Assembly: GCA_028284745.1 (NCBI GenBank)
Contig: JANQRC010000048.1
Span: forward strand, 1-64,000
Origin: Flavobacteriaceae bacterium
Lineage (GTDB): Bacteria > Bacteroidota > Bacteroidia > Flavobacteriales > Flavobacteriaceae
Reading direction: 5' to 3'
DNA length: 64,000 bases
This document shows positions 1 through 64,000 of this stretch, piece after piece. Numbering within the stretch: position 1 is the stretch's first letter; each line of letters begins with the position of its first letter. The position numbers and the translations under genes are program-made. Below the pieces are notes generated by a model that was not told the DNA's origin, did not search any database, and saw only the letters and a list, made by a program, of their open reading frames with translations.

Positions 1-1
1 G

Positions 2-448
2 GACATGATAAAGGCGCTAGGTGGTTCTCCTACACCAATATCATGGGGCGAGCTGTATACTTCTCTACAGCAAGGTGTCGTGGATGGAGCTGAGAATAAT
101 CCGCCAAGTTTTTACCTGTCAAGACATTACGAAGTATGTAAATTTCTCACTTTAGACGAACATACCGTCGTGCCCGATGTTGTTCTTGCAGGAACACACC
201 TATGGAAAGAACTTAATGGACAAGAACGGGAATGGTTACAAAAAGCTATGGACAATTCAGTAAAATACCAAAGGGCTTTATGGGCTGAAGCCGAAGAAGA
301 GGCGCTTGCCCAGGTGCAAAAAGCTGGGGTCACAATAGTGAGACCCGACAAATCCATTTTCGAGTCAAAAGTAAATGGACTTTATGAATCTTATAGAAAT
401 CAAAGCAGCATTTATAGATTAATCAAGGAAATCAAAGAAGTTAAATAA
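2..448 (+). CDS. TRAP transporter substrate-binding protein DctP (C-terminal part, cut by window start)
   Basis: This is the last ~149 codons of a periplasmic substrate-binding protein of a tripartite ATP-independent (TRAP) transporter. The reading frame is open from the first bases, so the gene starts outside the window; the ATG at 5 is only an internal Met. The segment ISWGELYTSLQQGVVDGAEN is the characteristic DctP-family region, in which the binding protein closes over a carboxylate ligand. The gene ends 2 bases before a DctQ gene, which is followed by DctM, so the three components form one operon. The downstream kdgK and kdgA genes suggest that the ligand is a sugar acid (hexuronate or a keto-deoxy sugar acid). 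That substrate is inferred from context; the binding-site residues are mostly outside the window. Confidence 0.9.
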   Translation, partial: DMIKALGGSPTPISWGELYTSLQQGVVDGAENNPPSFYLSRHYEVCKFLTLDEHTVVPDVVLAGTHLWKELNGQEREWLQKAMDNSVKYQRALWAEAEEEALAQVQKAGVTIVRPDKSIFESKVNGLYESYRNQSSIYRLIKEIKEVK

Positions 449-450
449 GT

Positions 451-912
451 ATGAGAAATAGAGTGGACAAAATTTTGGGTAGTACCCTGTCCATTATTAT
501 GGGGGTAATGGTACTCAATGTTCTTTGGCAGGTATTTTCAAGATTTATCCTTGGAAGCCCTAGCTCGTTTACTGATGAATTGGCAAGGTATCTAATGATT
601 TGGGTAGGTGTTTTGGGAGCTGCATATATATCAGGTAGAAAGATGCATGTGGCCATAGATTTGCTTCCCACAAGATTGAATAAAGAGGGGCAGGTAAAAC
701 TAAAGGTTTTGGTAAACCTCATAATCATTGCCTTCTGTTTTTTTGCTATGGTGTTGGGTGGGGTACGCTTAGTGTATATAACGTACGTTTTAGAGCAATC
801 TTCGGCAGCTCTGCAAATTCCTTTGGCATTGGTTTACGCTGTAATCCCAATAAGTGGAGTGTTGATTATTTTCTATAAAGCATCTGATATATTAAACAAG
901 GAACTGTTCTGA
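451..912 (+). CDS. TRAP transporter small permease DctQ
   Basis: A 153-aa inner-membrane protein with four hydrophobic segments (about residues 10-32, 45-62, 85-108 and 125-145), the usual size and topology of the TRAP small (DctQ) subunit. The conserved stretch ELARYLMIWVGVLGAAY, with the following GRKMHVAIDLL, is typical of the family. The start ATG lies 2 bases after the stop of the binding protein, and the stop is 1 base before the DctM start, so the three genes are translationally packed. DctQ bridges the binding protein and the DctM ion-coupled channel; transport is driven by a sodium or proton gradient. Confidence 0.93.
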   Translation: MRNRVDKILGSTLSIIMGVMVLNVLWQVFSRFILGSPSSFTDELARYLMIWVGVLGAAYISGRKMHVAIDLLPTRLNKEGQVKLKVLVNLIIIAFCFFAMVLGGVRLVYITYVLEQSSAALQIPLALVYAVIPISGVLIIFYKASDILNKELF

Positions 913-913
913 A

Positions 914-2209
914 ATGGAATTACTGCCTGTTCTCGTTTTGATTCTAAGTTTTCTGGTTCTTTTGACCATGGGGGTTCCGGTGGCATGGAGTATTGCAATT
1001 TCATCGTTGCTGACCATGCTGGTTAGCATACCAATGTGGCCAGCCTTGACCACGGTATCTCAGCGAATGGGCTCCGGTTTGGACAGTTTTTCATTATTGG
1101 CAATACCGTTTTTTATATTGGCGGGACAACTCATGAATAAAGGGGGTATCGCCAATCGATTGATCGCTTTTGCCAAGACTTTGGTTGGGTCCTTGCCAGG
1201 TGGTCTGGCTCTTATCAATATTATTTCTGCCATGTTAATGGGAGCAATTGCAGGTTCTGCAATGGCTTCTGCTTCTGCCATGGGCAGCATTTTAGGACCT
1301 GAAATGGAAAGAGAAGGATATTCCAGGGAGTTCGGTGCCGCTGTAAACATTGCCTCTTCCACAACCGGTCTTATAATTCCACCCAGTAATATATTGATTG
1401 TCTATTCCCTAGCAAGTGGAGGAGTCTCGATTGCGGCACTTTTCTTGGCAGGATATGTTCCGGGCATTTTGACCGGACTCTTATTAATGTTTGTCGCCTA
1501 TGTATGGGCTAAAAAGAAAAAATATAAAGTAGGCACTCGCAGTACAATAAAGCAAATCTTCAAAACCTTTATTGATGCGTTTCCAAGTTTGATGCTCCTT
1601 GTAGTTGTTATAGGTGGAATTGTGGCAGGAATTTTCACGGCGACCGAAGCCTCGGCAATTGCCGTTCTGTATACGCTTATTTTAGGTTTTTGGTACAAGG
1701 AAATATCCACCAAGGATATTCCAAAGATTCTTTTGGATTCATGTGGCACCACGGCAATTGTCATGCTATTAATTGGTGCATCCATGAGTATGTCTTGGGT
1801 TATGTCCTATGAAAATATTCCCCAAAACATGAGTGATTTGCTCTTGGGTGTCAGTGAGAATAAGATTGTCATTCTTTTGATTATCAACCTCGTGTTGCTT
1901 CTAGTAGGGATTTTTATGGATATGACCCCAGCTGTGCTCATATTCACACCTATTTTCTTGCCGATAATAACGAAATTGGGAATTGACCCAATTCAATTTG
2001 GAATTGTAATGATATTGAACCTTTGTGTAGGATTGTGTACACCTCCTGTCGGGTCGGTACTGTTCGTTGGCGTTGGGATTGCTAACACTACGATTGAGAA
2101 AGTCGTAAGGCCTTTGGTTCCACTTTTTGTAGCGATGATCATATCCTTACTGTTGGTTACGTATTTTCCAGGGTTGAGTCTTTGGCTACCTAGATTATTT
2201 GATTTGTAA
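914..2209 (+). CDS. TRAP transporter large permease DctM
   Basis: A 431-aa, highly hydrophobic protein of the TRAP DctM family, the ion-coupled translocation subunit. Family signatures include the N-terminal MGVPVAWSIAISS, the AGSAMASASAMGSILGPEM segment near residue 120, IPPSNILIVYS near residue 160, TEASAIAVLYTLILGF near residue 250 and LCVGLCTPPVGSVLFVG near residue 375. It completes a full three-gene TRAP system with the two preceding genes. A 23-base gap separates it from kdgK in the same direction, so transporter and catabolic genes are probably one transcript. Substrate is inferred to be a hexuronate or derived keto acid from the two downstream enzymes. Confidence 0.95.
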   Translation: MELLPVLVLILSFLVLLTMGVPVAWSIAISSLLTMLVSIPMWPALTTVSQRMGSGLDSFSLLAIPFFILAGQLMNKGGIANRLIAFAKTLVGSLPGGLALINIISAMLMGAIAGSAMASASAMGSILGPEMEREGYSREFGAAVNIASSTTGLIIPPSNILIVYSLASGGVSIAALFLAGYVPGILTGLLLMFVAYVWAKKKKYKVGTRSTIKQIFKTFIDAFPSLMLLVVVIGGIVAGIFTATEASAIAVLYTLILGFWYKEISTKDIPKILLDSCGTTAIVMLLIGASMSMSWVMSYENIPQNMSDLLLGVSENKIVILLIINLVLLLVGIFMDMTPAVLIFTPIFLPIITKLGIDPIQFGIVMILNLCVGLCTPPVGSVLFVGVGIANTTIEKVVRPLVPLFVAMIISLLLVTYFPGLSLWLPRLFDL

Positions 2210-2232
2210 GTCTAATTTTTGAGAAATAAAAA

Positions 2233-3276
2233 ATGAATAAAAAAGTAGTAACCTTTGGTGAGATAATGCTAAGATTGGCACCTCCCGGTTTCTTGAGATT
2301 TTCACAGGCCAACAGTTTTGATGTCATCTATGGAGGTGGTGAATCCAATGTGGCGGTTTCATTGGCCAATTACGGAGTCCCTGTAGATTTTGTGACACGC
2401 CTGCCAAAAAACGATATTGGACTTTGCGCGATGATGGAAATGCGCAAACGAGGTGTCGGTACCGATAAGATTGTCTGGGGCGGGGACAGATTGGGAATTT
2501 ACTTCCTTGAAACGGGCGCTGTAAGCCGTGGAAGTAAAGTGGTCTATGATAGGGCCCATTCGGCAATGGCAGAAATCAAACCAGGAATGGTGGATTGGAA
2601 CAAAGTCTTTGAGGATGTTGACTGGTTCCATTGGACAGGAATAACCCCTGCGATTTCCCAAGGGGCGGCAGATGCATGCCTCGAAGCGGTAAAAATGGCC
2701 CGGAAAATGGGAATTACAATCTCGACCGACCTGAACTATCGTAAAAAACTATGGAAATACGGCGGGGACAGGGAAAAAATAATGACCGAGCTTACATCCT
2801 ATTGCGATATCATTCTGGGAAATGAAGAAGATGCCGAAATGCACTTTGGGATAAAACCAAAAGATCTGGACATCACTACCCAGGGACATGAGGTCAAGGC
2901 CGAGGCATTTTTGTCCGTATGCAAACAGATGATGGAAAAATTTCCGAATGCCAAAAAAGTGATCACCACATTGAGGGGATCCATATCGGCATCGCACAAT
3001 ACTTGGGCAGGGGTGCTTTACGATGGCGAGAAAATGTACGATACCCGTCAGTACCAGATTACCCATATCGTAGATCGTGTAGGAGGGGGTGATTCCTTTA
3101 TGGGCGGATTGATCTATGGGCTTTTGACCTATCCCGATGATGACCAAAATGCACTGGACTTTGCAGTGGCCGCATCCTGTTTAAAGCATACCATTAAGGG
3201 AGATGCAAATTTGGTCACGGTCGAAGAAGTCGAAAAATTAATGGGAGGGGACGCCTCAGGTAGGGTTTCGAGATAA
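2233..3276 (+). CDS. kdgK: 2-keto-3-deoxygluconate kinase (PfkB family)
   Basis: A 347-aa PfkB-family sugar kinase. The N-terminal VTFGEIMLRLAPPG and YGGGESNVAVSLANYGV are the substrate-side motifs of the KDG kinase branch. DRVGGGDSFMGGLIYG near residue 275 is the PfkB signature, in which the Asp of GGGDSF is the catalytic base and the Gly residues form the anion hole. It phosphorylates 2-keto-3-deoxygluconate to KDPG with ATP in the cytoplasm. It sits between the TRAP transporter and KDPG aldolase (11-base gap), which supports a role in uronate (alginate, ulvan or pectin type) breakdown. Family members that act on fructose exist, but the aldolase partner makes KDG the likely substrate. Confidence 0.92.
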   Translation: MNKKVVTFGEIMLRLAPPGFLRFSQANSFDVIYGGGESNVAVSLANYGVPVDFVTRLPKNDIGLCAMMEMRKRGVGTDKIVWGGDRLGIYFLETGAVSRGSKVVYDRAHSAMAEIKPGMVDWNKVFEDVDWFHWTGITPAISQGAADACLEAVKMARKMGITISTDLNYRKKLWKYGGDREKIMTELTSYCDIILGNEEDAEMHFGIKPKDLDITTQGHEVKAEAFLSVCKQMMEKFPNAKKVITTLRGSISASHNTWAGVLYDGEKMYDTRQYQITHIVDRVGGGDSFMGGLIYGLLTYPDDDQNALDFAVAASCLKHTIKGDANLVTVEEVEKLMGGDASGRVSR

Positions 3277-3287
3277 ATCAAAATAAA

Positions 3288-3956
3288 ATGGCACAATATT
3301 CAAGATTGGAAGTGGCAGCCGTAATGAAGGAAACGGGCATGGTCCCCTTGTTCTTTCATTCCGATGTCAACATTGGAAAAAAAGTACTCAAGGCATGCTA
3401 TGATGGCGGGGCAAGGCTGATGGAATTTACCGCACGTGGCGATTTTGCCTTTGAAATCTTCGGGGAACTCGTAAAATATGCGCAAAGCGACCTGCCCGGA
3501 ATGATCATGGGCGTCGGTTCCGTTACCGATGCAGCGGCAGCATCGCTTTATATGCAATTGGGGGCCAATTTTGTCGTCACACCGGTATTTCGGGAAGATA
3601 TTGCCAAGGTCTGTAACCGCAGAAAAGTATTATGGTCGCCCGGTTGTGGTTCACTGACCGAAATAGCCCAGGCCGAAGAAATGGGCTGCGAGATCGTAAA
3701 GCTTTTTCCCGGGGCCACGTATGGTCCAGGATTTGTCAAGGCCATTAAAGGCCCGCAACCGTGGACGAGCATTATGCCCACGGGAGGGGTGAGCACCGAT
3801 GCGGACAATCTAAAGGCATGGTTCGATGCAGGTGTGACCTGTGTGGGAATGGGTTCCAAGCTTATTTCAAAAGAAGTGATAGCCAATGAAGACTATGCAG
3901 GATTACAGGATGAGGTCAGAAAGACCTTGGGATTGATTAAAAAAATAAGGGCGTAA
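3288..3956 (+). CDS. kdgA: KDPG / 4-hydroxy-2-oxoglutarate aldolase
   Basis: A 222-aa class I aldolase of the KDPG/KHG family (TIM barrel). It cleaves 2-keto-3-deoxy-6-phosphogluconate to pyruvate and glyceraldehyde 3-phosphate. Visible motifs are LMEFTARGD (the Glu near the proton-transfer site), VLWSPGCGS, EIVKLFPGATYGPGFVK with the Schiff-base Lys in VKLFP, and IMPTGGVS for phosphate binding. Length is normal for the family. It is the last gene of the transporter-kdgK-kdgA operon; no clear terminator follows before the insertion sequence that begins 144 bases downstream. Confidence 0.93.
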   Translation: MAQYSRLEVAAVMKETGMVPLFFHSDVNIGKKVLKACYDGGARLMEFTARGDFAFEIFGELVKYAQSDLPGMIMGVGSVTDAAAASLYMQLGANFVVTPVFREDIAKVCNRRKVLWSPGCGSLTEIAQAEEMGCEIVKLFPGATYGPGFVKAIKGPQPWTSIMPTGGVSTDADNLKAWFDAGVTCVGMGSKLISKEVIANEDYAGLQDEVRKTLGLIKKIRA

Positions 3957-4099
3957 ACAGACCATGGAAATGCGAAAAACAATCGATAGGCTACAATTTA
4001 TAGATTAACATCTTTATTGGTGTAAAGTTTTCTGAAAAACGAAGTATTTAAAATCAAAGTTGAATTTGAAGTGATTTGATCTTTTTGAATTGAAGCGAA

Positions 4100-5067
4100 C
4101 AGAGTTATTACGATAAAGACCATTTGATTACCTTGTAATCAAAAAAGATATAAATGGATTTCACGGGATTAGGTTTGATAGAGTTCACAGAAAGGTTCAA
4201 AACCGATGCGGATTGCAAGAAATATTTGGGCGAATGTAAGTGGCCAGGGTTTCAAGTGCAGAAAATGCAACCATAAAAAGGCCACCGCATTGAAAGGGGG
4301 ACGTACCGCCCATCTCATGTGTACTTTGTGCAAGCGGGAGGAAAGCCCGACCGCCGGGACTTTGTTCCACAGGGTCAGGTTCGGTCTTCGCAAGGCCTTT
4401 TTCATCGTCTATGAGATGAGTACCAGCAGTAAAGGCCTGTCCAGTATCCAAATAGCGAACCGTTATGGCATAAGCCAAAAGACGGCCTGGTATTTCATGC
4501 AGAAAGTCCGTCTGGCAATGGAATCGTCCGGAAACCATCCGATGAAGGGCAAGGTACAAGTGGACGAGTTCACCATAGGCGGCAAGGAAAAGGGCAAAAA
4601 AGGCCGTAGTTACGATGCCAAGAAGAAAAAGATAGTCGGGGCGGTAGAGCTTACCGAAGACAATAAGATCAAAAGGTTCTATGCCCTGCCCATCGACAAC
4701 TATTCCGGAAAAGAGCTACGGTCCATCTTTACAAAACATATCGACAAAGGTGCAAAAGTGGAGACCGATGGTTGGAAAGGGTATAACAAAATGAAGAAGG
4801 AATACGATATCAGAGCCACCAAAAGCCTGCCCGGAATCAATTTCAACGAGATACATACGGTGATCCAGAACCTCAAATCATGGCTCAGGGCCATACCGAC
4901 CCATATCAGTAGGGAACACACCAAGGCATACTTGGACGAGTTTTCCTATCGCCTGAACAGATCCATCCATAAGGAAACCATATTCGACGGACTTATAAAA
5001 AGAATGATAGGCCTCCCACCGATCAACTATCAAAATTTAAGACTCTGTAATTAGCGTAGTAACTCTA
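4100..5067 (+). mobile_element. IS1595-family (ISXO2-like) insertion sequence, decayed
   Basis: An element of about 968 bp around a transposase pseudogene. Terminal inverted repeats are visible at 4101-4116 and 5051-5066; the two 16-base arms match at 14 positions after reverse-complementing. The flanking octamers gaagcgaa (4092-4099) and gaagtgaa (5068-5075) differ at one base. IS1595 elements usually make 8-bp target duplications, so this may be a decayed duplication, consistent with an old insertion. The transposase is frameshifted, so the copy is probably not autonomous. Element class comes from the transposase; exact ends are inferred from the repeats. Confidence 0.75.
4154..5054 (+). 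pseudogene. IS1595-type (ISXO2-like) transposase, frameshifted near the N-terminus
   Basis: The translation from the ATG at 4154 begins MDFTGLGLIEFTERF and runs to the KWPG codons at about 4238-4249, a typical ISXO2-like transposase start. The rest of the protein (GFKCRKCNHKK onward) is in a different frame. The break is at about 4244-4251, where one base too many or two too few are present. After the break there is a zinc-ribbon region (CRKC, CTLC), a helix-turn-helix-like region, and the DDE-type core: VDEFTIGG (Asp near 4563), ETDGWKGY (Asp near 4767) and an acidic residue in YLDEFSYRLNR near 4938. The 282-aa downstream frame could start at an ATG at 4206, but that start would lose the conserved N-terminus. 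Confidence 0.82.
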
Positions 5068-5090
5068 GAAGTGAAAATCGATGGTTTTGT

Positions 5091-5157
5091 ATCCATATTT
5101 TGCTTTTTTTGAGTTGCATAGCCGAGCTACAGAACGAGAAAAAAGCAAAATATGGAT
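5091..5157. repeat. Perfect 19-bp inverted repeat (hairpin) just outside the insertion sequence
   Basis: Bases 5091-5109 and 5139-5157 are exact reverse complements, separated by a 29-base spacer. Weaker complementarity extends outward (gtgaaaat near 5071 with attttcag near 5170). The left arm ends in a T-run and the right arm begins in an A-run, so either strand would give a hairpin. It starts 24 bases after the right end of the insertion sequence. It could be a terminator, a remnant of a second mobile element, or an interspersed palindromic repeat. Confidence 0.8.
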
Positions 5158-5524
5158 GCATAACGGCAATTTTCAGCCAATTTGGAAAAATTTAAACCAC
5201 TTCTTTATGTATATGTGTCCAGTGGGATAGGGTCTAAAACTGTGTTAAGACAAGATAAGTTTCAAAAAGGATTACGTTACGTTTCTATTGATCTTTTTAA
5301 TTTTACTGATAGGTTTGAATATGAATTGATTTTTGAACAATAATTTCAATATCCTCCTTCAAAAAGTTAGAACTTTGTTCTGCCTCGTCACTAAAGGGGA
5401 TTTTCTGCAAATTGTATGGAGGTCCCCTTTTTCTTTGCCTTCCGAATCCCCAGAAAACAAAGAGATCGCACCAAAGATCTCATTGGTCCGAAAAGTTCGG
5501 ACTAGCTTGTTTTTGAAGTCATGC
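5158..5524. other. Intergenic stretch without a supported gene
   Basis: AT-rich sequence between the hairpin and the orphan lipoprotein gene. The one structure visible is a G/C-clustered stem of eight bases (5393-5400 with 5423-5430, loop of 22) followed by T-rich sequence on the + strand. It could terminate transcription coming from the left. An open frame on the + strand that runs into the lipoprotein region is antisense and has no recognisable protein features. Confidence 0.45.
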
Positions 5525-5956
5525 TCAATTCCATCTGGGAACACCATAATAATACGCCTGATCTGGCAATGTCCTTCCCGAGATCTCAACCCTTCCATCA
5601 TTTATCGTCGAATCGGGCGTGTCGTTAGGAAGTGTCACCGTCTCTGTCTGGGTTGTTCCTCCTTCAGGTGTCCAAACAGCGTTGATGCTCAAAGAACCTT
5701 GATAGGGAATATCACCATAAGCTGCCGCCTCCAATGCAAGTCCTGCCCTTACCCGAAGATTGATTGTCCAAGGGGATGTCTGGTTAGGCAATTCCACTCG
5801 TTCCCCACGATTGTCCAGATACTCCACCCTGCTTATGGTAGCTCCATTTGAAGTAGTTACCGTATAGGTTATATCGTACATCAACCTATCGGGCTCATCA
5901 CTTCCTGAACAGGAAAACAATAGGGTAATCGCCATAATGGATATTATTTTTTTCAT
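5525..5956 (-). CDS. Small secreted lipoprotein of unknown function
   Basis: A 143-aa protein with a bacterial lipoprotein signal: MKKIISIMAITLLFSCSGSD, with Cys at residue 16 as the likely lipidated residue. It is followed by an acidic SDEPD stretch, which in Bacteroidota can favour export to the cell surface. The body is beta-rich (DITYTVTTSNGATISRVEYL, WTINLRVRAGLALEAAAYGD), and this pattern is reminiscent of MmpS-like accessory lipoproteins, but the resemblance is weak and no function is claimed. It stands alone between the insertion sequence and a gene remnant, in the opposite direction to both neighbours. Confidence 0.7.
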   Translation of the reverse strand: MKKIISIMAITLLFSCSGSDEPDRLMYDITYTVTTSNGATISRVEYLDNRGERVELPNQTSPWTINLRVRAGLALEAAAYGDIPYQGSLSINAVWTPEGGTTQTETVTLPNDTPDSTINDGRVEISGRTLPDQAYYYGVPRWN

Positions 5957-6513
5957 ACGATCTATTTTAGGTTAATGTAACGACTCGACCATGAATAGTG
6001 TGGGATTGAAAAACTGAGAGTTTTCAATCTGCAGACGGTGTAAGCCAAAGCTACTTTTTGCAATCTTAAATTTACAAAAACAAAACCGTCAAAGCGTACC
6101 TTGAAGGAAAAAGGGTAAGGGAAACCATGCAGTACGGTCACTTTTTTGTCATTTAAGTTTCCTTAGCACCTTCTCTACACGCTTTCTCTTTGTTTCCTTT
6201 TCAATGTCGTCAAGCCGTGAAATCAGTGTCTTTGCAAAGAGGTCCTTGTTTTTGTCTTTGACGATAGGCAAAGCTTTTTCTGCAGTAAATCATCTGGCAA
6301 TGAGCGAATTACGGCAATAGGGCTATCGTATCAAACTATAACATCAAACAGCGTTCTTCCATATACAATAAAAAATAAATGGTTCTGGAGACCAGAGGCC
6401 TATTTTCAGGCAGTACTTATGATCTATAATGCAAAGGGGAAATATAGTCATCACTTATATTTTTACTGAATACCAACGTTTTCTACCAATTGATCCATAT
6501 ATCGATGGCGAAA
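5957..6513. other. Intergenic stretch holding a hairpin and a gene remnant
   Basis: About 560 bases with no intact gene. It contains a small palindrome near 6005-6030 (attgaaaa... / agttttcaat), the coding remnant at 6149-6289, and the promoter of the following regulator at its right edge. The rest shows no recognisable signal. Confidence 0.5.
6149..6289 (-). pseudogene. 3' remnant of an unidentified coding sequence
   Basis: On the minus strand a 46-codon open frame ends at the stop at 6149-6151. Its product is strongly charged and helix-like (KALPIVKDKNKDLFAKTLIS followed by RLDDIEKETKRKR and a basic C-terminus), quite unlike random intergenic translation. There is no ATG start, and a stop codon closes the frame just upstream. 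Continuing into the neighbouring frame gives PIAVIRSLPDDLLQ, which could be the preceding part of the same protein after a frameshift. I read it as the tail of a decayed gene; the family is not recognised. Confidence 0.4.
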
Positions 6514-6544
6514 TTTGCATTTTCGCAATAACAGCCTATCTTTA
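6514..6544 (+). promoter_or_regulatory. Bacteroidota-type promoter of the propeller/LuxR regulator
   Basis: TTTG at 6514-6517, a 19-base spacer, and TATCTTTA at 6537-6544 (seven of eight matches to TAnnTTTG). Transcription would start about 10 bases before the TTG codon at 6561, which supports that unusual start. Confidence 0.6.
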
Positions 6545-6560
6545 AAGCAAAACACCGTAG

Positions 6561-9371
6561 TTGAGAAAAGTGTTCCTCCTCTTGTTGGCAATCATCCCCT
6601 TGCTTTGTTTTTCGCAAGAACTCCCTCCTGTACTGACATTCTATCCAGACACCTATGGTGGCGCTAATCAAAACTGGATGATCGCCCAGGATGACAACAA
6701 TTACATTTACGCGGCCAATAATGAGGGACTTCTAGAATACAACGGTGCCAATTGGCGTCTGTACCCTTCGCCCAATCAGACCATACTACGATCTGTGAAA
6801 GCGGTTGGCGATAAGATCTACACAGGCTGCTATATGGATTTTGGCTATTGGCAGCGCGATAGTTCTGGGGCATTGCAGTATACCTCATTGACTTCAACAA
6901 TTAAAGATAAGCTGGCCAAAGACGAACAGTTCTGGAACATCATCACTTACAGGCAATGGATCGTTTTTCAATCGTTGGATCAGTTCTTTCTGCACGACAC
7001 CAGCAATGATTCCTTTGATATGATCACACCCAATGACAAGATCGTACGCTCATACAAAGTAGACGACGCTATCCTTTTCCAATCACTAGATTCTGGCCTA
7101 TACGAGATTGAAAATGGTACTTATAAGTTGGTCACGAATGATGCCAACATACTGGGCAAAAGAATTGTTGATGTTTTTGGCAAGGACAGACAGACAATGG
7201 TGTTGACTGAGAACGATGGCATATTCACATTAGAAGATGGAGCCCTCGTCCGAAACGAATCTCTTTCAGAAGAAATACTTAAAATGGGCGCAGTGTATGA
7301 CGCACTCATGCTGAACAATGGTGATTTGGCCATAGGCTCTATCTCTAATGGGATCTTGGTCATCAGCCAAGAAGATCAAAAAAAATATCGCATCGACCAG
7401 GCTAAAGGCCTGGCCAACAATACCGTATTGTCGACCTTTGAAGACCGTGAGCACAATATATGGCTAGGCCTTGATAACGGGATAAATTGCATCAACGTCA
7501 GTTCTCCATACAGGATCTTCAACGATACCCAAGGCGCGCTGGGCACCATTTACACTACTGCACAATATCAAGGAAAGTTGTTCCTAGGCACCAATCAGGG
7601 GCTGTTCTTCAAAGACCAAGATAAGGAAGCCGGCCTATCCGCACCATTTCAGTTTGTAGAAGGAACCCAAGGGCAAGTATGGTCACTATTCGAATACGAT
7701 GAAACATTGTTCTGCGGACACAACGCGGGTACTTTCATTATAAAAAATGGCAAGGCAGAATTGATCACAAAAAACCAAGGAACATGGAAGTTATCGCCTG
7801 TCCCGACAAAGGAAAACCTTTTGATGCAAGGCACTTACAATGGGTTGAGCCTTTTGAAGAAAGAGAACGGCAAGTGGCAATTTTCGCATACCTTAGAAGG
7901 CTTTAAATATTCGTCTAGGTATTTCGAGTTCTTAGACCCCAACCACATGTTCATGAACCATGAGTACAAGGGTGTCTATGAGTTGGCGTTGAATGATGAC
8001 CTTACGATGGTCTCTTCATTTAAGAAGCTAGACCACCCGCCAAAATATAAAAACTCTAGCCTGACAAAATATCAGGGAAGCATTCTCTATGGATATGAGG
8101 ATGGCGTTTATGAACTGAATCCAGATTCAAAGAGTTTTATAAAAGATCCCGTACTCAGCATTCCCTATCAACAGTCTGTCTACCATTCCGGGAAACTCAT
8201 CGTGGACCAAACAGACAAACTTTGGCTCTTCACAGAAAATGCCTTGCACTATGCTATTACAGGTAAATTGAGCAACGACCCTATTCTCAATGAGGTATCC
8301 ATACCTTATGACCTTAGGAGAACGCTGCATGGATATGAGAACATACTTCATCTGGATGGTGAGACCTTTCTATTAGGAGGCAAACACGGATACCTAACCG
8401 TCTCTTTAGACCAACGATCGAGCAAAGAACACAACATCGCGATCAACAGTGTAGCTAAAAGTGAAATAGTGGGCAAACCCATAGAATTGTCTATTGACAG
8501 CACTGGTATTTTCAATAATAAAGAGAACAATATCTCGATCAGCTACAGCATTCCCAATTATGACAAATACAAGGTAGTTAAATACCAACACAAACTATCC
8601 GGTCATTATGACTCATGGGGTGAAATGCATTCCCAGTCAAACGTAAAATTCGAGAATTTACCTTTTGGCGATTATACCTTTGAGGTCAGAGGTATGGTGG
8701 GAGAAACACCTACTTCAAACACGGCAACGTATAACTTTACGATAAAGAGGCCATGGTTTTTGTCGAACATTGCGATGCTATTATACGTGCTTGCTCTTAT
8801 TGCCATTGGGTCTGTGGTACATAATATCTACAGACAACACTACAAACAGCAGCAGTACAGGCTGATCACGGAAAACCAAAAGCAATTAGAGATCCAGCAA
8901 TTAGAAGCTGATCAAGAGATCATGAAAATGAAGAACGAACAGCTAGAGTCTACGATCGAGAGCAAGAATAGAGAATTGGCCGCCTCGACCATGAGCCTGA
9001 TCAACAAGAATGAGATCCTTGCCCAAATAAAAGGTGAGCTCACAAAAAAGGGAGACCAAAGCAACAATGTATCATATGTGGTAAGGCTCATCGATAAGAA
9101 CATTAATGAAGAAGACAACTGGAACTTCTTTAAAGAAGCCTTTAACAATGCAGACAAAGATTTCTTGCAAAAGATAAAGTCGGTCCATCCGCAATTGACA
9201 CCTAACGACCTCCGCTTGTGTGCCTATTTAAGGCTGAATCTTTCTTCAAAAGAGATTGCCCCCTTGCTAAACATCACTTCAAGAAGTGTAGAGATCAAGC
9301 GCTATCGACTTCGTAAAAAGATGAATCTGCCGCACGAAAAGAGCCTGGTGGAATACATTCTTTCGATTTGA
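6561..9371 (+). CDS. Membrane-anchored beta-propeller / LuxR-type one-component regulator
   Basis: A 936-aa protein that senses outside the inner membrane and regulates transcription inside. Order of parts: signal sequence (residues 1-19, ending CFSQ), periplasmic two-component-regulator propeller blades (about 20-620, with repeats such as WMIAQDDNNYIYAANNEGLL and EDREHNIWLGLDNGI), a Y_Y_Y domain (about 655-715), one membrane segment (about 731-752), a charged coiled coil (about 770-816) and a C-terminal LuxR-like helix-turn-helix (about 876-936; LRLNLSSKEIAPLLNITSRS). There is no kinase or receiver domain. The start is TTG: an in-frame TAG lies immediately upstream, and the signal peptide and promoter agree with TTG. 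Such regulators often control polysaccharide loci, but no partner operon is next to this one. Confidence 0.88.
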   Translation: MRKVFLLLLAIIPLLCFSQELPPVLTFYPDTYGGANQNWMIAQDDNNYIYAANNEGLLEYNGANWRLYPSPNQTILRSVKAVGDKIYTGCYMDFGYWQRDSSGALQYTSLTSTIKDKLAKDEQFWNIITYRQWIVFQSLDQFFLHDTSNDSFDMITPNDKIVRSYKVDDAILFQSLDSGLYEIENGTYKLVTNDANILGKRIVDVFGKDRQTMVLTENDGIFTLEDGALVRNESLSEEILKMGAVYDALMLNNGDLAIGSISNGILVISQEDQKKYRIDQAKGLANNTVLSTFEDREHNIWLGLDNGINCINVSSPYRIFNDTQGALGTIYTTAQYQGKLFLGTNQGLFFKDQDKEAGLSAPFQFVEGTQGQVWSLFEYDETLFCGHNAGTFIIKNGKAELITKNQGTWKLSPVPTKENLLMQGTYNGLSLLKKENGKWQFSHTLEGFKYSSRYFEFLDPNHMFMNHEYKGVYELALNDDLTMVSSFKKLDHPPKYKNSSLTKYQGSILYGYEDGVYELNPDSKSFIKDPVLSIPYQQSVYHSGKLIVDQTDKLWLFTENALHYAITGKLSNDPILNEVSIPYDLRRTLHGYENILHLDGETFLLGGKHGYLTVSLDQRSSKEHNIAINSVAKSEIVGKPIELSIDSTGIFNNKENNISISYSIPNYDKYKVVKYQHKLSGHYDSWGEMHSQSNVKFENLPFGDYTFEVRGMVGETPTSNTATYNFTIKRPWFLSNIAMLLYVLALIAIGSVVHNIYRQHYKQQQYRLITENQKQLEIQQLEADQEIMKMKNEQLESTIESKNRELAASTMSLINKNEILAQIKGELTKKGDQSNNVSYVVRLIDKNINEEDNWNFFKEAFNNADKDFLQKIKSVHPQLTPNDLRLCAYLRLNLSSKEIAPLLNITSRSVEIKRYRLRKKMNLPHEKSLVEYILSI

Positions 9372-9388
9372 CACTGTATACAAAACTT

Positions 9389-9420
9389 GGTAAAACTTCC
9401 ATCAATGGTGGAAGCTTACC
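9389..9420 (+). terminator. Hairpin after the propeller regulator
   Basis: Bases from gg at 9389 to cc at 9420 fold with ggtaa/ttacc outside and cttcca/tggaag inside, 18 bases after the regulator stop. A T-run (gtttttt) follows at about 9434, so the terminator assignment is plausible but not perfect. Confidence 0.5.
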
Positions 9421-9480
9421 CCTTGGTCTTACCGTTTTTTAGTTGAATTCCCTCATTGACGCCATAGCACCCCCAAAGTC

Positions 9481-9549
9481 CCCTCAAGGAGATAGTCGAT
9501 CTGTCTGATCAAGGAGCCAGTCGACCTGTCTGAATTTCTCCCTTGAGGG
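9481..9549. repeat. Inverted repeat enclosing two 15-base direct repeats
   Basis: Arms 9481-9492 (ccctcaaggaga) and 9537-9549 (tctcccttgaggg) are complementary apart from one extra base. Inside them, agtcgatctgtctga (9494-9508) and agtcgacctgtctga (9519-9533) are direct repeats with one difference and a period of 25 bases. Confidence 0.7.
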
Positions 9550-9593
9550 AGAAGAGCGTGTTCCTTGAAAACTCCTCTAGAGTTTGATCAGGG

Positions 9594-9612
9594 CCACCAC
9601 TTCTAGTGGTGG
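9594..9612. repeat. Perfect 8-bp stem-loop near the rimO end
   Basis: ccaccact (9594-9601) pairs with agtggtgg (9605-9612) around the loop tct. It lies between the convergent 3' ends of the regulator and rimO and may help end transcription from either side, although a T-run is poor on the minus strand. Confidence 0.55.
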
Positions 9613-9684
9613 ACCTTTATTTCAAGATCGGATCACATGTTTTGACACTAGGTCTTCTCTACCGCAGAACAATTCAAGCATTGA

Positions 9685-10989
9685 CTAAGACAATGGGCGT
9701 GCATACAGGTCAAAATCCCCTGCTTCAAACACTTCCACCTCTATAAACTCACCTTGTTTCACATAATGCGCAGTAGCATCGATGAGCACTTCGTTATCAA
9801 CATCAGGAGAGTCGAACTCTGTCCGGCCAATAAAATAACTACCCTCTTTGCGGTCTATGATCACCTTGAAGGTCTTTCCTATCCTCTCCTGGTTTAGCTC
9901 CCATGAGATCTGTGATTGTATTTCCATGATCTCGTTAGCGCGCTGCTGTTTAACCTCTTCTGGAACATCGTCATCTAGTTGATGAGCATGTGTATTCTCC
10001 TCATGGCTATAGGTAAAGCAACCCAGACGATCGAAACGCTGCTTTTGCACCCAATCTTTCAATAACTGAAAATCTTCTTCGGTCTCGCCAGGATACCCAA
10101 CGATAAGTGTAGTCCTGATGGCCATCTCTGGCACTTCCTCCCTAAAAGAATCAAGCAGCGCGTTGGTCTTCTCATAGGTAGTACCGCGACGCATACTCTT
10201 CAATATCCTAGTAGCGATGTGCTGAAGCGGAATATCGATGTAATTGCACACTTTCGGCTCATCCCGCATTACTTCTAACACATCCTTAGGAAACCCTGTC
10301 GGAAATGCATAGTGAAGTCGAATCCATTCGACACCTTCTACTTCTGCGAGCTCGCGAAGTAACTCTGCAAGCTTTCTTTTCTTGTATAGGTCAAGACCAT
10401 AATAGGTAAGATCCTGTGCTATTAGAATAAGTTCTTTCACACCATCTGAAGCCAGTTTCTTGGCTTCTATCACAAGTTCTTCAATGGGTTTAGACTTGTG
10501 CTTGCCCCGCATCAAAGGGATCGCACAGAACGAACAGGGTCGGTCGCATCCCTCGGCGATCTTCAGGTAGGCGTAATTCTTTGGCGTAGTCGTTACACGC
10601 TCGCCGATAAGTTCATGCTTATAATCTGCCCCTAAAGCCTTTAAAAGGCTTGGTAGCTCAGTGGTGCCGAAGTATTGGTCTACATTGGGTATTTCTTTCT
10701 GAAGGGCTGGCTTATAGCGTTCACTCAAACAACCTGTCACAAACACCTTGTCGACGATCCCCTGTTCTTTCTTCTGGGCAAACTCTAAAATCGTATTGAC
10801 GCTTTCCTCCTTCGCATTGTCGATAAAACCACAAGTATTGATCACCACAATATTTCCTTCCTGCTCATGAACAACCTCTTTGTTGTTGGCACGCAATTGT
10901 CCCATCAGCACTTCAGAATCATAGACGTTCTTAGAGCAGCCCAACGTAACTACGTTGATCTTATTTTTCTTTAGTGATTTTGTGCGCAT
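9685..10989 (-). CDS. rimO: Ribosomal protein S12 methylthiotransferase RimO
   Basis: A radical-SAM enzyme that adds a methylthio group to an aspartate of ribosomal protein S12. From the ATG at 10989 the product has 434 aa: an N-terminal UPF0004 domain with INVVTLGCSKNVYDSE and cluster-binding Cys residues (GCSKN, NTCGF, TGCL), a radical-SAM motif EGCDRPCSFCAIP, and a C-terminal TRAM domain (ending EAGDFDLYARPLS). An upstream in-frame start would add 15 residues (MAPYVKQ...). That start lies upstream of a perfect -7 box at 11004-11011, so the shorter one is preferred. It is close to ftsY and rpmB, the normal flavobacterial neighbourhood, although two genes intervene here. Confidence 0.95.
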   Translation of the reverse strand: MRTKSLKKNKINVVTLGCSKNVYDSEVLMGQLRANNKEVVHEQEGNIVVINTCGFIDNAKEESVNTILEFAQKKEQGIVDKVFVTGCLSERYKPALQKEIPNVDQYFGTTELPSLLKALGADYKHELIGERVTTTPKNYAYLKIAEGCDRPCSFCAIPLMRGKHKSKPIEELVIEAKKLASDGVKELILIAQDLTYYGLDLYKKRKLAELLRELAEVEGVEWIRLHYAFPTGFPKDVLEVMRDEPKVCNYIDIPLQHIATRILKSMRRGTTYEKTNALLDSFREEVPEMAIRTTLIVGYPGETEEDFQLLKDWVQKQRFDRLGCFTYSHEENTHAHQLDDDVPEEVKQQRANEIMEIQSQISWELNQERIGKTFKVIIDRKEGSYFIGRTEFDSPDVDNEVLIDATAHYVKQGEFIEVEVFEAGDFDLYARPLS

Positions 10990-11003
10990 GGCTATAAAGA
11001 AGG

Positions 11004-11011
11004 CAAAGATA
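11004..11011 (-). promoter_or_regulatory. -7 box of rimO promoter
   Basis: The minus strand reads TATCTTTG, an exact match to TAnnTTTG, 14 bases before the rimO start at 10989. The resulting leader would be only a few bases. No convincing -33 TTTG is visible at the usual distance. Confidence 0.55.
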
Positions 11012-11120
11012 CATTGTTTGACATAAGGTGCCATAATGGCAAAGCGATTTACCCAGAGAAAAATCTGAACATTGTTAGATTTGGTTTATACTTGTATAAC
11101 TTTTCTATCGCAAGCAAGCC

Positions 11121-12067
11121 ATGACATATAGATATAGAATTCTTTCATTATTAGTCTCTTTAAGCTTTTCATATGTAGCTTTCGCTCAAAAACTAGTACC
11201 TATAGACACGGCAGACCATAAGCTAAGAATCGAACTTATAAAAGAATACGAAACCGAGCACAAGGACTTCAACCATAGAATAAATGAAAGTACAAAAGGG
11301 GCTTTTAGGAAGGACAAACTTGAAGCATACAAAGCTATACAATCCAAGATGATAAGGCAGCTCAGGAAAAAGAGGTTCTTTTTTGATGAAAGATATGCGA
11401 ATTATATAGACTCTATTGTCAATAGTATTGTCGAGAGTAATCATCAGCTACAGGGTCGGAGGCTAAAAATTCTAATATCAAGATCTTCTAGCGCTAATGC
11501 ATTTAGTTTGGCTGAAGGATCGTTGATCATCAACATAGGCCTATTCGAAAATTTGCAAAATGAGCACCAAATAGCCTCTGTAATATGCCACGAAATAGCT
11601 CATGAGTATTCGATATGGATTCTCTAAGAACCCATCCCAAAATGTTGGAACGTATCATAAAGCTTGAAACCTTATTTCCAGAAGCTAAGATGGGAGAGCA
11701 AAGGAACCCAGGGAAAGAATACCAAATGTTGAAGAAGTTAGCAATCCAAGAAAAATTGGTCAATCTATACCATATCGAACAATATGGGCTAAGCCTTTTC
11801 TTGACATTTATAAAACTACAAGAAGATATTGATGACAGCTACGCAAAGCTATATGTAGGTAAAAACTTTGAGGCATTATATAAAGCAAAACGCAAGTATC
11901 AATTCAATAGGCATGTAGATATCATCATCCCGAATGAACAGTCGCCAGACTATCAACAATTCTTAAGTTTTTTATGGAACCTAAAATTGCACGAACTAAA
12001 GGCTTTTGCAGACTACTATGCTAACCCTAATAAAACAACTGCGACTGTTTTTGGCGATGATCAGTAA
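11121..12067 (+). pseudogene. M48-family metalloprotease, broken by an internal deletion
   Basis: Two adjacent open frames are the ends of one secreted M48 peptidase. The first (11121-11627, 168 aa) has a signal peptide (ending VAFAQ), the region before the active site and the zinc motif VICHEIAHE (HEIAH), and then quickly stops. The second (in another frame, to 12067) carries the M48 C-terminal pattern DSLRTHPKMLERI. The part between them, which would hold the third zinc ligand (a Glu) and much of the catalytic domain, is missing. The junction is at about 11600-11612. Neither piece should be active. The 3' end overlaps the convergent neighbour by 7 bases. Confidence 0.75.
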
Positions 12068-13545
12068 TTAATTCTCTCTAGACGAATTTGATCGTAATCA
12101 GAATCCTTGTTGAACTCCCTGAGTAATATATATCCTTCTTTTGCGACATATGGCATAATGAAGTGTTCTTCTGATGACATAGGTATGATCTCATGGTTCA
12201 CTTTTCCATCAATGATGGAAACAATCCCCAAAATCCAATTCTTCTCCTTAGAATCTACCTCCTTCTTATAGTCCCTATAAAAGAACACAACACCTTCCGC
12301 ATCTGCCACATACTGAGAGTAGAGATAGTCAGACAATGACCATAACCATGATGATGACTTGTCTTTCTTTATCGTGAATTCATCTTTAAGATTGAAGTCC
12401 TTATCAAATTGTAATAAAACAAGGTCAGTGGCACTTAGTCCGCTAAAGAGCACCCCTCTTTCCTTGAGTTTTTCAGTTAATATGACCACACTACCATCTT
12501 TCAAAACAAAGTACTCTTTGCTATGCAGTGTTGATTTATCTTCCAATCTTCCTTTTTCATCGACATCTATAAACTCTTTGACATCTTCCCAAAGAACATA
12601 CTTCTTGGCCAACTCGTTTCCAACACTGTCCAAAACTATCTTAAAAAATCCTTCGGCTTTCTGATAATCGTAACCACTTGGCGCATATGGACTCATTCTT
12701 CCAATAACGTATGTTTTATCATCTATTACATGTGCTTGAAAAGAATGGCTGTACCCACCTTCTATATTATCTATTTGATAACTAAACTCTTCCTTTCCAT
12801 TCTCCATGTTCACTCTCTTTAGGAATTCGCTACGATCTATTTCATCTCTATCATCTTTAATTGAAAAAAGCATAAAAGACTCGTCTATATGTAAGATAGT
12901 TTTCTTATGCGAAACTCCGTATGGGTTGAAAATATATTCCCATGTTTGTTGCCTTTCGGGATTGTAATGCATTATACTTTTGGTGTTCTTGTTAGATTTT
13001 CCATATTTGCTTATCGGATAGCTGATGAAACCTTTTCCACTAGCTATAAGAACGTCTACCGAAGCTGTGTTGCGCTGATCTTTACCTAAACCTTTTTGGT
13101 TGCGTTCTCCCTCAATGACCTCACCTTCTTTTAAATAAAAAGGCTCAGACATTTCATTATCATCAAGGCTTAAAATCCTATGAGTTGTGAATACCTTGTT
13201 ACTATTTGTAGCATGAATATGAGCTTCAGATACAATAAGGGAGTTACCTATCTTTTCAGGAGGCATGAACCGAGAGTACATCCCCCTATATGCTGCATTG
13301 ATAAATTCTCCATTGGCTACTGCATTTAAATTCTTGTCTAGAATAACATACTCAAACTTCTCTTTTCCCTTCTCTACTTCACCGAGCTTGTATACTCCCA
13401 TATACCCAAAAAGCTCACTATCTATGTCCATTATGGGCGAAAAGCTCACCAATTGACCCGTGGCCAGGTCTGAAAGGCTAGACACTTGTGAGAAGCCATA
13501 GAAGCTAACAGAAGAGATCAGCAACCAAGCTATAATACTTTTCAT
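12061..13545 (-). CDS. Secreted protein of unknown function (possibly DUF6770-like)
   Basis: A 494-aa exported protein from the ATG at 13545 (an alternative ATG at 13560 adds five residues). The N-terminus MKSIIAWLLISSVSFYGFSQ is a signal peptide. The rest is a long series of beta-rich segments of the type FEYVILDKNLNAVANGEF, which suggests a propeller-like or repetitive fold. No catalytic motif, lipobox or T9SS C-terminal domain is seen. The pattern recalls flavobacterial secreted proteins annotated as DUF6770, but that is from memory and unverified. It is transcribed in the same direction as ftsY, which lies upstream, but the 52-base gap suggests separate expression. Confidence 0.75.
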   Translation of the reverse strand: MKSIIAWLLISSVSFYGFSQVSSLSDLATGQLVSFSPIMDIDSELFGYMGVYKLGEVEKGKEKFEYVILDKNLNAVANGEFINAAYRGMYSRFMPPEKIGNSLIVSEAHIHATNSNKVFTTHRILSLDDNEMSEPFYLKEGEVIEGERNQKGLGKDQRNTASVDVLIASGKGFISYPISKYGKSNKNTKSIMHYNPERQQTWEYIFNPYGVSHKKTILHIDESFMLFSIKDDRDEIDRSEFLKRVNMENGKEEFSYQIDNIEGGYSHSFQAHVIDDKTYVIGRMSPYAPSGYDYQKAEGFFKIVLDSVGNELAKKYVLWEDVKEFIDVDEKGRLEDKSTLHSKEYFVLKDGSVVILTEKLKERGVLFSGLSATDLVLLQFDKDFNLKDEFTIKKDKSSSWLWSLSDYLYSQYVADAEGVVFFYRDYKKEVDSKEKNWILGIVSIIDGKVNHEIIPMSSEEHFIMPYVAKEGYILLREFNKDSDYDQIRLERINY

Positions 13546-13597
13546 ATAATTGGTTATCATCAGTCTTATTTAACTTGTTTAGAATTTAAAAAGATGT

Positions 13598-14551
13598 CTA
13601 TTTGAAGAAAGAATCCACAAACTCGTATTTGTTGAACACCTGTAGATCCTCGATACCCTCTCCAACACCTATGTACTTTACGGGGACCTGAAACTGGTCA
13701 GAGATGCCGATCACCACACCTCCTTTGGCTGTACCATCGAGTTTGGTCACCGCAAGCGAAGTAACTTCGGTAGCTTTAGTGAACTGCTTGGCTTGCTCAA
13801 AGGCGTTCTGCCCAGTGGAGCCATCTAATACCAACAACACATCATGCGGAGCATCTTCGACCACCTTTTGCATGACTCGCTTTACTTTGGTGAGTTCGTT
13901 CATTAGGTTTACCTTGTTATGCAAACGGCCCGCTGTATCGATGATCACCACATCTGCATCTTGGTTCACAGCAGACTGCAACGTATCGAAGGCTACTGAA
14001 GCGGGGTCGCTTCCCATGCTCTGCTTGACGATGGGCACATCTACCCTATCTGCCCATACCTGCAATTGGTCGATCGCTGCCGCACGAAAGGTATCTGCTG
14101 CGCCCAGCACTACTTTTTTGCCCTGCTTCTTGAATTGGTATGCCAACTTGCCAATAGTGGTGGTCTTCCCTACTCCGTTAACTCCAACGACCATGATCAC
14201 ATAAGGTTTCTTGTCTTCAGGAATCGAGAACTCTGTTTCTTCACCTACATGGGTCTCGGAGAGCAATGCTGCGATCTCCTCACGGAGGATCTGATTGAGC
14301 TCGTCTGTACCCAAATACCTGTCTTTGGCCGCGCGTTCTTCGATGCGTTCTATGACTTTGAGCGTGGTCTCGACACCCACATCAGAAGTGACTAAAACCT
14401 CCTCGAGGTTATCTAGCACATCGTCATCTACCTTGCTTTTGCCTGCAACGGCACGAGACAACTTATCAAAAAAGCTGCTCTTGGATCTTTCGAGGCCCTT
14501 GTCTAGTGTCTCTTTCTTCTCTTTTGAGAATATGTTCTTAAAAAAACTCAT
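13598..14551 (-). CDS. ftsY: Signal recognition particle receptor FtsY
   Basis: A 317-aa SRP GTPase that docks the SRP-ribosome complex at the inner membrane. It has a short acidic/basic N-terminal part (no long A domain, usual for this phylum), the N domain helices, and the G domain with GVNGVGKTTTIGKLA (P-loop), AADTFRAAAIDQLQ, IIDTAGR and TKLDGTAKGG. Length is normal for Flavobacteriia. It lies downstream of rpmB-rpmG-DUF4295 in the same direction, but a strong terminator at 14730-14770 separates it from those genes, so it probably has its own promoter. Confidence 0.96.
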   Translation of the reverse strand: MSFFKNIFSKEKKETLDKGLERSKSSFFDKLSRAVAGKSKVDDDVLDNLEEVLVTSDVGVETTLKVIERIEERAAKDRYLGTDELNQILREEIAALLSETHVGEETEFSIPEDKKPYVIMVVGVNGVGKTTTIGKLAYQFKKQGKKVVLGAADTFRAAAIDQLQVWADRVDVPIVKQSMGSDPASVAFDTLQSAVNQDADVVIIDTAGRLHNKVNLMNELTKVKRVMQKVVEDAPHDVLLVLDGSTGQNAFEQAKQFTKATEVTSLAVTKLDGTAKGGVVIGISDQFQVPVKYIGVGEGIEDLQVFNKYEFVDSFFK

Positions 14552-14641
14552 CGAAAAAGTTTATGGGTTTATGAGTTTATAAGTCTAAGCTTTTCGCGTT
14601 GGTCGTGGTAGCCCCTCTACTTCGCTCCGTACAGGCTCGCC

Positions 14642-14679
14642 CTTTTGTTATGCCTCGACCACGCTCGGCATGACAAAAG
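14642..14679. repeat. 13-bp imperfect palindrome of interspersed-repeat type
   Basis: Bases 14642-14654 pair with 14667-14679 (cttttgt/acaaaag and atgcc/ggcat with one G-T pair), leaving a 12-base loop. On the minus strand it reads like the tcatgccgagcg...gtcgaggcat type of extragenic repeat common in flavobacterial genomes. It lies between ftsY and the operon terminator. Confidence 0.6.
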
Positions 14680-14729
14680 ATACAACGTACGACACGCCCC
14701 CGAGTACTCGGAGGAACGCCAAAATTATT

Positions 14730-14770
14730 AAAAAAACAAAAAGCTATCCTCGTACTTGGAGGATAGCTTT
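14730..14770 (-). terminator. Rho-independent terminator of the rpmB-rpmG-DUF4295 operon
   Basis: Perfect 12-bp stem 14740-14751 / 14759-14770 with a 7-base loop. On the minus strand the stem is followed by a T-rich run (ttgttttttt). It lies 22 bases after the DUF4295 stop. Confidence 0.88.
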
Positions 14771-14792
14771 GAAAATATCGTGATGGGTTGCC

Positions 14793-14948
14793 TTACTTCT
14801 GCTTTGACAGCCACTCGTTTACCGAACCTGGGTCCATGATGCTCTCTACAAAAGTATAGGCACCACTTTTTGGAGATTTGACCATCTTGATGGCCTTTGT
14901 CAATCTCTTTGAGCTTGTCTGTAAGGTTGCTACCGTTTTCTTTGCCAT
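14793..14948 (-). CDS. DUF4295 small protein
   Basis: A 51-aa basic protein starting MAKKTVATLQTSSKRLTKAI and ending VNEWLSKQK. It was read directly from the minus strand. DUF4295 proteins of about 50 aa are found in Bacteroidota immediately after rpmG; the function is unknown, and the ribosomal context and basic composition suggest a ribosome-associated role. It follows rpmG by 12 bases and precedes the operon terminator. Confidence 0.9.
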   Translation of the reverse strand: MAKKTVATLQTSSKRLTKAIKMVKSPKSGAYTFVESIMDPGSVNEWLSKQK

Positions 14949-14960
14949 GCTTCCTTAGTT

Positions 14961-15143
14961 TTACTTGATTTCTTTATGAACTGTCATCTTCTTTAGGATC
15001 GGGTTGAATTTCTTCAGCTCGATTCTATCGGGAGTGTTCTTCTTGTTCTTGGTAGTGACATAGCGCGAGGTCCCTGGCATGCCAGAATTCTTATGTTCTG
15101 TGCACTCAAGGATCACCTGTACTCTGTTTCCTTTTTTTGCCAT
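14961..15143 (-). CDS. rpmG: 50S ribosomal protein L33
   Basis: A 60-aa large-subunit ribosomal protein. [20 protein letters not shown] and the [17 protein letters not shown] tail are diagnostic of L33. Only one Cys (ECTE) is present, so it is the zinc-free (C-minus) form rather than the four-Cys form. It lies 26 bases after rpmB and 12 bases before DUF4295 in one operon. Confidence 0.96.
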
Positions 15144-15169
15144 GATCTAAATCTTTGACCGTTAAGGGT

Positions 15170-15406
15170 TTATTTGATGAATCCGTTAGCCCTGGCTTCT
15201 TTAAGCACAGCAGAGATTCCTTTTTTGTTGATCGTCTTCAAAGCGGAGGTCGACACTTTTAATGTGATCCACCTGTCTTCCTCAGGGATGTAAAAACGCT
15301 TTTTGGTAAGGTTGGCGTGAAATTTACGTTTGGTCTTGTTCATAGCGTGAGAGACATTGTTCCCTACCATCGCCTTCTTACCTGTAAGTTGACAAACTCT
15401 AGACAT
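15170..15406 (-). CDS. rpmB: 50S ribosomal protein L28
   Basis: A 78-aa large-subunit ribosomal protein starting MSRVCQLTGKKAMVGNNVSH, with the characteristic KTKRKFHANLTKKRFYIPEE region. It is first in the L28-L33-DUF4295 operon. A two-box promoter lies 39-69 bases upstream. Confidence 0.97.
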   Translation of the reverse strand: MSRVCQLTGKKAMVGNNVSHAMNKTKRKFHANLTKKRFYIPEEDRWITLKVSTSALKTINKKGISAVLKEARANGFIK

Positions 15407-15444
15407 TTTCTTATTCTTTAAAACGTTTCCTAAAAAACAGGGTG

Positions 15445-15475
15445 CAAATTTACGCTTTTTTGTCCGACTAGCAAA
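15445..15475 (-). promoter_or_regulatory. Two-box promoter of the rpmB operon
   Basis: On the minus strand TTTG (15472-15475) is followed after 19 bases by TAAATTTG (15445-15452), an exact TAnnTTTG. Spacing and both boxes fit the Bacteroidota primary sigma consensus. Confidence 0.75.
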
Positions 15476-15483
15476 TGCTTTCG

Positions 15484-16731
15484 CTATAATTTTAAAATTT
15501 CTTTCTGCAGCAATTCAAAGCTTTTATGCACTGCTTTCTTGATGACCTTATCGCGATGATTGCCAAAGTTGAATTTTTCCACAATAATGGTCGAAGGTGT
15601 TGCGATGGCGATATAGACTGTGCCCAAGTCGGCATCTGAGTCGCCTTTGCTTGGGCCAGCATTGCCTGTGGTGGCAATCACAAAATCTGAACTCATGAGT
15701 TTTTGGGCGTTCTCAGCCATAGCTTTGGCTACTTGTTCACTTACTACAGAGTGCGCATCGACCAGTTCTTTATCTACTTTTAAGATCGATGCTTTCAGTT
15801 CTGTTGAATAGCTGACCACACTTCCTCTGAAGTAGACAGAAACACCGGGCATTGCCGTGATACTCTGAGCGATGGCACCGCCTGTGCAGCTTTCGGCCGT
15901 TGCCAAAGTAAGCCCACGTTCTTTGAGCATTTCTCCCACGATGTACTCTATGGTATGGTCATTCTCATAGCCGTAAATGATGTCACCGATCAGGGGCTCT
16001 AATGCTTGTATCTGCTTTTCTACCTCATCCTCGATCATCTTCTTGTCCATTCCCTTTGCGGAAAGTCGCAATCTCACCTTTCCCAGATTAGGCAAATAGG
16101 CTAGCTTGATGAAGGGAGGAAGGCTGTCTTCCCATTCTTCGATGATCTGCGCAATGGCACTTTCGCCTAGACCATAGGTCAAGATGGTCTTGTGCAGAAT
16201 GTACGGCGTCTTGAAGCGTTTTTGCAATCTTGGCATGACCTCATGTTGCATCAAGGCCCTCATTTCATAGGGAACGCCGGGCATGGACACAAAAACAGTG
16301 CTGTTACGCTCTAGCCACATGCCCGGCGCCGTACCAAAACGATTCATCAGCACCGTTGCCCTTGAAGGAACGAGTGCTTGCCTCCTGTTCAGGTCTGAGA
16401 TAGGTGTGCTTATATACTTTCGAAACAAGTACTCGACATTCTCCAGCACTTTTTCATCCTTTACCAATTCATCTTGAAAGTAATCGGCAATGGTATGCTT
16501 GGTAATATCATCTTTGGTAGGCCCTAGCCCGCCAGTGATCAGAATCACATCTACCCTGCTTTCAGCATCTGCAAATGCTTGAAGGATGTGATCACGCTGA
16601 TCCTGTACTGAAGTGACCTGGTAGACCTCTATACCAATTTTATTGAGCTGTTTGGCTATAAAGGCAGAGTTCGTGTCAATGACTTGCCCGATGAGGATCT
16701 CATCGCCTATGGTAATGATCTCTGCTTTCAT
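15484..16731 (-). CDS. cinA: CinA-family competence/damage-inducible protein (NMN deamidase type)
   Basis: A 415-aa two-domain protein. The N-terminal molybdopterin-binding-like (COG1058) domain begins MKAEIITIGDEILIGQVIDT and includes LITGGLGPTKDD. The C-terminal PncC domain, from about residue 250, has LATAESCTGGAIAQ and ATTGNAGPSKGD and hydrolyses nicotinamide mononucleotide in pyridine-nucleotide recycling. Length is typical. It is last in a minus-strand run exonuclease-FAH-HPt-cinA, with 4 bases between the HPt stop and its start. The name cinA comes from competence work in other phyla; the deamidase role is family knowledge. Confidence 0.94.
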   Translation of the reverse strand: MKAEIITIGDEILIGQVIDTNSAFIAKQLNKIGIEVYQVTSVQDQRDHILQAFADAESRVDVILITGGLGPTKDDITKHTIADYFQDELVKDEKVLENVEYLFRKYISTPISDLNRRQALVPSRATVLMNRFGTAPGMWLERNSTVFVSMPGVPYEMRALMQHEVMPRLQKRFKTPYILHKTILTYGLGESAIAQIIEEWEDSLPPFIKLAYLPNLGKVRLRLSAKGMDKKMIEDEVEKQIQALEPLIGDIIYGYENDHTIEYIVGEMLKERGLTLATAESCTGGAIAQSITAMPGVSVYFRGSVVSYSTELKASILKVDKELVDAHSVVSEQVAKAMAENAQKLMSSDFVIATTGNAGPSKGDSDADLGTVYIAIATPSTIIVEKFNFGNHRDKVIKKAVHKSFELLQKEILKL

Positions 16732-16735
16732 GATG

Positions 16736-17074
16736 CTATGAAAAGTCCTCTTCGAGTTCTCTTAGTAGTTGGTTGATCAGTGGCAAAGATGCGTCATACA
16801 GTTGTTTTATGCCCTCGAAGCCTTCCCCATTCTTTGCCTTCTTGTTGAGTTCTGACACAAGCTGGTAGGCCTTATTGGCCCCCACAAGGTCTAAATTTGG
16901 CTTGATCTTGTGTGATGCCTGGTAAACTTCAGTGATGTTCTCTTCGGAAAAACCTTTGGCAAGCCAATCTAGGTCTTGCGGGATCTCTTCTAGAAAAGCA
17001 GCCATGATGTCTTTTGCAAAATCGTGATCACCTCCTGAAAGCTCGTATATCTTATCCAAACTGTATGACTTCAT
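16736..17074 (-). CDS. HPt (histidine phosphotransfer) domain protein
   Basis: A 112-aa single-domain four-helix protein. ASHKIKPNLDLVGANKAYQL contains the phospho-accepting His (about residue 55) in the HKIK context of HPt domains. It would relay phosphate between a hybrid histidine kinase and a response regulator. No kinase is adjacent, so the partner lies elsewhere. It sits between the FAH-family gene and cinA with 4-12 base gaps and is probably co-transcribed with them. Confidence 0.85.
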   Translation of the reverse strand: MKSYSLDKIYELSGGDHDFAKDIMAAFLEEIPQDLDWLAKGFSEENITEVYQASHKIKPNLDLVGANKAYQLVSELNKKAKNGEGFEGIKQLYDASLPLINQLLRELEEDFS

Positions 17075-17086
17075 CGCGAGGGAAAA

Positions 17087-17698
17087 CTATTTAATTTTTA
17101 TCGAAAAGGCCTCCTCATTTTCGATATGGCCCACCAGAACATCGTTGGCAATCACCTTGCCAACTCCTGCCGGAGTCCCTGTAAAGATAATGTCTCCGAT
17201 CTTTAAAGTGAAATATTTTGAGACATATTCTATAAGCTCATCGATCTTCCAGAGCATCATACTGGTGTTTCCTGCCTGAACCTGTTCGCCATTTCTTTCA
17301 AGGGAAAAGCCAATATCATCCACACTTGGAAACTGTGCCTTTGAAAACCATTTGCCAATCACAGCTGCACCATCAAAGGCCTTGGCCTTTTCCCAAGGCA
17401 ATCCCTTTTCTTTACAACGTGCTTGTACATCTCGTGCCGTGAAGTCAATACCAAGACCTATCTCGTCATAGTATTTGTGTGCAAATTTCTTGTCGATATG
17501 TTTACCAATGCGGTCGATCTTCACCAAGACCTCAACTTCGTGATGCACATCATCTGAGAAGTCTGGAATAAAGAAGGGTTGCTTCTTGAGCAGGATCGAT
17601 GTGTCTGGCTTGAGGAACACCACGGGCTCATCTGGCCGCTCATTTTGCAGCTCTTCAATGTGTTTGGCGTAGTTTCTACCGATACAGATCAACTTCAT
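17087..17698 (-). CDS. Fumarylacetoacetate hydrolase (FAH) family protein
   Basis: A 203-aa protein of the short FAH family, starting MKLICIGRNYAKHIEELQNE. Metal-binding acidic residues are visible in HHEVEVLVKID, and IIFTGTPAGVG near residue 170 is the family signature. Members act on acylpyruvates, oxaloacetate or related 1,3-dicarbonyl acids; the exact substrate cannot be told from sequence. The gene starts 1 base after the stop of the exonuclease gene, suggesting translational coupling. Confidence 0.92.
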   Translation of the reverse strand: MKLICIGRNYAKHIEELQNERPDEPVVFLKPDTSILLKKQPFFIPDFSDDVHHEVEVLVKIDRIGKHIDKKFAHKYYDEIGLGIDFTARDVQARCKEKGLPWEKAKAFDGAAVIGKWFSKAQFPSVDDIGFSLERNGEQVQAGNTSMMLWKIDELIEYVSKYFTLKIGDIIFTGTPAGVGKVIANDVLVGHIENEEAFSIKIK

Positions 17699-17699
17699 G

Positions 17700-18479
17700 C
17701 TAGCCTAATTTGCTGTTCAGGCTACGCAGGCGAATGGCCGTAAGCACCTTTTTGGTGTATAATGGGAAATCTGCATTCTGTATCCAACCAAAATAGCCGG
17801 GTTCTTGCTCGAGCACATCCAGCACTTTTTTCCCTTTGTGCTTTCCGAAGGAAAAAACCTCTACACCATCTTTGTCATAGATGATGAATCCTGCAAAGTC
17901 TGCACTTCGCTTGCGGGTAGTGAACTCGCTTAGCTTCTTTACATCATTTTCAAGCACATCGTATCGGTCTAACTGACCCAACAACACCTCGTAGGTAGCT
18001 TTTGCATCGGCTTCAGCACTGTGAGCATCGTCCAAACTCTTATTGCAATAGAATTCGTAGGCAGCCCCAAGCGTACGTTTTTCCATTTTGTGGAAAATGG
18101 TCTGTACGTCTACAGAGACACGGTTCTTCATATCGAAATCGACCCCTGCTCTAAGCAACTCTTCGGCCAACAGCGGAATGTCGAAACGATCTGAATTATA
18201 CCCACCAAGGTCCGAATCTTTGATCATCCCATGCACTTCTTTGGAAAGTTCTTTAAAAGTAGGCTCGTTGGCTACTTTTTCGTTAGTAATACCATGAATG
18301 GCAGAAACTTCTGCCGGAATGGGCACCTCAGGGTTGACTAGCCAGGTCTTACCTTCTTTGTTACCGTTAGGAAAGACCTTCAATATCGATATCTCGACAA
18401 TGCGATCTCTAGCAATGTTTGTGCCCGTGGTCTCTAGGTCAAAGAAACAAATGGGTCGTTTGAGTTGTAATTCGGCCAT
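17700..18479 (-). CDS. 3'-5' exonuclease, DNA polymerase III epsilon type
   Basis: A 259-aa DEDD exonuclease. ICFFDLETTGTNIARDRIVE holds the first Asp-Glu pair, LGGYNSDRFDIPLLAEELLR the second Asp, and DAHSAEADAKATYEVLL the final His and Asp. The C-terminal ~60 residues (ADFAGFIIYDKDGVEVFSFG, then KHKGKKVLDVL) form the extra domain common in Bacteroidota homologues. It may proofread or act in repair. It is the first gene of the exonuclease-FAH-HPt-cinA run and has a -7 box directly before the start. Confidence 0.92.
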   Translation of the reverse strand: MAELQLKRPICFFDLETTGTNIARDRIVEISILKVFPNGNKEGKTWLVNPEVPIPAEVSAIHGITNEKVANEPTFKELSKEVHGMIKDSDLGGYNSDRFDIPLLAEELLRAGVDFDMKNRVSVDVQTIFHKMEKRTLGAAYEFYCNKSLDDAHSAEADAKATYEVLLGQLDRYDVLENDVKKLSEFTTRKRSADFAGFIIYDKDGVEVFSFGKHKGKKVLDVLEQEPGYFGWIQNADFPLYTKKVLTAIRLRSLNSKLG

Positions 18480-18483
18480 GTAG

Positions 18484-18491
18484 CAAATTTA
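18484..18491 (-). promoter_or_regulatory. -7 box before the exonuclease operon
   Basis: The minus strand reads TAAATTTG (exact TAnnTTTG) five bases before the ATG at 18479, which predicts a leaderless or nearly leaderless transcript. The nearest TTTG upstream is 25 bases away, longer than usual. Confidence 0.5.
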
Positions 18492-18540
18492 GGCCTTAAA
18501 GATAGTGATAGTAAGGCAAAGGGATAATGTTACCCGGACG

Positions 18541-19869
18541 TTAAATTTCTCTATTCTCGTCCCAAGCTTCAAGATGATCAGCAACACGCTGCACGAACAT
18601 GCCTCCTAGCGCGCCGTTCACCACACGATGGTCGTAGCTATGTGACAAGAACATTTTCATACGAATACCGATAAAGTCGCCTTCGGCTGTTTCTATCACT
18701 GCTGGCACTTTTCGGATGGCGCCCAACGCTAGAATCCCCACTTGAGGTTGGTTGATGATCGGCGTTCCCATAATACTTCCGAAGGAGCCTACATTGGTCA
18801 CCGTGTATGTGCCGTCTTGGACATCGTCTGGTCTCAATTGGTTGTTGCGTGCCCTACTTGCCAAATCATTGACTGCTTTTGCCATTCCGACCAAATTCAA
18901 ACGGTCAGCATTCTTTATGACAGGCACGATAAGATTCCCATCGGCAAGGGCTGTAGCCATACCAAGGTTGATAGTTCGCTTCTTGACAATGGTATCACCA
19001 TCTACTTGGATGTTCATCATGGGATAGTCTTTCAAAGCCTTTGCAATGGCTTCCATGAAGATAGGCGTAAAGGTGAGTTTTTCGCCTTCGCGCGCTTCGA
19101 AAGTATCTTTATGTTTCTTGCGCCAATTCCAGATCTTAGTGACATCTGCCTCGACAAAAGATTGCACATGTGCCGAAATTTGCTTGCTCTCGACCATGTG
19201 GTGGGCGATCAACTTGCCCATACGTGTCATTTCGATGACCTCATCACCGCCGTTCACCGAAACTGGAACTACTTTTGCAATGGGTTTCTTCTCTTGCTTG
19301 GCCGCAGGAACTTCTGGAGATCCAACCTTAGGCGCAGGCGTGAATCGAGAAGAACGGCCTTTTAAATAGCTGAGAATATCGTTCTTAGTAACGCGTCCTT
19401 CATTGCCGGTGCCTGTGATGGCTTCTAATTCGTCAAAAGAAATGCCCTCTTCTTTTGCGATATTCTTTACCAATGGCGAATAAAACCGTTCGGAGGTCGA
19501 AAAATCTGCCGTCGACGATGAGGCAGTCTCTTTAGCTGTTTCAACGGTCTGCTCGATCTCTCCTGCTGCTGCTTGCACCGCATCCCCAACGGCAACTTCT
19601 TCAGTGCCATTTGCTGAAGCAGCATCGCCATCAGTTTCAATAATGGCAAGCACTTGCCCTATTTGCACCACATCATCAACTTCGAAGAGCTTCTCTAACA
19701 AAACTCCCTCTACCTCACTAGGCACCTCGGAATCTACCTTATCTGTGGCAATCTCAACGATAGGGTCGTCCATCTCTATGGTCTCCCCTACATCTTTTAG
19801 CCATGCGGTTATGGTTGCTTCTGCAACGCTTTCGCCCATCTTAGGTAGCTTCACTTCAAATTTTGCCAT
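18541..19869 (-). CDS. 2-oxo acid dehydrogenase complex E2 (dihydrolipoamide acyltransferase)
   Basis: A 442-aa E2 core subunit. Parts in order: lipoyl domain (residues 1-80; the lipoyl Lys is in EIATDKVDSEVPSE), an Ala/Glu-rich linker, the peripheral-subunit-binding domain (about 130-170; YSPLVKNIAKEEGIS), a second linker, and the catalytic acyltransferase domain ending in SHSYDHRVVNGALGG, which holds the active-site His and Asp. Whether it serves the branched-chain, 2-oxoglutarate or pyruvate complex is not clear; such single-gene E2s in Bacteroidota usually belong to a branched-chain complex. No E1 or E3 gene is adjacent. A -7 box lies 38 bases upstream. Confidence 0.9.
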   Translation of the reverse strand: MAKFEVKLPKMGESVAEATITAWLKDVGETIEMDDPIVEIATDKVDSEVPSEVEGVLLEKLFEVDDVVQIGQVLAIIETDGDAASANGTEEVAVGDAVQAAAGEIEQTVETAKETASSSTADFSTSERFYSPLVKNIAKEEGISFDELEAITGTGNEGRVTKNDILSYLKGRSSRFTPAPKVGSPEVPAAKQEKKPIAKVVPVSVNGGDEVIEMTRMGKLIAHHMVESKQISAHVQSFVEADVTKIWNWRKKHKDTFEAREGEKLTFTPIFMEAIAKALKDYPMMNIQVDGDTIVKKRTINLGMATALADGNLIVPVIKNADRLNLVGMAKAVNDLASRARNNQLRPDDVQDGTYTVTNVGSFGSIMGTPIINQPQVGILALGAIRKVPAVIETAEGDFIGIRMKMFLSHSYDHRVVNGALGGMFVQRVADHLEAWDENREI

Positions 19870-19906
19870 ATCAACAAAAAAAGGGTGTTGGTTTTCTTTT
19901 GAATTG

Positions 19907-19914
19907 CAAAAATA
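19907..19914 (-). promoter_or_regulatory. -7 box of the E2 gene promoter
   Basis: The minus strand reads TATTTTTG, an exact TAnnTTTG, 38 bases before the start at 19869. No obvious -33 partner. Confidence 0.45.
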
Positions 19915-19940
19915 TCAAAAAATGAGGTTTATTCTTGATT

Positions 19941-21080
19941 TTATTTCAAAAATATTACTTCGCCTCTACTGTTGGAAGCATCGCTTCCGAGTATAAAATT
20001 ACAACCTTTTGGCCATATGCGGTAGGTAAAACCTTTGTTTGCCAGCTTTTGCATGCCTTCTACAATGGTTTGAAAAGTAAATGCCTCAGCATCTACGACC
20101 ACAAGACCTGTACTTTTTGAAACTACCAAAGCATCGAAGTCTGACAGGTGATCCACAGGTGCTCTCAACAGTTGACCCAGTTGTTTTACGTGTTGTGGAT
20201 CATCGCCTAGATAGATGACCTGTTCAGGCAACTCTCGAGGTGAAATGTTGTGACGAAGTTTTCGCTTTGCGAATTGTCCGATTCCAATTTTCATGAATAG
20301 ATCGAAAAACACGTTTCTACTAAAATACTTATCGTAGAAAAGGTCCATCCCTTCTTTGAAACGCCTTAAGTACTCTTGGTCTTTAGCGGTGCTTTCTCCT
20401 TTGTAATGAATCGTGGTCACCTGCGGGAAGTAATAATTTTTATATCCTTTCTGCTGAACAGTGTACGAAAGGTCGATGTCCTCACCAAACATAAAATAGC
20501 ACTCGTCAAAACCACCAACCTCTTGATAGACGCTCTTTTTCATGAACATGAATGCCCCCACTAAAATATCGACCTCACTTATTTCATCTTTATCAAGATG
20601 CAAGGCATAGTACTTCCCGAACAAGCGCTTAGAGATCTTGTATAGCCCTAAAAACCTGGTGAATGAGACCCATGGGGTCGGCAATCCTCGCTTACTTTCG
20701 GGCAGAAAGCTTCCAGTACCGTCAATTAGCTTTACGCCGACAATACCCATATCCTTTGCCTCATCGACAAATCGCAGCAGTTTCACAAACGTATCTTCAG
20801 CAACGACCGTATCTGGATTTAGAATGCATATGTATTCTCCCTTGGCATGCCCAACGCCTATATTATTTCCTTTTGGGAAACCTTGATTTTCCTGATTTTC
20901 GATAAGTCTCACCTGTGGAAACCGTTGTTTCACCACGGCAATGCTATCATCAGGTGATGCATTGTCTACCACGATGATCTCAGCATCTATGTTCTCTGTA
21001 GCTGCCATTACACTTTGCAGGCAAAGCTCTAAAAAATAGCGGACGTTGTAGTTTAGAATGACGACCGAGAGTTGCATCAA
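19941..21080 (-). CDS. Family 2 glycosyltransferase
   Basis: A 379-aa protein with a GT-A fold glycosyltransferase domain in the first ~250 residues: [43 protein letters not shown] (the DXD-like metal site) and [18 protein letters not shown] (catalytic-base region). The last ~130 residues are outside the conserved domain and contain no membrane segment. It probably transfers a sugar to cell-wall or surface polysaccharide (rhamnosyl-type relatives are common). The start overlaps the recR stop by 4 bases, so the two are translationally coupled. Confidence 0.9.
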
Positions 21081-21697
21081 GAACTTTTCAGGGAGTTTTC
21101 AAAAGGTACGCGATTGAGAATGCTGCGACCCAGGGTAATTTCATCTGCATACTCTAACTCATCGCCAACAGAAATACCGCGGGCAATGGTAGAGGTCTTT
21201 ACATCAAGACCTTCTAGTTGCTTAAAGATATAGAAGTTTGTTGTATCGCCTTCGATCGTTGGGCTCAACGCAAAAATGACTTCGTTTACCTCGTCTTGCT
21301 TCACTTTTGCCACCAATCGGGCAATGGTTAGATCGTGTGGGCCAACGCCATCTATGGGCGAGATCTTACCTCCCAGCACATGATACAGGCCGCGATACTG
21401 TGCTGTACTTTCTATGGCCATGACATCGCGTATATCCTCGACCACACAGACCAATCCTTTATCTCGCTTCGGGTTTGTACATATCCCACAGATCTCCAGA
21501 TCCGAAATATTGTGGCAATTCTTGCAGTATTTGATCTCTTGTCGCAACGCCAATAAAGCACCTGAAAGGCTTTCGGTCTGCTGTTTGGGTTGGCGAAGTA
21601 AGTGCAACACCAATCGCAAAGCGGTTCGTTTGCCTATGCCTGGAAGCTGAGAAACTTCGTGCACAGCATTTTCTAATAATCGCGACGAGAGATCCAT
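21077..21697 (-). CDS. recR: Recombination mediator RecR
   Basis: A 206-aa DNA repair protein that works with RecO/RecF to load RecA on gapped DNA. From the ATG at 21697: helix-hairpin-helix [21 protein letters not shown]4 zinc finger ([16 protein letters not shown]), Toprim domain ([12 protein letters not shown]) and the C-terminal [21 protein letters not shown] longer frame adds 16 residues upstream, but a perfect -7 box lies between the two starts, so the shorter start is preferred. It precedes a glycosyltransferase with a 4-base overlap and is divergent from the sodium symporter. Confidence 0.96.
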
Positions 21698-21703
21698 GGA
21701 TGG

Positions 21704-21711
21704 CAAAGATA
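21704..21711 (-). promoter_or_regulatory. -7 box of the recR promoter
   Basis: The minus strand reads TATCTTTG, an exact TAnnTTTG, only 6 bases from the preferred recR ATG. This predicts a leaderless transcript and decides the start. Confidence 0.55.
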
Positions 21712-21760
21712 AATCTTTTGACAATGTTTCATCCTGAACACTCAAAGCTTTCCCTTTTCA

Positions 21761-21768
21761 TATATTTG
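21761..21768 (+). promoter_or_regulatory. -7 box of the sodium symporter promoter
   Basis: TATATTTG at 21761-21768 is an exact TAnnTTTG, 6 bases before the preferred ATG at 21775. It is downstream of the alternative start at 21700, arguing against that longer start. Confidence 0.55.
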
Positions 21769-21774
21769 ACACCT

Positions 21775-23214
21775 ATGAAACCATTACACATCCTCTTTTT
21801 GATTGCTGCCTATTTTGGCATATTGATGTTGATCTCTCATTTTACTGGCAAAAAAGGCTCCAACGAAGATTTCTTCAAAGCCAGTAAACGATCCCCTTGG
21901 TATTTAGTGGCTTTTGGGATGATCGGTGCCTCGCTGAGTGGTGTCACTTTCATATCTGTACCAGGTTGGGTAGAAGCTTCAAAATTTGGCTATTTTCAAG
22001 TAGTATTAGGGTATACTATTGGGTATGCAGTGATCGGTACGGTACTGCTTCCGTTGTATTATAGGTTGAATTTGACTTCGATCTACACCTATCTCGAGGA
22101 GCGTTTCGGAGACCATTCCTACAAAACAGGAGCTTCTTTCTTTTTGATCAGTAGAGTTGTTGGTGCAAGTTTTCGCCTATATTTAGTTGCCAACGTGCTA
22201 CAATTATTGGTCTTTGATGAAATGGGAGTTCCTTTTTGGGCAACAGTTACCTTGACCATCTTGTTGATATGGCTGTATACATTTCGTGCTGGCATCAAGA
22301 CCATTGTTTGGACCGACACACTACAAACGCTGTTTATGCTTATTGCAGTGGGCGTTGCCATCTACTATGTGAGCATCGAACTGGACCTTTCTGCAACAGA
22401 TCTATTCGGTTTCATTGCTGAGAGCGACCTGTCTCAGATGTTCTTCTTTGACGATTGGAGATCGGGCAATCACTTCGTGAAGCAATTCATTTCGGGAGCT
22501 TTCATTGCTATTGTGATGACAGGCTTGGATCAAGATATGATGCAAAAGAATCTTACTTGCCGAACACTTAAGGATGCTCAGAAGAACATGTTCTGGTTCA
22601 CCATCGTGCTTACTATTGTGAATTTCGTGTTCTTGGCACTTGGACTTCTGTTGACAGTCTACGCTTCGCAAAATGGTATTGATGCTAGCAAGGATGACCT
22701 TTTCCCGACAATTGCCACCAAGGTTGGTCTAGGATATGGCATCGCCATCTTCTTTTTGCTTGGGCTCATTGCAGCTGCTTATTCTAGCGCCGACAGTGCT
22801 TTGACCTCCTTGACCACTTCCTTCAGCATCGATATCCTAGATATCGAAAAGAAGTACGACAAGCCCAAACAAGTACGCATCAGAAAGAATGTGCATGTGC
22901 TTATCTCTGTCGTACTCGTACTTGTCATCATCATTTTCAAATACATCATTGCCGATGAAAGTGTGATCGCCAAGCTGTTTGTATTTGCAGGATACACCTA
23001 CGGGCCTTTGCTTGGGCTCTATGCCTTTGGACTCTTTAGCAGCTGGAAAGTGAAAGACAAACTGGTTCCGCTAGTTGCCATAGCCTCCCCTATCCTCGCT
23101 TATTTGACAAGTGCTGTTTGCAAAGAGAAGTTTGGTTTCGACTTCGGTTTCTTCATCCTGATACTCAATGGCTTCTTGACGTATGCAGGCCTAATACTGA
23201 TCCGTAGCAAGTAG
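21775..23214 (+). CDS. Sodium:solute symporter (SSS family)
   Basis: A 479-aa membrane protein of the SSS family (LeuT-like fold, about 13 membrane segments). Motifs include ASLSGVTFISVPGWVEASKF near residue 60, the RAGIKTIVWTDTLQTLFML segment near residue 180, GLDQDMMQKNLTCRTLKDAQ near residue 255 and AYSSADSALTSLTTSFSIDI near residue 335, the last being the SSS signature around the sodium site. Substrate cannot be told from sequence. The ATG at 21775 was chosen because the -7 box lies between it and the upstream in-frame ATG at 21700, and because it removes a non-hydrophobic extension. Its 3' end overlaps the convergent CoA-binding gene by 24 bases. Confidence 0.93.
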   Translation: MKPLHILFLIAAYFGILMLISHFTGKKGSNEDFFKASKRSPWYLVAFGMIGASLSGVTFISVPGWVEASKFGYFQVVLGYTIGYAVIGTVLLPLYYRLNLTSIYTYLEERFGDHSYKTGASFFLISRVVGASFRLYLVANVLQLLVFDEMGVPFWATVTLTILLIWLYTFRAGIKTIVWTDTLQTLFMLIAVGVAIYYVSIELDLSATDLFGFIAESDLSQMFFFDDWRSGNHFVKQFISGAFIAIVMTGLDQDMMQKNLTCRTLKDAQKNMFWFTIVLTIVNFVFLALGLLLTVYASQNGIDASKDDLFPTIATKVGLGYGIAIFFLLGLIAAAYSSADSALTSLTTSFSIDILDIEKKYDKPKQVRIRKNVHVLISVVLVLVIIIFKYIIADESVIAKLFVFAGYTYGPLLGLYAFGLFSSWKVKDKLVPLVAIASPILAYLTSAVCKEKFGFDFGFFILILNGFLTYAGLILIRSK

Positions 23215-23553
23215 TACAAGCGTGCAAGCCACTTCTATCTGAATGTTATTCTCTCGAAGTATTTGATAGAATTCTGGATTCTCGGTACCGGGGTTAAAAA
23301 TAACGCGCTTCGGCTTAAGCGATATGATATAATCATAGTACTGCTCTTGTCGCTTCGGGTTTAGGTAGAGGGTCACGGTATCTATACCATCGTACGAGAT
23401 CAGCTCGGTATCGATGTTTACGCCCGATACGTTACCGGGCTTCAAACCAAAGGCCAGCGTATCTTGCTGATTGTCGACCAACCGCCTGATCGCCATGTTA
23501 GAATAGCGATATGAATTTGTAGAGGCGCCAAGCACCAAGGTTCTCTTATTCAC
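23191..23553 (-). CDS. CoA-binding domain protein (Rossmann fold)
   Basis: A 120-aa protein from a GTG start at 23553. KRTLVLGASTNSYRYSNMAI is the glycine-rich nucleotide/CoA-binding loop, and VIFNPGTENPEFYQILREN is the second conserved segment of the small CoA_binding_2 family. The function is unknown; such proteins are related to the N-terminal part of succinyl-CoA synthetase alpha. The open frame extends upstream to an ATG at 23646, but those 31 extra residues are unlike the family. A near-consensus -7 box (TATCTTTA) lies just upstream of the GTG. Convergent overlap of 24 bases with the symporter gene. Confidence 0.78.
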   Translation of the reverse strand: MNKRTLVLGASTNSYRYSNMAIRRLVDNQQDTLAFGLKPGNVSGVNIDTELISYDGIDTVTLYLNPKRQEQYYDYIISLKPKRVIFNPGTENPEFYQILRENNIQIEVACTLVLLATDQY

Positions 23554-23678
23554 TGTTAAAATCTTGTTAATGGATGTTAAAGATAGTAACACACCTTGAA
23601 TGCTGTCGTCTATTTGGCATGAAACTTTCACAAGACGGAGTTTCATTCATCTGATCAAAAAACAAACCTCCAACCAAA

Positions 23679-26261
23679 ATGAAAAGATCGACCATCTTTT
23701 TTGTGCTTTTTGGTTTTTTGACCATTCATGCGCAAACTTCAACAAACCCCTCATCTCCTCTAAACGTGGGAGTGATCTCTGGGAAAGTAGTAGACAAGGC
23801 GTTACAGCAGCCCATTCCCTATGCTTCTATAGCCATCAAATCGAAAACCGACAATAGCAACATCACTGGTGCCATCACCAAAGAGGATGGTACTTTTGAA
23901 GTAAAAGGCATTCCTGAAGGCGAATCTATCGTAGAAGTGTCGTATATCGGCTATAGGTCATACACGCGCGATCTAAGCATCACTCGCAGAAACCGGAAAC
24001 AAGATCTGGGCACCATCGCCTTAGAAGAAGACGTGGCCGAACTTGAAGGCGTCGAGGTAGTGGCCGAACGCTCGACCATTGAGCAAAAAGTAGACCGCAA
24101 AGTGATCAACGTAGGAAAAGACTTGACCACCTCTGGCCCCACAGCGTCCGACATTATGAACAATCTGCCTTCGGTGAGTGTAGACCAGCAAACGGGAGAC
24201 ATCTCGCTTCGCGGCAATCAGAATGTACAAGTGATGGTAGACGGAAAGCTATCTAACATCCCTGCAGCGCAGCTATTGAGGCAAATTCCTTCTACTGCCA
24301 TCAAAAGCATCGAATTGATCACCAATCCTTCGGCCAAGTACAATCCCGAAGGGATGAGCGGGATCATCAACATCATATTGCACAAGAATGTGAACCTTGG
24401 CTTCAATGGTGACATTAACCTTGGTCTAAACTATGATGACAATGCCAGATTCAATAGTGGCATTAATTTGAACTACCGCAACGGCAAGCTGAACTTCTAT
24501 GGTAATTACAGCAATAACATAGGCAAGAACTTCAATAGAGGAAACGTCTTCAGGGTTGATGACAACTCAGACCAACGCTTCGAATTCATAGACAACAACA
24601 AGTCTCACGTGTATAAGGTAGGCGTCGATCTTTATTTGAATGACAAGAACACGATCTCTGTATTCACCAACCAGAATCTCTTTGATGGGAAGAATGAAGG
24701 GACAACTAGAATCTTTTTCTTCGACAACCCTTCCTTGAACCTAAATCAATTGTTCAATAATACTTTAGACAATATTTCTTCGCAGTATAATTTCAACTAC
24801 AAACTAGACTTTGCAAAAGAAGGTCATAACATAGAACTAGAAACTGATTACAACACCTTTGAGAATGACGAGGATGCTGACTTTAGATTTACTGGGCCTG
24901 CTGCTGGGTTGCCAGGCTCTAACACAGAAGATTACCGAGATCTGATCGGTACCGAGAGAGATCGCCTGACCATAAACTTGGACTATACCAACCCATTGGA
25001 TGACAAGACCAAGTTAGAATTGGGATTGCAGGCGCGTTTGTTCAATTCAGATATTGGAAGGAATTCCACACAGATCGTACCAAACCCTTTCGACCTAACT
25101 GCAGTTGACATCAATACACCAGTGACCGACTTCGACTATAGTAGGGACATCTATTCAGCCTATGCCACTTTGGGCAAGACATTGGGCAAATGGAGTATCC
25201 AAGCGGGTGCTCGTTTTGAAATGGTGGATGTGACCGCTGACACAGAAGAAGTGTATGATGTCGCTGCGGAAGGTCAAGACCTTACCAATATAGACATCGA
25301 CCCGGCCGTGGAAATAACTGCTGATGGGAATAGCGTACTTCGCTCTTTCGAGAATGATTATACACAAGTGTATCCTTCGGCATTTGTCACCTACAGCCCT
25401 TCTGAGAAGAACAGCTATCAGTTTAGCTACAGCCGAAGAGTAGACCGCCCAGGATTGCAACAAGTGAATCCGATCCGTGAGTGGAGCACGCCATTGATCA
25501 CTTCCTTCGGAAATACGTCTTTGGTACCACAATTCACGAATTCACTGGAAGCGAACTACACAAGACGGCTCAACAACAAAGGAAGCATCACGGCAGGTGT
25601 TTTCTATCGTGCCATCGAAGACGAGATCAACAGAGCTGTCTTTATCGACCAGCTAGACCCGACCTTGAATCGCATCATCCTTACGTTTGACAACTTCGAC
25701 AACACGTCGGCATATGGTGTAGAGGTCTCTACAAACTACCGCCCAACAAAATGGTGGAGCATCAACGGAAGCTTTGACCTATTCAGCCAAGAGCAAACGG
25801 GCATTACCGAGACGGCCGATGACATTGATGGCGATGGCATAAGGGACCTGGAGAGTATTGTTCGCGAAGAGCGCGAGGTCACTAACACCGCTTGGAATTT
25901 CCGAATGTTCAACAACTTCTCTGTCACTAAAAAACTATCGCTTTCTGCCTTTGGTTTTTATAGAGGACAGAATCAGGGCATTCAGTTCGAGACCAAACCG
26001 ATGTACTTCGTCAACCTTGGCGCCCGTTATAATTTTGCGCAAGGGAAAGGAACACTCAGCGTGAATTACAATGACATCTTTAACACCATGGAGTTTGGCT
26101 TTGAAGGTGATCGCCCATACAGACAAGAAGGCGAGTTCAACTGGGAGAGTCAGACTGTATTTGTAGGGCTATCGTATCGCTTTGGAAGCGGGAAGTATCG
26201 TGCCAAGTCCAGAAAGCGAAGAGACAACGACGAAAAGCAAGGAAGTGGCGGGATCTTCTAA
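23679..26261 (+). CDS. TonB-dependent-receptor-like outer membrane beta-barrel protein
   Basis: An 860-aa outer membrane protein. Order: signal peptide (1-19, ending IHAQ), a carboxypeptidase-regulatory-like beta domain (about 32-115; ISGKVVDKALQQPIPYASIA), a TonB-receptor plug (about 125-235; SDIMNNLPSVSVDQQTGDIS, IKSIELITNPSAKYNPEGMS) and an OMP_b-brl_3-type barrel to the end. The final barrel strand (VFVGLSYRFG) is followed by a 24-residue basic tail, so the terminal aromatic residue is not at the C-terminus. Ligand unknown: there is no SusD-like partner, so it is not a classical polysaccharide-uptake pair. It stands alone. Confidence 0.9.
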   Translation: MKRSTIFFVLFGFLTIHAQTSTNPSSPLNVGVISGKVVDKALQQPIPYASIAIKSKTDNSNITGAITKEDGTFEVKGIPEGESIVEVSYIGYRSYTRDLSITRRNRKQDLGTIALEEDVAELEGVEVVAERSTIEQKVDRKVINVGKDLTTSGPTASDIMNNLPSVSVDQQTGDISLRGNQNVQVMVDGKLSNIPAAQLLRQIPSTAIKSIELITNPSAKYNPEGMSGIINIILHKNVNLGFNGDINLGLNYDDNARFNSGINLNYRNGKLNFYGNYSNNIGKNFNRGNVFRVDDNSDQRFEFIDNNKSHVYKVGVDLYLNDKNTISVFTNQNLFDGKNEGTTRIFFFDNPSLNLNQLFNNTLDNISSQYNFNYKLDFAKEGHNIELETDYNTFENDEDADFRFTGPAAGLPGSNTEDYRDLIGTERDRLTINLDYTNPLDDKTKLELGLQARLFNSDIGRNSTQIVPNPFDLTAVDINTPVTDFDYSRDIYSAYATLGKTLGKWSIQAGARFEMVDVTADTEEVYDVAAEGQDLTNIDIDPAVEITADGNSVLRSFENDYTQVYPSAFVTYSPSEKNSYQFSYSRRVDRPGLQQVNPIREWSTPLITSFGNTSLVPQFTNSLEANYTRRLNNKGSITAGVFYRAIEDEINRAVFIDQLDPTLNRIILTFDNFDNTSAYGVEVSTNYRPTKWWSINGSFDLFSQEQTGITETADDIDGDGIRDLESIVREEREVTNTAWNFRMFNNFSVTKKLSLSAFGFYRGQNQGIQFETKPMYFVNLGARYNFAQGKGTLSVNYNDIFNTMEFGFEGDRPYRQEGEFNWESQTVFVGLSYRFGSGKYRAKSRKRRDNDEKQGSGGIF

Positions 26262-26326
26262 ACAAAATTGGTCTCTAACTTTAATTAGTTGATGGTTAGT
26301 GTTAATTGTTAGATATCAATGAGAAG

Positions 26327-26355
26327 GCCCGGCTGATCCGATCAAGATGCCGGGC
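26327..26355. terminator. Bidirectional terminator between the barrel gene and fabH
   Basis: gcccggc (26327-26333) pairs with gccgggc (26349-26355) around a 15-base loop, followed by tttcgatctt on the + strand and by T/C-rich sequence on the minus strand. It is placed between two convergent genes. Confidence 0.6.
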
Positions 26356-26378
26356 TTTCGATCTTCATGCAATGCTTT

Positions 26379-27389
26379 CTACCACTTGATAATGGCACTG
26401 GCCCATGTGAAACCACTGCCAAAAGCTGCCAATACGATGGTATCGCCCTCCTTCACCTTGCCTTCTTCCCAGGCTTCCGTCAAAGCGATCGGTATGGAAG
26501 CTGCGGTTGTATTGCCATAACGCATGATGTTGTTATACACTTGGTCATCAGAAAGCCCAAATTTCTTCTGAACAAACTGCGAGATCCTCAAATTAGCCTG
26601 ATGTGGAACCAATAAGTTTATGTCCTCTTTACCCAATTCATTCTGCACGAGGCCTTCCATGATCACCTCGCTAAAGCGAACTACTGCATTCTTGAACACA
26701 AATTGCCCATTCATGTATGGGTAATATGAAGTTTCATTTGGATCGTCGTCTGCAATGATGGCATCTACCCAGCGTCCCGTACTAGGGCCTTCCAACGCCA
26801 GCTCTGCGGCATGTTTTCCTTCGGAATGCAAGTGCGTAGAGAGAATCCCTTTTGTAGGGTCTTCTTCACGAGTCAATACAGCTGCACCAGCACCATCGCC
26901 AAAGATCACAGTAACGCCACGACCGCGTGTGGTCTTGTCTAGGCCACCTGAATGGTTTTCGCTACCGATCACCAATACATTCTTGTACATTCCGGTCTTG
27001 ATAAACTGGTCACCTACCGAAAGTGCATAAATAAAGCCCGAGCATTGGTTACGAACATCCAAAGCACCAATGGTCGGCATATCCAACAGGTCTTGCACAC
27101 GAACGCCTCCGCCAGGGAAGTACATATCAGGGCTTAATGTAGCGAATACTATAAAATCAATATCATCTTTGGTAACACCAGCACGTTCCATAGCAATTTT
27201 AGCAGCTTTGGCACCCATGATGGAGGTAGTGTCCTCGCTAGTTTTTGGGTCTATCCAGCGGCGTTCTCTGATTCCAGTTCGTTCTTGTATCCATTCATCG
27301 CTTGTGTCCATAAGCCTGGTCAGGTCATCATTTGTCACCACATTCTCTGGTACATAGTGGCCCAGACCAGCTATTCTAGAATTATACAT
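26379..27389 (-). CDS. fabH: 3-oxoacyl-ACP synthase III (KAS III)
   Basis: A 336-aa thiolase-fold enzyme that condenses acetyl-CoA (or a branched acyl-CoA primer) with malonyl-ACP to start fatty-acid synthesis. The triad is visible: Cys in VRNQCSGFIYAL (near residue 115), His in LVPHQANLRI and Asn in RYGNTTAASIP. GFGSGFTWASAIIKW-like C-terminus (FGSGFTWASAII) is typical. Unlike the usual arrangement it is not next to plsX or rpmF here, so it may be a second copy or a related KAS III-like enzyme for branched or alkylated products. Confidence 0.9.
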   Translation of the reverse strand: MYNSRIAGLGHYVPENVVTNDDLTRLMDTSDEWIQERTGIRERRWIDPKTSEDTTSIMGAKAAKIAMERAGVTKDDIDFIVFATLSPDMYFPGGGVRVQDLLDMPTIGALDVRNQCSGFIYALSVGDQFIKTGMYKNVLVIGSENHSGGLDKTTRGRGVTVIFGDGAGAAVLTREEDPTKGILSTHLHSEGKHAAELALEGPSTGRWVDAIIADDDPNETSYYPYMNGQFVFKNAVVRFSEVIMEGLVQNELGKEDINLLVPHQANLRISQFVQKKFGLSDDQVYNNIMRYGNTTAASIPIALTEAWEEGKVKEGDTIVLAAFGSGFTWASAIIKW

Positions 27390-27574
27390 AGATCATTAAT
27401 TTTTCAATAAAGCATTTCGCAAGGTAGCCAAAGTTGCCAAATCCGTAAAAAAAGACGACTTCTATTTATATGCACGCATAACAAAAGCCAACAACTAATT
27501 GTGCAAGGCCACAGGTCATTCAAGAGATGAGGGGGGCGATCATTAAAACCGGAAGAGCCTAGTGGGTCTCGATC

Positions 27575-27690
27575 ATCGGGTAAAAAGTGAAGAGCGCCCA
27601 AGTGGGGCGCTCTTCAAACAACCTAACCAATAAATAAACAAACCAATTAAGGAATTCTCTTTTTCATAGCAATCTTAATTGCTTGCACCA
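27575..27690 (-). ncRNA. Candidate small RNA between fabH and htpG
   Basis: On the minus strand a two-box promoter (TTTG at 27717-27720, 20-base spacer, TATTTTTG at 27689-27696) would start transcription at about 27682-27685. The transcript begins with a perfect hairpin (agcaat/attgct, 27668-27683), then an ATG reading M-K-K-R-I-P-stop (27647-27667), then an AT-rich single-stranded stretch with the repeated words ttggttt/ttggtta, and ends in a GC-rich terminator stem at 27589-27615 followed by ttttt. Predicted length about 105-110 nt. No gene on the minus strand upstream could need the terminator, which is why a free RNA is proposed. The Bacteroidota Flavo-1 RNA motif is a possible match by size and setting, unverified. 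Confidence 0.5.
27589..27615 (-). terminator. GC-rich terminator of the small-RNA candidate
   Basis: gaagagcgccc (27589-27599) pairs perfectly with gggcgctcttc (27605-27615). On the minus strand the stem is followed by actttttaccc. On the + strand no T-run follows. Confidence 0.75.
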
Positions 27691-27720
27691 AAAATATAAA
27701 ACGTTTAACTTATTCACAAA
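27689..27720 (-). promoter_or_regulatory. Two-box promoter pointing into the fabH-htpG gap
   Basis: On the minus strand TTTG (27717-27720), 20 bases, then TATTTTTG (27689-27696), both boxes exact for the Bacteroidota consensus. It points away from htpG and towards the hairpin/terminator pair. Confidence 0.65.
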
Positions 27721-27861
27721 ATAATTAAACAAAAAAGAATGTTAAAACTATTTCGATCAGAATGAAAGTCAAAAAATGCCATCTTGTCACTCTCTGAACA
27801 AATGGTATTTTTTTTGAAAAACACTACTTGTTAATCGTTAAAAAAACTAAAACCTTACATA

Positions 27862-29736
27862 ATGGCAACTGGCAACATCAATGTTTCTGTCGAAAATATC
27901 TTTCCGCTGATCAAAAAGTTCTTATACAGCGATCATGAGATCTTTTTGCGTGAGCTCATCTCTAACGCAACTGACGCAACACTCAAGTTAAAACACCTTA
28001 TCAATATTGGGGAGGCCAAGGTTGAATATGGAGACCCGATCATAGAAGTGAAGGTTGACAAGGAAGGCAGCAAACTTCACATCACTGACCAAGGCATCGG
28101 GATGACCGCCGAAGAAGTACAGAAGTACATCAATGAAGTGGCCTTCTCCGGTGCTGAAGAATTCCTGGACAAATACAAAGACAAGGTCGAAGACGCCGGT
28201 ATCATCGGTCATTTTGGCCTGGGCTTCTACTCTGCCTTTATGGTAGCAAACAAGGTAGAGATCATCACCAAGTCATATAAGGACGAGCCTGCCGCACATT
28301 GGACCTGTGACGGTTCGCCTGAGTACACGCTGGATGCGCATGACAAGACAGACCGTGGCACCGAGATCATCCTGCACATTGCTGAAGACGAAAAAGAGTT
28401 CTTGGAAGAGCCTCGCATCAGTGAACTGCTGACCAAGTACAACAAATTCATGCCTATTCCCATAAAGTTTGGAACTCGTGAAGAGGCCAATACAGCAGGC
28501 AAAGGTGATGACAAAAAGGAAGAGAAGATAACCATTGACAACATCATCAACAACCCCACGCCTGCTTGGACAAAAAAACCCGCCGACCTCGAAGAAGAAG
28601 ACTATAAGAATTTCTATCGCGAGTTGTACCCGATGCAGTTCGAGGAACCGCTGTTCAGCATTCACCTGAATGTAGATTATCCCTTCAACCTAACGGGGGT
28701 CCTATACTTCCCGAAGTTGACCAACGACCTCAACATACAGAAAGACCGTATTCAGTTGTATCAGAACCAAGTATTTGTGACTGACAATGTGGAAGGCATT
28801 GTACCCGAATTCTTGACCATGCTTCGCGGGGTGATCGATTCACCAGACATCCCATTGAACGTTTCACGAAGCTACCTACAAGCAGATCGCGCCGTGAAAC
28901 AGATCAGCAGTTACATCACCCGAAAGGTTGCCGACAAGCTCAATTCACGTTTCAAGAACGATCGCGAGGACTTCGAGCAGAAGTGGGACGACATCAAGGT
29001 GGTCATCGAATACGGAATGCTTTCGGAAGAGAAATTCTTTGAGAAGGCAGAGAAGTTCGCCTTGTACCCCACAGTAGATGGGAATTACCTCACTTTTGAA
29101 GAACTGCAGGAAAAAGTGAAAGACCTTCAAACCGACAAGGATGACAAACTTGTGATGCTCTATGCTTCTAACAAAGAAGAGCAACATGCCTACATCGAGG
29201 CTGCCAAAGAAAAAGGTTATGAAGTGCTATTGTTGGACTCGCCTATCGTTTCGCACCTGATCCAAAAGATAGAGGCCACCAAAGAGAACATCACCTTTGC
29301 ACGTGTGGATGCAGACCACATCGACAATCTGATCAAGAAGGACGAAGAGCAACTCTCAAAACTTTCTGATGAAGAAAAGGACAGCCTAAAAACGCTATTG
29401 AGCGAGACCGTCCCACAAGACAAGTTCTCCGTGCAGCTGGAAGCCATGAGCAGCGATGCATCGCCTTTTATGATCACCCAGCCCGAGTTTATGCGTCGTA
29501 TGAAAGAAATGCAACAATCTGGCGGCGGCGGTATGTTTGGCCACATGCCAGAGATGTACAACCTGGTCGTAAATACCAATCACGAGCTGGTGGGGCAGAT
29601 CCTGAACACCAAGACCCGAAAGAAGCAAGAGCGTCTGATCAGACAATCATTAGACTTGGCACGGCTCTCTCAAGGTTTATTGAAGGGTGAAGAGCTCACC
29701 TCGTTCATCAAGAGAAGCTATGATATGATCAAATAG
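27862..29736 (+). CDS. htpG: Molecular chaperone HtpG (Hsp90)
   Basis: A 624-aa bacterial Hsp90. The N-terminal GHKL ATPase domain has IFLRELISNATDATLK (the Asn of the Bergerat fold), ITDQGIGMTAEEV and IIGHFGLGFYSAFMVA; the middle domain has DIPLNVSRSYLQAD with the catalytic-loop Arg; the C-terminal dimerisation domain is present. A low-complexity, charged insertion (about 207-230) lies between the N and middle domains, as in eukaryotic-like charged linkers but short. It stands as a single gene with its own downstream terminator. Confidence 0.97.
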   Translation: MATGNINVSVENIFPLIKKFLYSDHEIFLRELISNATDATLKLKHLINIGEAKVEYGDPIIEVKVDKEGSKLHITDQGIGMTAEEVQKYINEVAFSGAEEFLDKYKDKVEDAGIIGHFGLGFYSAFMVANKVEIITKSYKDEPAAHWTCDGSPEYTLDAHDKTDRGTEIILHIAEDEKEFLEEPRISELLTKYNKFMPIPIKFGTREEANTAGKGDDKKEEKITIDNIINNPTPAWTKKPADLEEEDYKNFYRELYPMQFEEPLFSIHLNVDYPFNLTGVLYFPKLTNDLNIQKDRIQLYQNQVFVTDNVEGIVPEFLTMLRGVIDSPDIPLNVSRSYLQADRAVKQISSYITRKVADKLNSRFKNDREDFEQKWDDIKVVIEYGMLSEEKFFEKAEKFALYPTVDGNYLTFEELQEKVKDLQTDKDDKLVMLYASNKEEQHAYIEAAKEKGYEVLLLDSPIVSHLIQKIEATKENITFARVDADHIDNLIKKDEEQLSKLSDEEKDSLKTLLSETVPQDKFSVQLEAMSSDASPFMITQPEFMRRMKEMQQSGGGGMFGHMPEMYNLVVNTNHELVGQILNTKTRKKQERLIRQSLDLARLSQGLLKGEELTSFIKRSYDMIK

Positions 29737-29773
29737 ATTCATAGAAGTCAGAACGCTTCGCCTTTGGATGTTA

Positions 29774-29806
29774 GAAACCGCTTGGAGAAATCTGAGGCGG
29801 TTTTCT
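29774..29806 (+). terminator. Terminator after htpG
   Basis: aaaccgc (29775-29781) pairs with gcggttt (29797-29803), extended by two weaker pairs, and is followed by T-rich ctttta. It lies 38 bases after the htpG stop. Confidence 0.75.
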
Positions 29807-29842
29807 TTTATTGTGAATTGAAAGCGTCGTATCTTCATAAGT

Positions 29843-30478
29843 ATGAAGATCATCGCTACCAACATCGCCAGGCCTCGAACCATTCTCTGGAATGGAAAGG
29901 AAGAGGTCACAGGCATATACAAAGAACCGGTCTCAACACCGATCCATCTCGGAAAGGAACATGTACGCAACGACGAAGTCTCTGACCTCAGCGTACATGG
30001 CGGCTCGTACAAGGCATGCTATCTTTTTGCTTCTGGCCATTATTCTTATTGGAAGAAACGATATCCGCACTTGCAATGGAATTGGGGAATGTTTGGAGAA
30101 AACCTTACAGTAGAAGAACTAGATGAACGTGAACTGCTCATCGGCAGCACCTATAGAATTGGAACTGCCTTGGCAAGGGTATCCGAGCCAAGGCAGCCCT
30201 GTTATAAACTGGGGATAAAATTCGGCACTCAAGAAGTATTGAGACATTTTATAGCCCATGGACATCCAGGTACCTACGTAAGCATCCTAGAGGAAGGAAA
30301 CGTCCATGTTGACGATGATATGCGCCTTGTTGATGAAAACAAAGGAGCCATTACCATTTTTGACTACTATCAATTGCTATATGCCAAAGAAAAGGACCAA
30401 GAACATCTTCGTTTGGCCATAACGAATGAGGCCATTCGCCCCGAAAAGCGTGAGCGCCTCAAGCGTTTTCTAAAGTAA
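29843..30478 (+). CDS. MOSC domain protein
   Basis: A 211-aa protein of the YiiM-like MOSC family. VSDLSVHGGSYKACYLFASG and MFGENLTVEELDERELLIGS are the conserved segments, and SEPRQPCYKLGIKFG carries the family Cys thought to handle sulfur or molybdenum cofactor. Such proteins bind molybdopterin-type cofactor and in some bacteria detoxify N-hydroxylated compounds. A short C-terminal helical region follows. It is preceded by the htpG terminator, so it is separately transcribed. Confidence 0.9.
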   Translation: MKIIATNIARPRTILWNGKEEVTGIYKEPVSTPIHLGKEHVRNDEVSDLSVHGGSYKACYLFASGHYSYWKKRYPHLQWNWGMFGENLTVEELDERELLIGSTYRIGTALARVSEPRQPCYKLGIKFGTQEVLRHFIAHGHPGTYVSILEEGNVHVDDDMRLVDENKGAITIFDYYQLLYAKEKDQEHLRLAITNEAIRPEKRERLKRFLK

Positions 30479-30553
30479 AGGGCATGACAGAACTTTTTGA
30501 ATAGTTAACAATGACCAGACCAACTCTTCGCACTTCGGCAAGCAATTCAAAGA

Positions 30554-31222
30554 ATGTACAGGGAAGACGCCTACGCAATACAGAGATCAATTCAAGCAAA
30601 TCATCAAAAGGTGAGTGAGAAGCCAGCCATCTTTGAAGAACCCATTCGCTTACCTATGGAGGATGCAGATGTCATCCACATTTCCAGGTTCTTTCAAAAA
30701 GCAGCAGCAGACCATTATTTCCAAACACTGCTGAAGGAAACATCTTGGCAACAAGACCATATCAAGATATTTGGCAAAACATACCCACAACCTCGATTAA
30801 CAGCATTGTACGGAGAAGCTGGCAAGCCATACTCTTATTCGAACATTACAATGCATCCGCTTCCGTTCACAAAGACTTTAGAGGACATTAAAAAACGTGC
30901 AGAAACAGTTTCTGCAAAGCAATTCACCTCCGTGTTGTTGAACCTATATCGAGATGGTAAAGACAGCAACGGGTGGCATTCCGATGATGAAAAAGAACTA
31001 GGCATCGACCCCATGATTGCTTCTGTAAGTTTTGGTGAAGCCCGTTCTTTCCACTTTAGACACAAGAAGGGCAAAAGACCAAAACAAAAGCTGCTTCTAG
31101 AACATGGAAGCCTTTTGCTCATGAAAGGCACTACGCAACATCATTGGCAACATCAGATCCCAAAGACTGCCAGAAAGGTAGGCCCAAGGATCAATCTAAC
31201 GTTCCGTACCATCAAAGGTTAG
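30554..31222 (+). CDS. AlkB-like 2-oxoglutarate/Fe(II) dioxygenase
   Basis: A 222-aa oxygenase related to AlkB, which removes alkyl groups from DNA or RNA bases. YRDGKDSNGWHSDDEKELG holds the iron-binding HxD pair, HHWQHQIPKTARKVGPRINL the distal His and the 2-oxoglutarate-binding Arg, and PRLTALYGEAG the nucleotide-recognition lid region. Family members of this short type usually start a little further in; a GTG at 30611 (protein VSEKPAIFEE...) is an alternative start. The gene overlaps the 3' end of the convergent S1/P1 nuclease gene by 4 bases. Confidence 0.88.
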   Translation: MYREDAYAIQRSIQANHQKVSEKPAIFEEPIRLPMEDADVIHISRFFQKAAADHYFQTLLKETSWQQDHIKIFGKTYPQPRLTALYGEAGKPYSYSNITMHPLPFTKTLEDIKKRAETVSAKQFTSVLLNLYRDGKDSNGWHSDDEKELGIDPMIASVSFGEARSFHFRHKKGKRPKQKLLLEHGSLLLMKGTTQHHWQHQIPKTARKVGPRINLTFRTIKG

Positions 31223-32013
31223 CCAAAGATGTCATTTAAAACATGTGCCAAGCGAAGACCACCTTTCAGTAGTTGTTGACGAATGACGGGCAAATTCTCT
31301 ATGATGTAATCGTATTTCAATTGTTGTCCTTTTTCCACACCTTCATAGATTTCCTCGCACAAAGCACGAGATTCGTATGCCCAGTCTAGCGGAGTGCCGC
31401 GAACCATTTGCTTTTCTTGAGACCTATCTATATGTGGCAGGTTCTTAGCAAGTTCGGAGTAACTCATTCCATAACTGCGGATCATCTTGGTGTCCCACAT
31501 ACTGTGCAGGTTGGTACCTTCATCATACCAGCGTACTTGAAAGTCATTGCCGCCGCGATCTTCAGCAATACCGATGTGCAAAGGCTGGTGCAGGTCGCCT
31601 ATGAGATGTATGAGTATTTTCAGGTGAAACACCTTCTCGCCGGTTGGCGTCTGCTCGTCTTTTAATTTCCCTATGGAGTTGCCGATCGCCCAGATAATAT
31701 CGCCTTTCGGGTTTTTGGGGGTGTCCTCGTAGCGTTCTCCGAGGGGAAAGTTCACATAATGCCATGGCGAATATTTCCAGTACAAACTATCACCTTTCAC
31801 CTCATCGGCAAAAGTCGAGGTGAAAGCCAAGCCTTCGTGATCCAATAGCTTTTCGATGCTTTTCCGCGCTTTTTTGCTTAGATGTTGCTGGGCAACTTCA
31901 CCAATCACCCTGTGACCCGTTTTCCCCCAGAGAACAGTTTCAGGTTCTTTAGCAAACACCGTAAGGACAACTCCCAATAGAAACAGAACAAAGAAGCTTT
32001 TTTTCATCATCAT
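31219..32013 (-). CDS. S1/P1-type nuclease (secreted)
   Basis: A 264-aa exported zinc nuclease of the S1/P1 family. After the signal peptide the mature protein should begin near WGKTGHRVIGEVA, whose Trp binds zinc through the backbone. Further ligand motifs are HYVNFPLG, LIHLIGDLHQPLHIG, GGNDFQV and LHSMWD. It degrades single-stranded nucleic acids and removes 3' phosphates, probably for nutrient recovery in the periplasm or outside. The double Met-Met-Met start leaves the exact N-terminus uncertain by two residues. Confidence 0.92.
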   Translation of the reverse strand: MMMKKSFFVLFLLGVVLTVFAKEPETVLWGKTGHRVIGEVAQQHLSKKARKSIEKLLDHEGLAFTSTFADEVKGDSLYWKYSPWHYVNFPLGERYEDTPKNPKGDIIWAIGNSIGKLKDEQTPTGEKVFHLKILIHLIGDLHQPLHIGIAEDRGGNDFQVRWYDEGTNLHSMWDTKMIRSYGMSYSELAKNLPHIDRSQEKQMVRGTPLDWAYESRALCEEIYEGVEKGQQLKYDYIIENLPVIRQQLLKGGLRLAHVLNDIFG

Positions 32014-32125
32014 ACTTTTTCCAAAAATAACTCACTTAGCATTAAAAAAGGTAATAATTATATATAGAATTAAAAATTATTTGATATATTTATAATATCA
32101 TTTTAATATCAAACGGTACATTATT

Positions 32126-32977
32126 ATGGAAAAGGTCATTAAACCCAACAACGGCTACTTGATGCTCATTGTATACTTTTTGCTTTTGGCAGCAGGGATC
32201 TTAGGTCTCATCAGCCTCAAAAATACATGGTCTATCGTGCTGATCATACTTTCCTTCTTCATCCTTCCTGGCTTCTTCCTCGTAAATCCAAACCAGTCCC
32301 GGGTATTGCTACTCTTCGGAAAGTATATCGGCACAGTGAAGAACAACGGCTTCTATTGGGCCAACCCTTTTTATACAAAGAGAAAGATCTCGTTACGCGC
32401 CAGCAACTTTGATAGCGAACGGCTTAAAGTAAACGACAAGCTGGGCAACCCGATCATGATCAGTACGATCTTGGTGTGGCGCGTGTTAGACACCTACAAG
32501 GCTGCCTTCGATGTAGACGACCACAAGAACTTTGTAAGGGTTCAAGCTGATGCTGCTGTACGAAAGTTGGCCAGCATGTACCCTTACGACAATTTTGCAG
32601 ACGAAGGTGTGAAAGAAGACATTACCTTGCGTTCTAGCCTCAATGAGGTGAGTGAAGCGCTAGAAAAAGAGATCCAAGAGCGTCTCAGCATGGCCGGAAT
32701 CGAAGTACTAGAAGCCAGAATTGGCTATCTTGCTTACGCTCAAGAAATCGCCAACGCTATGCTAAAGCGCCAGCAGGCTACAGCCATTGTGGCTGCCAGG
32801 CACAAAATCGTTGAAGGCGCCGTAAGCATGGTAGAAATGGCATTGGATGAGCTTAGTAAGAACGAAATAGTTGATCTGGACGAAGAACGAAAGGCCAACA
32901 TGGTGAGCAATCTGATGGTGGTCTTGTGTTCTGACAAAGACACCGCTCCTGTGGTCAATGCGGGAACATTAACATAA
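32126..32977 (+). CDS. SPFH/Band 7 domain membrane protein
   Basis: A 283-aa stomatin/flotillin-like protein. It starts with two hydrophobic segments (about residues 12-30 and 35-50) that anchor it, followed by the Band 7/PHB domain (about 55-230), with [20 protein letters not shown] and [20 protein letters not shown], and ends in a helical part. Such proteins form ring-like oligomers in membrane microdomains. It is followed 5 bases later by a 57-aa protein with a ribbon-helix-helix-like pattern, a recurrent pair in Bacteroidota. Confidence 0.9.
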
Positions 32978-32982
32978 TTTCC

Positions 32983-33156
32983 ATGGCCAAGAAAAAGGCT
33001 TTTGCATTACGTATCAATGAAGAAACCCTCAAAGCCATAGAACGATGGGCTGCAGACGAGTTTCGAAGCACCAATGGCCAAATCGAGTGGATGCTTATGC
33101 AAAGTTTGAGACAGGCCAAACGTCTTCCCAAACGAAAAGACGACCCTGATGAATGA
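32983..33156 (+). CDS. Small Arc/ribbon-helix-helix-like protein
   Basis: A 57-aa basic protein beginning [20 protein letters not shown] and ending [11 protein letters not shown]. It was found by direct translation. The pattern of a short beta strand (FALRI) followed by two helices ([30 protein letters not shown]) is that of Arc-type DNA-binding proteins, but the conserved use here is next to SPFH proteins. It is in the same operon (5-base gap), so it may regulate or bind the SPFH protein. Its function is unknown. Confidence 0.85.
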
Positions 33157-33227
33157 ATCGTAAAGACCTTGCCCAAAGCGCATTTTCTTTTCCGAACTAG
33201 CCATATCTTTATCGAGAAAACATCCAT

Positions 33228-34031
33228 ATGCCTTACAAGATCCTTATCTCCGATATAGACGGCACGCTTCTTAGCGATCACAACAATGTCTCTGACTTCA
33301 CGACAGAACAGATCGCTAGAATCAAAGATGCTGTGAAAGTTATCCTTGCCTCTGCACGCATGCCTAGTGCCATCCGATATTTGCAAGAACGCCTAGGGGT
33401 CACAGACATGCCTATGATCTGTTATAATGGTGGATTGGTCATCCAAGGAGAAATAACACTCTCTTCTTCTGAAATACCCTTAGATAAGGTGAAGCGCGTA
33501 GTAGAGACCGCAAAAGAGCATGATATTTCTTTGGGCATTTATTCCTACGATGATTGGTTTGCCGATAAGATGACACACCGAGTAGCATACGAGATCGACA
33601 ATACGCAGGTGAAGCCCCGATTTCGATCTTTGGAGAAAACAATTGCCACACTAGAAGCACAGCATAAAGGCGCGCACAAGATCATGAGCATCGGCGGTAA
33701 GGAAGAGACAGACATCCTGGAACGAATGCTTCGCGAAGATCTTGAGAACCAGATGGCCATCTATCGATCCAACGACATCATCATGGAGATCACGGACAAC
33801 CGTGTCTCTAAATTTGCTGCCGTAAAGCTCTTACTAGACAGCTTTGGCCTAAGCGAACATGAGGCCATTGCCTTTGGCGACAATTATAACGACCTTGAAA
33901 TGATCGAGAATGTCGGTCATGGCGTGGCGATGGAAAACGGTCGAGAAGTTGTCAAAGAAATTGCGGATGCCATCGCAGGGCATCATACCAAGGACGGTGT
34001 GGCTTATTACCTTCAAAAGGTATTCTCTTAA
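33228..34031 (+). CDS. HAD-superfamily hydrolase, Cof/YidA type
   Basis: A 267-aa phosphatase of the Cof subfamily. Motif I is ISDIDGTLL (nucleophile Asp and acid/base Asp), motif II is ILASARMPSAI, motif III a Lys near residue 195 (VSKFAAVKLLL), and motif IV AFGDNYNDLEMIE. The cap domain lies between about residues 85 and 185. Members dephosphorylate sugar phosphates and FMN-type compounds; the substrate is not predictable. A near-consensus -7 box (TATCTTTA, 33204-33211) lies 17 bases upstream. Confidence 0.92.
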   Translation: MPYKILISDIDGTLLSDHNNVSDFTTEQIARIKDAVKVILASARMPSAIRYLQERLGVTDMPMICYNGGLVIQGEITLSSSEIPLDKVKRVVETAKEHDISLGIYSYDDWFADKMTHRVAYEIDNTQVKPRFRSLEKTIATLEAQHKGAHKIMSIGGKEETDILERMLREDLENQMAIYRSNDIIMEITDNRVSKFAAVKLLLDSFGLSEHEAIAFGDNYNDLEMIENVGHGVAMENGREVVKEIADAIAGHHTKDGVAYYLQKVFS

Positions 34032-34084
34032 TATTTGCTATTTTCGATACAATAAATCTCGATCATCGAGCGAAATTTCTATTC

Positions 34085-35350
34085 ATGGATAACGCACCAC
34101 TATTTACCAATGACGCCATCGTCTTCGGACTATTGATGCTTGCATTGGGCTTTGTCTTTTACACAGAAAACATCAAGGCGGGCTTCTGGAGAAAGTTCTA
34201 CAAGTTCGTCCCTGCACTATTGATGTGCTACCTTATTCCAGCAATCTTCAACTCTATGGGGTTGATCTCAGACAAAGTATCACAGCTATACTTTGTGGCA
34301 AGCAGATATTTGCTTCCTGCGGCTTTGGTGCTTATGACACTGAGTATCGACCTAAAGGGTATTTTCAATCTTGGGCCAAAAGCATTGATCATGTTCTTCA
34401 CAGGTACTATTGGCATCATTATCGGCGGACCCATAGCGATTCTCTTAATATCATTGTTCTCTCCCGAAACTGTAGGCGGCGTGGGCTTTGATGCGGTTTG
34501 GCGAGGCTTGTCTACCTTGGCAGGAAGTTGGATCGGCGGCGGTGCCAACCAAGCAGCCATGCTAGAGATCTATCAATACAATCCTGAGAAGTATGGCGGT
34601 ATGGTCTTGGTAGACATTGTGGTGGCAAACATCTGGATGGCCATCATTCTGTTGGGCATTGGCAAGAACCAGAGGATCGATGATTGGTTCAAGGCAGACA
34701 ATTCTGCCATCGAAGAATTGAAGGAAACGGTCTCTGCCTTCGCAAAAAAGGTATCTCGAAACCCCACCTTAACAGATCTGATGATCATCATCACGCTAGC
34801 TTTTGTTCCTGTCGGGATCGCACATTGGGGCGCTGAAGGTATCGCTACCTTCTTGAAAGAGAATGTAGCCGCTGTTGCTGACACTTCCTCTGCCCTGTCT
34901 TCTTTTTCTTCAAAATTCTTTTGGATGATCACCATTGCTACCGCCATTGGTATTTTGTTATCGTATACCAAAGCAAAGAATTACGAAGGTGCTGGTGCCA
35001 GCAAGATCGGTAGTGTCTTCATCTATATTTTGGTGGCTACCATCGGTATGAAGATGGACCTAAGTAAGATCATCGAAAACCCAGGACTGATCATGATCGG
35101 CCTTGTTTGGATGGCCATCCATGCAGGATTGCTGATCTTAGTGGCAAAGCTTATCAAAGCTCCTTTTTTCTTCCTGGCAGTTGGCAGCCAAGCCAATGTA
35201 GGCGGTGCCGCTTCTGCACCAGTCGTAGCTGCAGCCTTTCACCCTTCGTTGGCAACCGTTGGCGTCTTGTTGGCGGTGTTTGGTTATGTGGTTGGTACCT
35301 ACGGTGCCATCCTATGTACAATACTCATGGAAATGGCCTCTAGAGTGTAG
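34085..35350 (+). CDS. DUF819 family membrane protein (predicted transporter)
   Basis: A 421-aa polytopic protein with about 11 membrane segments. The glycine-rich signatures GSWIGGGANQAAMLEIYQYN near residue 155 and GSQANVGGAASAPVVAAAFH near residue 375 form two inverted halves and are typical of DUF819. The family is related to glutamate/keto-acid type transporters and its substrate is unknown. It starts 53 bases after the HAD gene in the same direction. Confidence 0.92.
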   Translation: MDNAPLFTNDAIVFGLLMLALGFVFYTENIKAGFWRKFYKFVPALLMCYLIPAIFNSMGLISDKVSQLYFVASRYLLPAALVLMTLSIDLKGIFNLGPKALIMFFTGTIGIIIGGPIAILLISLFSPETVGGVGFDAVWRGLSTLAGSWIGGGANQAAMLEIYQYNPEKYGGMVLVDIVVANIWMAIILLGIGKNQRIDDWFKADNSAIEELKETVSAFAKKVSRNPTLTDLMIIITLAFVPVGIAHWGAEGIATFLKENVAAVADTSSALSSFSSKFFWMITIATAIGILLSYTKAKNYEGAGASKIGSVFIYILVATIGMKMDLSKIIENPGLIMIGLVWMAIHAGLLILVAKLIKAPFFFLAVGSQANVGGAASAPVVAAAFHPSLATVGVLLAVFGYVVGTYGAILCTILMEMASRV

Positions 35351-35397
35351 CTTATTTAGGGGGAAATGTTCATCTTTGCGCTGCTAATGTTATTACT

Positions 35398-36108
35398 ATG
35401 TTACGACGATCCTTATCACTGCTTTCAGTTTTTGTTATTGTTTCTTGCGGAAAGGAGAGAACAGCAGACATGCTTGTTGTCGGAAACGTTAAAGGGCTCA
35501 AGAAAGGCACACTCTACCTAAAGCGCATGCAAGACTCTACCTTGATCAATGTAGATTCCATAGTGATCGATGGTGATAGTAATTTTACATTGGGCAGTGA
35601 TCTCGAAAGCCCAGAAGTCTTCTATCTACACCTGGACAAGAAAGATGGCAACGCAGTAAATGACCACTTGTTGTTCTTTGGTGAAAAAGGGACCATCACC
35701 GTGAATTCTAAAGTTGATGCCTTTGATACGGAAGCAGAAGTGGTCGGCTCTGAAAATCACACGAAATTTGAAGAGTATCGAAGCATCATACGCCAGTTCA
35801 ATGATGAAAAGTTAGGCCTGATCAAAGAGCAATTCGAGCTCACAAAGACAAATGACACAAGTGGCCTACGAAAGAACATCGAAAAACAGGAATACTTGCT
35901 GAAGCGAAGGTATCGATATTCAGCTCAGTTCGTAAATCTCAACAAAGCATTGGAAGTGGCACCATACGTGCTATTGGCTGATATGCCACAAGGAAATCCA
36001 AAACTGTTGGACTCGCTTTACAACATGTTTCCAGAGAACATAAAGAACTCTACCTACGGAAAAGGAGCTTCCGAGTTCATCAAGGAGTTGAAAGAAGTTA
36101 TAGAATAA
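35398..36108 (+). CDS. DUF4369-type lipoprotein
   Basis: A 236-aa exported lipoprotein. The signal ends in FVIVSCGKE (lipid-carrying Cys near residue 17). The next ~100 residues (VGNVKGLKKGTLYLKRMQDS, INVDSIVIDGDSNF, ENHTKFEEYRS) match the DUF4369 pattern, which in Bacteroidota is usually followed by a thioredoxin-like domain. Here it is followed only by a helical part and no CxxC motif, so the thioredoxin part is absent. It ends 8 bases before the stop of the convergent 88-aa gene, leaving no room for a terminator. Confidence 0.88.
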   Translation: MLRRSLSLLSVFVIVSCGKERTADMLVVGNVKGLKKGTLYLKRMQDSTLINVDSIVIDGDSNFTLGSDLESPEVFYLHLDKKDGNAVNDHLLFFGEKGTITVNSKVDAFDTEAEVVGSENHTKFEEYRSIIRQFNDEKLGLIKEQFELTKTNDTSGLRKNIEKQEYLLKRRYRYSAQFVNLNKALEVAPYVLLADMPQGNPKLLDSLYNMFPENIKNSTYGKGASEFIKELKEVIE

Positions 36109-36115
36109 CCGAACC

Positions 36116-36382
36116 CTAGAGCTTCCTTACTTTGGCGGCAAGTGCTTCGCCCTTCTCGGCCAATGCTTTTCTGATGTTTGCAAAGTGTGCCTTGGCATTT
36201 TCAACATCTTTTTTGTTGACCTCTTTCATGAGGTCGTCAAAAATTGCAATGGCTTCTTCGATAATGGCATCACCTGCTTTACCATCCAATGCTGGGTTCT
36301 CCAGTTCTTTGATATGAACCGATTCAATGATATCACCCAACACGAAGTTGATGTCTTTCTTCAAGTCTCTGATGCTTGCCAT
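36116..36382 (-). CDS. Conserved-looking 88-aa helical protein, function unknown
   Basis: A small, soluble, all-helical protein (MASIRDLKKDINFVLGDIIE ... ALAAKVRKL) with high Lys/Glu/Ala content. No family is recognised; similar-looking orphans occur in flavobacteria. It is probably a real gene: composition, start and codon pattern are protein-like and the opposite frame is not. It may be separately expressed, as the upstream neighbour is convergent and manA lies on its other side in the same direction (38-base gap). Confidence 0.75.
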   Translation of the reverse strand: MASIRDLKKDINFVLGDIIESVHIKELENPALDGKAGDAIIEEAIAIFDDLMKEVNKKDVENAKAHFANIRKALAEKGEALAAKVRKL

Positions 36383-36420
36383 GGTCGTAACGATTTAATT
36401 AGTGCTTAAAAATAGGGAAA

Positions 36421-37392
36421 TCAATCGATATATACTTCCAATAATATAGAAGCTTCGGACTTGATCGTCACTTGCTTCAGACTAGCAGGAATTAGAACGG
36501 TCTCACCTTTTTGGTAGGGCGTCACAAAACCTTCAGCATAGAGCGCCCCTTCACCTTCCACACATACATAGGTCACAAAAGAGTCCAGGTCATCATATGC
36601 CTTGACAACATTTCCTTCTATGGGCAAGAAGTTGGTCGTAAAATATGGGCACGAGACCATCGCATTAGATACATTCGACGCTGAATGGTAGTCGGCTCTC
36701 AAGTTGGTTGCTTTGCTGTAATCGATCGCGTCTAGCGCCAGCGCTGTGTGCAACTCACGGGGATTGCCCTCTTTATCGGTCCGATTCCAATCATAGAGGC
36801 GATAGGTAATGTCAGAAGACTGCTGGATCTCGGCTAGCATGATCCCGCCACCGATGGCATGCACCGTTCCTGTTCTGATAAAGAATGCATCACCCGTTGA
36901 AACCTTCTCATGACGCAAAATATCTTCGAGTGAATTGTCTTCAAGATGTCGCTGATAGGTTTCCTTGTTCACTTCATTCTCGAAGCCCATGATCAGTCTG
37001 GCATTTTCTTCAGCCTGCATGATGTACCACATCTCGGTCTTACCTAGAGAATTGTGTCGCTCTTTTGCCAATGCATCGTTTGGGTGTAGCTGTATGGATA
37101 GGTCTTGCTTTGCATCGATGAATTTTATGAGCAGTGGAAACTCGTCTTGAAAGCGCTCGTAAACGCGATCTCCGACCAGTTCTCCTTTGAAGTGCTCTAA
37201 AAGTTCCTGCAATCCTCTTTCTTGATAAGGACCATTGGCTACGATAGACTCGTTGCCTTTCACTGCCGAAAGTTCCCAACTTTCTCCCAGATCGTGTCCG
37301 CTCCCAGCTTTGTTGAGTTGAGTGACCAGCTTTTCTCCTCCCCAAATGCGTTCTTGCAGAATTGGTATGAACTTTAGCGGATACGGAATCAT
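36421..37392 (-). CDS. manA: Mannose-6-phosphate isomerase, class I
   Basis: A 323-aa cupin metalloenzyme that interconverts fructose 6-phosphate and mannose 6-phosphate, the entry to GDP-mannose and surface polysaccharide synthesis. FIDAKQDLSIQLHPNDALA contains the zinc-binding Gln-His pair, KTEMWYIM a further Glu ligand, and IRTGTVHAIGGGIMLAEIQQ the last His and active-site loop. It starts 2 bases after the queD stop codon and belongs to a manA-queD-idi run on the minus strand. Confidence 0.93.
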   Translation of the reverse strand: MIPYPLKFIPILQERIWGGEKLVTQLNKAGSGHDLGESWELSAVKGNESIVANGPYQERGLQELLEHFKGELVGDRVYERFQDEFPLLIKFIDAKQDLSIQLHPNDALAKERHNSLGKTEMWYIMQAEENARLIMGFENEVNKETYQRHLEDNSLEDILRHEKVSTGDAFFIRTGTVHAIGGGIMLAEIQQSSDITYRLYDWNRTDKEGNPRELHTALALDAIDYSKATNLRADYHSASNVSNAMVSCPYFTTNFLPIEGNVVKAYDDLDSFVTYVCVEGEGALYAEGFVTPYQKGETVLIPASLKQVTIKSEASILLEVYID

Positions 37393-37394
37393 TA

Positions 37395-37805
37395 CTATCC
37401 GGAGTACTTTACAAAGTTTCGTGGTGTTTCGTAGAGCGTCACCTCTAGACCCAATTGGTCTGCCAAATGAGGTCTAAGCCTCTCCCAAATGACCACTGCA
37501 ATGTTTTCAGCTGTTGGATTCAAGGTCTTGAACTCTTCCACCTGTTCGTTCAGGTTCTTATGATCGAAGGCATCTTCCACCTTTAGCTTTATGAGGTCTT
37601 TCAGCACTTTCATATCCATCGTATATCCTGTAACAGGGTCTATGGGGCCTGTAACTGCAACGATCAACTCGTAGTTATGCCCGTGATAGCTTGGGTTGTT
37701 GCAAAGGCCAAATATGGCATCATTCTTATCATCACTCCAAGCCGGATTGTATAGCCTGTGGGCAGCATTGAATGTGGCCTTTCGGCAGACGGTGATCTTT
37801 TTCAT
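37395..37805 (-). CDS. queD: 6-carboxytetrahydropterin synthase QueD
   Basis: A 136-aa tunnelling-fold enzyme of the pathway to queuosine (7-deazaguanine) from dihydroneopterin triphosphate. It starts MKKITVCRKATFNAAHRLYN, in which the first zinc His is in AAHR; HGHNYELIV holds the other two. A Cys (GLCNNP) before the His pair acts as the catalytic nucleophile. The ATG at 37805 overlaps the idi stop by 4 bases; a longer in-frame start would extend into idi and is unlikely. Confidence 0.95.
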   Translation of the reverse strand: MKKITVCRKATFNAAHRLYNPAWSDDKNDAIFGLCNNPSYHGHNYELIVAVTGPIDPVTGYTMDMKVLKDLIKLKVEDAFDHKNLNEQVEEFKTLNPTAENIAVVIWERLRPHLADQLGLEVTLYETPRNFVKYSG

Positions 37806-38329
37806 TGCTTGACGTTTTCGAGATGATCGTAGAATTTTTCGAAAATTATCTTGAACCAAGCTGTATATAGTTCAGGTTTTAGAGAGACGTCTACTTTTAC
37901 ATCTTCCAAGGGCATCCACTTCCAATCAGCAACCTCTTCTTTGTTGATATTCGGATCGTGCTCATAATACCCTACCAACACATGGTCGTACTCATGTTCG
38001 GTAAGGCCATTGTCAAACGGTGCTTTGTAGATGAATGACAGCACTTCCTCCAATTCGGTCTCAAAGCCCATTTCTTCCTTCAGCCTCCTCTTACCGGCTT
38101 CCAGGTTGCTTTCCCCGTCGCGTTGGTGGCTACAACACGTGTTCGTCCACAGCAATGGTGAGTGGTATTTATGCGCTGCTCGTCGTTGCAGCATCAATTC
38201 GTTCTTATCATTTAGCACAAACACTGAGAAAGCACGATGTAGTATCGCCTTTTCATGGGCTTCCATTTTAGGCATGAGCCCGATCTGCTCGTCTAATTCG
38301 TTTACTAGGATCACTTGTTCTTCCGCCAT
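37802..38329 (-). CDS. idi: Isopentenyl-diphosphate delta-isomerase (type 1)
   Basis: A 175-aa Nudix-fold enzyme that converts IPP to DMAPP for isoprenoids. LLWTNTCCSHQRDGES carries the active-site Cys, and KRRLKEEMGFETELEEV with the following Glu pair forms the metal/Nudix site. The start MAEEQVILVNELDEQIGL is typical. Overlap of 4 bases with queD indicates translational coupling, and the three genes idi-queD-manA run together. Confidence 0.95.
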   Translation of the reverse strand: MAEEQVILVNELDEQIGLMPKMEAHEKAILHRAFSVFVLNDKNELMLQRRAAHKYHSPLLWTNTCCSHQRDGESNLEAGKRRLKEEMGFETELEEVLSFIYKAPFDNGLTEHEYDHVLVGYYEHDPNINKEEVADWKWMPLEDVKVDVSLKPELYTAWFKIIFEKFYDHLENVKQ

Positions 38330-38436
38330 AGCGGCTACAAATCTACGAATTCGCTTTTAGCCACACTCGGGTTTGTCTTTTTTTCAGTTGAAATGTTAGC
38401 GCTAGCACCTCTACAGTCTCCTCACGCAAGTAGTCT

Positions 38437-39393
38437 TTAAAAGAATCTAGGGGTTATCAAACGATCCACATTTCTAAGTAGTTCGAATTGGAGGAATACC
38501 TCAAACGAGCCGTCGTTGAACTCAGTTCTACCTAAATCGGTAACTTCTCGATCATAAGCAAATCCTACCATGAGTTGGTCATTCACTTGAAATCCAGCTA
38601 AAAAACTGAGTGCAGCATTCCAGCGGTAGGCAGCGCCCAATGTGGCTCGCTCATTGATCAGGAAGTTAGCCGAAAGGTCTACTTGAAGTGGTGCCCCAGA
38701 AACGATCTTTCCTAAAACTGCAGGTTTGAGCTTGATATTGTCACTTAGATCAAAGACATGCCCTCCAATGACATGATAGTGCAAGCGTTCTCGTGCCAAA
38801 TATGAAGCGGAGTTGTCGGATACTTGAGGGCCTTCATCAAAGTGGTCTGTTTCTAGCAAATTAGGTACCGAGACTCCTAAATATGTTTTCTCTGTGTAAT
38901 AGTAAGCTCCTGCGCCTACTTGAGGTGAAAATTTATTATCTACATTGTTTGCTAAAAAAGGATCTCCTCTGGTGTAAGCACTCAATTCATCAAATCTTAT
39001 GTCCAGGAGATGCCCACCACCACTTATTCCGAAGGCTAACTTGCCTTCGGCAGAGGTCTGTATGGTATATGAAAAGTTAACATTGAAATAGGTTTCCTGA
39101 GCAGGTCCTATCTCATCATTGACCACCGAAAGTCCTAGCCCCATCCTTTTCTTCTCACCTATAGGCGAATGAATCCCCAATGCCTGAGTACTCGGGGCGC
39201 CATCCAACCCGACCCATTGCGACCGATGCAGAAGGAAACTACTAAGATACCCTCTAGAACCTGTGTATGCAGGATTAAAACTCAATGTATTATACATATA
39301 CTGGGTGTATTGTGCATCTTGTTGTGAATACACTCCGTAACAACCAACCAATAAGATGAAGACTGCTTTTGCCAAACTTTTCCCCATTTTCAT
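38437..39393 (-). CDS. PorP/SprF family type IX secretion membrane protein
   Basis: A 318-aa outer-membrane protein with signal sequence MKMGKSLAKAVFILLVGCYG (start at 39393; an earlier ATG adds 17 residues). QQDAQYTQYMYNTLSFNPAY just after the signal is the hallmark of the PorP/SprF family, and the rest is a transmembrane beta-barrel. These proteins help secrete or anchor surface adhesins with type B C-terminal domains. Directly upstream, 52 bases away, is such a C-terminal-domain protein. Confidence 0.93.
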   Translation of the reverse strand: MKMGKSLAKAVFILLVGCYGVYSQQDAQYTQYMYNTLSFNPAYTGSRGYLSSFLLHRSQWVGLDGAPSTQALGIHSPIGEKKRMGLGLSVVNDEIGPAQETYFNVNFSYTIQTSAEGKLAFGISGGGHLLDIRFDELSAYTRGDPFLANNVDNKFSPQVGAGAYYYTEKTYLGVSVPNLLETDHFDEGPQVSDNSASYLARERLHYHVIGGHVFDLSDNIKLKPAVLGKIVSGAPLQVDLSANFLINERATLGAAYRWNAALSFLAGFQVNDQLMVGFAYDREVTDLGRTEFNDGSFEVFLQFELLRNVDRLITPRFF

Positions 39394-39444
39394 ATCTTTT
39401 ATGGATGAGGCGTGCCTTTCATTAAGCCACGTCATTAAGTTCAT

Positions 39445-39867
39445 TCATCGATTAATGTATAGATATCCTGCTCTACTCTTGGTCTGGCCATCAACAACAT
39501 ATTCCAAGACATAGTAATAGGTGCCGACCGGTAATTCTTCATTCTGTTGAATTGTCACTGTTCCCTCTGAAATTCCTGTGAAGAATTTGCCATCTACGCC
39601 ATATCCTCTAGCCTCGTAGACCAATACTCCCCAACGGTTGAAAATTTGTACTTGGTTATCAGGGAACTTCTCAATATTCCTGATCACGAACATGTCATTG
39701 TCTCCATCGCCATTAGGTGTTAGCGCATTATATACTTCAAGGTCATCCTCGCCCCCAGGCCCGGCCTGTGACCATACGTCTGTTGTTTGCGAATGCCCTG
39801 TCGCCGCAAACAAAAAAGCGAACAGCGCCAGGAGTCGAATTGACCTTGTGATGCTGGTGCTGACCAT
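39445..39867 (-). CDS. Minimal type-B (CHU_C) T9SS C-terminal-domain protein
   Basis: A 140-aa exported protein from the ATG at 39867 (signal ends ATGHSQ; a longer frame starts at 39927). After a short linker it is almost entirely the gliding-motility-associated C-terminal domain: YNALTPNGDGDNDMFVIRNI, VQIFNRWGVLVYEARGYG, GTYYYVLEY and the terminal AGYLYINR. Normally this domain is the tail of very long adhesins, but here it is nearly the whole protein. It is paired with the PorP/SprF gene, as expected for T9SS cargo. Confidence 0.9.
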   Translation of the reverse strand: MVSTSITRSIRLLALFAFLFAATGHSQTTDVWSQAGPGGEDDLEVYNALTPNGDGDNDMFVIRNIEKFPDNQVQIFNRWGVLVYEARGYGVDGKFFTGISEGTVTIQQNEELPVGTYYYVLEYVVDGQTKSRAGYLYINR

Positions 39868-39973
39868 ATTGGCAGTTACTCTGCCTAATACTTTGTACAA
39901 AACGATCATCATGTAATTCTCTTTCATAATTTTCTTTATTGTAAGAGGATGTATTCTCTTCGATAGCTATCAA

Positions 39974-39999
39974 TATCTACAAGCTAGTAGTTGTAGATA
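39974..39999. repeat. 9-bp perfect stem-loop upstream of the T9SS pair
   Basis: tatctacaa (39974-39982) pairs with ttgtagata (39991-39999) around an 8-base loop, 107 bases upstream of the chosen start of the C-terminal-domain gene. It may be in the 5' leader of the T9SS pair. Confidence 0.5.
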
Positions 40000-40288
40000 C
40001 TTGTCCTTGCAATTTGAAACCCGAACAAGACCAAATGACATGCCCATTTTCGCGAGCTTGCTTGCGAAAGTACTTGCCGAATAACAAAGGTTAAAAAATA
40101 TTATGAAAGTATGGACAGTTGTTATGAAAGTGGGGGTGAGTGATTCTGTCCTCACGTAGGGGATCCTCTAGACTCTGCTTATGACAGCAGCAGAAGGAGA
40201 ACCAGAGAAACCAATGAATATGAAAAGCTGTCCTTTTTCTATAGCGTTATCAATGTAAAGTCCATATCGCCGAATTTCAGATAGGCAT

Positions 40289-40444
40289 CTATCTGAGAAA
40301 GACCAGTCCAAACTGAAACAACGCAATAACGAACAGCATCAAACATATACTGAACAATACCAAGAAAACACCATCCTCTTTACCAAACTTCGGCCAATTG
40401 GACACTGTCTTTCTGCTATCGTTACTTTCTATTTGTCGTTTCAC
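40289..40444 (-). CDS. Predicted 51-aa single-pass membrane protein
   Basis: Read by hand on the minus strand from a GTG at 40444. The first half is charged and polar (MKRQIESNDSRKTVSNWPKF), the second half is one long hydrophobic helix (VFLVLFSICLMLFVIALFQF) ending in FLR-stop. An in-frame TAA lies a few codons upstream, so GTG is the first usable start. The layout (basic head, single membrane helix) looks like a small membrane protein; no family is recognised. Start codon and reality are uncertain, since two other frames in the same stretch also stay open for 30-50 codons. Confidence 0.4.
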   Translation of the reverse strand: MKRQIESNDSRKTVSNWPKFGKEDGVFLVLFSICLMLFVIALFQFGLVFLR

Positions 40445-40461
40445 CTGTACGTTTTATAACA

Positions 40462-40490
40462 CAAGGCTGCAACTATGGTTGCAACCCTTG
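40462..40490 (-). terminator. Possible terminator after the LuxR-type regulator
   Basis: On either strand, caagg/cttg and gttgcaac/gttgcagc segments fold into a 12-bp imperfect stem with a 3-base loop. It lies about 200 bases beyond the regulator stop and has only a weak T-run on the minus strand. Confidence 0.35.
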
Positions 40491-40689
40491 CAGTTAATCA
40501 ATAAAACAATTTGGTTATTGGAATGAAAAAGGTCTTAGTGAGCAATCCTCATCTAAAATAGTAAGTGCACATTGAATCCTCGATGCAAAGCTAGTAGCTA
40601 AATGGTTAACTTCGGTACGGGAAAACCACATAAATTTGATGTATTTGTTTGAAAGTACGCATTTTACAAAGAAGTAACGCAAACAAAAC

Positions 40690-41358
40690 CTATATCAAAC
40701 CACGCTTTCTAGCTTCGGAAAGTAGTGTCTCGTCCCGGCCATCTTCTACCCCTAAGATCTCTTTGATGTAACGTTTGCGTTTTTCAATGGCACTTAGAGA
40801 AAGGTCTATATGCTTGATAAGGTTCTGGGTCTGAACACCCTGAGAGAGGTAGTAAATGATCTTTCTATTGGTCTCATCTAGGACGAAATCATTGCGCATG
40901 GTCCTCCTGAGATATTTCTCGACCGTATTGCTGTAATAAGGAGGGTCGTCTAGCACATGCTTGAAGGCACTGACCAACTCGTTCGAGGTAAGGTCGCTCT
41001 TCACCACAAGACCATCTGGGTCTGCGGTCTTTAGAATGTTGTACAAGCGAGCGCCTTCAACAAACATGGTAAGCACGATCACTTTGGTGGTAGGCATTCT
41101 TTCGCGTGCCAAGATCACCAGGTCTTCTCCCGAAGTATATTTTCCATCGGTAGATGGAGGGAGTTTGATATCAACGAACATGGCATCGAAAGGCGTACCA
41201 TTGTGCGAAGCCTGATTTATCTTCTGCACAGCAGAATCACAATCGTATGCTGACTCAAAATCAAAGTCGTACCCTTGCATTCTCAGCTTTAAGAGTGTGT
41301 TCTGATAGCCCTCGACGATCATAGGGTGATCGTCAACCATAAGTACAGAATACTGCAT
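40690..41358 (-). CDS. LuxR-type response regulator paired with the TPR kinase
   Basis: A 222-aa protein from MQYSVLMVDDHPMIVEGYQN (an earlier ATG at 41394, 3 bases after the kinase stop, adds 12 residues). The receiver domain has the acidic pair VDDH, the phospho-Asp in AMFVDIKLPP (near residue 60) and the Lys in VVKSDLTSNE. The last ~65 residues (IIYYLSQGVQTQNLIKHIDL, SAIEKRKRYIKEILGV) are a divergent LuxR-type helix-turn-helix. Its position directly after the histidine kinase makes the two a cognate pair. Confidence 0.9.
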   Translation of the reverse strand: MQYSVLMVDDHPMIVEGYQNTLLKLRMQGYDFDFESAYDCDSAVQKINQASHNGTPFDAMFVDIKLPPSTDGKYTSGEDLVILARERMPTTKVIVLTMFVEGARLYNILKTADPDGLVVKSDLTSNELVSAFKHVLDDPPYYSNTVEKYLRRTMRNDFVLDETNRKIIYYLSQGVQTQNLIKHIDLSLSAIEKRKRYIKEILGVEDGRDETLLSEARKRGLI

Positions 41359-41397
41359 ATCTGTCTTCGGAATGTTGTGAATTACCGCTAACATTTT

Positions 41398-43440
41398 TTA
41401 ATTGGAGGGGAATATAACTATAATCTGTGTACCATCATCTGGGGCAGAATTAATGCTCACTTTTCCTTTCAGTTTGGTTACTCTAGAACGGATGTTCTTG
41501 TGGCCAATTCCTTCTTGCCTTTTCGACTTTTTAAAGCCTACACCATCGTCTGATATGTGTAAATTTACATTTTTTCTGTCAGATTCAAAATCTATGATGG
41601 CCTTTTTGGCCTTGCTGTATTTGTTTATGTTTTGAATCGCCTCCTGCAATATCCTGTATATGTGAATCTTAGACCTGTTATCAAATTTTTCCCAATCTAT
41701 TTCTTGGTCCATGTTAAGTTGAAAGCTACAGCCATTTATCCCTTCGTTTCGGTCTATGAGTTCGCGTACGATGTCTACAAATTGTGATTCTTCGATCTTC
41801 CTGTCGCTTAGGTCGTGCGACATCCTGCGAATCTCTTGCTCAATGTTCTTCAACTCTTCGATGAATTGCTTTCTCTTCGTGACAGATTCTGAATCGGTAT
41901 CCTCGTTGAGTGTATCTAAGTTTAATCGCGTACCAAACAATCGGCTTAAGACGCCGTCGTGCAGTTCTTCGGATATTCGCTCTTGCTCCCGCTTGCGTCC
42001 TTGCTGTACCTTGTCTTGCTGCGAAAGCATCAAGTTATAGATCTCTTCATTGGACTGCTGCTGCTGTTGCTCGAACCTCAATTGTTTGTTTCTTGCCTGT
42101 TGCAATCGTACAATATAAAACAGTATCAGGCTTATAAGGAGTACCGTAGAAACAGCGATGATCCACCATTTTTGTCTGCTCAGCAGTTCTTTTTCCTTGA
42201 TCACACGGTCGGTCTCGAACTGTATCCTTGCAAATTTGTTTCTGAAGTTACGCTCTACCAGTTGTAGGCTGTCGCTAATACGAATATAATCGTTGGCATA
42301 TTTTATCGAGGCTTCCCCTTTTTCTATGTCTGATAACATCTTCAAGGCTTTCAACACATCGCCATAGTCTTTAGCTTCGTATGATATGGCAATGGCCTCT
42401 TTAAGGTGATCCCTAGCTTTGAGGGTGTCTTGCACTGTTGTGTAATATTCGGAAAGATGGATGTGGTTGATGACTTGGCCTTCATAATCTTTTATTTCCT
42501 CCCTAATCGACAAAGCTTTCAAAAGACTCTCTTCTATATCTTGACCTACTCCTGCCAATAAACTTGTATGCGCCAAATTATCAAGCACATAGCCGTATAC
42601 GTACAAGTCTTTTTTCAACTCTTCTTCCTTATTCATAAGTGATTCCCATATTGCAATGGCATCAGTATACTTGCCTTGGTCTCTTAGAGCTGCTGCTATG
42701 GCATTTTTTGATTTAGAGATTTCCAAAAAACTATTACCCAATCTTAAATCTTGTTCAATTGAACTTTCAAAATATCTAATGGCTTCGTCATATTGTTTGA
42801 GACCATACGACGCTTTGGCCAATGCATGGTAGGCTTCTGAGAGTCGCTCGGGTTGCTTCTCATCAAAACGTTTCAAGGCTTCGATGGCATCTGCTGAAGC
42901 CCCTACATAATCTTTGCTGTCTTCACGCAGATTGGCCATGGAGATGTACATACGACCTTCGTTAAGGTCATCCTTGAGCTTGCTATAAAGATCAGTGGCT
43001 TCATAGAAATACATGAGTGCACTATCAGGCTGTTTCATCCTACGATGGGCAAAACCAATAAATCGCAGTGATCTTGCCATGTTGCCTGAGTCTTTCATTT
43101 TTAGAGACAAGTCATATGATCTTGATGAGTACTTTTTAAATGTTTCAAAATGATTTTGACCATATAGAGCTAGTGCTACCTCTTGTATCATGGATAGCTT
43201 GGTAGAATCAAGTTTCTCGTTATTAATTAACTTGTCTATTTGAATTAGGATTAATTCTAGGCTATCCTTATCAGGTGTAGTTTCTATTTTATTGACGGAA
43301 TGAAAGTATTCATCCTCTTCGGCATCTGCAGTTGTTTCCTCTAAATCCGTAACGTGTTTACAACCTAGTAGACACGATAGAAATGAGAAAAACAAGATTG
43401 TTATCTTAAAGCTTCTTTTCAAACTATCTTTCCGGTTCAT
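41398..43440 (-). CDS. TPR-containing sensor histidine kinase with a lipobox N-terminus
   Basis: A 680-aa kinase from MNRKDSLKRS (an upstream ATG adds 3 residues). Its N-terminus FFSFLSCLLGCKH has a lipobox-like LLGC, so the periplasmic part may be lipid-anchored. Residues about 60-400 are tetratricopeptide repeats, followed by one membrane segment (about 425-447; WWIIAVSTVLLISLILFYIV), a coiled coil rich in Gln, and a HisKA_3-type domain whose His is in SEELHDGVLSRLFGTRLNL, then a HATPase domain with SDDGVGFKKSKRQEGIGHKN. It phosphorylates the LuxR-type regulator encoded 40 bases downstream of its stop. What it senses is unknown. Confidence 0.92.
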   Translation of the reverse strand: MNRKDSLKRSFKITILFFSFLSCLLGCKHVTDLEETTADAEEDEYFHSVNKIETTPDKDSLELILIQIDKLINNEKLDSTKLSMIQEVALALYGQNHFETFKKYSSRSYDLSLKMKDSGNMARSLRFIGFAHRRMKQPDSALMYFYEATDLYSKLKDDLNEGRMYISMANLREDSKDYVGASADAIEALKRFDEKQPERLSEAYHALAKASYGLKQYDEAIRYFESSIEQDLRLGNSFLEISKSKNAIAAALRDQGKYTDAIAIWESLMNKEEELKKDLYVYGYVLDNLAHTSLLAGVGQDIEESLLKALSIREEIKDYEGQVINHIHLSEYYTTVQDTLKARDHLKEAIAISYEAKDYGDVLKALKMLSDIEKGEASIKYANDYIRISDSLQLVERNFRNKFARIQFETDRVIKEKELLSRQKWWIIAVSTVLLISLILFYIVRLQQARNKQLRFEQQQQQSNEEIYNLMLSQQDKVQQGRKREQERISEELHDGVLSRLFGTRLNLDTLNEDTDSESVTKRKQFIEELKNIEQEIRRMSHDLSDRKIEESQFVDIVRELIDRNEGINGCSFQLNMDQEIDWEKFDNRSKIHIYRILQEAIQNINKYSKAKKAIIDFESDRKNVNLHISDDGVGFKKSKRQEGIGHKNIRSRVTKLKGKVSINSAPDDGTQIIVIFPSN

Positions 43441-43464
43441 TAGAATCATTTGCTAAAGCTATAA

Positions 43465-43495
43465 AAAAAGAGAGGTACTTTCGCATCTCTCTTTT
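43465..43495 (-). terminator. Terminator between the small lipoprotein and the kinase
   Basis: aaaagagag (43466-43474) pairs with ctctctttt (43487-43495). On the minus strand the stem is followed by a run of seven T. It ends the small lipoprotein transcript before the kinase start; a TAGCTTTA box just after it could restart transcription for the kinase. Confidence 0.75.
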
Positions 43496-43521
43496 CCATT
43501 TAATAAAATAAGAAGTAAGCA

Positions 43522-43671
43522 TTATCCTGGCTTATCTCCTTTATCTGAAACGCCTCCTGTTGCCGTTGTTTCATAATTCTGGATGTCTTCGGCGATATCA
43601 CTATTTTCGGTACAAGAGATGGTAAACAACCCTAAGGTAAATGCCACGAATAAAATTTTTAAAGTTTTCAT
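43522..43671 (-). CDS. Small lipoprotein of 49 aa
   Basis: Read directly from the minus strand: MKTLKILFVAFTLGLFTISC with a lipobox (TISC, Cys 20), then a short acidic and Gly-rich tail (ENSDIAEDIQNYE, GGVSDKGDKPG). It would be a tiny exported lipid-anchored peptide. It lies upstream of the kinase with a terminator between, so it is probably expressed separately and more abundantly. Function unknown; it could be a ligand or modulator for the neighbouring kinase, which is only an inference from position. Confidence 0.75.
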   Translation of the reverse strand: MKTLKILFVAFTLGLFTISCTENSDIAEDIQNYETTATGGVSDKGDKPG

Positions 43672-43973
43672 GATCTTAAGCTTTTTAGGTTACGGCAATA
43701 GCAGCTACGCAGACCATTGCCAAATAATAATGTTAGTATATGTAGTACTGTTTGGAGTCTTGGGAGCGCAACTCCTCGGCATAGAACACTTTCTCCCCAA
43801 GCGGTCTATAAGATCGAAGCTTCTTACGAAATGTGCTTTTTAGCGGTCAGCCATCAAGCACACAGCAAATCTATACGTAACAATTCTAGATTCACAAAAA
43901 AAACACCCGCAACTAGTGGATGAATGGCTAAATCGAGCGCATAGTACCAACACACGTGTGAAACCACAGATTT
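43672..43973. other. Intergenic region between the small lipoprotein and the LytTR regulator
   Basis: 302 bases with no gene. It should hold the promoter of the small lipoprotein; the word ttattatttgg on the minus strand (43719-43729) recurs upstream of the LytTR regulator (44753-44763) and may be a shared element. Nothing else stands out. Confidence 0.4.
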
Positions 43974-44708
43974 TCAAAGACAGAGCGCGTTTGCAGTGAA
44001 CAATGAGTTCTTGATCGTCTCTACGTTGGTCTTGTATGACTTGGAAAAAGGGATCCATTGTGCCACATCCTTGATAGCAAACTTGGCCTTGCCAAAGTGT
44101 ATTCTGGAAACGTGCTTAGAGTTCACAATGTAGCTGTTATGTACACGCATAAAGGACTCTGGCAACTTATTCTCAAAATGTTTCAGGGTCTTGTAAGCGC
44201 TGATCTTTTGTCCGCCGATCATAAAGAAATCGGTGGTATTGTTATCGGCTTTCAGGTAAAGAATATCATCTGTGTTCACAAACCTGTAATCACCATACGA
44301 CTTGATGCAAAGCATGTCTGCCTGGGCATTCATGCGCTTGTCAAAACGGTACATGGCCTTGCGTATGTCTAATGGTCTGATCGGCTTTAAAATATAGTCT
44401 AGAACGTCATTCTTGATCGCATCGATCGCATACTTGGGCGATTTGGTAACGACGATGAATTGCGGAAGCTCCTTCATATACTTTCTTAGCTCGCACAAGA
44501 CGCCAAACGCACTGACATCATTATAATCGTTGGGCATTTCTACATCGATGAAATTCAAGGTAGGTGTCTTTCGGAGCACCAGATCCACAGCATCGGTCTC
44601 GTTATCTGCCGTTCCAACACAGATGAATTCATGATATTGGTCCATGATCCTGGAGATTGAGCGAACAGCCTCCCTATCCTTGTCAATAATTGAATATGAA
44701 TATCTCAT
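43974..44708 (-). CDS. LytTR-family response regulator
   Basis: A 244-aa protein from MRYSYSIIDKDREAVRSISR (an upstream ATG adds 8 residues). The receiver domain has IIDKDREA as a weakened acidic pocket, FIDVEMPNDYND with the phospho-Asp, and YILKPIRPLD with the Lys. From about residue 145 comes a LytTR DNA-binding domain (ICIKSYGDYRFVN-like: CIKSYGDYRFVNTDDILYLK, then RVHNSYIVNSKHVSRI). No LytS-type kinase is adjacent on this strand. It probably regulates by binding direct repeats. Confidence 0.92.
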   Translation of the reverse strand: MRYSYSIIDKDREAVRSISRIMDQYHEFICVGTADNETDAVDLVLRKTPTLNFIDVEMPNDYNDVSAFGVLCELRKYMKELPQFIVVTKSPKYAIDAIKNDVLDYILKPIRPLDIRKAMYRFDKRMNAQADMLCIKSYGDYRFVNTDDILYLKADNNTTDFFMIGGQKISAYKTLKHFENKLPESFMRVHNSYIVNSKHVSRIHFGKAKFAIKDVAQWIPFSKSYKTNVETIKNSLFTANALCL

Positions 44709-44917
44709 AACTATACGTTTTAAGGGGTTCAACTCAACCTATGAAATTCAACCAAATAATAACTATGGTAAAACCGTACTTAGTTACGGCTTAAACGTCA
44801 TCGCACCCTTTATAAGAAAAGGTGGCTGTTTTTCAACGGGCTTGGCAGCATGTACATTCCCTCAGGTCTTAAGTGCATGAAGGTCAATGTCTGCTGTTAG
44901 TTTCGACGCCAAAATCG

Positions 44918-44925
44918 TACCTTTG
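44918..44925 (+). promoter_or_regulatory. -7 box of prfC promoter
   Basis: TACCTTTG is an exact TAnnTTTG, 26 bases before the prfC ATG. The -33 region is not clear. Confidence 0.55.
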
Positions 44926-44951
44926 CTGCTTTTGAATTTGTTGACCACGAT

Positions 44952-46538
44952 ATGAGCATAGTTGAAGAGATCGCAAAACGGAGAACTTTTGGCATTGTCT
45001 CGCACCCCGATGCTGGGAAGACCACACTTACAGAAAAGTTATTGCTTTTTGGTGGCGCCATACAAGAGGCCGGAGCGGTAAAAAGCAACAAAGTAAAAAA
45101 AGGCGCCACCAGCGACTTTATGGAGATCGAGCGACAACGGGGTATCTCTGTAGCCACCTCTGTACTTGCCTTCAACTATAAAGAAAAGAAGATCAACATC
45201 TTAGACACTCCTGGCCACAAAGATTTTGCCGAGGACACCTTTAGAACGCTTACGGCCGTAGACAGTGTGATCGTGGTGATCGACGTTGCCAAAGGTGTTG
45301 AGGAACAGACCGAGAAACTGGTTGAAGTTTGCCGGATGCGAAACATCCCAATGATCGTGTTCATCAACAAATTGGACCGCGAGGGAAAGGATGCTTTTGA
45401 CCTTCTGGACGAAGTAGAGCAAAAGCTTGGTTTGAAAGTGGCTCCCTTAAGCTTCCCCATAGGCATGGGATATGATTTCAAAGGCATCTACAATATCTGG
45501 GAGAAGAACATCAACCTATTTTCGGGAGAAAACAAACAACAGATCAGCGAAGCCATTGAATTTGAAGATGTTAACGACCCTTCTCTTGATGACATCATAG
45601 GCCAAGAGGCCGCCGAGCAACTGCGCGAAGAGCTGGAACTCGTCTATGAAGTATATCCAGACTTTGATATCGAAGCCTACAGAGATGGCACGCAACAACC
45701 CGTATTCTTTGGCTCGGCACTGAACAATTTTGGCGTGCGAGAATTGCTGGACTGCTTTATTGAAATAGCACCGAAACCAAGACCCAAAGAGTCTGACACC
45801 CGTTTGGTATCACCAACCGATGGAAAGTTCTCTGGCTTTGTGTTCAAGATCCACGCCAACATGGATCCCAAGCATCGCGACCGGCTAGCCTTTGTGAAAA
45901 TTGTCTCTGGTACTTTTGAGCGGAATGTGCCCTATCTGCACGTGCGCCACAACAAGAAGCTAAAATTTTCTAGCCCGAATGCCTTTTTCGCCGAGAAGAA
46001 ACAGGTCGTAGATGTATCCTATCCAGGTGACATCGTGGGCTTGCATGACACTGGCAATTTCAAGATCGGCGATACGCTTACGGAGGGCGAAAAAATGAAT
46101 TTCAAGGGAATTCCTAGCTTCTCTCCTGAGCATTTTCGCTACATCAACAATGCAGACCCCATGAAAGCGAAGCAGCTTCACAAAGGTATCGATCAGTTGA
46201 TGGACGAAGGAGTTGCACAGCTTTTCACTATGGAACTAAATGGGCGAAAGATCATAGGCACGGTAGGCGCACTTCAGTACGAAGTGATCCAGTATCGTCT
46301 AGAACATGAATATGGCGCCAAGTGCACCTACGAGAACATACATGTTCATAAAGCGTGTTGGGCGGGTGAAGAACAGGCAGATCCGGAAGAGCTGAAAGAA
46401 TTCAAACGCGTGAAGCAAAAGTTCTTGGCGAGAGACAAACAAGGACAATTGGTGTTTTTGGCTGATTCGGCTTTTACCATTCAAATGACGCGACAAAAAT
46501 ATCCGAGTGTCATACTACATTTCACCTCCGAGTTCTAA
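44952..46538 (+). CDS. prfC: Peptide chain release factor 3
   Basis: A 528-aa translational GTPase that removes RF1/RF2 from the ribosome after termination. G motifs: GIVSHPDAGKTTLTEKLLLF (P-loop), RGISVATSV (switch I), DTPGHKDFAEDT (switch II) and FINKLDREGKD. The domain II and III segments follow to the end. Length is typical. It is a single gene, on the + strand, followed by the convergent OmpA-family gene. Confidence 0.96.
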   Translation: MSIVEEIAKRRTFGIVSHPDAGKTTLTEKLLLFGGAIQEAGAVKSNKVKKGATSDFMEIERQRGISVATSVLAFNYKEKKINILDTPGHKDFAEDTFRTLTAVDSVIVVIDVAKGVEEQTEKLVEVCRMRNIPMIVFINKLDREGKDAFDLLDEVEQKLGLKVAPLSFPIGMGYDFKGIYNIWEKNINLFSGENKQQISEAIEFEDVNDPSLDDIIGQEAAEQLREELELVYEVYPDFDIEAYRDGTQQPVFFGSALNNFGVRELLDCFIEIAPKPRPKESDTRLVSPTDGKFSGFVFKIHANMDPKHRDRLAFVKIVSGTFERNVPYLHVRHNKKLKFSSPNAFFAEKKQVVDVSYPGDIVGLHDTGNFKIGDTLTEGEKMNFKGIPSFSPEHFRYINNADPMKAKQLHKGIDQLMDEGVAQLFTMELNGRKIIGTVGALQYEVIQYRLEHEYGAKCTYENIHVHKACWAGEEQADPEELKEFKRVKQKFLARDKQGQLVFLADSAFTIQMTRQKYPSVILHFTSEF

Positions 46539-46700
46539 AACTACGCCTTTCATCGCCTTTAAGACGAAGTGAGCTGCTTGAACAATACCGAGACACCTTG
46601 AAGAAAGGCTCAAAAAAAAAGACAGGGACAGCACAGAGAACAGTCTTTCTCAACTGGTTAGCATCTGGTTGGTTTTCACTATTGTAGAGGCATGAGCATA

Positions 46701-48617
46701 TCAATTGGCCACCACGATGAATTCGCTTCGCCTGTTTTGTCGATGCTCCTTTTCCGAACAACGCGTAAGGTCGTTACACCTATTCACTAGCTGAGATTCG
46801 CCATAGCCATTTCCTGTAACTCGATCAGGCGACACACCGCGACTAATGATGTAGGCAACTGTAGATTTGGCTCTCCTGTCAGAAAGTCGAAAATTGGAAT
46901 TCCTTCCGCCTCTGCTGTCTGTGTGCGAGCGCACTTCGATCTTCACAGAGGGATATTCCAACAGATAGCTCACCAACTTGTCTAGTTCTTCTGCAGCACC
47001 TGCTCTGATCTCGTCTCTTCCCAGGTCGAAGTAGATATCTCCCATATTCAACTCCTTTTTGAGATCTGTTCCGATGTCGAATGTTATCCTGGCCAACATG
47101 ATGTCTTGTGTAACAACGGCATTGTTCGCCTCTACCCTTGCGATCTGCTCAGCATCTTTGTAATCTTTCTTAGCGCCAGCAATGATAAACACTTCATTCT
47201 CGCAAGGCACATCAAAACCATACCAACCATCTTTGCTGGTCAATACTTCGGCTATTCGATTGCTCTTGCTATCCAGCAACGAGATCTTTGCACCTTCAAT
47301 AGGACGATCAGCTGCATCTCTGGCAATTCCACTTACAGAACCATCACAATCTATCAGCAGCGGTCTTAGCTGCTGCACTAAATATATATCATCAGAACCT
47401 CGTCCGCCGGTCCTATTCGAAGAAAGATATCCTCGTTTGCTATCTGGATTTATAATGAATCCAAAATCATCTTGCGGGCTGTTTACGGGCACACCAAGAT
47501 TATAGGCTTCTCTCGGCCCTTCGAGGTCGCCCAAGAAGATATCTAACCCGCCGAGGCCCACATGGCCATTTGATGCAAAATAGAACCTGCCATCGCTAGC
47601 TACGAAGGGATATGTGTCTCGCCCTTCCGTATTGATATTGGGGCCTAGGTTTCTTGGGCCAGAATACGTGCCATCTGAAAAAATATCTGCTACAAAAATA
47701 TCTGAACTGCCAAGCGTTCCTGGCATATCAGAAGCAAAGTACAACTTTGTGCCATCTGGACTTACCGCTGGGTGTGCAATTGAAAAATCGTCACTGTTGA
47801 AAGGCAGCTCATAAATGTCGTCCCAGCCTTTTTCTGTCTTTGTGGCCCGGTATAGTTTTAGCCGCACAATCTCATCCGAGCCTCTTCTTAGCTTCCCATC
47901 ATAATTATTTCTCGTAAAGTACATGGTCTGTCCATCGGGTGAGAAGGCACAAGTAGACTCGTGATATCTAGAATTCACCTTGTTCGAGAAATTGACAGCA
48001 TCATACAAGCCGCCCTTTCTATTGACCAACGCACCATAAAGGTCTAAAAAGGGGGTTCCGCTCCATGAATGGGTCAACTTGGTACCAACACCTTTGTAGC
48101 GATCAGAAGCAAACACGATCCCTTTCTGGTAGAAAGCAGGCCCATGCTCTGAAGCGGCCGTATTGACTCCAATATTCTTGATAGAGAATCGGTCAGCTCT
48201 CAAATTAAAGTCAGAAATATAATTTTGATTCGCAAGAAAGTCTTGAGCACGACCATCTTCAGGCTTATTCTCTGTAAATAGGGCCATCGCCTTGTCTGCT
48301 GCTACATAATCTTTTTTGGCCTTCAATGTCTGTGCATATCTAAAAAGATACTCTGCATCTACTTCCTTGCTATTCTCAATGAACTTCTTATACCAAGCTG
48401 ATGCAGTAATGAGGTCGTTGTTGAAGTAGTAGGAATTGCCTATGCGTTCATACGCCCATAAAGAATCGACATCCTTCTCAAGCACATTCTCATACAGGCC
48501 TTTAGCCTTATCGTATGAGTATCTGTCGTATAGTTTCCCAGCACGTTTTACTTGTGTTCTTTGAGGATACAAAACACCCAACGACAACATTGAGAAGAGG
48601 AGGACTAGTTTGTTCAT
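46701..48617 (-). CDS. OmpA-family protein with TPR and PD40 repeats
   Basis: A 638-aa exported protein from MNKLVLLFSMLSLGVLYPQR. It has TPR-like repeats (about 25-140), a WD40-like/PD40 beta-propeller (about 160-420; SPDGTKLYFASDMPGTLGSS), a carboxypeptidase-regulatory beta domain (about 430-500) and a C-terminal OmpA domain (about 530-638) with IEVRSHTDSRGG and peptidoglycan-binding NFRLSDRRAKS. This is the architecture of the OmpA partner of PorP/SprF and CHU_C adhesins, and of the gliding protein SprE/PorE group. Here it is about 7 kb from the PorP pair rather than beside it. A longer frame starts at 48659, upstream of an exact -7 box. Confidence 0.9.
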   Translation of the reverse strand: MNKLVLLFSMLSLGVLYPQRTQVKRAGKLYDRYSYDKAKGLYENVLEKDVDSLWAYERIGNSYYFNNDLITASAWYKKFIENSKEVDAEYLFRYAQTLKAKKDYVAADKAMALFTENKPEDGRAQDFLANQNYISDFNLRADRFSIKNIGVNTAASEHGPAFYQKGIVFASDRYKGVGTKLTHSWSGTPFLDLYGALVNRKGGLYDAVNFSNKVNSRYHESTCAFSPDGQTMYFTRNNYDGKLRRGSDEIVRLKLYRATKTEKGWDDIYELPFNSDDFSIAHPAVSPDGTKLYFASDMPGTLGSSDIFVADIFSDGTYSGPRNLGPNINTEGRDTYPFVASDGRFYFASNGHVGLGGLDIFLGDLEGPREAYNLGVPVNSPQDDFGFIINPDSKRGYLSSNRTGGRGSDDIYLVQQLRPLLIDCDGSVSGIARDAADRPIEGAKISLLDSKSNRIAEVLTSKDGWYGFDVPCENEVFIIAGAKKDYKDAEQIARVEANNAVVTQDIMLARITFDIGTDLKKELNMGDIYFDLGRDEIRAGAAEELDKLVSYLLEYPSVKIEVRSHTDSRGGRNSNFRLSDRRAKSTVAYIISRGVSPDRVTGNGYGESQLVNRCNDLTRCSEKEHRQNRRSEFIVVAN

Positions 48618-48632
48618 TCTTAGGCATTTTAC

Positions 48633-48640
48633 CAAAAATA
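48633..48640 (-). promoter_or_regulatory. -7 box of the OmpA-family gene
   Basis: The minus strand reads TATTTTTG, an exact TAnnTTTG, 16 bases before the chosen ATG at 48617, supporting that start over the longer frame. Confidence 0.5.
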
Positions 48641-48700
48641 CATAAAATACTATGTTCAAGAATGTGCGACAGATAAACTACGGCAATAATGGTTTTGTCG

Positions 48701-49015
48701 TTACGCTTCGCCTGCTGGGCCAAAATTTAAGGGAATCGGTGGCTGGTCGTATTCTTTTATCTCTCCATGAGCCTTCTCAAAACGGTTGATGTTGTCAGCT
48801 AAGGCCTTCAGAAAACGTTTTGCGTGCTGCGGTGTCAGGACAATTCTTGATTTCACTTTGGCTTTAGGCCTTCCTGGCATGATGTTCACGAAATCTACAA
48901 CAAACTCGGAAACAGAGTGATTGATAATGGCTAAGTTGGCGTACGTACCATCGGCTGTGGCATCATCTAGCTCTATGTTCATCTGCGGATTCTCTTTCTT
49001 ATTCTTTTCGCTCAT
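48701..49015 (-). CDS. DUF3467 protein
   Basis: A 104-aa soluble protein. The pattern ANLAIINHSVSEFVVDFVNI followed by MPGRPKAKVKSRIVLTPQH and AKRFLKALADNINRFE is diagnostic of DUF3467, found next to rpoC in Bacteroidota. The function is unknown. It starts 99 bases after the rpoC stop, beyond the operon terminator at 49055-49087, so it is mainly transcribed from its own promoter. Confidence 0.93.
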   Translation of the reverse strand: MSEKNKKENPQMNIELDDATADGTYANLAIINHSVSEFVVDFVNIMPGRPKAKVKSRIVLTPQHAKRFLKALADNINRFEKAHGEIKEYDQPPIPLNFGPAGEA

Positions 49016-49054
49016 GATCTTATATTTTCAATAAATGTATCTTAAAAAAACTTC

Positions 49055-49087
49055 ATAAAAAACCCTGCAAGCATAAACTTGCAGGGT
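49055..49087 (-). terminator. Terminator of the rpoBC operon
   Basis: Perfect 10-bp stem accctgcaag (49062-49071) / cttgcagggt (49078-49087), loop of six, followed on the minus strand by a T-run (gttttttatg). It lies 27 bases beyond the rpoC stop. Confidence 0.9.
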
Positions 49088-49113
49088 CTTGTTATCTTTG
49101 GCATGAGCAAGGC

Positions 49114-52100
49114 TTAGAAGTTCACTTCTTCTTTACTTGCCATGATCTCGTCATATTCTTCTTTGCTTCCTACGATGATCGTGTCGTAGTCGCGCATACC
49201 TGTACCCGCAGGGATCTTGTGCCCAACAATAACATTTTCCTTAAGGCCTTCAAGCGTATCTACCTTACCACTTACAGCGGCTTCGTTCAATACTTTGGTT
49301 GTCTCCTGGAATGAGGCAGCAGAGATGAATGATTTGGTCTGAAGCGATGCTCTGGTGATTCCTTGTAGGATCGGTTTGGCAGTCGCTGGAGTAGCTTCTC
49401 TTGTTACTACAAGGCTCTTGTCTGCCCTACGCAGCAACGAATTTTCGTCTCTCAGCTCTCTTGCAGTGATGATCTGGCCTGCTTTCAGGTTTTCAGAATC
49501 GCCTGCGTCTTCTACTACTTTCTTACCAAAGATCTCATCGTTCTCTGTGATGAAGTCGTATTTGTGCACCAACTGGTTCTCTAGGAAGATCGTATCTCCT
49601 GGATCCTGGATCTGCACCTTTCGCATCATTTGACGAACAACGACCTCGAAATGTTTGTCATTGATCTTCACCCCTTGTAAACGGTATACTTCCTGTATTT
49701 CATTCACCAGGTATTGCTGAACGGCCGATGGGCCTTTGATGTTCAGAATATCGTTAGGTGTGATCGCACCATCAGAGAGTGGCATTCCCGCACGTACGAA
49801 ATCATTTTCCTGTACAAGGATCTGATTAGAAAGCTTCACCAGGTATTTCTTGATGTCGCCAAGTTTAGACTCAACGATGATCTCGCGATTACCACGCTTG
49901 ATCTTCCCGAAAGAAACTACACCGTCTATCTCAGATACCACTGCAGGGTTAGAAGGGTTACGCGCTTCGAAAAGCTCCGTTACTCTTGGAAGACCTCCTG
50001 TGATATCGCCCGCTTTTGCAGACTTACGAGGTATCTTCACCAATACTTTACCTTCGCTTATCTTTTCGCCATCGTCCACGATCAGGTGAGCGCCAACAGG
50101 TAGGTTGTATGAACGAAGTGTGTTCCCCTTAGCATCTTGGATCAATAGCGTTGGTATCAACTTCTTGTTTCTAGATTCAGAGATCACTTTCTCTTGGAAA
50201 CCCGTTTGTTCGTCGATCTCTACCTGATAGGTAACACCTTGCTCAATGTTCTCATAGGCGATCTTTCCTGAGAATTCTGAAATGATCACCCCATTATATG
50301 GGTCCCATTTACTGCTCACATCTCCCTTGCGGATCTTGTTGCCATTCTTCTTGAAAATGCTTGAACCGTAAGGAATGTTGTTCGTGCTTAGCGTGATCCC
50401 TGTCTTGTTGTCTACTATCTTAGCTTCAGCAGTACGAGAGATCACAACATCTACCTTGTTGCCTTCGCCATCTTCACCTTTTACAGTGCGAATGTCTTCG
50501 ATCTCTAATTTTCCATCGAACTTGGCCTGAAGACTATTCACCTCGGAGATGTTACCAGCCGTACCACCTACGTGGAAGGTACGAAGTGTAAGCTGTGTAC
50601 CTGGCTCACCGATAGACTGTGCCGCTACAACTCCAACAGCTTCACCTCGTTGTACCACCTTGCCTGTAGCAAGGTTTCTGCCATAACATTTGGCACAAAT
50701 ACCTCTCTTAGCTTCACAAGTCAACGGTGAACGAACTTCAACCTTATCAATGGCTGATCTCTCTATTTTGTCAGCTATCTGCTCTGTGATGTGGTCGCCA
50801 GATGCAACAATGAGCTCTTCTGTGCTTGGGTCGTATACATCAAGCAACGAAGTTCTTCCTAGGATCCTATCTCTCAATGACTCGACAACTTCATCATTTT
50901 TCTTCAATGGTTCTACTTCGATACCGCGAAGCGTACCACAGTCTTCGATGTTGACGATGACATCTTGAGAGACATCTACCAAACGACGTGTAAGGTATCC
51001 TGCGTCGGCCGTTTTCAAAGCGGTATCTGCAAGACCTTTACGCGCACCGTGTGTAGAGATAAAGTATTCGAGAATCGAAAGCCCTTCCTTAAAGTTAGAA
51101 AGAATCGGGTTTTCGATGATCTCGCCACCGCCTGCGGTCGATTTCTTGGGTTTTGCCATCAGACCACGCATGCCTGTAAGCTGACGGATCTGCTCTTTAG
51201 AACCACGAGCGCCAGAATCTAACATCATGTACACCGAGTTAAACCCTTGTTGGTCGGTACTGATGTTTCGCATCGCCAAGTCTGTAAGCTTTACGTTGGT
51301 AGAAGTCCAAACATCGATCACTTGATTGTAGCGTTCGTTGTTTGTGATCAATCCCATGTTATAGTTCATGGTAATTCCTTCTACTTGACCGTTGGCTTCT
51401 TCGATCATTCCGTTCTTCTCTTCTGGAATGATGATATCACCCAAGCTGAATGACAATCCTCCTTCAAAAGCAAACTTATAGCCAAGGTCTTTGATCTTAT
51501 CCAAGAAATCTGCTGTAGTAGGTACGTTGGTAGCTTTCAAGATATTACCAATGATATCTCTGAGCGATTTCTTTGTAAGCACCTGGTTGACATAGCCTGC
51601 TTGTTCAGGTACCATTTCGTTGAACAATACCCTACCAACGGTAGTTTCTATCAACTGCGTGGTAAGTTCTCCTTCTTCGTTGAAATCCTTCGTTCTTACT
51701 TTGATACCGGCATTAAGATCAACTTGTCCTTCGTTGTAAGCAATGATGACCTCTTCTGGGGAATAGAAGCTAAGCCCTTCTCCTTGTACGGTGAATTGCT
51801 TGTCTGTCTTGCGCTGCTTTGTCATATAATACAGACCCAATACCATGTCCTGAGAAGGTACTGTAATTGGTGAACCGTTGGCAGGATTCAAGATATTGTG
51901 CGAGGCCAACATCAATAATTGTGCTTCTAAAATAGCCTCTGGGCCCAATGGTAGGTGTACCGCCATTTGGTCACCATCAAAGTCGGCGTTGAATGCTGTA
52001 CACACCAATGGGTGTAGCTGAATCGCCTTGCCCTCGATCAGTTTTGGCTGGAATGCCTGGATCCCTAGTCGGTGCAATGTGGGAGCACGGTTAAGCAGTA

Positions 52101-53412
52101 CAGGATGTCCTTTGATCACGTTGTCTAGGATGTCCCAGACAACAGGTTCTTTTCGGTCGATGATCTTCTTGGCAGACTTCACAGTCTTCACGATCCCTCT
52201 TTCGATCAGCTTGCGGATCACAAAAGGCTTGTAAAGTTCAGCTGCCATATTTTTTGGAAGACCGCATTCGTATAGTTTCAACTCAGGGCCTACAACGATC
52301 ACAGAACGTGCTGAATAGTCTACACGCTTACCTAGAAGGTTCTGACGGAAACGTCCTTGCTTTCCTTTTAGGGAATCAGAGAGTGACTTTAATGGTCTGT
52401 TTGAGTCTGTCTTTACTGCTGAAGACTTACGTGTATTATCGAACAGCGAGTCTACCGCTTCTTGAAGCATACGCTTCTCGTTACGAAGGATGACTTCTGG
52501 TGCTTTGATCTCTACCAAACGCTTCAAACGATTGTTACGAATGATCACGCGACGATATAGGTCGTTCAGGTCAGACGTAGCAAAACGACCACCATCTAGT
52601 GGTACCAATGGGCGTAATTCTGGTGGGATCACAGGAACCACCTTCACGATCATCCACTCGGGCCTGTTCTCGCCACGTTGATTGGCCTCACGCAATGCCT
52701 CTACTACTTGTAGGCGCTTTAACGCTTCGGTCTTACGTTGCTTAGAAGTTTCGTTGTTTGCCTTGTGGCGCAACTCGTATGACAATCCATCGAGGTCTAT
52801 ACGGGACAACAACTCGATCAAACATTCGGCGCCCATCTTAGCGATGAACTTGTTTGGATCGGCGTCTTCTAGATATTGATTTTCCTGTGGAATGGTCTCC
52901 AGCACATTCAAATACTCTTCTTCTGTAAGGAAATCCATCTTCTGTAAAGGTTCGCCTTCAGCATTTTTAGCGATACCAGGTTGTATTACTACATAGCGCT
53001 CGTAATAGATGATCATATCTAACTTCTTGGATGGCAATCCAAGTAGGTAACCGATCTTGTTTGGTAACGAGCGGAAGTACCAGATATGTGCTACAGGCAC
53101 TACAAGGTTGATATGCCCAACACGGTCTCTACGAACTTTCTTTTCGGTGACTTCGACACCACACCGGTCACAAACGATACCCTTGTAACGGATACGCTTG
53201 TACTTTCCGCAGGCACATTCATAATCCTTTACAGGACCGAAGATGCGCTCGCAGAAAAGACCGTCTCGCTCAGGCTTGTGTGTACGATAGTTGATGGTCT
53301 CTGGTTTCAGGACCTCACCTCTCGACTCGGCCAGTATCTTCTCTGGAGAAGACAGCCCGATGGCAATCTTGTTAAATCTATTTACGGTATTCTTGTCTTT
53401 ATTTCTAGCCAT
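49114..53412 (-). CDS. rpoC: RNA polymerase subunit beta'
   Basis: A 1432-aa catalytic subunit. The Zn ribbon is near the N-terminus ([20 protein letters not shown] then CDRCGVE), the clamp follows, and the metal-binding [15 protein letters not shown] is near residue 475. The second zinc site is near residue 800-900 ([13 protein letters not shown]). The trigger loop region [11 protein letters not shown] is intact. Expected full length for Bacteroidota, with the usual lineage insertions. It follows rpoB by 44 bases and ends at a strong terminator. Confidence 0.98.
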
Positions 53413-53456
53413 GATTGTTATGTGCTATTACGTTGTAAATGATTCTAAAAACTCAA

Positions 53457-56400
53457 TTATTCTTCGAGTCTGATGTCTAGTCCAAGACCCTTCAGTTCGT
53501 GCATCAATACGTTGAATGATTCTGGAATGCCCGGTTCAGGCATTGGCTCTCCTTTCACGATAGACTCGTACGTTTTAGCTCTTCCGATAACATCATCAGA
53601 TTTTACCGTTAGGATCTCTCTAAGCGTGCTAGAGGCACCATAGGCTTCTAGTGCCCAAACCTCCATCTCACCAAAACGCTGACCACCAAACTGGGCTTTA
53701 CCACCCAATGGTTGCTGCGTGATCAATGAGTAAGGTCCGATAGAACGGGCGTGCATCTTATCATCGACCATGTGGCCTAGCTTTAGCATGTAGATCACCC
53801 CTACCGTAGCAGGTTGGTCAAAACGCTGGCCAGTTCCTCCATCATATAGATACGTATGCCCAAATCGTGGAATGCCAGCCTCATCAGTCAACTTGTTGAT
53901 CTGCTCAAGCGAAGCACCATCGAAGATAGGTGTCGAGAACTTCTTACCGAGCTTCAACCCTGCCCATCCAAGCACGGTCTCATAGATCTGACCAATGTTC
54001 ATACGTGATGGTACCCCAAGTGGGTTTAGGACGATGTCTACAGGTGTGCCGTCTTCCAAGAAAGGCATGTCTTCCTCACGAACGATACGTGCCACGATAC
54101 CTTTGTTACCGTGACGACCTGCCATCTTATCTCCTACTTTCAGCTTACGCTTCTTGGCAATATATACTTTGGCAAGTTTGATGATCCCTGCAGGAAGTTC
54201 ATCACCTACAGAGATGGTAAACTTGTCACGCCTCAATGAACCTTGCAGATCATTCTCTTTGATCTTGTAGTTGTGCAACAAGTCTGAGACCATTTGATTG
54301 ATCTTCTTGTCGGTGGTCCATGTGCCTTCTACCAAATGTGTAAAATCATCAACCGCATTCAGCATCTTAAGTGTGAACTTCTTGCCTTTCGGAAGTACTT
54401 CTTCGCCCAGGTCATTGAATACACCTTGGCATGTTTTACCATTTACGATGGTGAAAAGTTTCTCAACGAGAAGGTCTTTCAGCTCTTGGAACTTCGTATT
54501 GTAAGCCACCTCCAGTGCTGCTGTCTCTTCTTTGTCTTTAGCTCTTCTTCGCTTGTCTTTGATGGCACGCGCAAATAATTTCTTGTTGATCACAACGCCG
54601 TTCAACGATGGGGAAGCTTTCAATGAAGCATCTTTCACATCACCCGCTTTGTCACCAAAAATGGCACGAAGCAGTTTTTCTTCAGGCGTTGGGTCTGACT
54701 CACCTTTTGGCGTGATCTTACCGATCAATATGTCACCAGGAGTAACTTCAGCACCAATACGGATCATTCCGTTCTCATCGAGGTCTTTGGTAGCTTCTTC
54801 GCTAACATTCGGGATGTCGTTGGTCAACTCCTCGTTGCCCAATTTTGTATCTCTAACCTCTAGCGAATACTCATCGATGTGAATGGAGGTGAAAATATCT
54901 TCACGCACTACTTTTTCAGAGATCACAATGGCATCCTCGAAGTTGTATCCTTTCCAAGGCATGAATGCTACTTGCATATTGCGACCAAGGGCCAGCTCGC
55001 CTTTTTCAGTTGCATAGCCTTCACAAAGCACCTGACCTTTTTCAACCTTGTCGCCCTTCTTGACGATGGGCTTTAGGTTTATAGAGGTTCCTTGGTTTGT
55101 CTTTCTGAATTTGATGAGCTCATATGTTTTGGTATCGCTATCGAAACTTACCAACAACTCATCGTCAGTCTTGCTGTATTTTATCGTGATCTTCTCAGCA
55201 TCTACATACTCAACAACACCATCTCCTTCTGCATTGATCAATACACGAGAGTCAGAAGCTACTTGACGTTCCAGGCCCGTACCAACGATCGGTGATTGTG
55301 GACGAAGCAGGGGAACTGCCTGACGCATCATGTTTGATCCCATCAATGCACGGTTCGCATCATCATGCTCTAAGAAAGGGATCAGTGATGCAGATATCGA
55401 TGCTATCTGATTAGGAGCCACATCTGTATAGTGAACACTGTTGGGTTCTACCACTGGGAAGTCTCCTTCTTGGCGGGCAATGACACGATCAGCGTCTATC
55501 TCGCCATTATCTTTAAGTGGAATGTTCGCTTGCGCGATCATCTTGCCTTCCTCTTCCTCAGCACTCAAATAGATATGATCTTTGGTATCTACCTTGCCAT
55601 CCGCAACCTTTCGATAGGGCGTTTCTAGGAAGCCCATTGGGTTTACTTTGGCAAATACGGACAGTGAAGATATCAGGCCAATGTTTGGACCTTCGGGAGT
55701 TTCGATCGGACACAAACGACCATAGTGTGTATAGTGTACATCTCGAACCTCGAAACCAGCCCTTTCACGTGAAAGACCTCCTGGCCCTAATGCAGACATT
55801 CTACGCTTGTGCGTGATCTCTGCCAATGGGTTGGTCTGGTCCATAAACTGCGAAAGCTGATTGGTTCCAAAGAACGAATTGATCACTGACGAAAGTGTCT
55901 TCGCATTGATCAGGTCGATAGGCGTAAACACCTCGTTGTCACGAACGTTCATACGTTCGCGGATAGTTCTGGCCATACGTGCCAGACCTACACCAAACTG
56001 AGATGACAATTGCTCGCCAACCGTACGAACACGACGGTTAGACAAGTGGTCGATATCATCGATCTCAGCCTTTGAGTTGATCAGCTCGATCAAGTACTTG
56101 ATGATCGTAATGATATCTTGCTTGGTCAAGACCTGCTTGTCCATGTCGATATCAAGCCCTAACTTCTTATTCATACGATAACGACCGACCTCACCAAGAT
56201 TGTATCGCTGGTCTGAGAAGAACAGCTTGTCGATGATACCGCGGGCGGTCTCTTCATCGGGTGGTTCGGCATTACGTAGTTGTCTGTATATGTGTTCTAC
56301 TGCTTCTTTTTCAGAGTTGGTAGGGTCCTTTTGCAATGTGTTATGGATGATCGCATAATCAGCCTGCTGGTTGTCTTCTTTATGTAGAAGAATGGTTTTA

Positions 56401-57266
56401 GCGCCAGAGTTTACGATCTCGTCGATATGTTCTTTTTCTAGAAGCGTATCACGGTCCAAGATGATCTCGTTTCTCTCGATAGAAACTACTTCACCTGTAT
56501 CCTCGTCCACAAAATCTTCGTGCCATGTCTTTAATACACGAGCAGCTAGCTTGCGGCCCATCACTTTCTTGAGGCCAGTTTTGGATACCTTCACCTCTTC
56601 AGCCAGGTCAAATATCTCTAGAATGTCCTTATCGCGCTCATAACCGATAGCTCTGAAAAGTGTAGTTACCGGTAATTTCTTTTTACGGTCGATGTATGCA
56701 TACATGACACTATTGATGTCCGTAGCAAATTCGATCCAAGAGCCCTTGAACGGAATAACTCTTGCAGAATAGAGTTTGGTACCGTTGGCGTGGAATGATT
56801 GTCCGAAGAATACACCAGGTGACCTGTGCAACTGAGATACCACCACACGCTCTGCACCATTGATCACGAACGTACCGCTGGGCGTCATGTAAGGAATGAC
56901 ACCAAGGTAGACGTCTTGTACGATAGTCTCAAAGTCTTCGTGTTCTGGGTCTGTACAATATAGTTTCAGGCGTGCCTTTAGTGGAACACTATAGGTCAGC
57001 CCTCTTTCGATACATTCCTGAATGGAGTAACGTGGCGGGTCCACGAAATAATCTAAAAACTCTAAGACAAACTGATTGCGGGTATCGGTGATCGGGAAAT
57101 TCTCTTGGAAGGTGTTGTAAAGCCCCTCGTTACCACGTTCTTCTGATTTTGTCTCAAGCTGAAAAAAGTCTTGGAAAGACTTGATCTGAATGTCCAAGAA
57201 ATCAGGATAGGCCGGTGAGTTCTTGGCGGAAGCGAAATTTAATCTTTCGGTCTGAAGTGCGGACAT
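53457..57266 (-). CDS. rpoB: RNA polymerase subunit beta
   Basis: A 1269-aa subunit, normal length for the phylum. The rifampicin region reads [20 protein letters not shown] followed by [20 protein letters not shown]; the residues most often changed in resistant mutants are the wild-type ones. The C-terminal [20 protein letters not shown] and the switch-region motif [15 protein letters not shown] are conserved. It lies after rplL with two hairpins in the gap (57322-57378), which could attenuate transcription into rpoBC. Confidence 0.98.
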
Positions 57267-57321
57267 TAATAGATTTTTTTAGAATTAGAAAAAGCATTTA
57301 CGAGAATGCTATAAAAAGCTC

Positions 57322-57335
57322 GCGTATATATACGC
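57322..57335. repeat. 14-bp perfect palindrome in the rplL-rpoB gap
   Basis: gcgtatatatacgc is identical to its reverse complement. It lies 55 bases before the rpoB start and next to the larger hairpin; it could be a weak second stem in the leader. Confidence 0.55.
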
Positions 57336-57340
57336 AAAAG

Positions 57341-57378
57341 GGTCTAGGCCTTAGAATGCTTGTTCTAAGACCTAAACC
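57341..57378 (-). terminator. Attenuator-like hairpin between rplL and rpoB
   Basis: Bases 57341-57356 pair with 57363-57378 at 14 of 16 positions (loop of six). On the minus strand the stem is followed by cttttgcg, a weak T-run. It may reduce but not abolish read-through from the ribosomal genes into rpoBC, as in many bacteria. Confidence 0.6.
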
Positions 57379-57399
57379 TTAGGTTTTGGCCAGGTACGC

Positions 57400-57777
57400 T
57401 TACTTAAGCTCTACCTCGGCTCCAGCCTCTTCCAAGGACTTCTTAAGACCTTCTGCTTCGTCTTTAGCGATTCCCTCTTTGATTGGCGATGGTGCCTTGT
57501 CGACTAGTTCTTTAGCGTCTTTAAGACCTAGGCCAGTTAGTTCTTTAACGAGCTTAACAACAGCTAGTTTAGAGGCACCAGCAGCTTTAAGGATCACATC
57601 GAACTCCGACTTCTCCTCAGCGGCTTCACCACCTCCACCAGCAGCTGGTCCAGCTACTGCTACAGCTGCAGCTGCAGGCTCAATACCATATTCCTCTTTA
57701 AGGATCTCGGCCAACTCATTTACTTCTTTTACGGTAAGGTTGACCAATTGTTCTGCAAAATCTTTCAAATCTGCCAT
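57400..57777 (-). CDS. rplL: 50S ribosomal protein L7/L12
   Basis: A 125-aa stalk protein. N-terminal dimerisation part [20 protein letters not shown], an Ala/Gly-rich hinge ([17 protein letters not shown]), and the C-terminal factor-binding domain [20 protein letters not shown] with [20 protein letters not shown]. It binds elongation factors on the ribosome. It follows rplJ by 64 bases. Confidence 0.98.
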
Positions 57778-57841
57778 TTTCTATCGTTTTAAATAAAATT
57801 GTAATTAAGTATTAGTGTTTATGAGTGCGTACATTATTTGT

Positions 57842-58363
57842 TTACCCTTCACGCTCTGAAAGGGTCTTGACGATGCCCGACAACTTGCTGCCTCCAGATC
57901 GAAGCGCAGAGACAACGTTCTTGGCAGGTGACTGCAACAACGTGATAATGTCTCCAATAAGTTCTTCTCTGGATTTGATATTGACAAGTGCATCTAACTG
58001 CTCGTCGCCAAGGTAAATTGCCTCTTCTATGAAAGCTCCTTTCAACAAAGGCTTATCAGATTTCTTACGGAAGTTCTTGATCACCTTCGCAGGCGCATTG
58101 CCTGTTTCTGACAACATGATCGAGGTATTGCCTTTCAATACAGAGGCAAGTTCTCCGAAATCTTTATCTGAAGCCTCCATGGCCTTAGCAAGCAGCGTGT
58201 TCTTTATGACCGCCAACTTGATGTCTGACTTGAAACATGCTCTACGCAAGTTAGAGGTAGTTTCTGCATCTAGGCCGGAAATATCGGCCAAATAGATGTT
58301 TGTATTGTCAGCCAGGGTAGTGGTCAGCTCCTGAATAACTTGTGCTTTTTCTTCTCTAGTCAT
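57842..58363 (-). CDS. rplJ: 50S ribosomal protein L10
   Basis: A 173-aa ribosomal stalk base protein (MTREEKAQVIQELTTTLADN). The N-terminal domain binds 23S rRNA and the C-terminal helix carries L7/L12 dimers. It follows rplA by 18 bases, so there is no space for a separate leader. It is normal in length. Confidence 0.97.
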   Translation of the reverse strand: MTREEKAQVIQELTTTLADNTNIYLADISGLDAETTSNLRRACFKSDIKLAVIKNTLLAKAMEASDKDFGELASVLKGNTSIMLSETGNAPAKVIKNFRKKSDKPLLKGAFIEEAIYLGDEQLDALVNIKSREELIGDIITLLQSPAKNVVSALRSGGSKLSGIVKTLSEREG

Positions 58364-58381
58364 GATCCTAATTTTATGTAC

Positions 58382-59068
58382 CTAGGCGTCCTTCGGGTCT
58401 ATCTGCACGCTAGGACTCATCGTACTAGACATGTAGATACTCTTGATGTAAGTACCTTTGGCAGCCGTTGGCTTCAGTTTGATCAATGTTTGAATTAACT
58501 CGTTAGCATTACCTGCGATCTTGTCAGCAGTAAAGGAGGCTTTACCGATGGCAGCATGAACGATTCCTGTCTTGTCGACCTTGAAATCGATCTTACCACC
58601 TTTAACATCCTTAACAGCTTTTGCAACATCCATGGTCACCGTACCTGTCTTTGGGTTTGGCATCAAGCCTCTGGGGCCTAGGATCCTACCTAGAGGGCCT
58701 AATTTACCCATTACGCTTGGCATGGTGATGATCACATCAACATCTGTCCAACCTCCTTTGATCTTGTCTAGATATTCATCAAGACCTACAAAGTCGGCAC
58801 CAGCTTCTTTGGCTTCTGCCTCCTTATCTGGAGTAACAAGCGCAAGTACTTTAACGTCTTTACCTGTTCCGTGCGGCAATGTTACCACACCTCTTACCAT
58901 TTGATTTGCTTTTCGCGGGTCTACACCCAAACGAACTGCTAGGTCTACAGAGGCATCGAATTTTACAGTGGTAACATCTTTTATGAGCGCGGAAGCTTCT
59001 TCTACAGAGTAGAGCTTGTTCTTATCAACTTTAGCTCTGGCCTCTTTTTGTTTTTTTGATATAGCCAT
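58382..59068 (-). CDS. rplA: 50S ribosomal protein L1
   Basis: A 228-aa protein of the L1 stalk. [20 protein letters not shown] and the [20 protein letters not shown] loop are the conserved rRNA-binding segments. It is also the usual autoregulator of the rplK-rplA unit by binding a leader mRNA. It follows rplK by 18 bases. Confidence 0.97.
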
Positions 59069-59086
59069 CTCTTGTCTTTTAAAAGA

Positions 59087-59524
59087 TTAGAAAGGTTTCT
59101 CTCCTTTTACCTTGAAGCCCATAGACCTTGCTGTACCAGCAACCATACTCATAGCAGACTCTATCGTGAATGCATTGAGGTCGGGCATTTTGTCTTCAGC
59201 AATTGCCTTTACTTGGTCCCAAGTAACGCTTGCTACTTTGACACGGTTAGGTTCTCCGGAGCCTTTCTTGGCCTTCGCTGCCTCCATCAGTTGAACTGCC
59301 GCCGGCGGTGTTTTCACGACAAACTCGAATGATTTGTCTTTATATACAGTGATCACAACAGGCAATACCTTACCTGGCTTATCTTGGGTCCTAGCATTGA
59401 ACTGCTTACAGAACTCCATGATATTGACCCCTGCGGCACCTAAGGCGGGTCCGACCGGTGGCGATGGGTTCGCGGCACCTCCCCTAACTTGTAGTTTTAC
59501 AACCTTATCAACTTCTTTTGCCAT
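59087..59524 (-). CDS. rplK: 50S ribosomal protein L11
   Basis: A 145-aa protein ([20 protein letters not shown]) with the usual N-terminal thiostrepton-region domain and C-terminal rRNA-binding domain. [20 protein letters not shown] is typical. The 166-base leader before it (59525-59690) contains a small hairpin (aagct/aagctt near 59562-59580) and may be the L1 autoregulatory site, which is an inference. Confidence 0.97.
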
Positions 59525-59690
59525 TTTTAATTAATTTAACAATGAACGTCTCTTTAAAATGGAAGCTTAAAAAGACAGCTTATGTAACAATTATTTAGTT
59601 ATTTAGTCTTCAGTTGTTGGCCGTTAGTATTTGTTTATAACCCAATATGTAGTTCATAGCGCTCTCAATACTAACATCTCACCTCTTATT

Positions 59691-60245
59691 TTATATCTTT
59701 TCTACTTGCATGTAGCTAAGTTCTAGTGGTGTCTTTCTACCGAAGATCTTCACCATCACTTCTAGCTTACGCTTTTCTTCGTTTATCTTCTCAACGGTAC
59801 CATTGAAGCCATTGAACGGCCCATCAATCACTTTAATGGTTTCTCCCACCACAAAAGGAATGGCCACATTGTCGTTCTGAACAGCAAGTTCATCGACCTT
59901 ACCGAGCATTCGGTTGACTTCGGATTGCCTCAATGGAACAGGGTCACCACCTTTGGTCTCACCTAAGAAGCCGATCACATTGGTAATGGACTTGATCACG
60001 TGAGGCACTTCACCACTCAAATTGGCCTTGATCATGATATAACCAGGAAAATACACTCTTTCCTTGTTGATCTTCTTGCCGTTGCGGATCTGGATGACCT
60101 TTTCTGTAGGCACCAACACTTCTTCCACATAATCACTGAGACCCAATCGGGCGATCTCGTTCTCGATATAGTTCTTGATCTTGTTCTCTTGGCCACTCAC
60201 AGCTCTGACCACATACCACTTTTTCACCGAAACATCTGCTGCCAT
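59691..60245 (-). CDS. nusG: Transcription antitermination factor NusG
   Basis: A 184-aa factor that binds RNA polymerase. The NGN domain starts KKWYVVRAVSGQENKIKNYI, and the C-terminal KOW domain has FVVGETIKVIDGPFNGFNGT followed by EKINEEKRKLEVMVKIFGR. Length and order are usual. It is 8 bases after secE, and the pair is on the same transcript. Confidence 0.97.
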   Translation of the reverse strand: MAADVSVKKWYVVRAVSGQENKIKNYIENEIARLGLSDYVEEVLVPTEKVIQIRNGKKINKERVYFPGYIMIKANLSGEVPHVIKSITNVIGFLGETKGGDPVPLRQSEVNRMLGKVDELAVQNDNVAIPFVVGETIKVIDGPFNGFNGTVEKINEEKRKLEVMVKIFGRKTPLELSYMQVEKI

Positions 60246-60253
60246 GACTTCTC

Positions 60254-60448
60254 TTATTTAAGAATGTTGAAATATCCCTTGATCACTTCAGCAAAGGCTG
60301 AATCAACACCCCAGATGGCCAGGGAAAAGAGGATTGAGAATACCGCAACAACCACAGTAAGACGTTGCGCCTCTGCCCATGGGGTCCATGTCACATGGTT
60401 CTTCAACTCTTCGAAAGATTCCTTAACGTACGATACTATTCCAGCCAT
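60254..60448 (-). CDS. secE: Preprotein translocase subunit SecE
   Basis: A 64-aa single-pass membrane protein (VSYVKESFEELKNHVTWTPW before the helix VVVAVFSILFSLAIWGVD). It is the short form typical of Bacteroidota, with one membrane helix and the conserved amphipathic helix before it. It is part of the SecYEG channel. It lies next to nusG, as usual. Confidence 0.95.
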   Translation of the reverse strand: MAGIVSYVKESFEELKNHVTWTPWAEAQRLTVVVAVFSILFSLAIWGVDSAFAEVIKGYFNILK

Positions 60449-60527
60449 TCTATTGTTTATTTATTGCACACTTCGACTTCGCTCAGTGTAAACTTGTTGG
60501 GAGACTATCCGTCTCTCTTTCCTTTAG

Positions 60528-60600
60528 CACGGGTTGAGAGACTCGAACTCCCGACACCTGGTTTTGGAGACCAGTGCTCTACCAACTGAGCTAAACCCGT
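60528..60600 (-). tRNA. tRNA-Trp (anticodon CCA)
   Basis: 73-nt cloverleaf on the minus strand. Acceptor ACGGGTT pairs with AACCCGT (60529-60535); the D arm is GCTCAGTTGGTAGAGC, the anticodon loop is TCTCCAAAA-like with CCA in the centre, and the T arm carries GTTCGAGT. No CCA is encoded. It lies between tuf and secE, as in other Bacteroidota. Confidence 0.95.
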
Positions 60601-60618
60601 TTCTATTTGTTACAAAAG

Positions 60619-60657
60619 GCGTCCCGAAATCCCGATTATTATCGGGACGGGACACCT
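60619..60657 (-). terminator. Two-tier hairpin after tuf
   Basis: Outer stem ggcgtcccg (60619-60627) / cgggacacc (60649-60657) with one G-T-type mismatch, inner stem tcccgat (60631-60637) / atcggga (60642-60648). On the minus strand it is followed by ttttgt. It lies between the tuf stop and tRNA-Trp, and could end or process the tuf transcript. Confidence 0.6.
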
Positions 60658-60685
60658 TATTATATATTTATATACTAAGTAAGAC

Positions 60686-61873
60686 TTAGTCTAGGATCTC
60701 GGTAACCTGACCTGCGCCCACTGTTCTACCACCTTCGCGGATAGCGAAACGCAATCCTACGTTCAATGCGATAGGCTGGATAAGGTCTACAGTAATGGTA
60801 AGGTTATCACCAGGCATTACCATCTCGACACCATCAGGAAGGTTGATGTTTCCTGTTACGTCAGTTGTACGTACGTAGAACTGAGGACGGTAGTTGTTGT
60901 GGAATGGTGTGTGACGACCACCTTCTTCTTTCTTAAGGATATATACCTCTGCTTTGAATTTAGCGTGAGGAGTTACTGAACCTGGCTTACAGATCACCAT
61001 ACCTCTTTTGATATCGGTCTTCTCGATACCTCTTAGAAGGATGCCGACATTGTCACCGGCTTCACCTCTGTCAAGGATCTTGCGGAACATCTCAACACCA
61101 GTGATCGTAGACGTCAATTTCTCAGCACCCATACCGATGATATCAACAGCGTCACCTGTGTTGGCAACACCTGTTTCGATACGACCTGTAGCAACAGTAC
61201 CACGACCCGTGATCGAGAACACGTCTTCGATAGGCATCAAGAAGTCTTTATCAACGTCACGCTTAGGTAGCTCGATCCAGTTGTCGACAGCTTCCATCAA
61301 CTCCATCACAGAGTCTACCCACTTTTGCTCACCATTTAGAGCACCTAATGCAGAACCTTGGATAACAGGACCATTGTCTCCGTCATACTCATAGAAAGAA
61401 AGTAGTTCTCTAACTTCCATGTCTACAAGCTCAAGAAGCTCTTCATCATCAACCATGTCACATTTGTTCAAGAACACAACGATTCTTGGAACACCAACCT
61501 GACGACCTAGCAGGATGTGCTCGCGAGTTTGTGGCATAGGACCATCTGTAGCAGCAACTACAAGGATAGCACCGTCCATCTGCGCAGCACCAGTAACCAT
61601 GTTCTTAACGTAGTCGGCGTGACCTGGACAGTCAACGTGCGCATAGTGACGGTTAGCCGTCGCATACTCTACGTGAGACGTGTTGATGGTGATACCTCTT
61701 TCTTTCTCTTCAGGAGCGTTGTCGATAGAGTCGAAAGAACGCGCCTCTGAAGTACCTGCATCAGCCAATACTTTAGTGATGGCAGCAGTCAAAGTAGTTT
61801 TACCGTGATCTACGTGTCCAATAGTACCAATATTCAAGTGGGGTTTGGAACGATCAAAAGTTTCCTTTGCCAT
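60686..61873 (-). CDS. tuf: Elongation factor Tu
   Basis: A 395-aa GTPase that delivers aminoacyl-tRNA. [35 protein letters not shown] and [13 protein letters not shown] are the G motifs; domains II and III follow. No kirromycin-type changes are obvious. The gene sits between tRNA-Thr (GGT) and tRNA-Trp. Confidence 0.98.
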
Positions 61874-61931
61874 GATTTAATTGAGTTTAATAATCTTAGT
61901 TTATATTAGTGTTCAATGTTATACGTTATTG

Positions 61932-62003
61932 AGCCAACGACGGGATTTGAACCCGTGACCTCTTCCTTACCAAGGAAACGCTCTACCCCTGAGCTACGCC
62001 GGC
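61932..62003 (-). tRNA. tRNA-Thr (anticodon GGT)
   Basis: 72-nt minus-strand cloverleaf. Acceptor GCCGGCG (start at 62003) pairs with CGTTGGC (61933-61939); D arm GCTCAGGGGTAGAGC, anticodon loop TTGGTAA with GGT, T arm GGGTTCAAATCCC. Upstream of tuf. Confidence 0.95.
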
Positions 62004-62042
62004 GTAAAGTGTTCAATCTACATCCTTTGTGCAAAGGAAGAG

Positions 62043-62062
62043 ATTCCTGTCTTCGCAGGAAT
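62043..62062. repeat. 7-bp stem-loop, interspersed-repeat type, between tRNA-Thr and tRNA-Gly
   Basis: attcctg (62043-62049) pairs with caggaat (62056-62062) around the loop tcttcg. On the minus strand it reads like the tcattcctgcgaag... type of dispersed extragenic repeat seen widely in bacteria. Confidence 0.5.
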
Positions 62063-62198
62063 GACAATCTTGCCATTTTTTGAGTAGGAGACCGGGTTTG
62101 CTTCGCCTCTGCTCGGCACAGGCCTCTGGCCCTGGTCCCCTTCGAATGACAATGTATCTGCCTAAAACGATCGATTGTCTATCAATGAACTTCTTTAG

Positions 62199-62271
62199 AG
62201 CGGGAGACCGGGTTCGAACCGGCGACATTCAGCTTGGAAGGCTGACGCTCTACCAACTGAGCTACTCCCGC
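62199..62271 (-). tRNA. tRNA-Gly (anticodon TCC)
   Basis: 73-nt minus-strand cloverleaf. Acceptor GCGGGAG (start at 62271) pairs with CTCCCGC (62200-62206); D arm GCTCAGTTGGTAGAGC, anticodon loop CTTCCAA with TCC, T arm CCGGTTCGAACCCGG. Confidence 0.96.
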
Positions 62272-62354
62272 TTTTTTCAATTACGAATCATGAATCTTAG
62301 AATTACGAATTCGCAATGATCTGTTTTGGGTGGATTGGTTCATTTCATTCGCCA

Positions 62355-62428
62355 ATCCTGTTCGGGTGACCCCGACTCTTTTGGGATTCACTCGCTGCCG
62401 CTCGCGCATCCTGTTCGGGTGACCCCGA
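62355..62428. repeat. 21-bp direct repeat, each copy holding a 7-bp hairpin
   Basis: Bases 62355-62375 and 62408-62428 are identical. Each contains the hairpin ttcggg-tga-ccccgaa. They lie in the spacer between tRNA-Gly and tRNA-Tyr. Confidence 0.75.
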
Positions 62429-62496
62429 ACATAGAATTTCTCTTCACAGCTTTACAAAAACAAGTTTTTGACAGCTGCTCACTCGAAATTCTATGT
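62429..62496. repeat. Large imperfect cruciform between tRNA-Gly and tRNA-Tyr
   Basis: Outer arms 62429-62440 and 62485-62496 are 12-bp perfect complements. Inside, cagct/agctg (62446-62450 with 62472-62476) and caaaaac/gtttttg (62454-62460 with 62463-62469) add further pairs, so the spacer could fold into one long rod. The right arm ends on the first base of the tRNA-Tyr 3' end, so it could aid processing of the tRNA precursor. Confidence 0.65.
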
Positions 62497-62578
62497 GGGG
62501 AGAGCAGGATTCGAACCTGCGAAGGTAAAAACCAACAGATTTACAGTCTGTCCTCGTTGGCCGCTTGAGTATCCCCCC
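62496..62578 (-). tRNA. tRNA-Tyr (anticodon GTA)
   Basis: 83-nt minus-strand tRNA with a long variable arm, as expected for Tyr in bacteria. The acceptor starts at 62578 (GGGGGGA) and ends TCTCCCC (62497-62503); the anticodon loop CTGTAAA carries GTA and the T arm has GGTTCGAATCC. Confidence 0.95.
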
Positions 62579-62620
62579 TCAAATCTTTTACTTCACAATA
62601 TGTCTAAGACCTTGGTTTAG

Positions 62621-62694
62621 AGCCGATAGAGGGACTCGAACCCACGACCTGCTGATTACAAATCAGCTGCTCTAGCCAGCTGAGCTATATCGGC
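62621..62694 (-). tRNA. tRNA-Thr (anticodon TGT)
   Basis: 74-nt minus-strand cloverleaf. Acceptor GCCGATA (start at 62694) pairs with TATCGGC (62622-62628); anticodon loop TTTGTAA with TGT, T arm GGGTTCGAGTCCC. It is the first tRNA of the tRNA-tuf cluster. Confidence 0.95.
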
Positions 62695-62784
62695 GTTTAC
62701 TCCATAAAAAAGTCCGCTATTTCTAACGGACTGCAAATGTATGGTTTTTTTGTTTCACACAAAAAATTTCATGTAAATTTTTAG

Positions 62785-63087
62785 CTAGATATGGGCCCTG
62801 AGTTTTTGCTTTCTCTTTTTGAGGATTCGCTCAAGGGAATTTGCAGCAGAATCAACCGCCTCTTCGAAGGTCTTGCATTGCTTTTTCACCATAAAATCAT
62901 CCCCTGGAACATTGACCTTTACCTCAGCGATCTTGTTTTCCTTGCTACTGGTATTCCCCACTTTCAAGAATACTTCAGCATCTATGACCCTATCGTAGAA
63001 AAGGTCTAGCTTGTCCATTCTTCTTTGAACAAATTCAACTAGCTTCCGATCAACTGTGAAGTTTACGGATTGTGTGTGTACTTTCAT
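62785..63087 (-). CDS. hpf: Ribosome hibernation promoting factor (HPF/RaiA family)
   Basis: A ~100-aa ribosome-inactivating protein starting MKVHTQSVNFTVDRKLVEFV. The beta-alpha-beta core and basic tail (LKKRKQKLRAHI) are those of the short HPF family, which binds the 30S decoding region in stationary phase. In-frame starts also exist at 63093 (MRMKVHTQ) and at 63126, where the ATG overlaps the xerC/D stop codon by 4 bases. The short start fits the family best; the overlap would allow coupling to the recombinase. Confidence 0.9.
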   Translation of the reverse strand: MKVHTQSVNFTVDRKLVEFVQRRMDKLDLFYDRVIDAEVFLKVGNTSSKENKIAEVKVNVPGDDFMVKKQCKTFEEAVDSAANSLERILKKRKQKLRAHI

Positions 63088-63122
63088 ACGCATCGTTTTG
63101 GAGTTAGACATGGTGCTGTCTT

Positions 63123-64000
63123 TCATTTGTTTCTAGGGTGCGCATTCTTGTACGCCTCCTTTAACTTGGCCATGCTGTTGTGTGTGTACACCTCGGTGGA
63201 TGCAAGGCTAGCATGACCTAGCAATTCTTTGACAGCATTTAAATCTGCGCCTTTGTCGAGCAGATGAGTCGCAAAGCTATGCCGAAGCATATGAGGACTC
63301 TTCTTAAGTTTTGAAGACGCCATACCAAGATAAGAATTAATAATTCTGTAGACAAGCGTTTCGTACAATTTGCTTCCCTTAGAAGTTATAAAAAGCTGGT
63401 CGGCCCTTGAGGCTACATTCAACATATTCCTCGCCTCTAAATATTCACTAAGATCATCTACTGTGATGCCTGACAAAGGGATCATGCGCTCTTTATTTCT
63501 CTTGCCGAGCACTTTGATCGTCTTGGAGGAAAGATTCAGGTCTTGCAGTTTCAAGCCGATGAGCTCAGCTCTCCTCATCCCAGTTGAATACAACAACATG
63601 ATGATCGTCCTATCACGGATTCCTTCAAACGAATCCTCATATAAAGATCTATCTAAAACGGCGGATAGCTCTTTTTCTGAAAAAGGCACTTGCAATGTTT
63701 TGGAAACTTTCAAGGACTTATGCTTGGCTAATGGACTTACCGCGCATGCTCCGATCTTTAATAAAAACTTGTAATATGATTTGAGTGAAGATATTTTTCT
63801 ATTGATGCTCCTGTTAGAGATCCCCTCGTCTGCCAAGGCTACTATCCAACTACGAATGATGGAATAATTAGCCTCGTCAATGGAAGACCCTTCGTAACAT
63901 TCCATGCAGAAATTAGCAAAAGTCTGCAGGTCTCGCTGATACGCACCGACCGTATGCCGAGAATATTTTTTTTCCAATGAAAGGTAGTCTATAAAAGCGC
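63123..64000 (-). CDS. Tyrosine recombinase XerC/XerD type (start cut by window end)
   Basis: At least 291 residues of a site-specific recombinase; the frame is open to the window edge and the visible N-terminus FIDYLSLEKKYSRHTVGAYQ is the typical start of Xer core-binding domains, so a few residues are missing. Catalytic residues are visible: Arg in STGMRRAELIGLKLQDL, the Lys-containing beta hairpin (KVLGKRNKERMIPLS), His-Arg in HMLRHSFATHLL, His/Trp position in LLGHASLASTEVYTH, whose Tyr is the nucleophile. It probably resolves chromosome dimers at dif. The gene is followed by hpf with a 4-base overlap for the longest hpf start. Confidence 0.93.
   Translation of the reverse strand, partial: AFIDYLSLEKKYSRHTVGAYQRDLQTFANFCMECYEGSSIDEANYSIIRSWIVALADEGISNRSINRKISSLKSYYKFLLKIGACAVSPLAKHKSLKVSKTLQVPFSEKELSAVLDRSLYEDSFEGIRDRTIIMLLYSTGMRRAELIGLKLQDLNLSSKTIKVLGKRNKERMIPLSGITVDDLSEYLEARNMLNVASRADQLFITSKGSKLYETLVYRIINSYLGMASSKLKKSPHMLRHSFATHLLDKGADLNAVKELLGHASLASTEVYTHNSMAKLKEAYKNAHPRNK

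Follow-up and report, generated by a model that had tools for sequence, protein, structure and literature searches.

The window, a 64,000-nucleotide stretch of DNA from a Flavobacteriaceae bacterium, contains a small minus-strand unit between the divergent genes htpG and fabH. The unit consists of a predicted promoter, a predicted RNA of about 105 nt and a terminator. The features of the locus are as follows.

26379-27389, minus strand: fabH, neighbour of the sRNA and on the same strand
27582-27686, minus strand: predicted sRNA of about 105 nt, its start estimated from the -7 box and its end placed at the T-run
27588-27616, minus strand: intrinsic terminator stem-loop of 12 pairs, followed by CTTTTT at 27587-27582
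27616-27633, minus strand: G/U-rich unpaired motif UUAUUGGUUAGGUUGUUU, a candidate pairing region found in the comparison of 82 members
27644-27651, minus strand: 3′ arm of stem P1, CUUAAUUG (DNA CTTAATTG), from the arm-swap test
27647-27667, minus strand: mini reading frame ATGAAAAAGAGAATTCCTTAA (ATG-AAA-AAG-AGA-ATT-CCT-TAA), translated as MKKRIP*
27659-27672, minus strand: conserved loop motif UUGCUAUGAAAAAG with the core GCURUGA, nearly fixed in 82 members
27683-27668, minus strand: 5′ hairpin AGCAAT..ATTGCT of the sequence-only reading, present here
27674-27681, minus strand: 5′ arm of stem P1, CAAUUAAG (DNA CAATTAAG), from the arm-swap test
27689-27696, minus strand: -7 box TATTTTTG, which fits the Bacteroidota TAnnTTTG
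27702-27731, minus strand: operator-like palindrome TGTTTAATTATTTTGTGAATAAGTTAAACG, consensus TGTTTAA-N16-TTAAACA, conserved in homologues
27717-27720, minus strand: TTTG in a -33-like place, separated from the -7 box by 20 nt and lying inside the operator
27862-29736, plus strand: htpG, neighbour of the sRNA

The sequence-only reading had proposed that this place encodes a compact small RNA equipped with a promoter and a terminator of its own. TTTG and TATTTTTG are indeed present on the minus strand with a spacer of 20 nt. The GC-rich terminator with its T-run is the sole terminator-like site in a 600-nt scan (mean of 0.3 in shuffles), and no gene able to use it was found upstream on the minus strand. 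The 105-nt RNA folds better than its shuffles (z -3.9). Having its own predicted promoter and its own intrinsic terminator, independent of a neighbouring gene, the unit is built as expected of an independent small regulatory RNA.

Is this RNA common in other flavobacteria? A DNA search of 60 relatives was the first step, and it gave matches over the promoter and the RNA in other genera. A covariance model, R1, was built from seven homologues with the stems placed by hand, and a second model, R2, was built from 72 members. The window copy reaches 80.3 bits with R2 (E 1.3e-11 within its own genome). In the host family, Flavobacteriaceae, R1 matched 135 of 399 genomes and 92 of 237 genera at E <= 0.01, and about 87 of the 399 genomes below 1e-4. 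Named genomes found by a pattern scan include Maribacter, Croceitalea, Robiginitalea, Aequorivita, Eudoraea, Galbibacter, Cellulophaga, Pseudozobellia, Muricauda, and others. The order-level search matched 5 of 196 genomes, four of which belong to the same family, while the one outsider is weak. At the class level, 20 of 295 genomes matched, and the best ones proved on inspection to be ordinary terminators and were judged to be chance matches. Altogether, the sRNA family is assigned to about 85 of the 399 sampled Flavobacteriaceae genomes, spans dozens of genera of marine flavobacteria and is essentially absent outside the Flavobacteriaceae. The conservation of sequence and the compensatory stem changes are again those of an independent small regulatory RNA. 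With more than 80 homologues having compensating stems, the existence of the sRNA and its family membership are well supported, and the proposal of a compact small RNA stands.

Its possible membership in the Flavo-1 motif had also been suggested. This did not survive, since the Flavo-1 model gave no match at the locus up to E = 10, nor any at E = 1 or below in 20 homologous loci. At the gathering threshold, Rfam reported only tRNAs in the window (five tRNA genes are clustered at 60528-62694 on the minus strand), and nothing came near gathering at the RNA in the 20 homologous loci. Flavo-1 and every other Rfam family were excluded by this lack of a covariance-model match. The other suggestion, an undescribed RNA, fared better. 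No counterpart was found in Rfam 15 or in the literature searched, which, within that scope, supports a new, previously undescribed family.

The members have a conserved order of parts, in which a variable stem P1 displaying UUGCUAUGAAAAAG is followed by the unpaired G/U-rich UUAUUGGUUAGGUUGUUU and then by the terminator. P1 is free in sequence and has retained its complementarity. In the arm-swap test of 38 dereplicated members, which is independent of the structure-fitted alignment, the own arms gave -9.0 kcal/mol versus -5.4 kcal/mol for exchanged arms (z -10.5). RNAalifold recovered the terminator from the covariance-model alignment and did not recover P1; thus, the case for P1 comes from the swap test and the hand-placed stems. 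The terminator also varies in sequence while retaining its pairing: 99.4% of cells are paired, with both-side changes at 11 of 11 modelled pairs in 72 members, although these counts come from an alignment fitted to the structure. Of the two stems of the sequence-only reading, the terminator shows compensatory changes among relatives, while the 5′ hairpin at the transcript start, present in the window, is lineage-specific, and its 3′ half belongs to a conserved unpaired motif. The core of the loop motif is nearly invariant (G in 82/82, C in 80/82, U in 80/82, A or G in 82/82, U in 81/82, G in 80/82, and A in 81/82). The most conserved stretch of the RNA, however, had been overlooked; it is the G/U motif at 27633-27616, whose 13 central positions are identical in 79 to 82 of the 82 members.

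The palindromic operator had been missed as well, and it is the most informative part of the locus. With one mismatch at most, the palindrome lies at the same place in 78 of 84 homologues and occurs 0 times in 225,392 flanking bases. Its spacing is 16 in 80 of 82 members. Both promoter boxes had been regarded as matching the consensus; the -7 box is conserved and mostly lies 4 to 9 nt after the palindrome (nearly all of 79 relatives), but TTTG at -33 was found in only 16 of the 79. It is the palindrome, and not the -33 TTTG, that is conserved in the promoter. In the genomes of eight relatives, 22 exact palindromes were found versus 0 for a reversed control pattern.

Which other genes have this palindrome? 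In the own genome, exact or one-mismatch copies precede a MerR regulator gene and lie again between merR and crtI. Further copies precede the SRPBCC-SDR-cryptochrome genes (with a divergent aquaporin gene), msrA-folE and a fasciclin lipoprotein gene, and one more one-mismatch copy precedes a RecQ-like gene. In eight genomes of relatives, the palindrome recurs at the merR-crtI, SRPBCC-SDR-Cry and fasciclin genes. The sRNA shares its operator with the regulator gene and crtI, as expected of a member of a CarH/LitR regulon.

The regulator has a MerR domain (PF13411) and a B12-binding domain (PF02607) and matches the CarH/LitR structures 5c8d and 3whp, while the domain search gave no PF02310 match for the protein. 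It keeps W-x9-EH and the ExHxxG histidine (the lower ligand), the domains and motifs of the CarH protein family. The likeness to the CarH/LitR (CarA) regulon lies in the regulator type, the co-regulated carotenoid and photolyase genes and the TnnACA-like half-site. The known members of that regulon are protein-coding; the present one would include an sRNA. The operators also differ: in known CarH operators, 11-bp direct repeats with a TnnACA core stand in tandem (PMC9304148, PMC8156234), whereas the operator here has inverted half-sites 16 bp apart, and its half-site TTAAACA contains the TnnACA core. Because the operator is inverted and not made of tandem direct repeats, the regulator is named CarH-like, not CarH.

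The regulator is encoded in 86 of the 87 genomes with a strong sRNA match versus 322 of 399 overall (Fisher p 2e-8, with the genomes treated as unrelated). In the lone exception, G064, no regulator match was found, and its strong sRNA member (L108) has no recognisable operator; this organism is possibly from a dark habitat. Taken as sequences, these data strongly point to a regulator-sRNA link. In a separate observation on two loci (L274 and L278, operator at 1501), the palindrome lies near an ABC1/UbiB-kinase gene, where it is the sRNA's own site with a second copy about 2 kb away, and before a COX15-like heme A synthase gene, which suggests that the regulon may extend to quinone and heme metabolism.

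The best explanation is that the RNA is probably a stand-alone trans-acting sRNA in the regulon of a CarH/LitR-type MerR regulator responsive to light and B12. Sequence comparison shows the family, its structure, the operator, the co-regulated genes and the co-occurrence with the regulator. From these, I infer the binding of the regulator, the direction of the light control and the pairing mode of the G/U stretch. The sRNA is probably light-switched because the same DNA site precedes carotenoid, photolyase and B12 light-sensor genes. Without light, the regulator with AdoCbl bound would occupy the palindrome, which spans the promoter's upstream half, and would silence the RNA. In light or under B12 lack, the regulator would be released and RNA polymerase would make the RNA of about 105 nt; such relief of repression by light is assumed by analogy with Myxococcus and Thermus. 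The RNA would then be co-expressed with the photoprotection genes having the same site (crtI, the cryptochrome/photolyase cluster, folE-msrA, and fasciclin). It would fold into P1 showing UUGCUAUGAAAAAG, the open G/U stretch UUAUUGGUUAGGUUGUUU and the terminator, and the open stretch would most likely pair with A/C-rich sequences of target mRNAs. A candidate sequence for pairing with a target is GGUUAGGUUG.

It is somewhat unlikely that this palindrome-controlled trans-acting sRNA answers another signal, such as redox, membrane stress or the B12 level alone, and not light. The sRNA family and the operator would hold equally in that case, and the homology of the regulator to CarH is only distant (PF02607 with no PF02310 match). 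The operator is palindromic like ordinary MerR sites, and since an inverted repeat is usual for ordinary MerR proteins, the regulator may be an activator or may be light-unresponsive. However, the co-regulated crtI, cryptochrome and folE form the classic photo-oxidative set, and the cobalamin motifs are retained in the regulator.

If the light/B12-responsive reading is true, light gains a post-transcriptional arm through the CarH-type control of an sRNA. A literature search gave no report linking an sRNA to CarH/LitR, and the sole co-mention of CarH, AdoCbl and sRNA was in a general B12 review. The inducer, the regulator and the operator are all precisely predicted, so the regulation is testable in one experiment. 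Hfq is generally absent from Bacteroidota, Flavobacteriia included, and the conserved 13-nt G/U stretch may offer a handle on sRNA pairing without Hfq. Flavobacteria are major bacteria of the sunlit ocean, and the Flavobacteriia have few known sRNA families. Carotenoid production is reported to be light-induced in one flavobacterium, where the regulator was not identified (PMC7064467).

A leader peptide or a dual-function RNA had also been considered for the frame MKKRIP*, and the start codon in the loop might bind ribosomes or yield a peptide of 3 to 7 residues. The ATG and the stop codon are present in the window. The start codon is ATG or GTG in 80 of the 82 members, and an in-frame stop right after AUG-AAA-AAG was found in 26 of 82 versus 4 of 82 in each of the other two frames, an excess that may partly reflect shared descent. 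The kept start codon and the stop excess favor such a mini-gene, but the other two members have ACG or ATT, and there are non-conservative changes such as K to E. The frame ranges from two codons to read-through (MKK*, MKKRIP*, MKKILIA*), the residues after K-K are free, and several stop codons come only after the conserved G/U motif or even past the end of the RNA. The most conserved segment of the RNA lies outside the frame. The conserved peptide of a dual-function sRNA was not found, and the idea of a functional peptide was given up since the length and the sequence of the frame vary freely. A peptide function is unlikely, while a ribosome-binding effect is possible; as the whole explanation of the RNA, the mini-gene is improbable. 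Returning to the light/B12-responsive sRNA, I regard as evenly balanced the combined proposal that a B12 photoreceptor of the CarH type directly controls the sRNA across a large marine clade and that the loop start codon may add a ribosome-binding mini-gene function.

Could the RNA be a cis-acting leader with an attenuator for the downstream fabH gene? The fabH gene lies downstream on the same strand, 192 nt from the RNA in the window and 43 to 309 nt from it in about 18 relatives. Most relatives, however, have no adjacent fabH. The sRNA occupies two unrelated neighborhoods, htpG/fabH and ABC1 kinase/S9 peptidase, with the operator present in both, and the downstream gene in the second one is convergent. 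Moreover, the terminator is always strong, with no conserved antiterminator. The attenuator was ruled out by this neighborhood comparison, leaving it a very small probability. That the promoter, hairpin and terminator motifs arose by chance without any RNA is hardly credible, as the single-sequence features are weak on their own but more than 80 homologues keep two sequence motifs, covarying stems and the operator, refuting chance as a general account.

A weaker conserved element was found near tyrS in L062, L120, L122 and L095, and these weak operator-less matches were left out of the family statistics. It consists of GCTA(A/T)GAAAAAG, TTGGTTGGTTAGTTT and a terminator (match at about 1501-1605 on the matched strand), and lies downstream of a YHS-type or other gene, convergent with tyrS and without the operator. 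The element may represent a paralogous RNA, or else a terminator region that has been conserved. L009 and L017 are weak matches that retain only TTGGTTAGGTTGT and the terminator. L009 adjoins htpG, lacks the operator and comes from a genome (G030) in which no CarH-like match was found, while L017 directly follows a coding gene.

The sRNA resembles GcvB-type sRNAs in having a single-stranded G/U-rich stretch between stem-loops, with no homology. The G/U-rich stretch of GcvB pairs with C/A-rich mRNA starts. Flavo-1 is likewise a short structured intergenic RNA of Flavobacteriaceae, but its model does not match, and the sRNA here has a dedicated operator and terminator. In Flavobacterium psychrophilum, Flavo-1 matches lie sense or antisense of transcripts without a pattern (PMC9723704). 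The same study newly described 85 RNAs including Rfp18, which was described for the genus Flavobacterium. The Rfp sRNAs are similar in being independent intergenic sRNAs of the same family that are conserved between species. The difference lies in that genus: a large genus of the same family (g147, probably Flavobacterium) gave no strong match with R1 or R2. The nearest functional parallel is Pos19 of Rhodobacter sphaeroides, a photo-oxidative-stress sRNA with a small reading frame. Pos19 is RpoE-controlled, Hfq-dependent and 219 nt in length, with a translated 150-nt frame (PMC5036791), whereas the regulator here is a B12-type MerR protein; no sequence relation is claimed.

Targets of the G/U motif were searched in the own genome and in 13 relatives. 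Perfect complements were rarer than those of a control pattern, and no gene recurred among the long complements at start sites. Single complements before groEL (L318) and before an AI-2E transporter-like gene (L319) were taken as chance. Two members, L085 and L089, have a common drifted G/U motif, AGTTAGGTTATT, which is useful for target-covariation tests.
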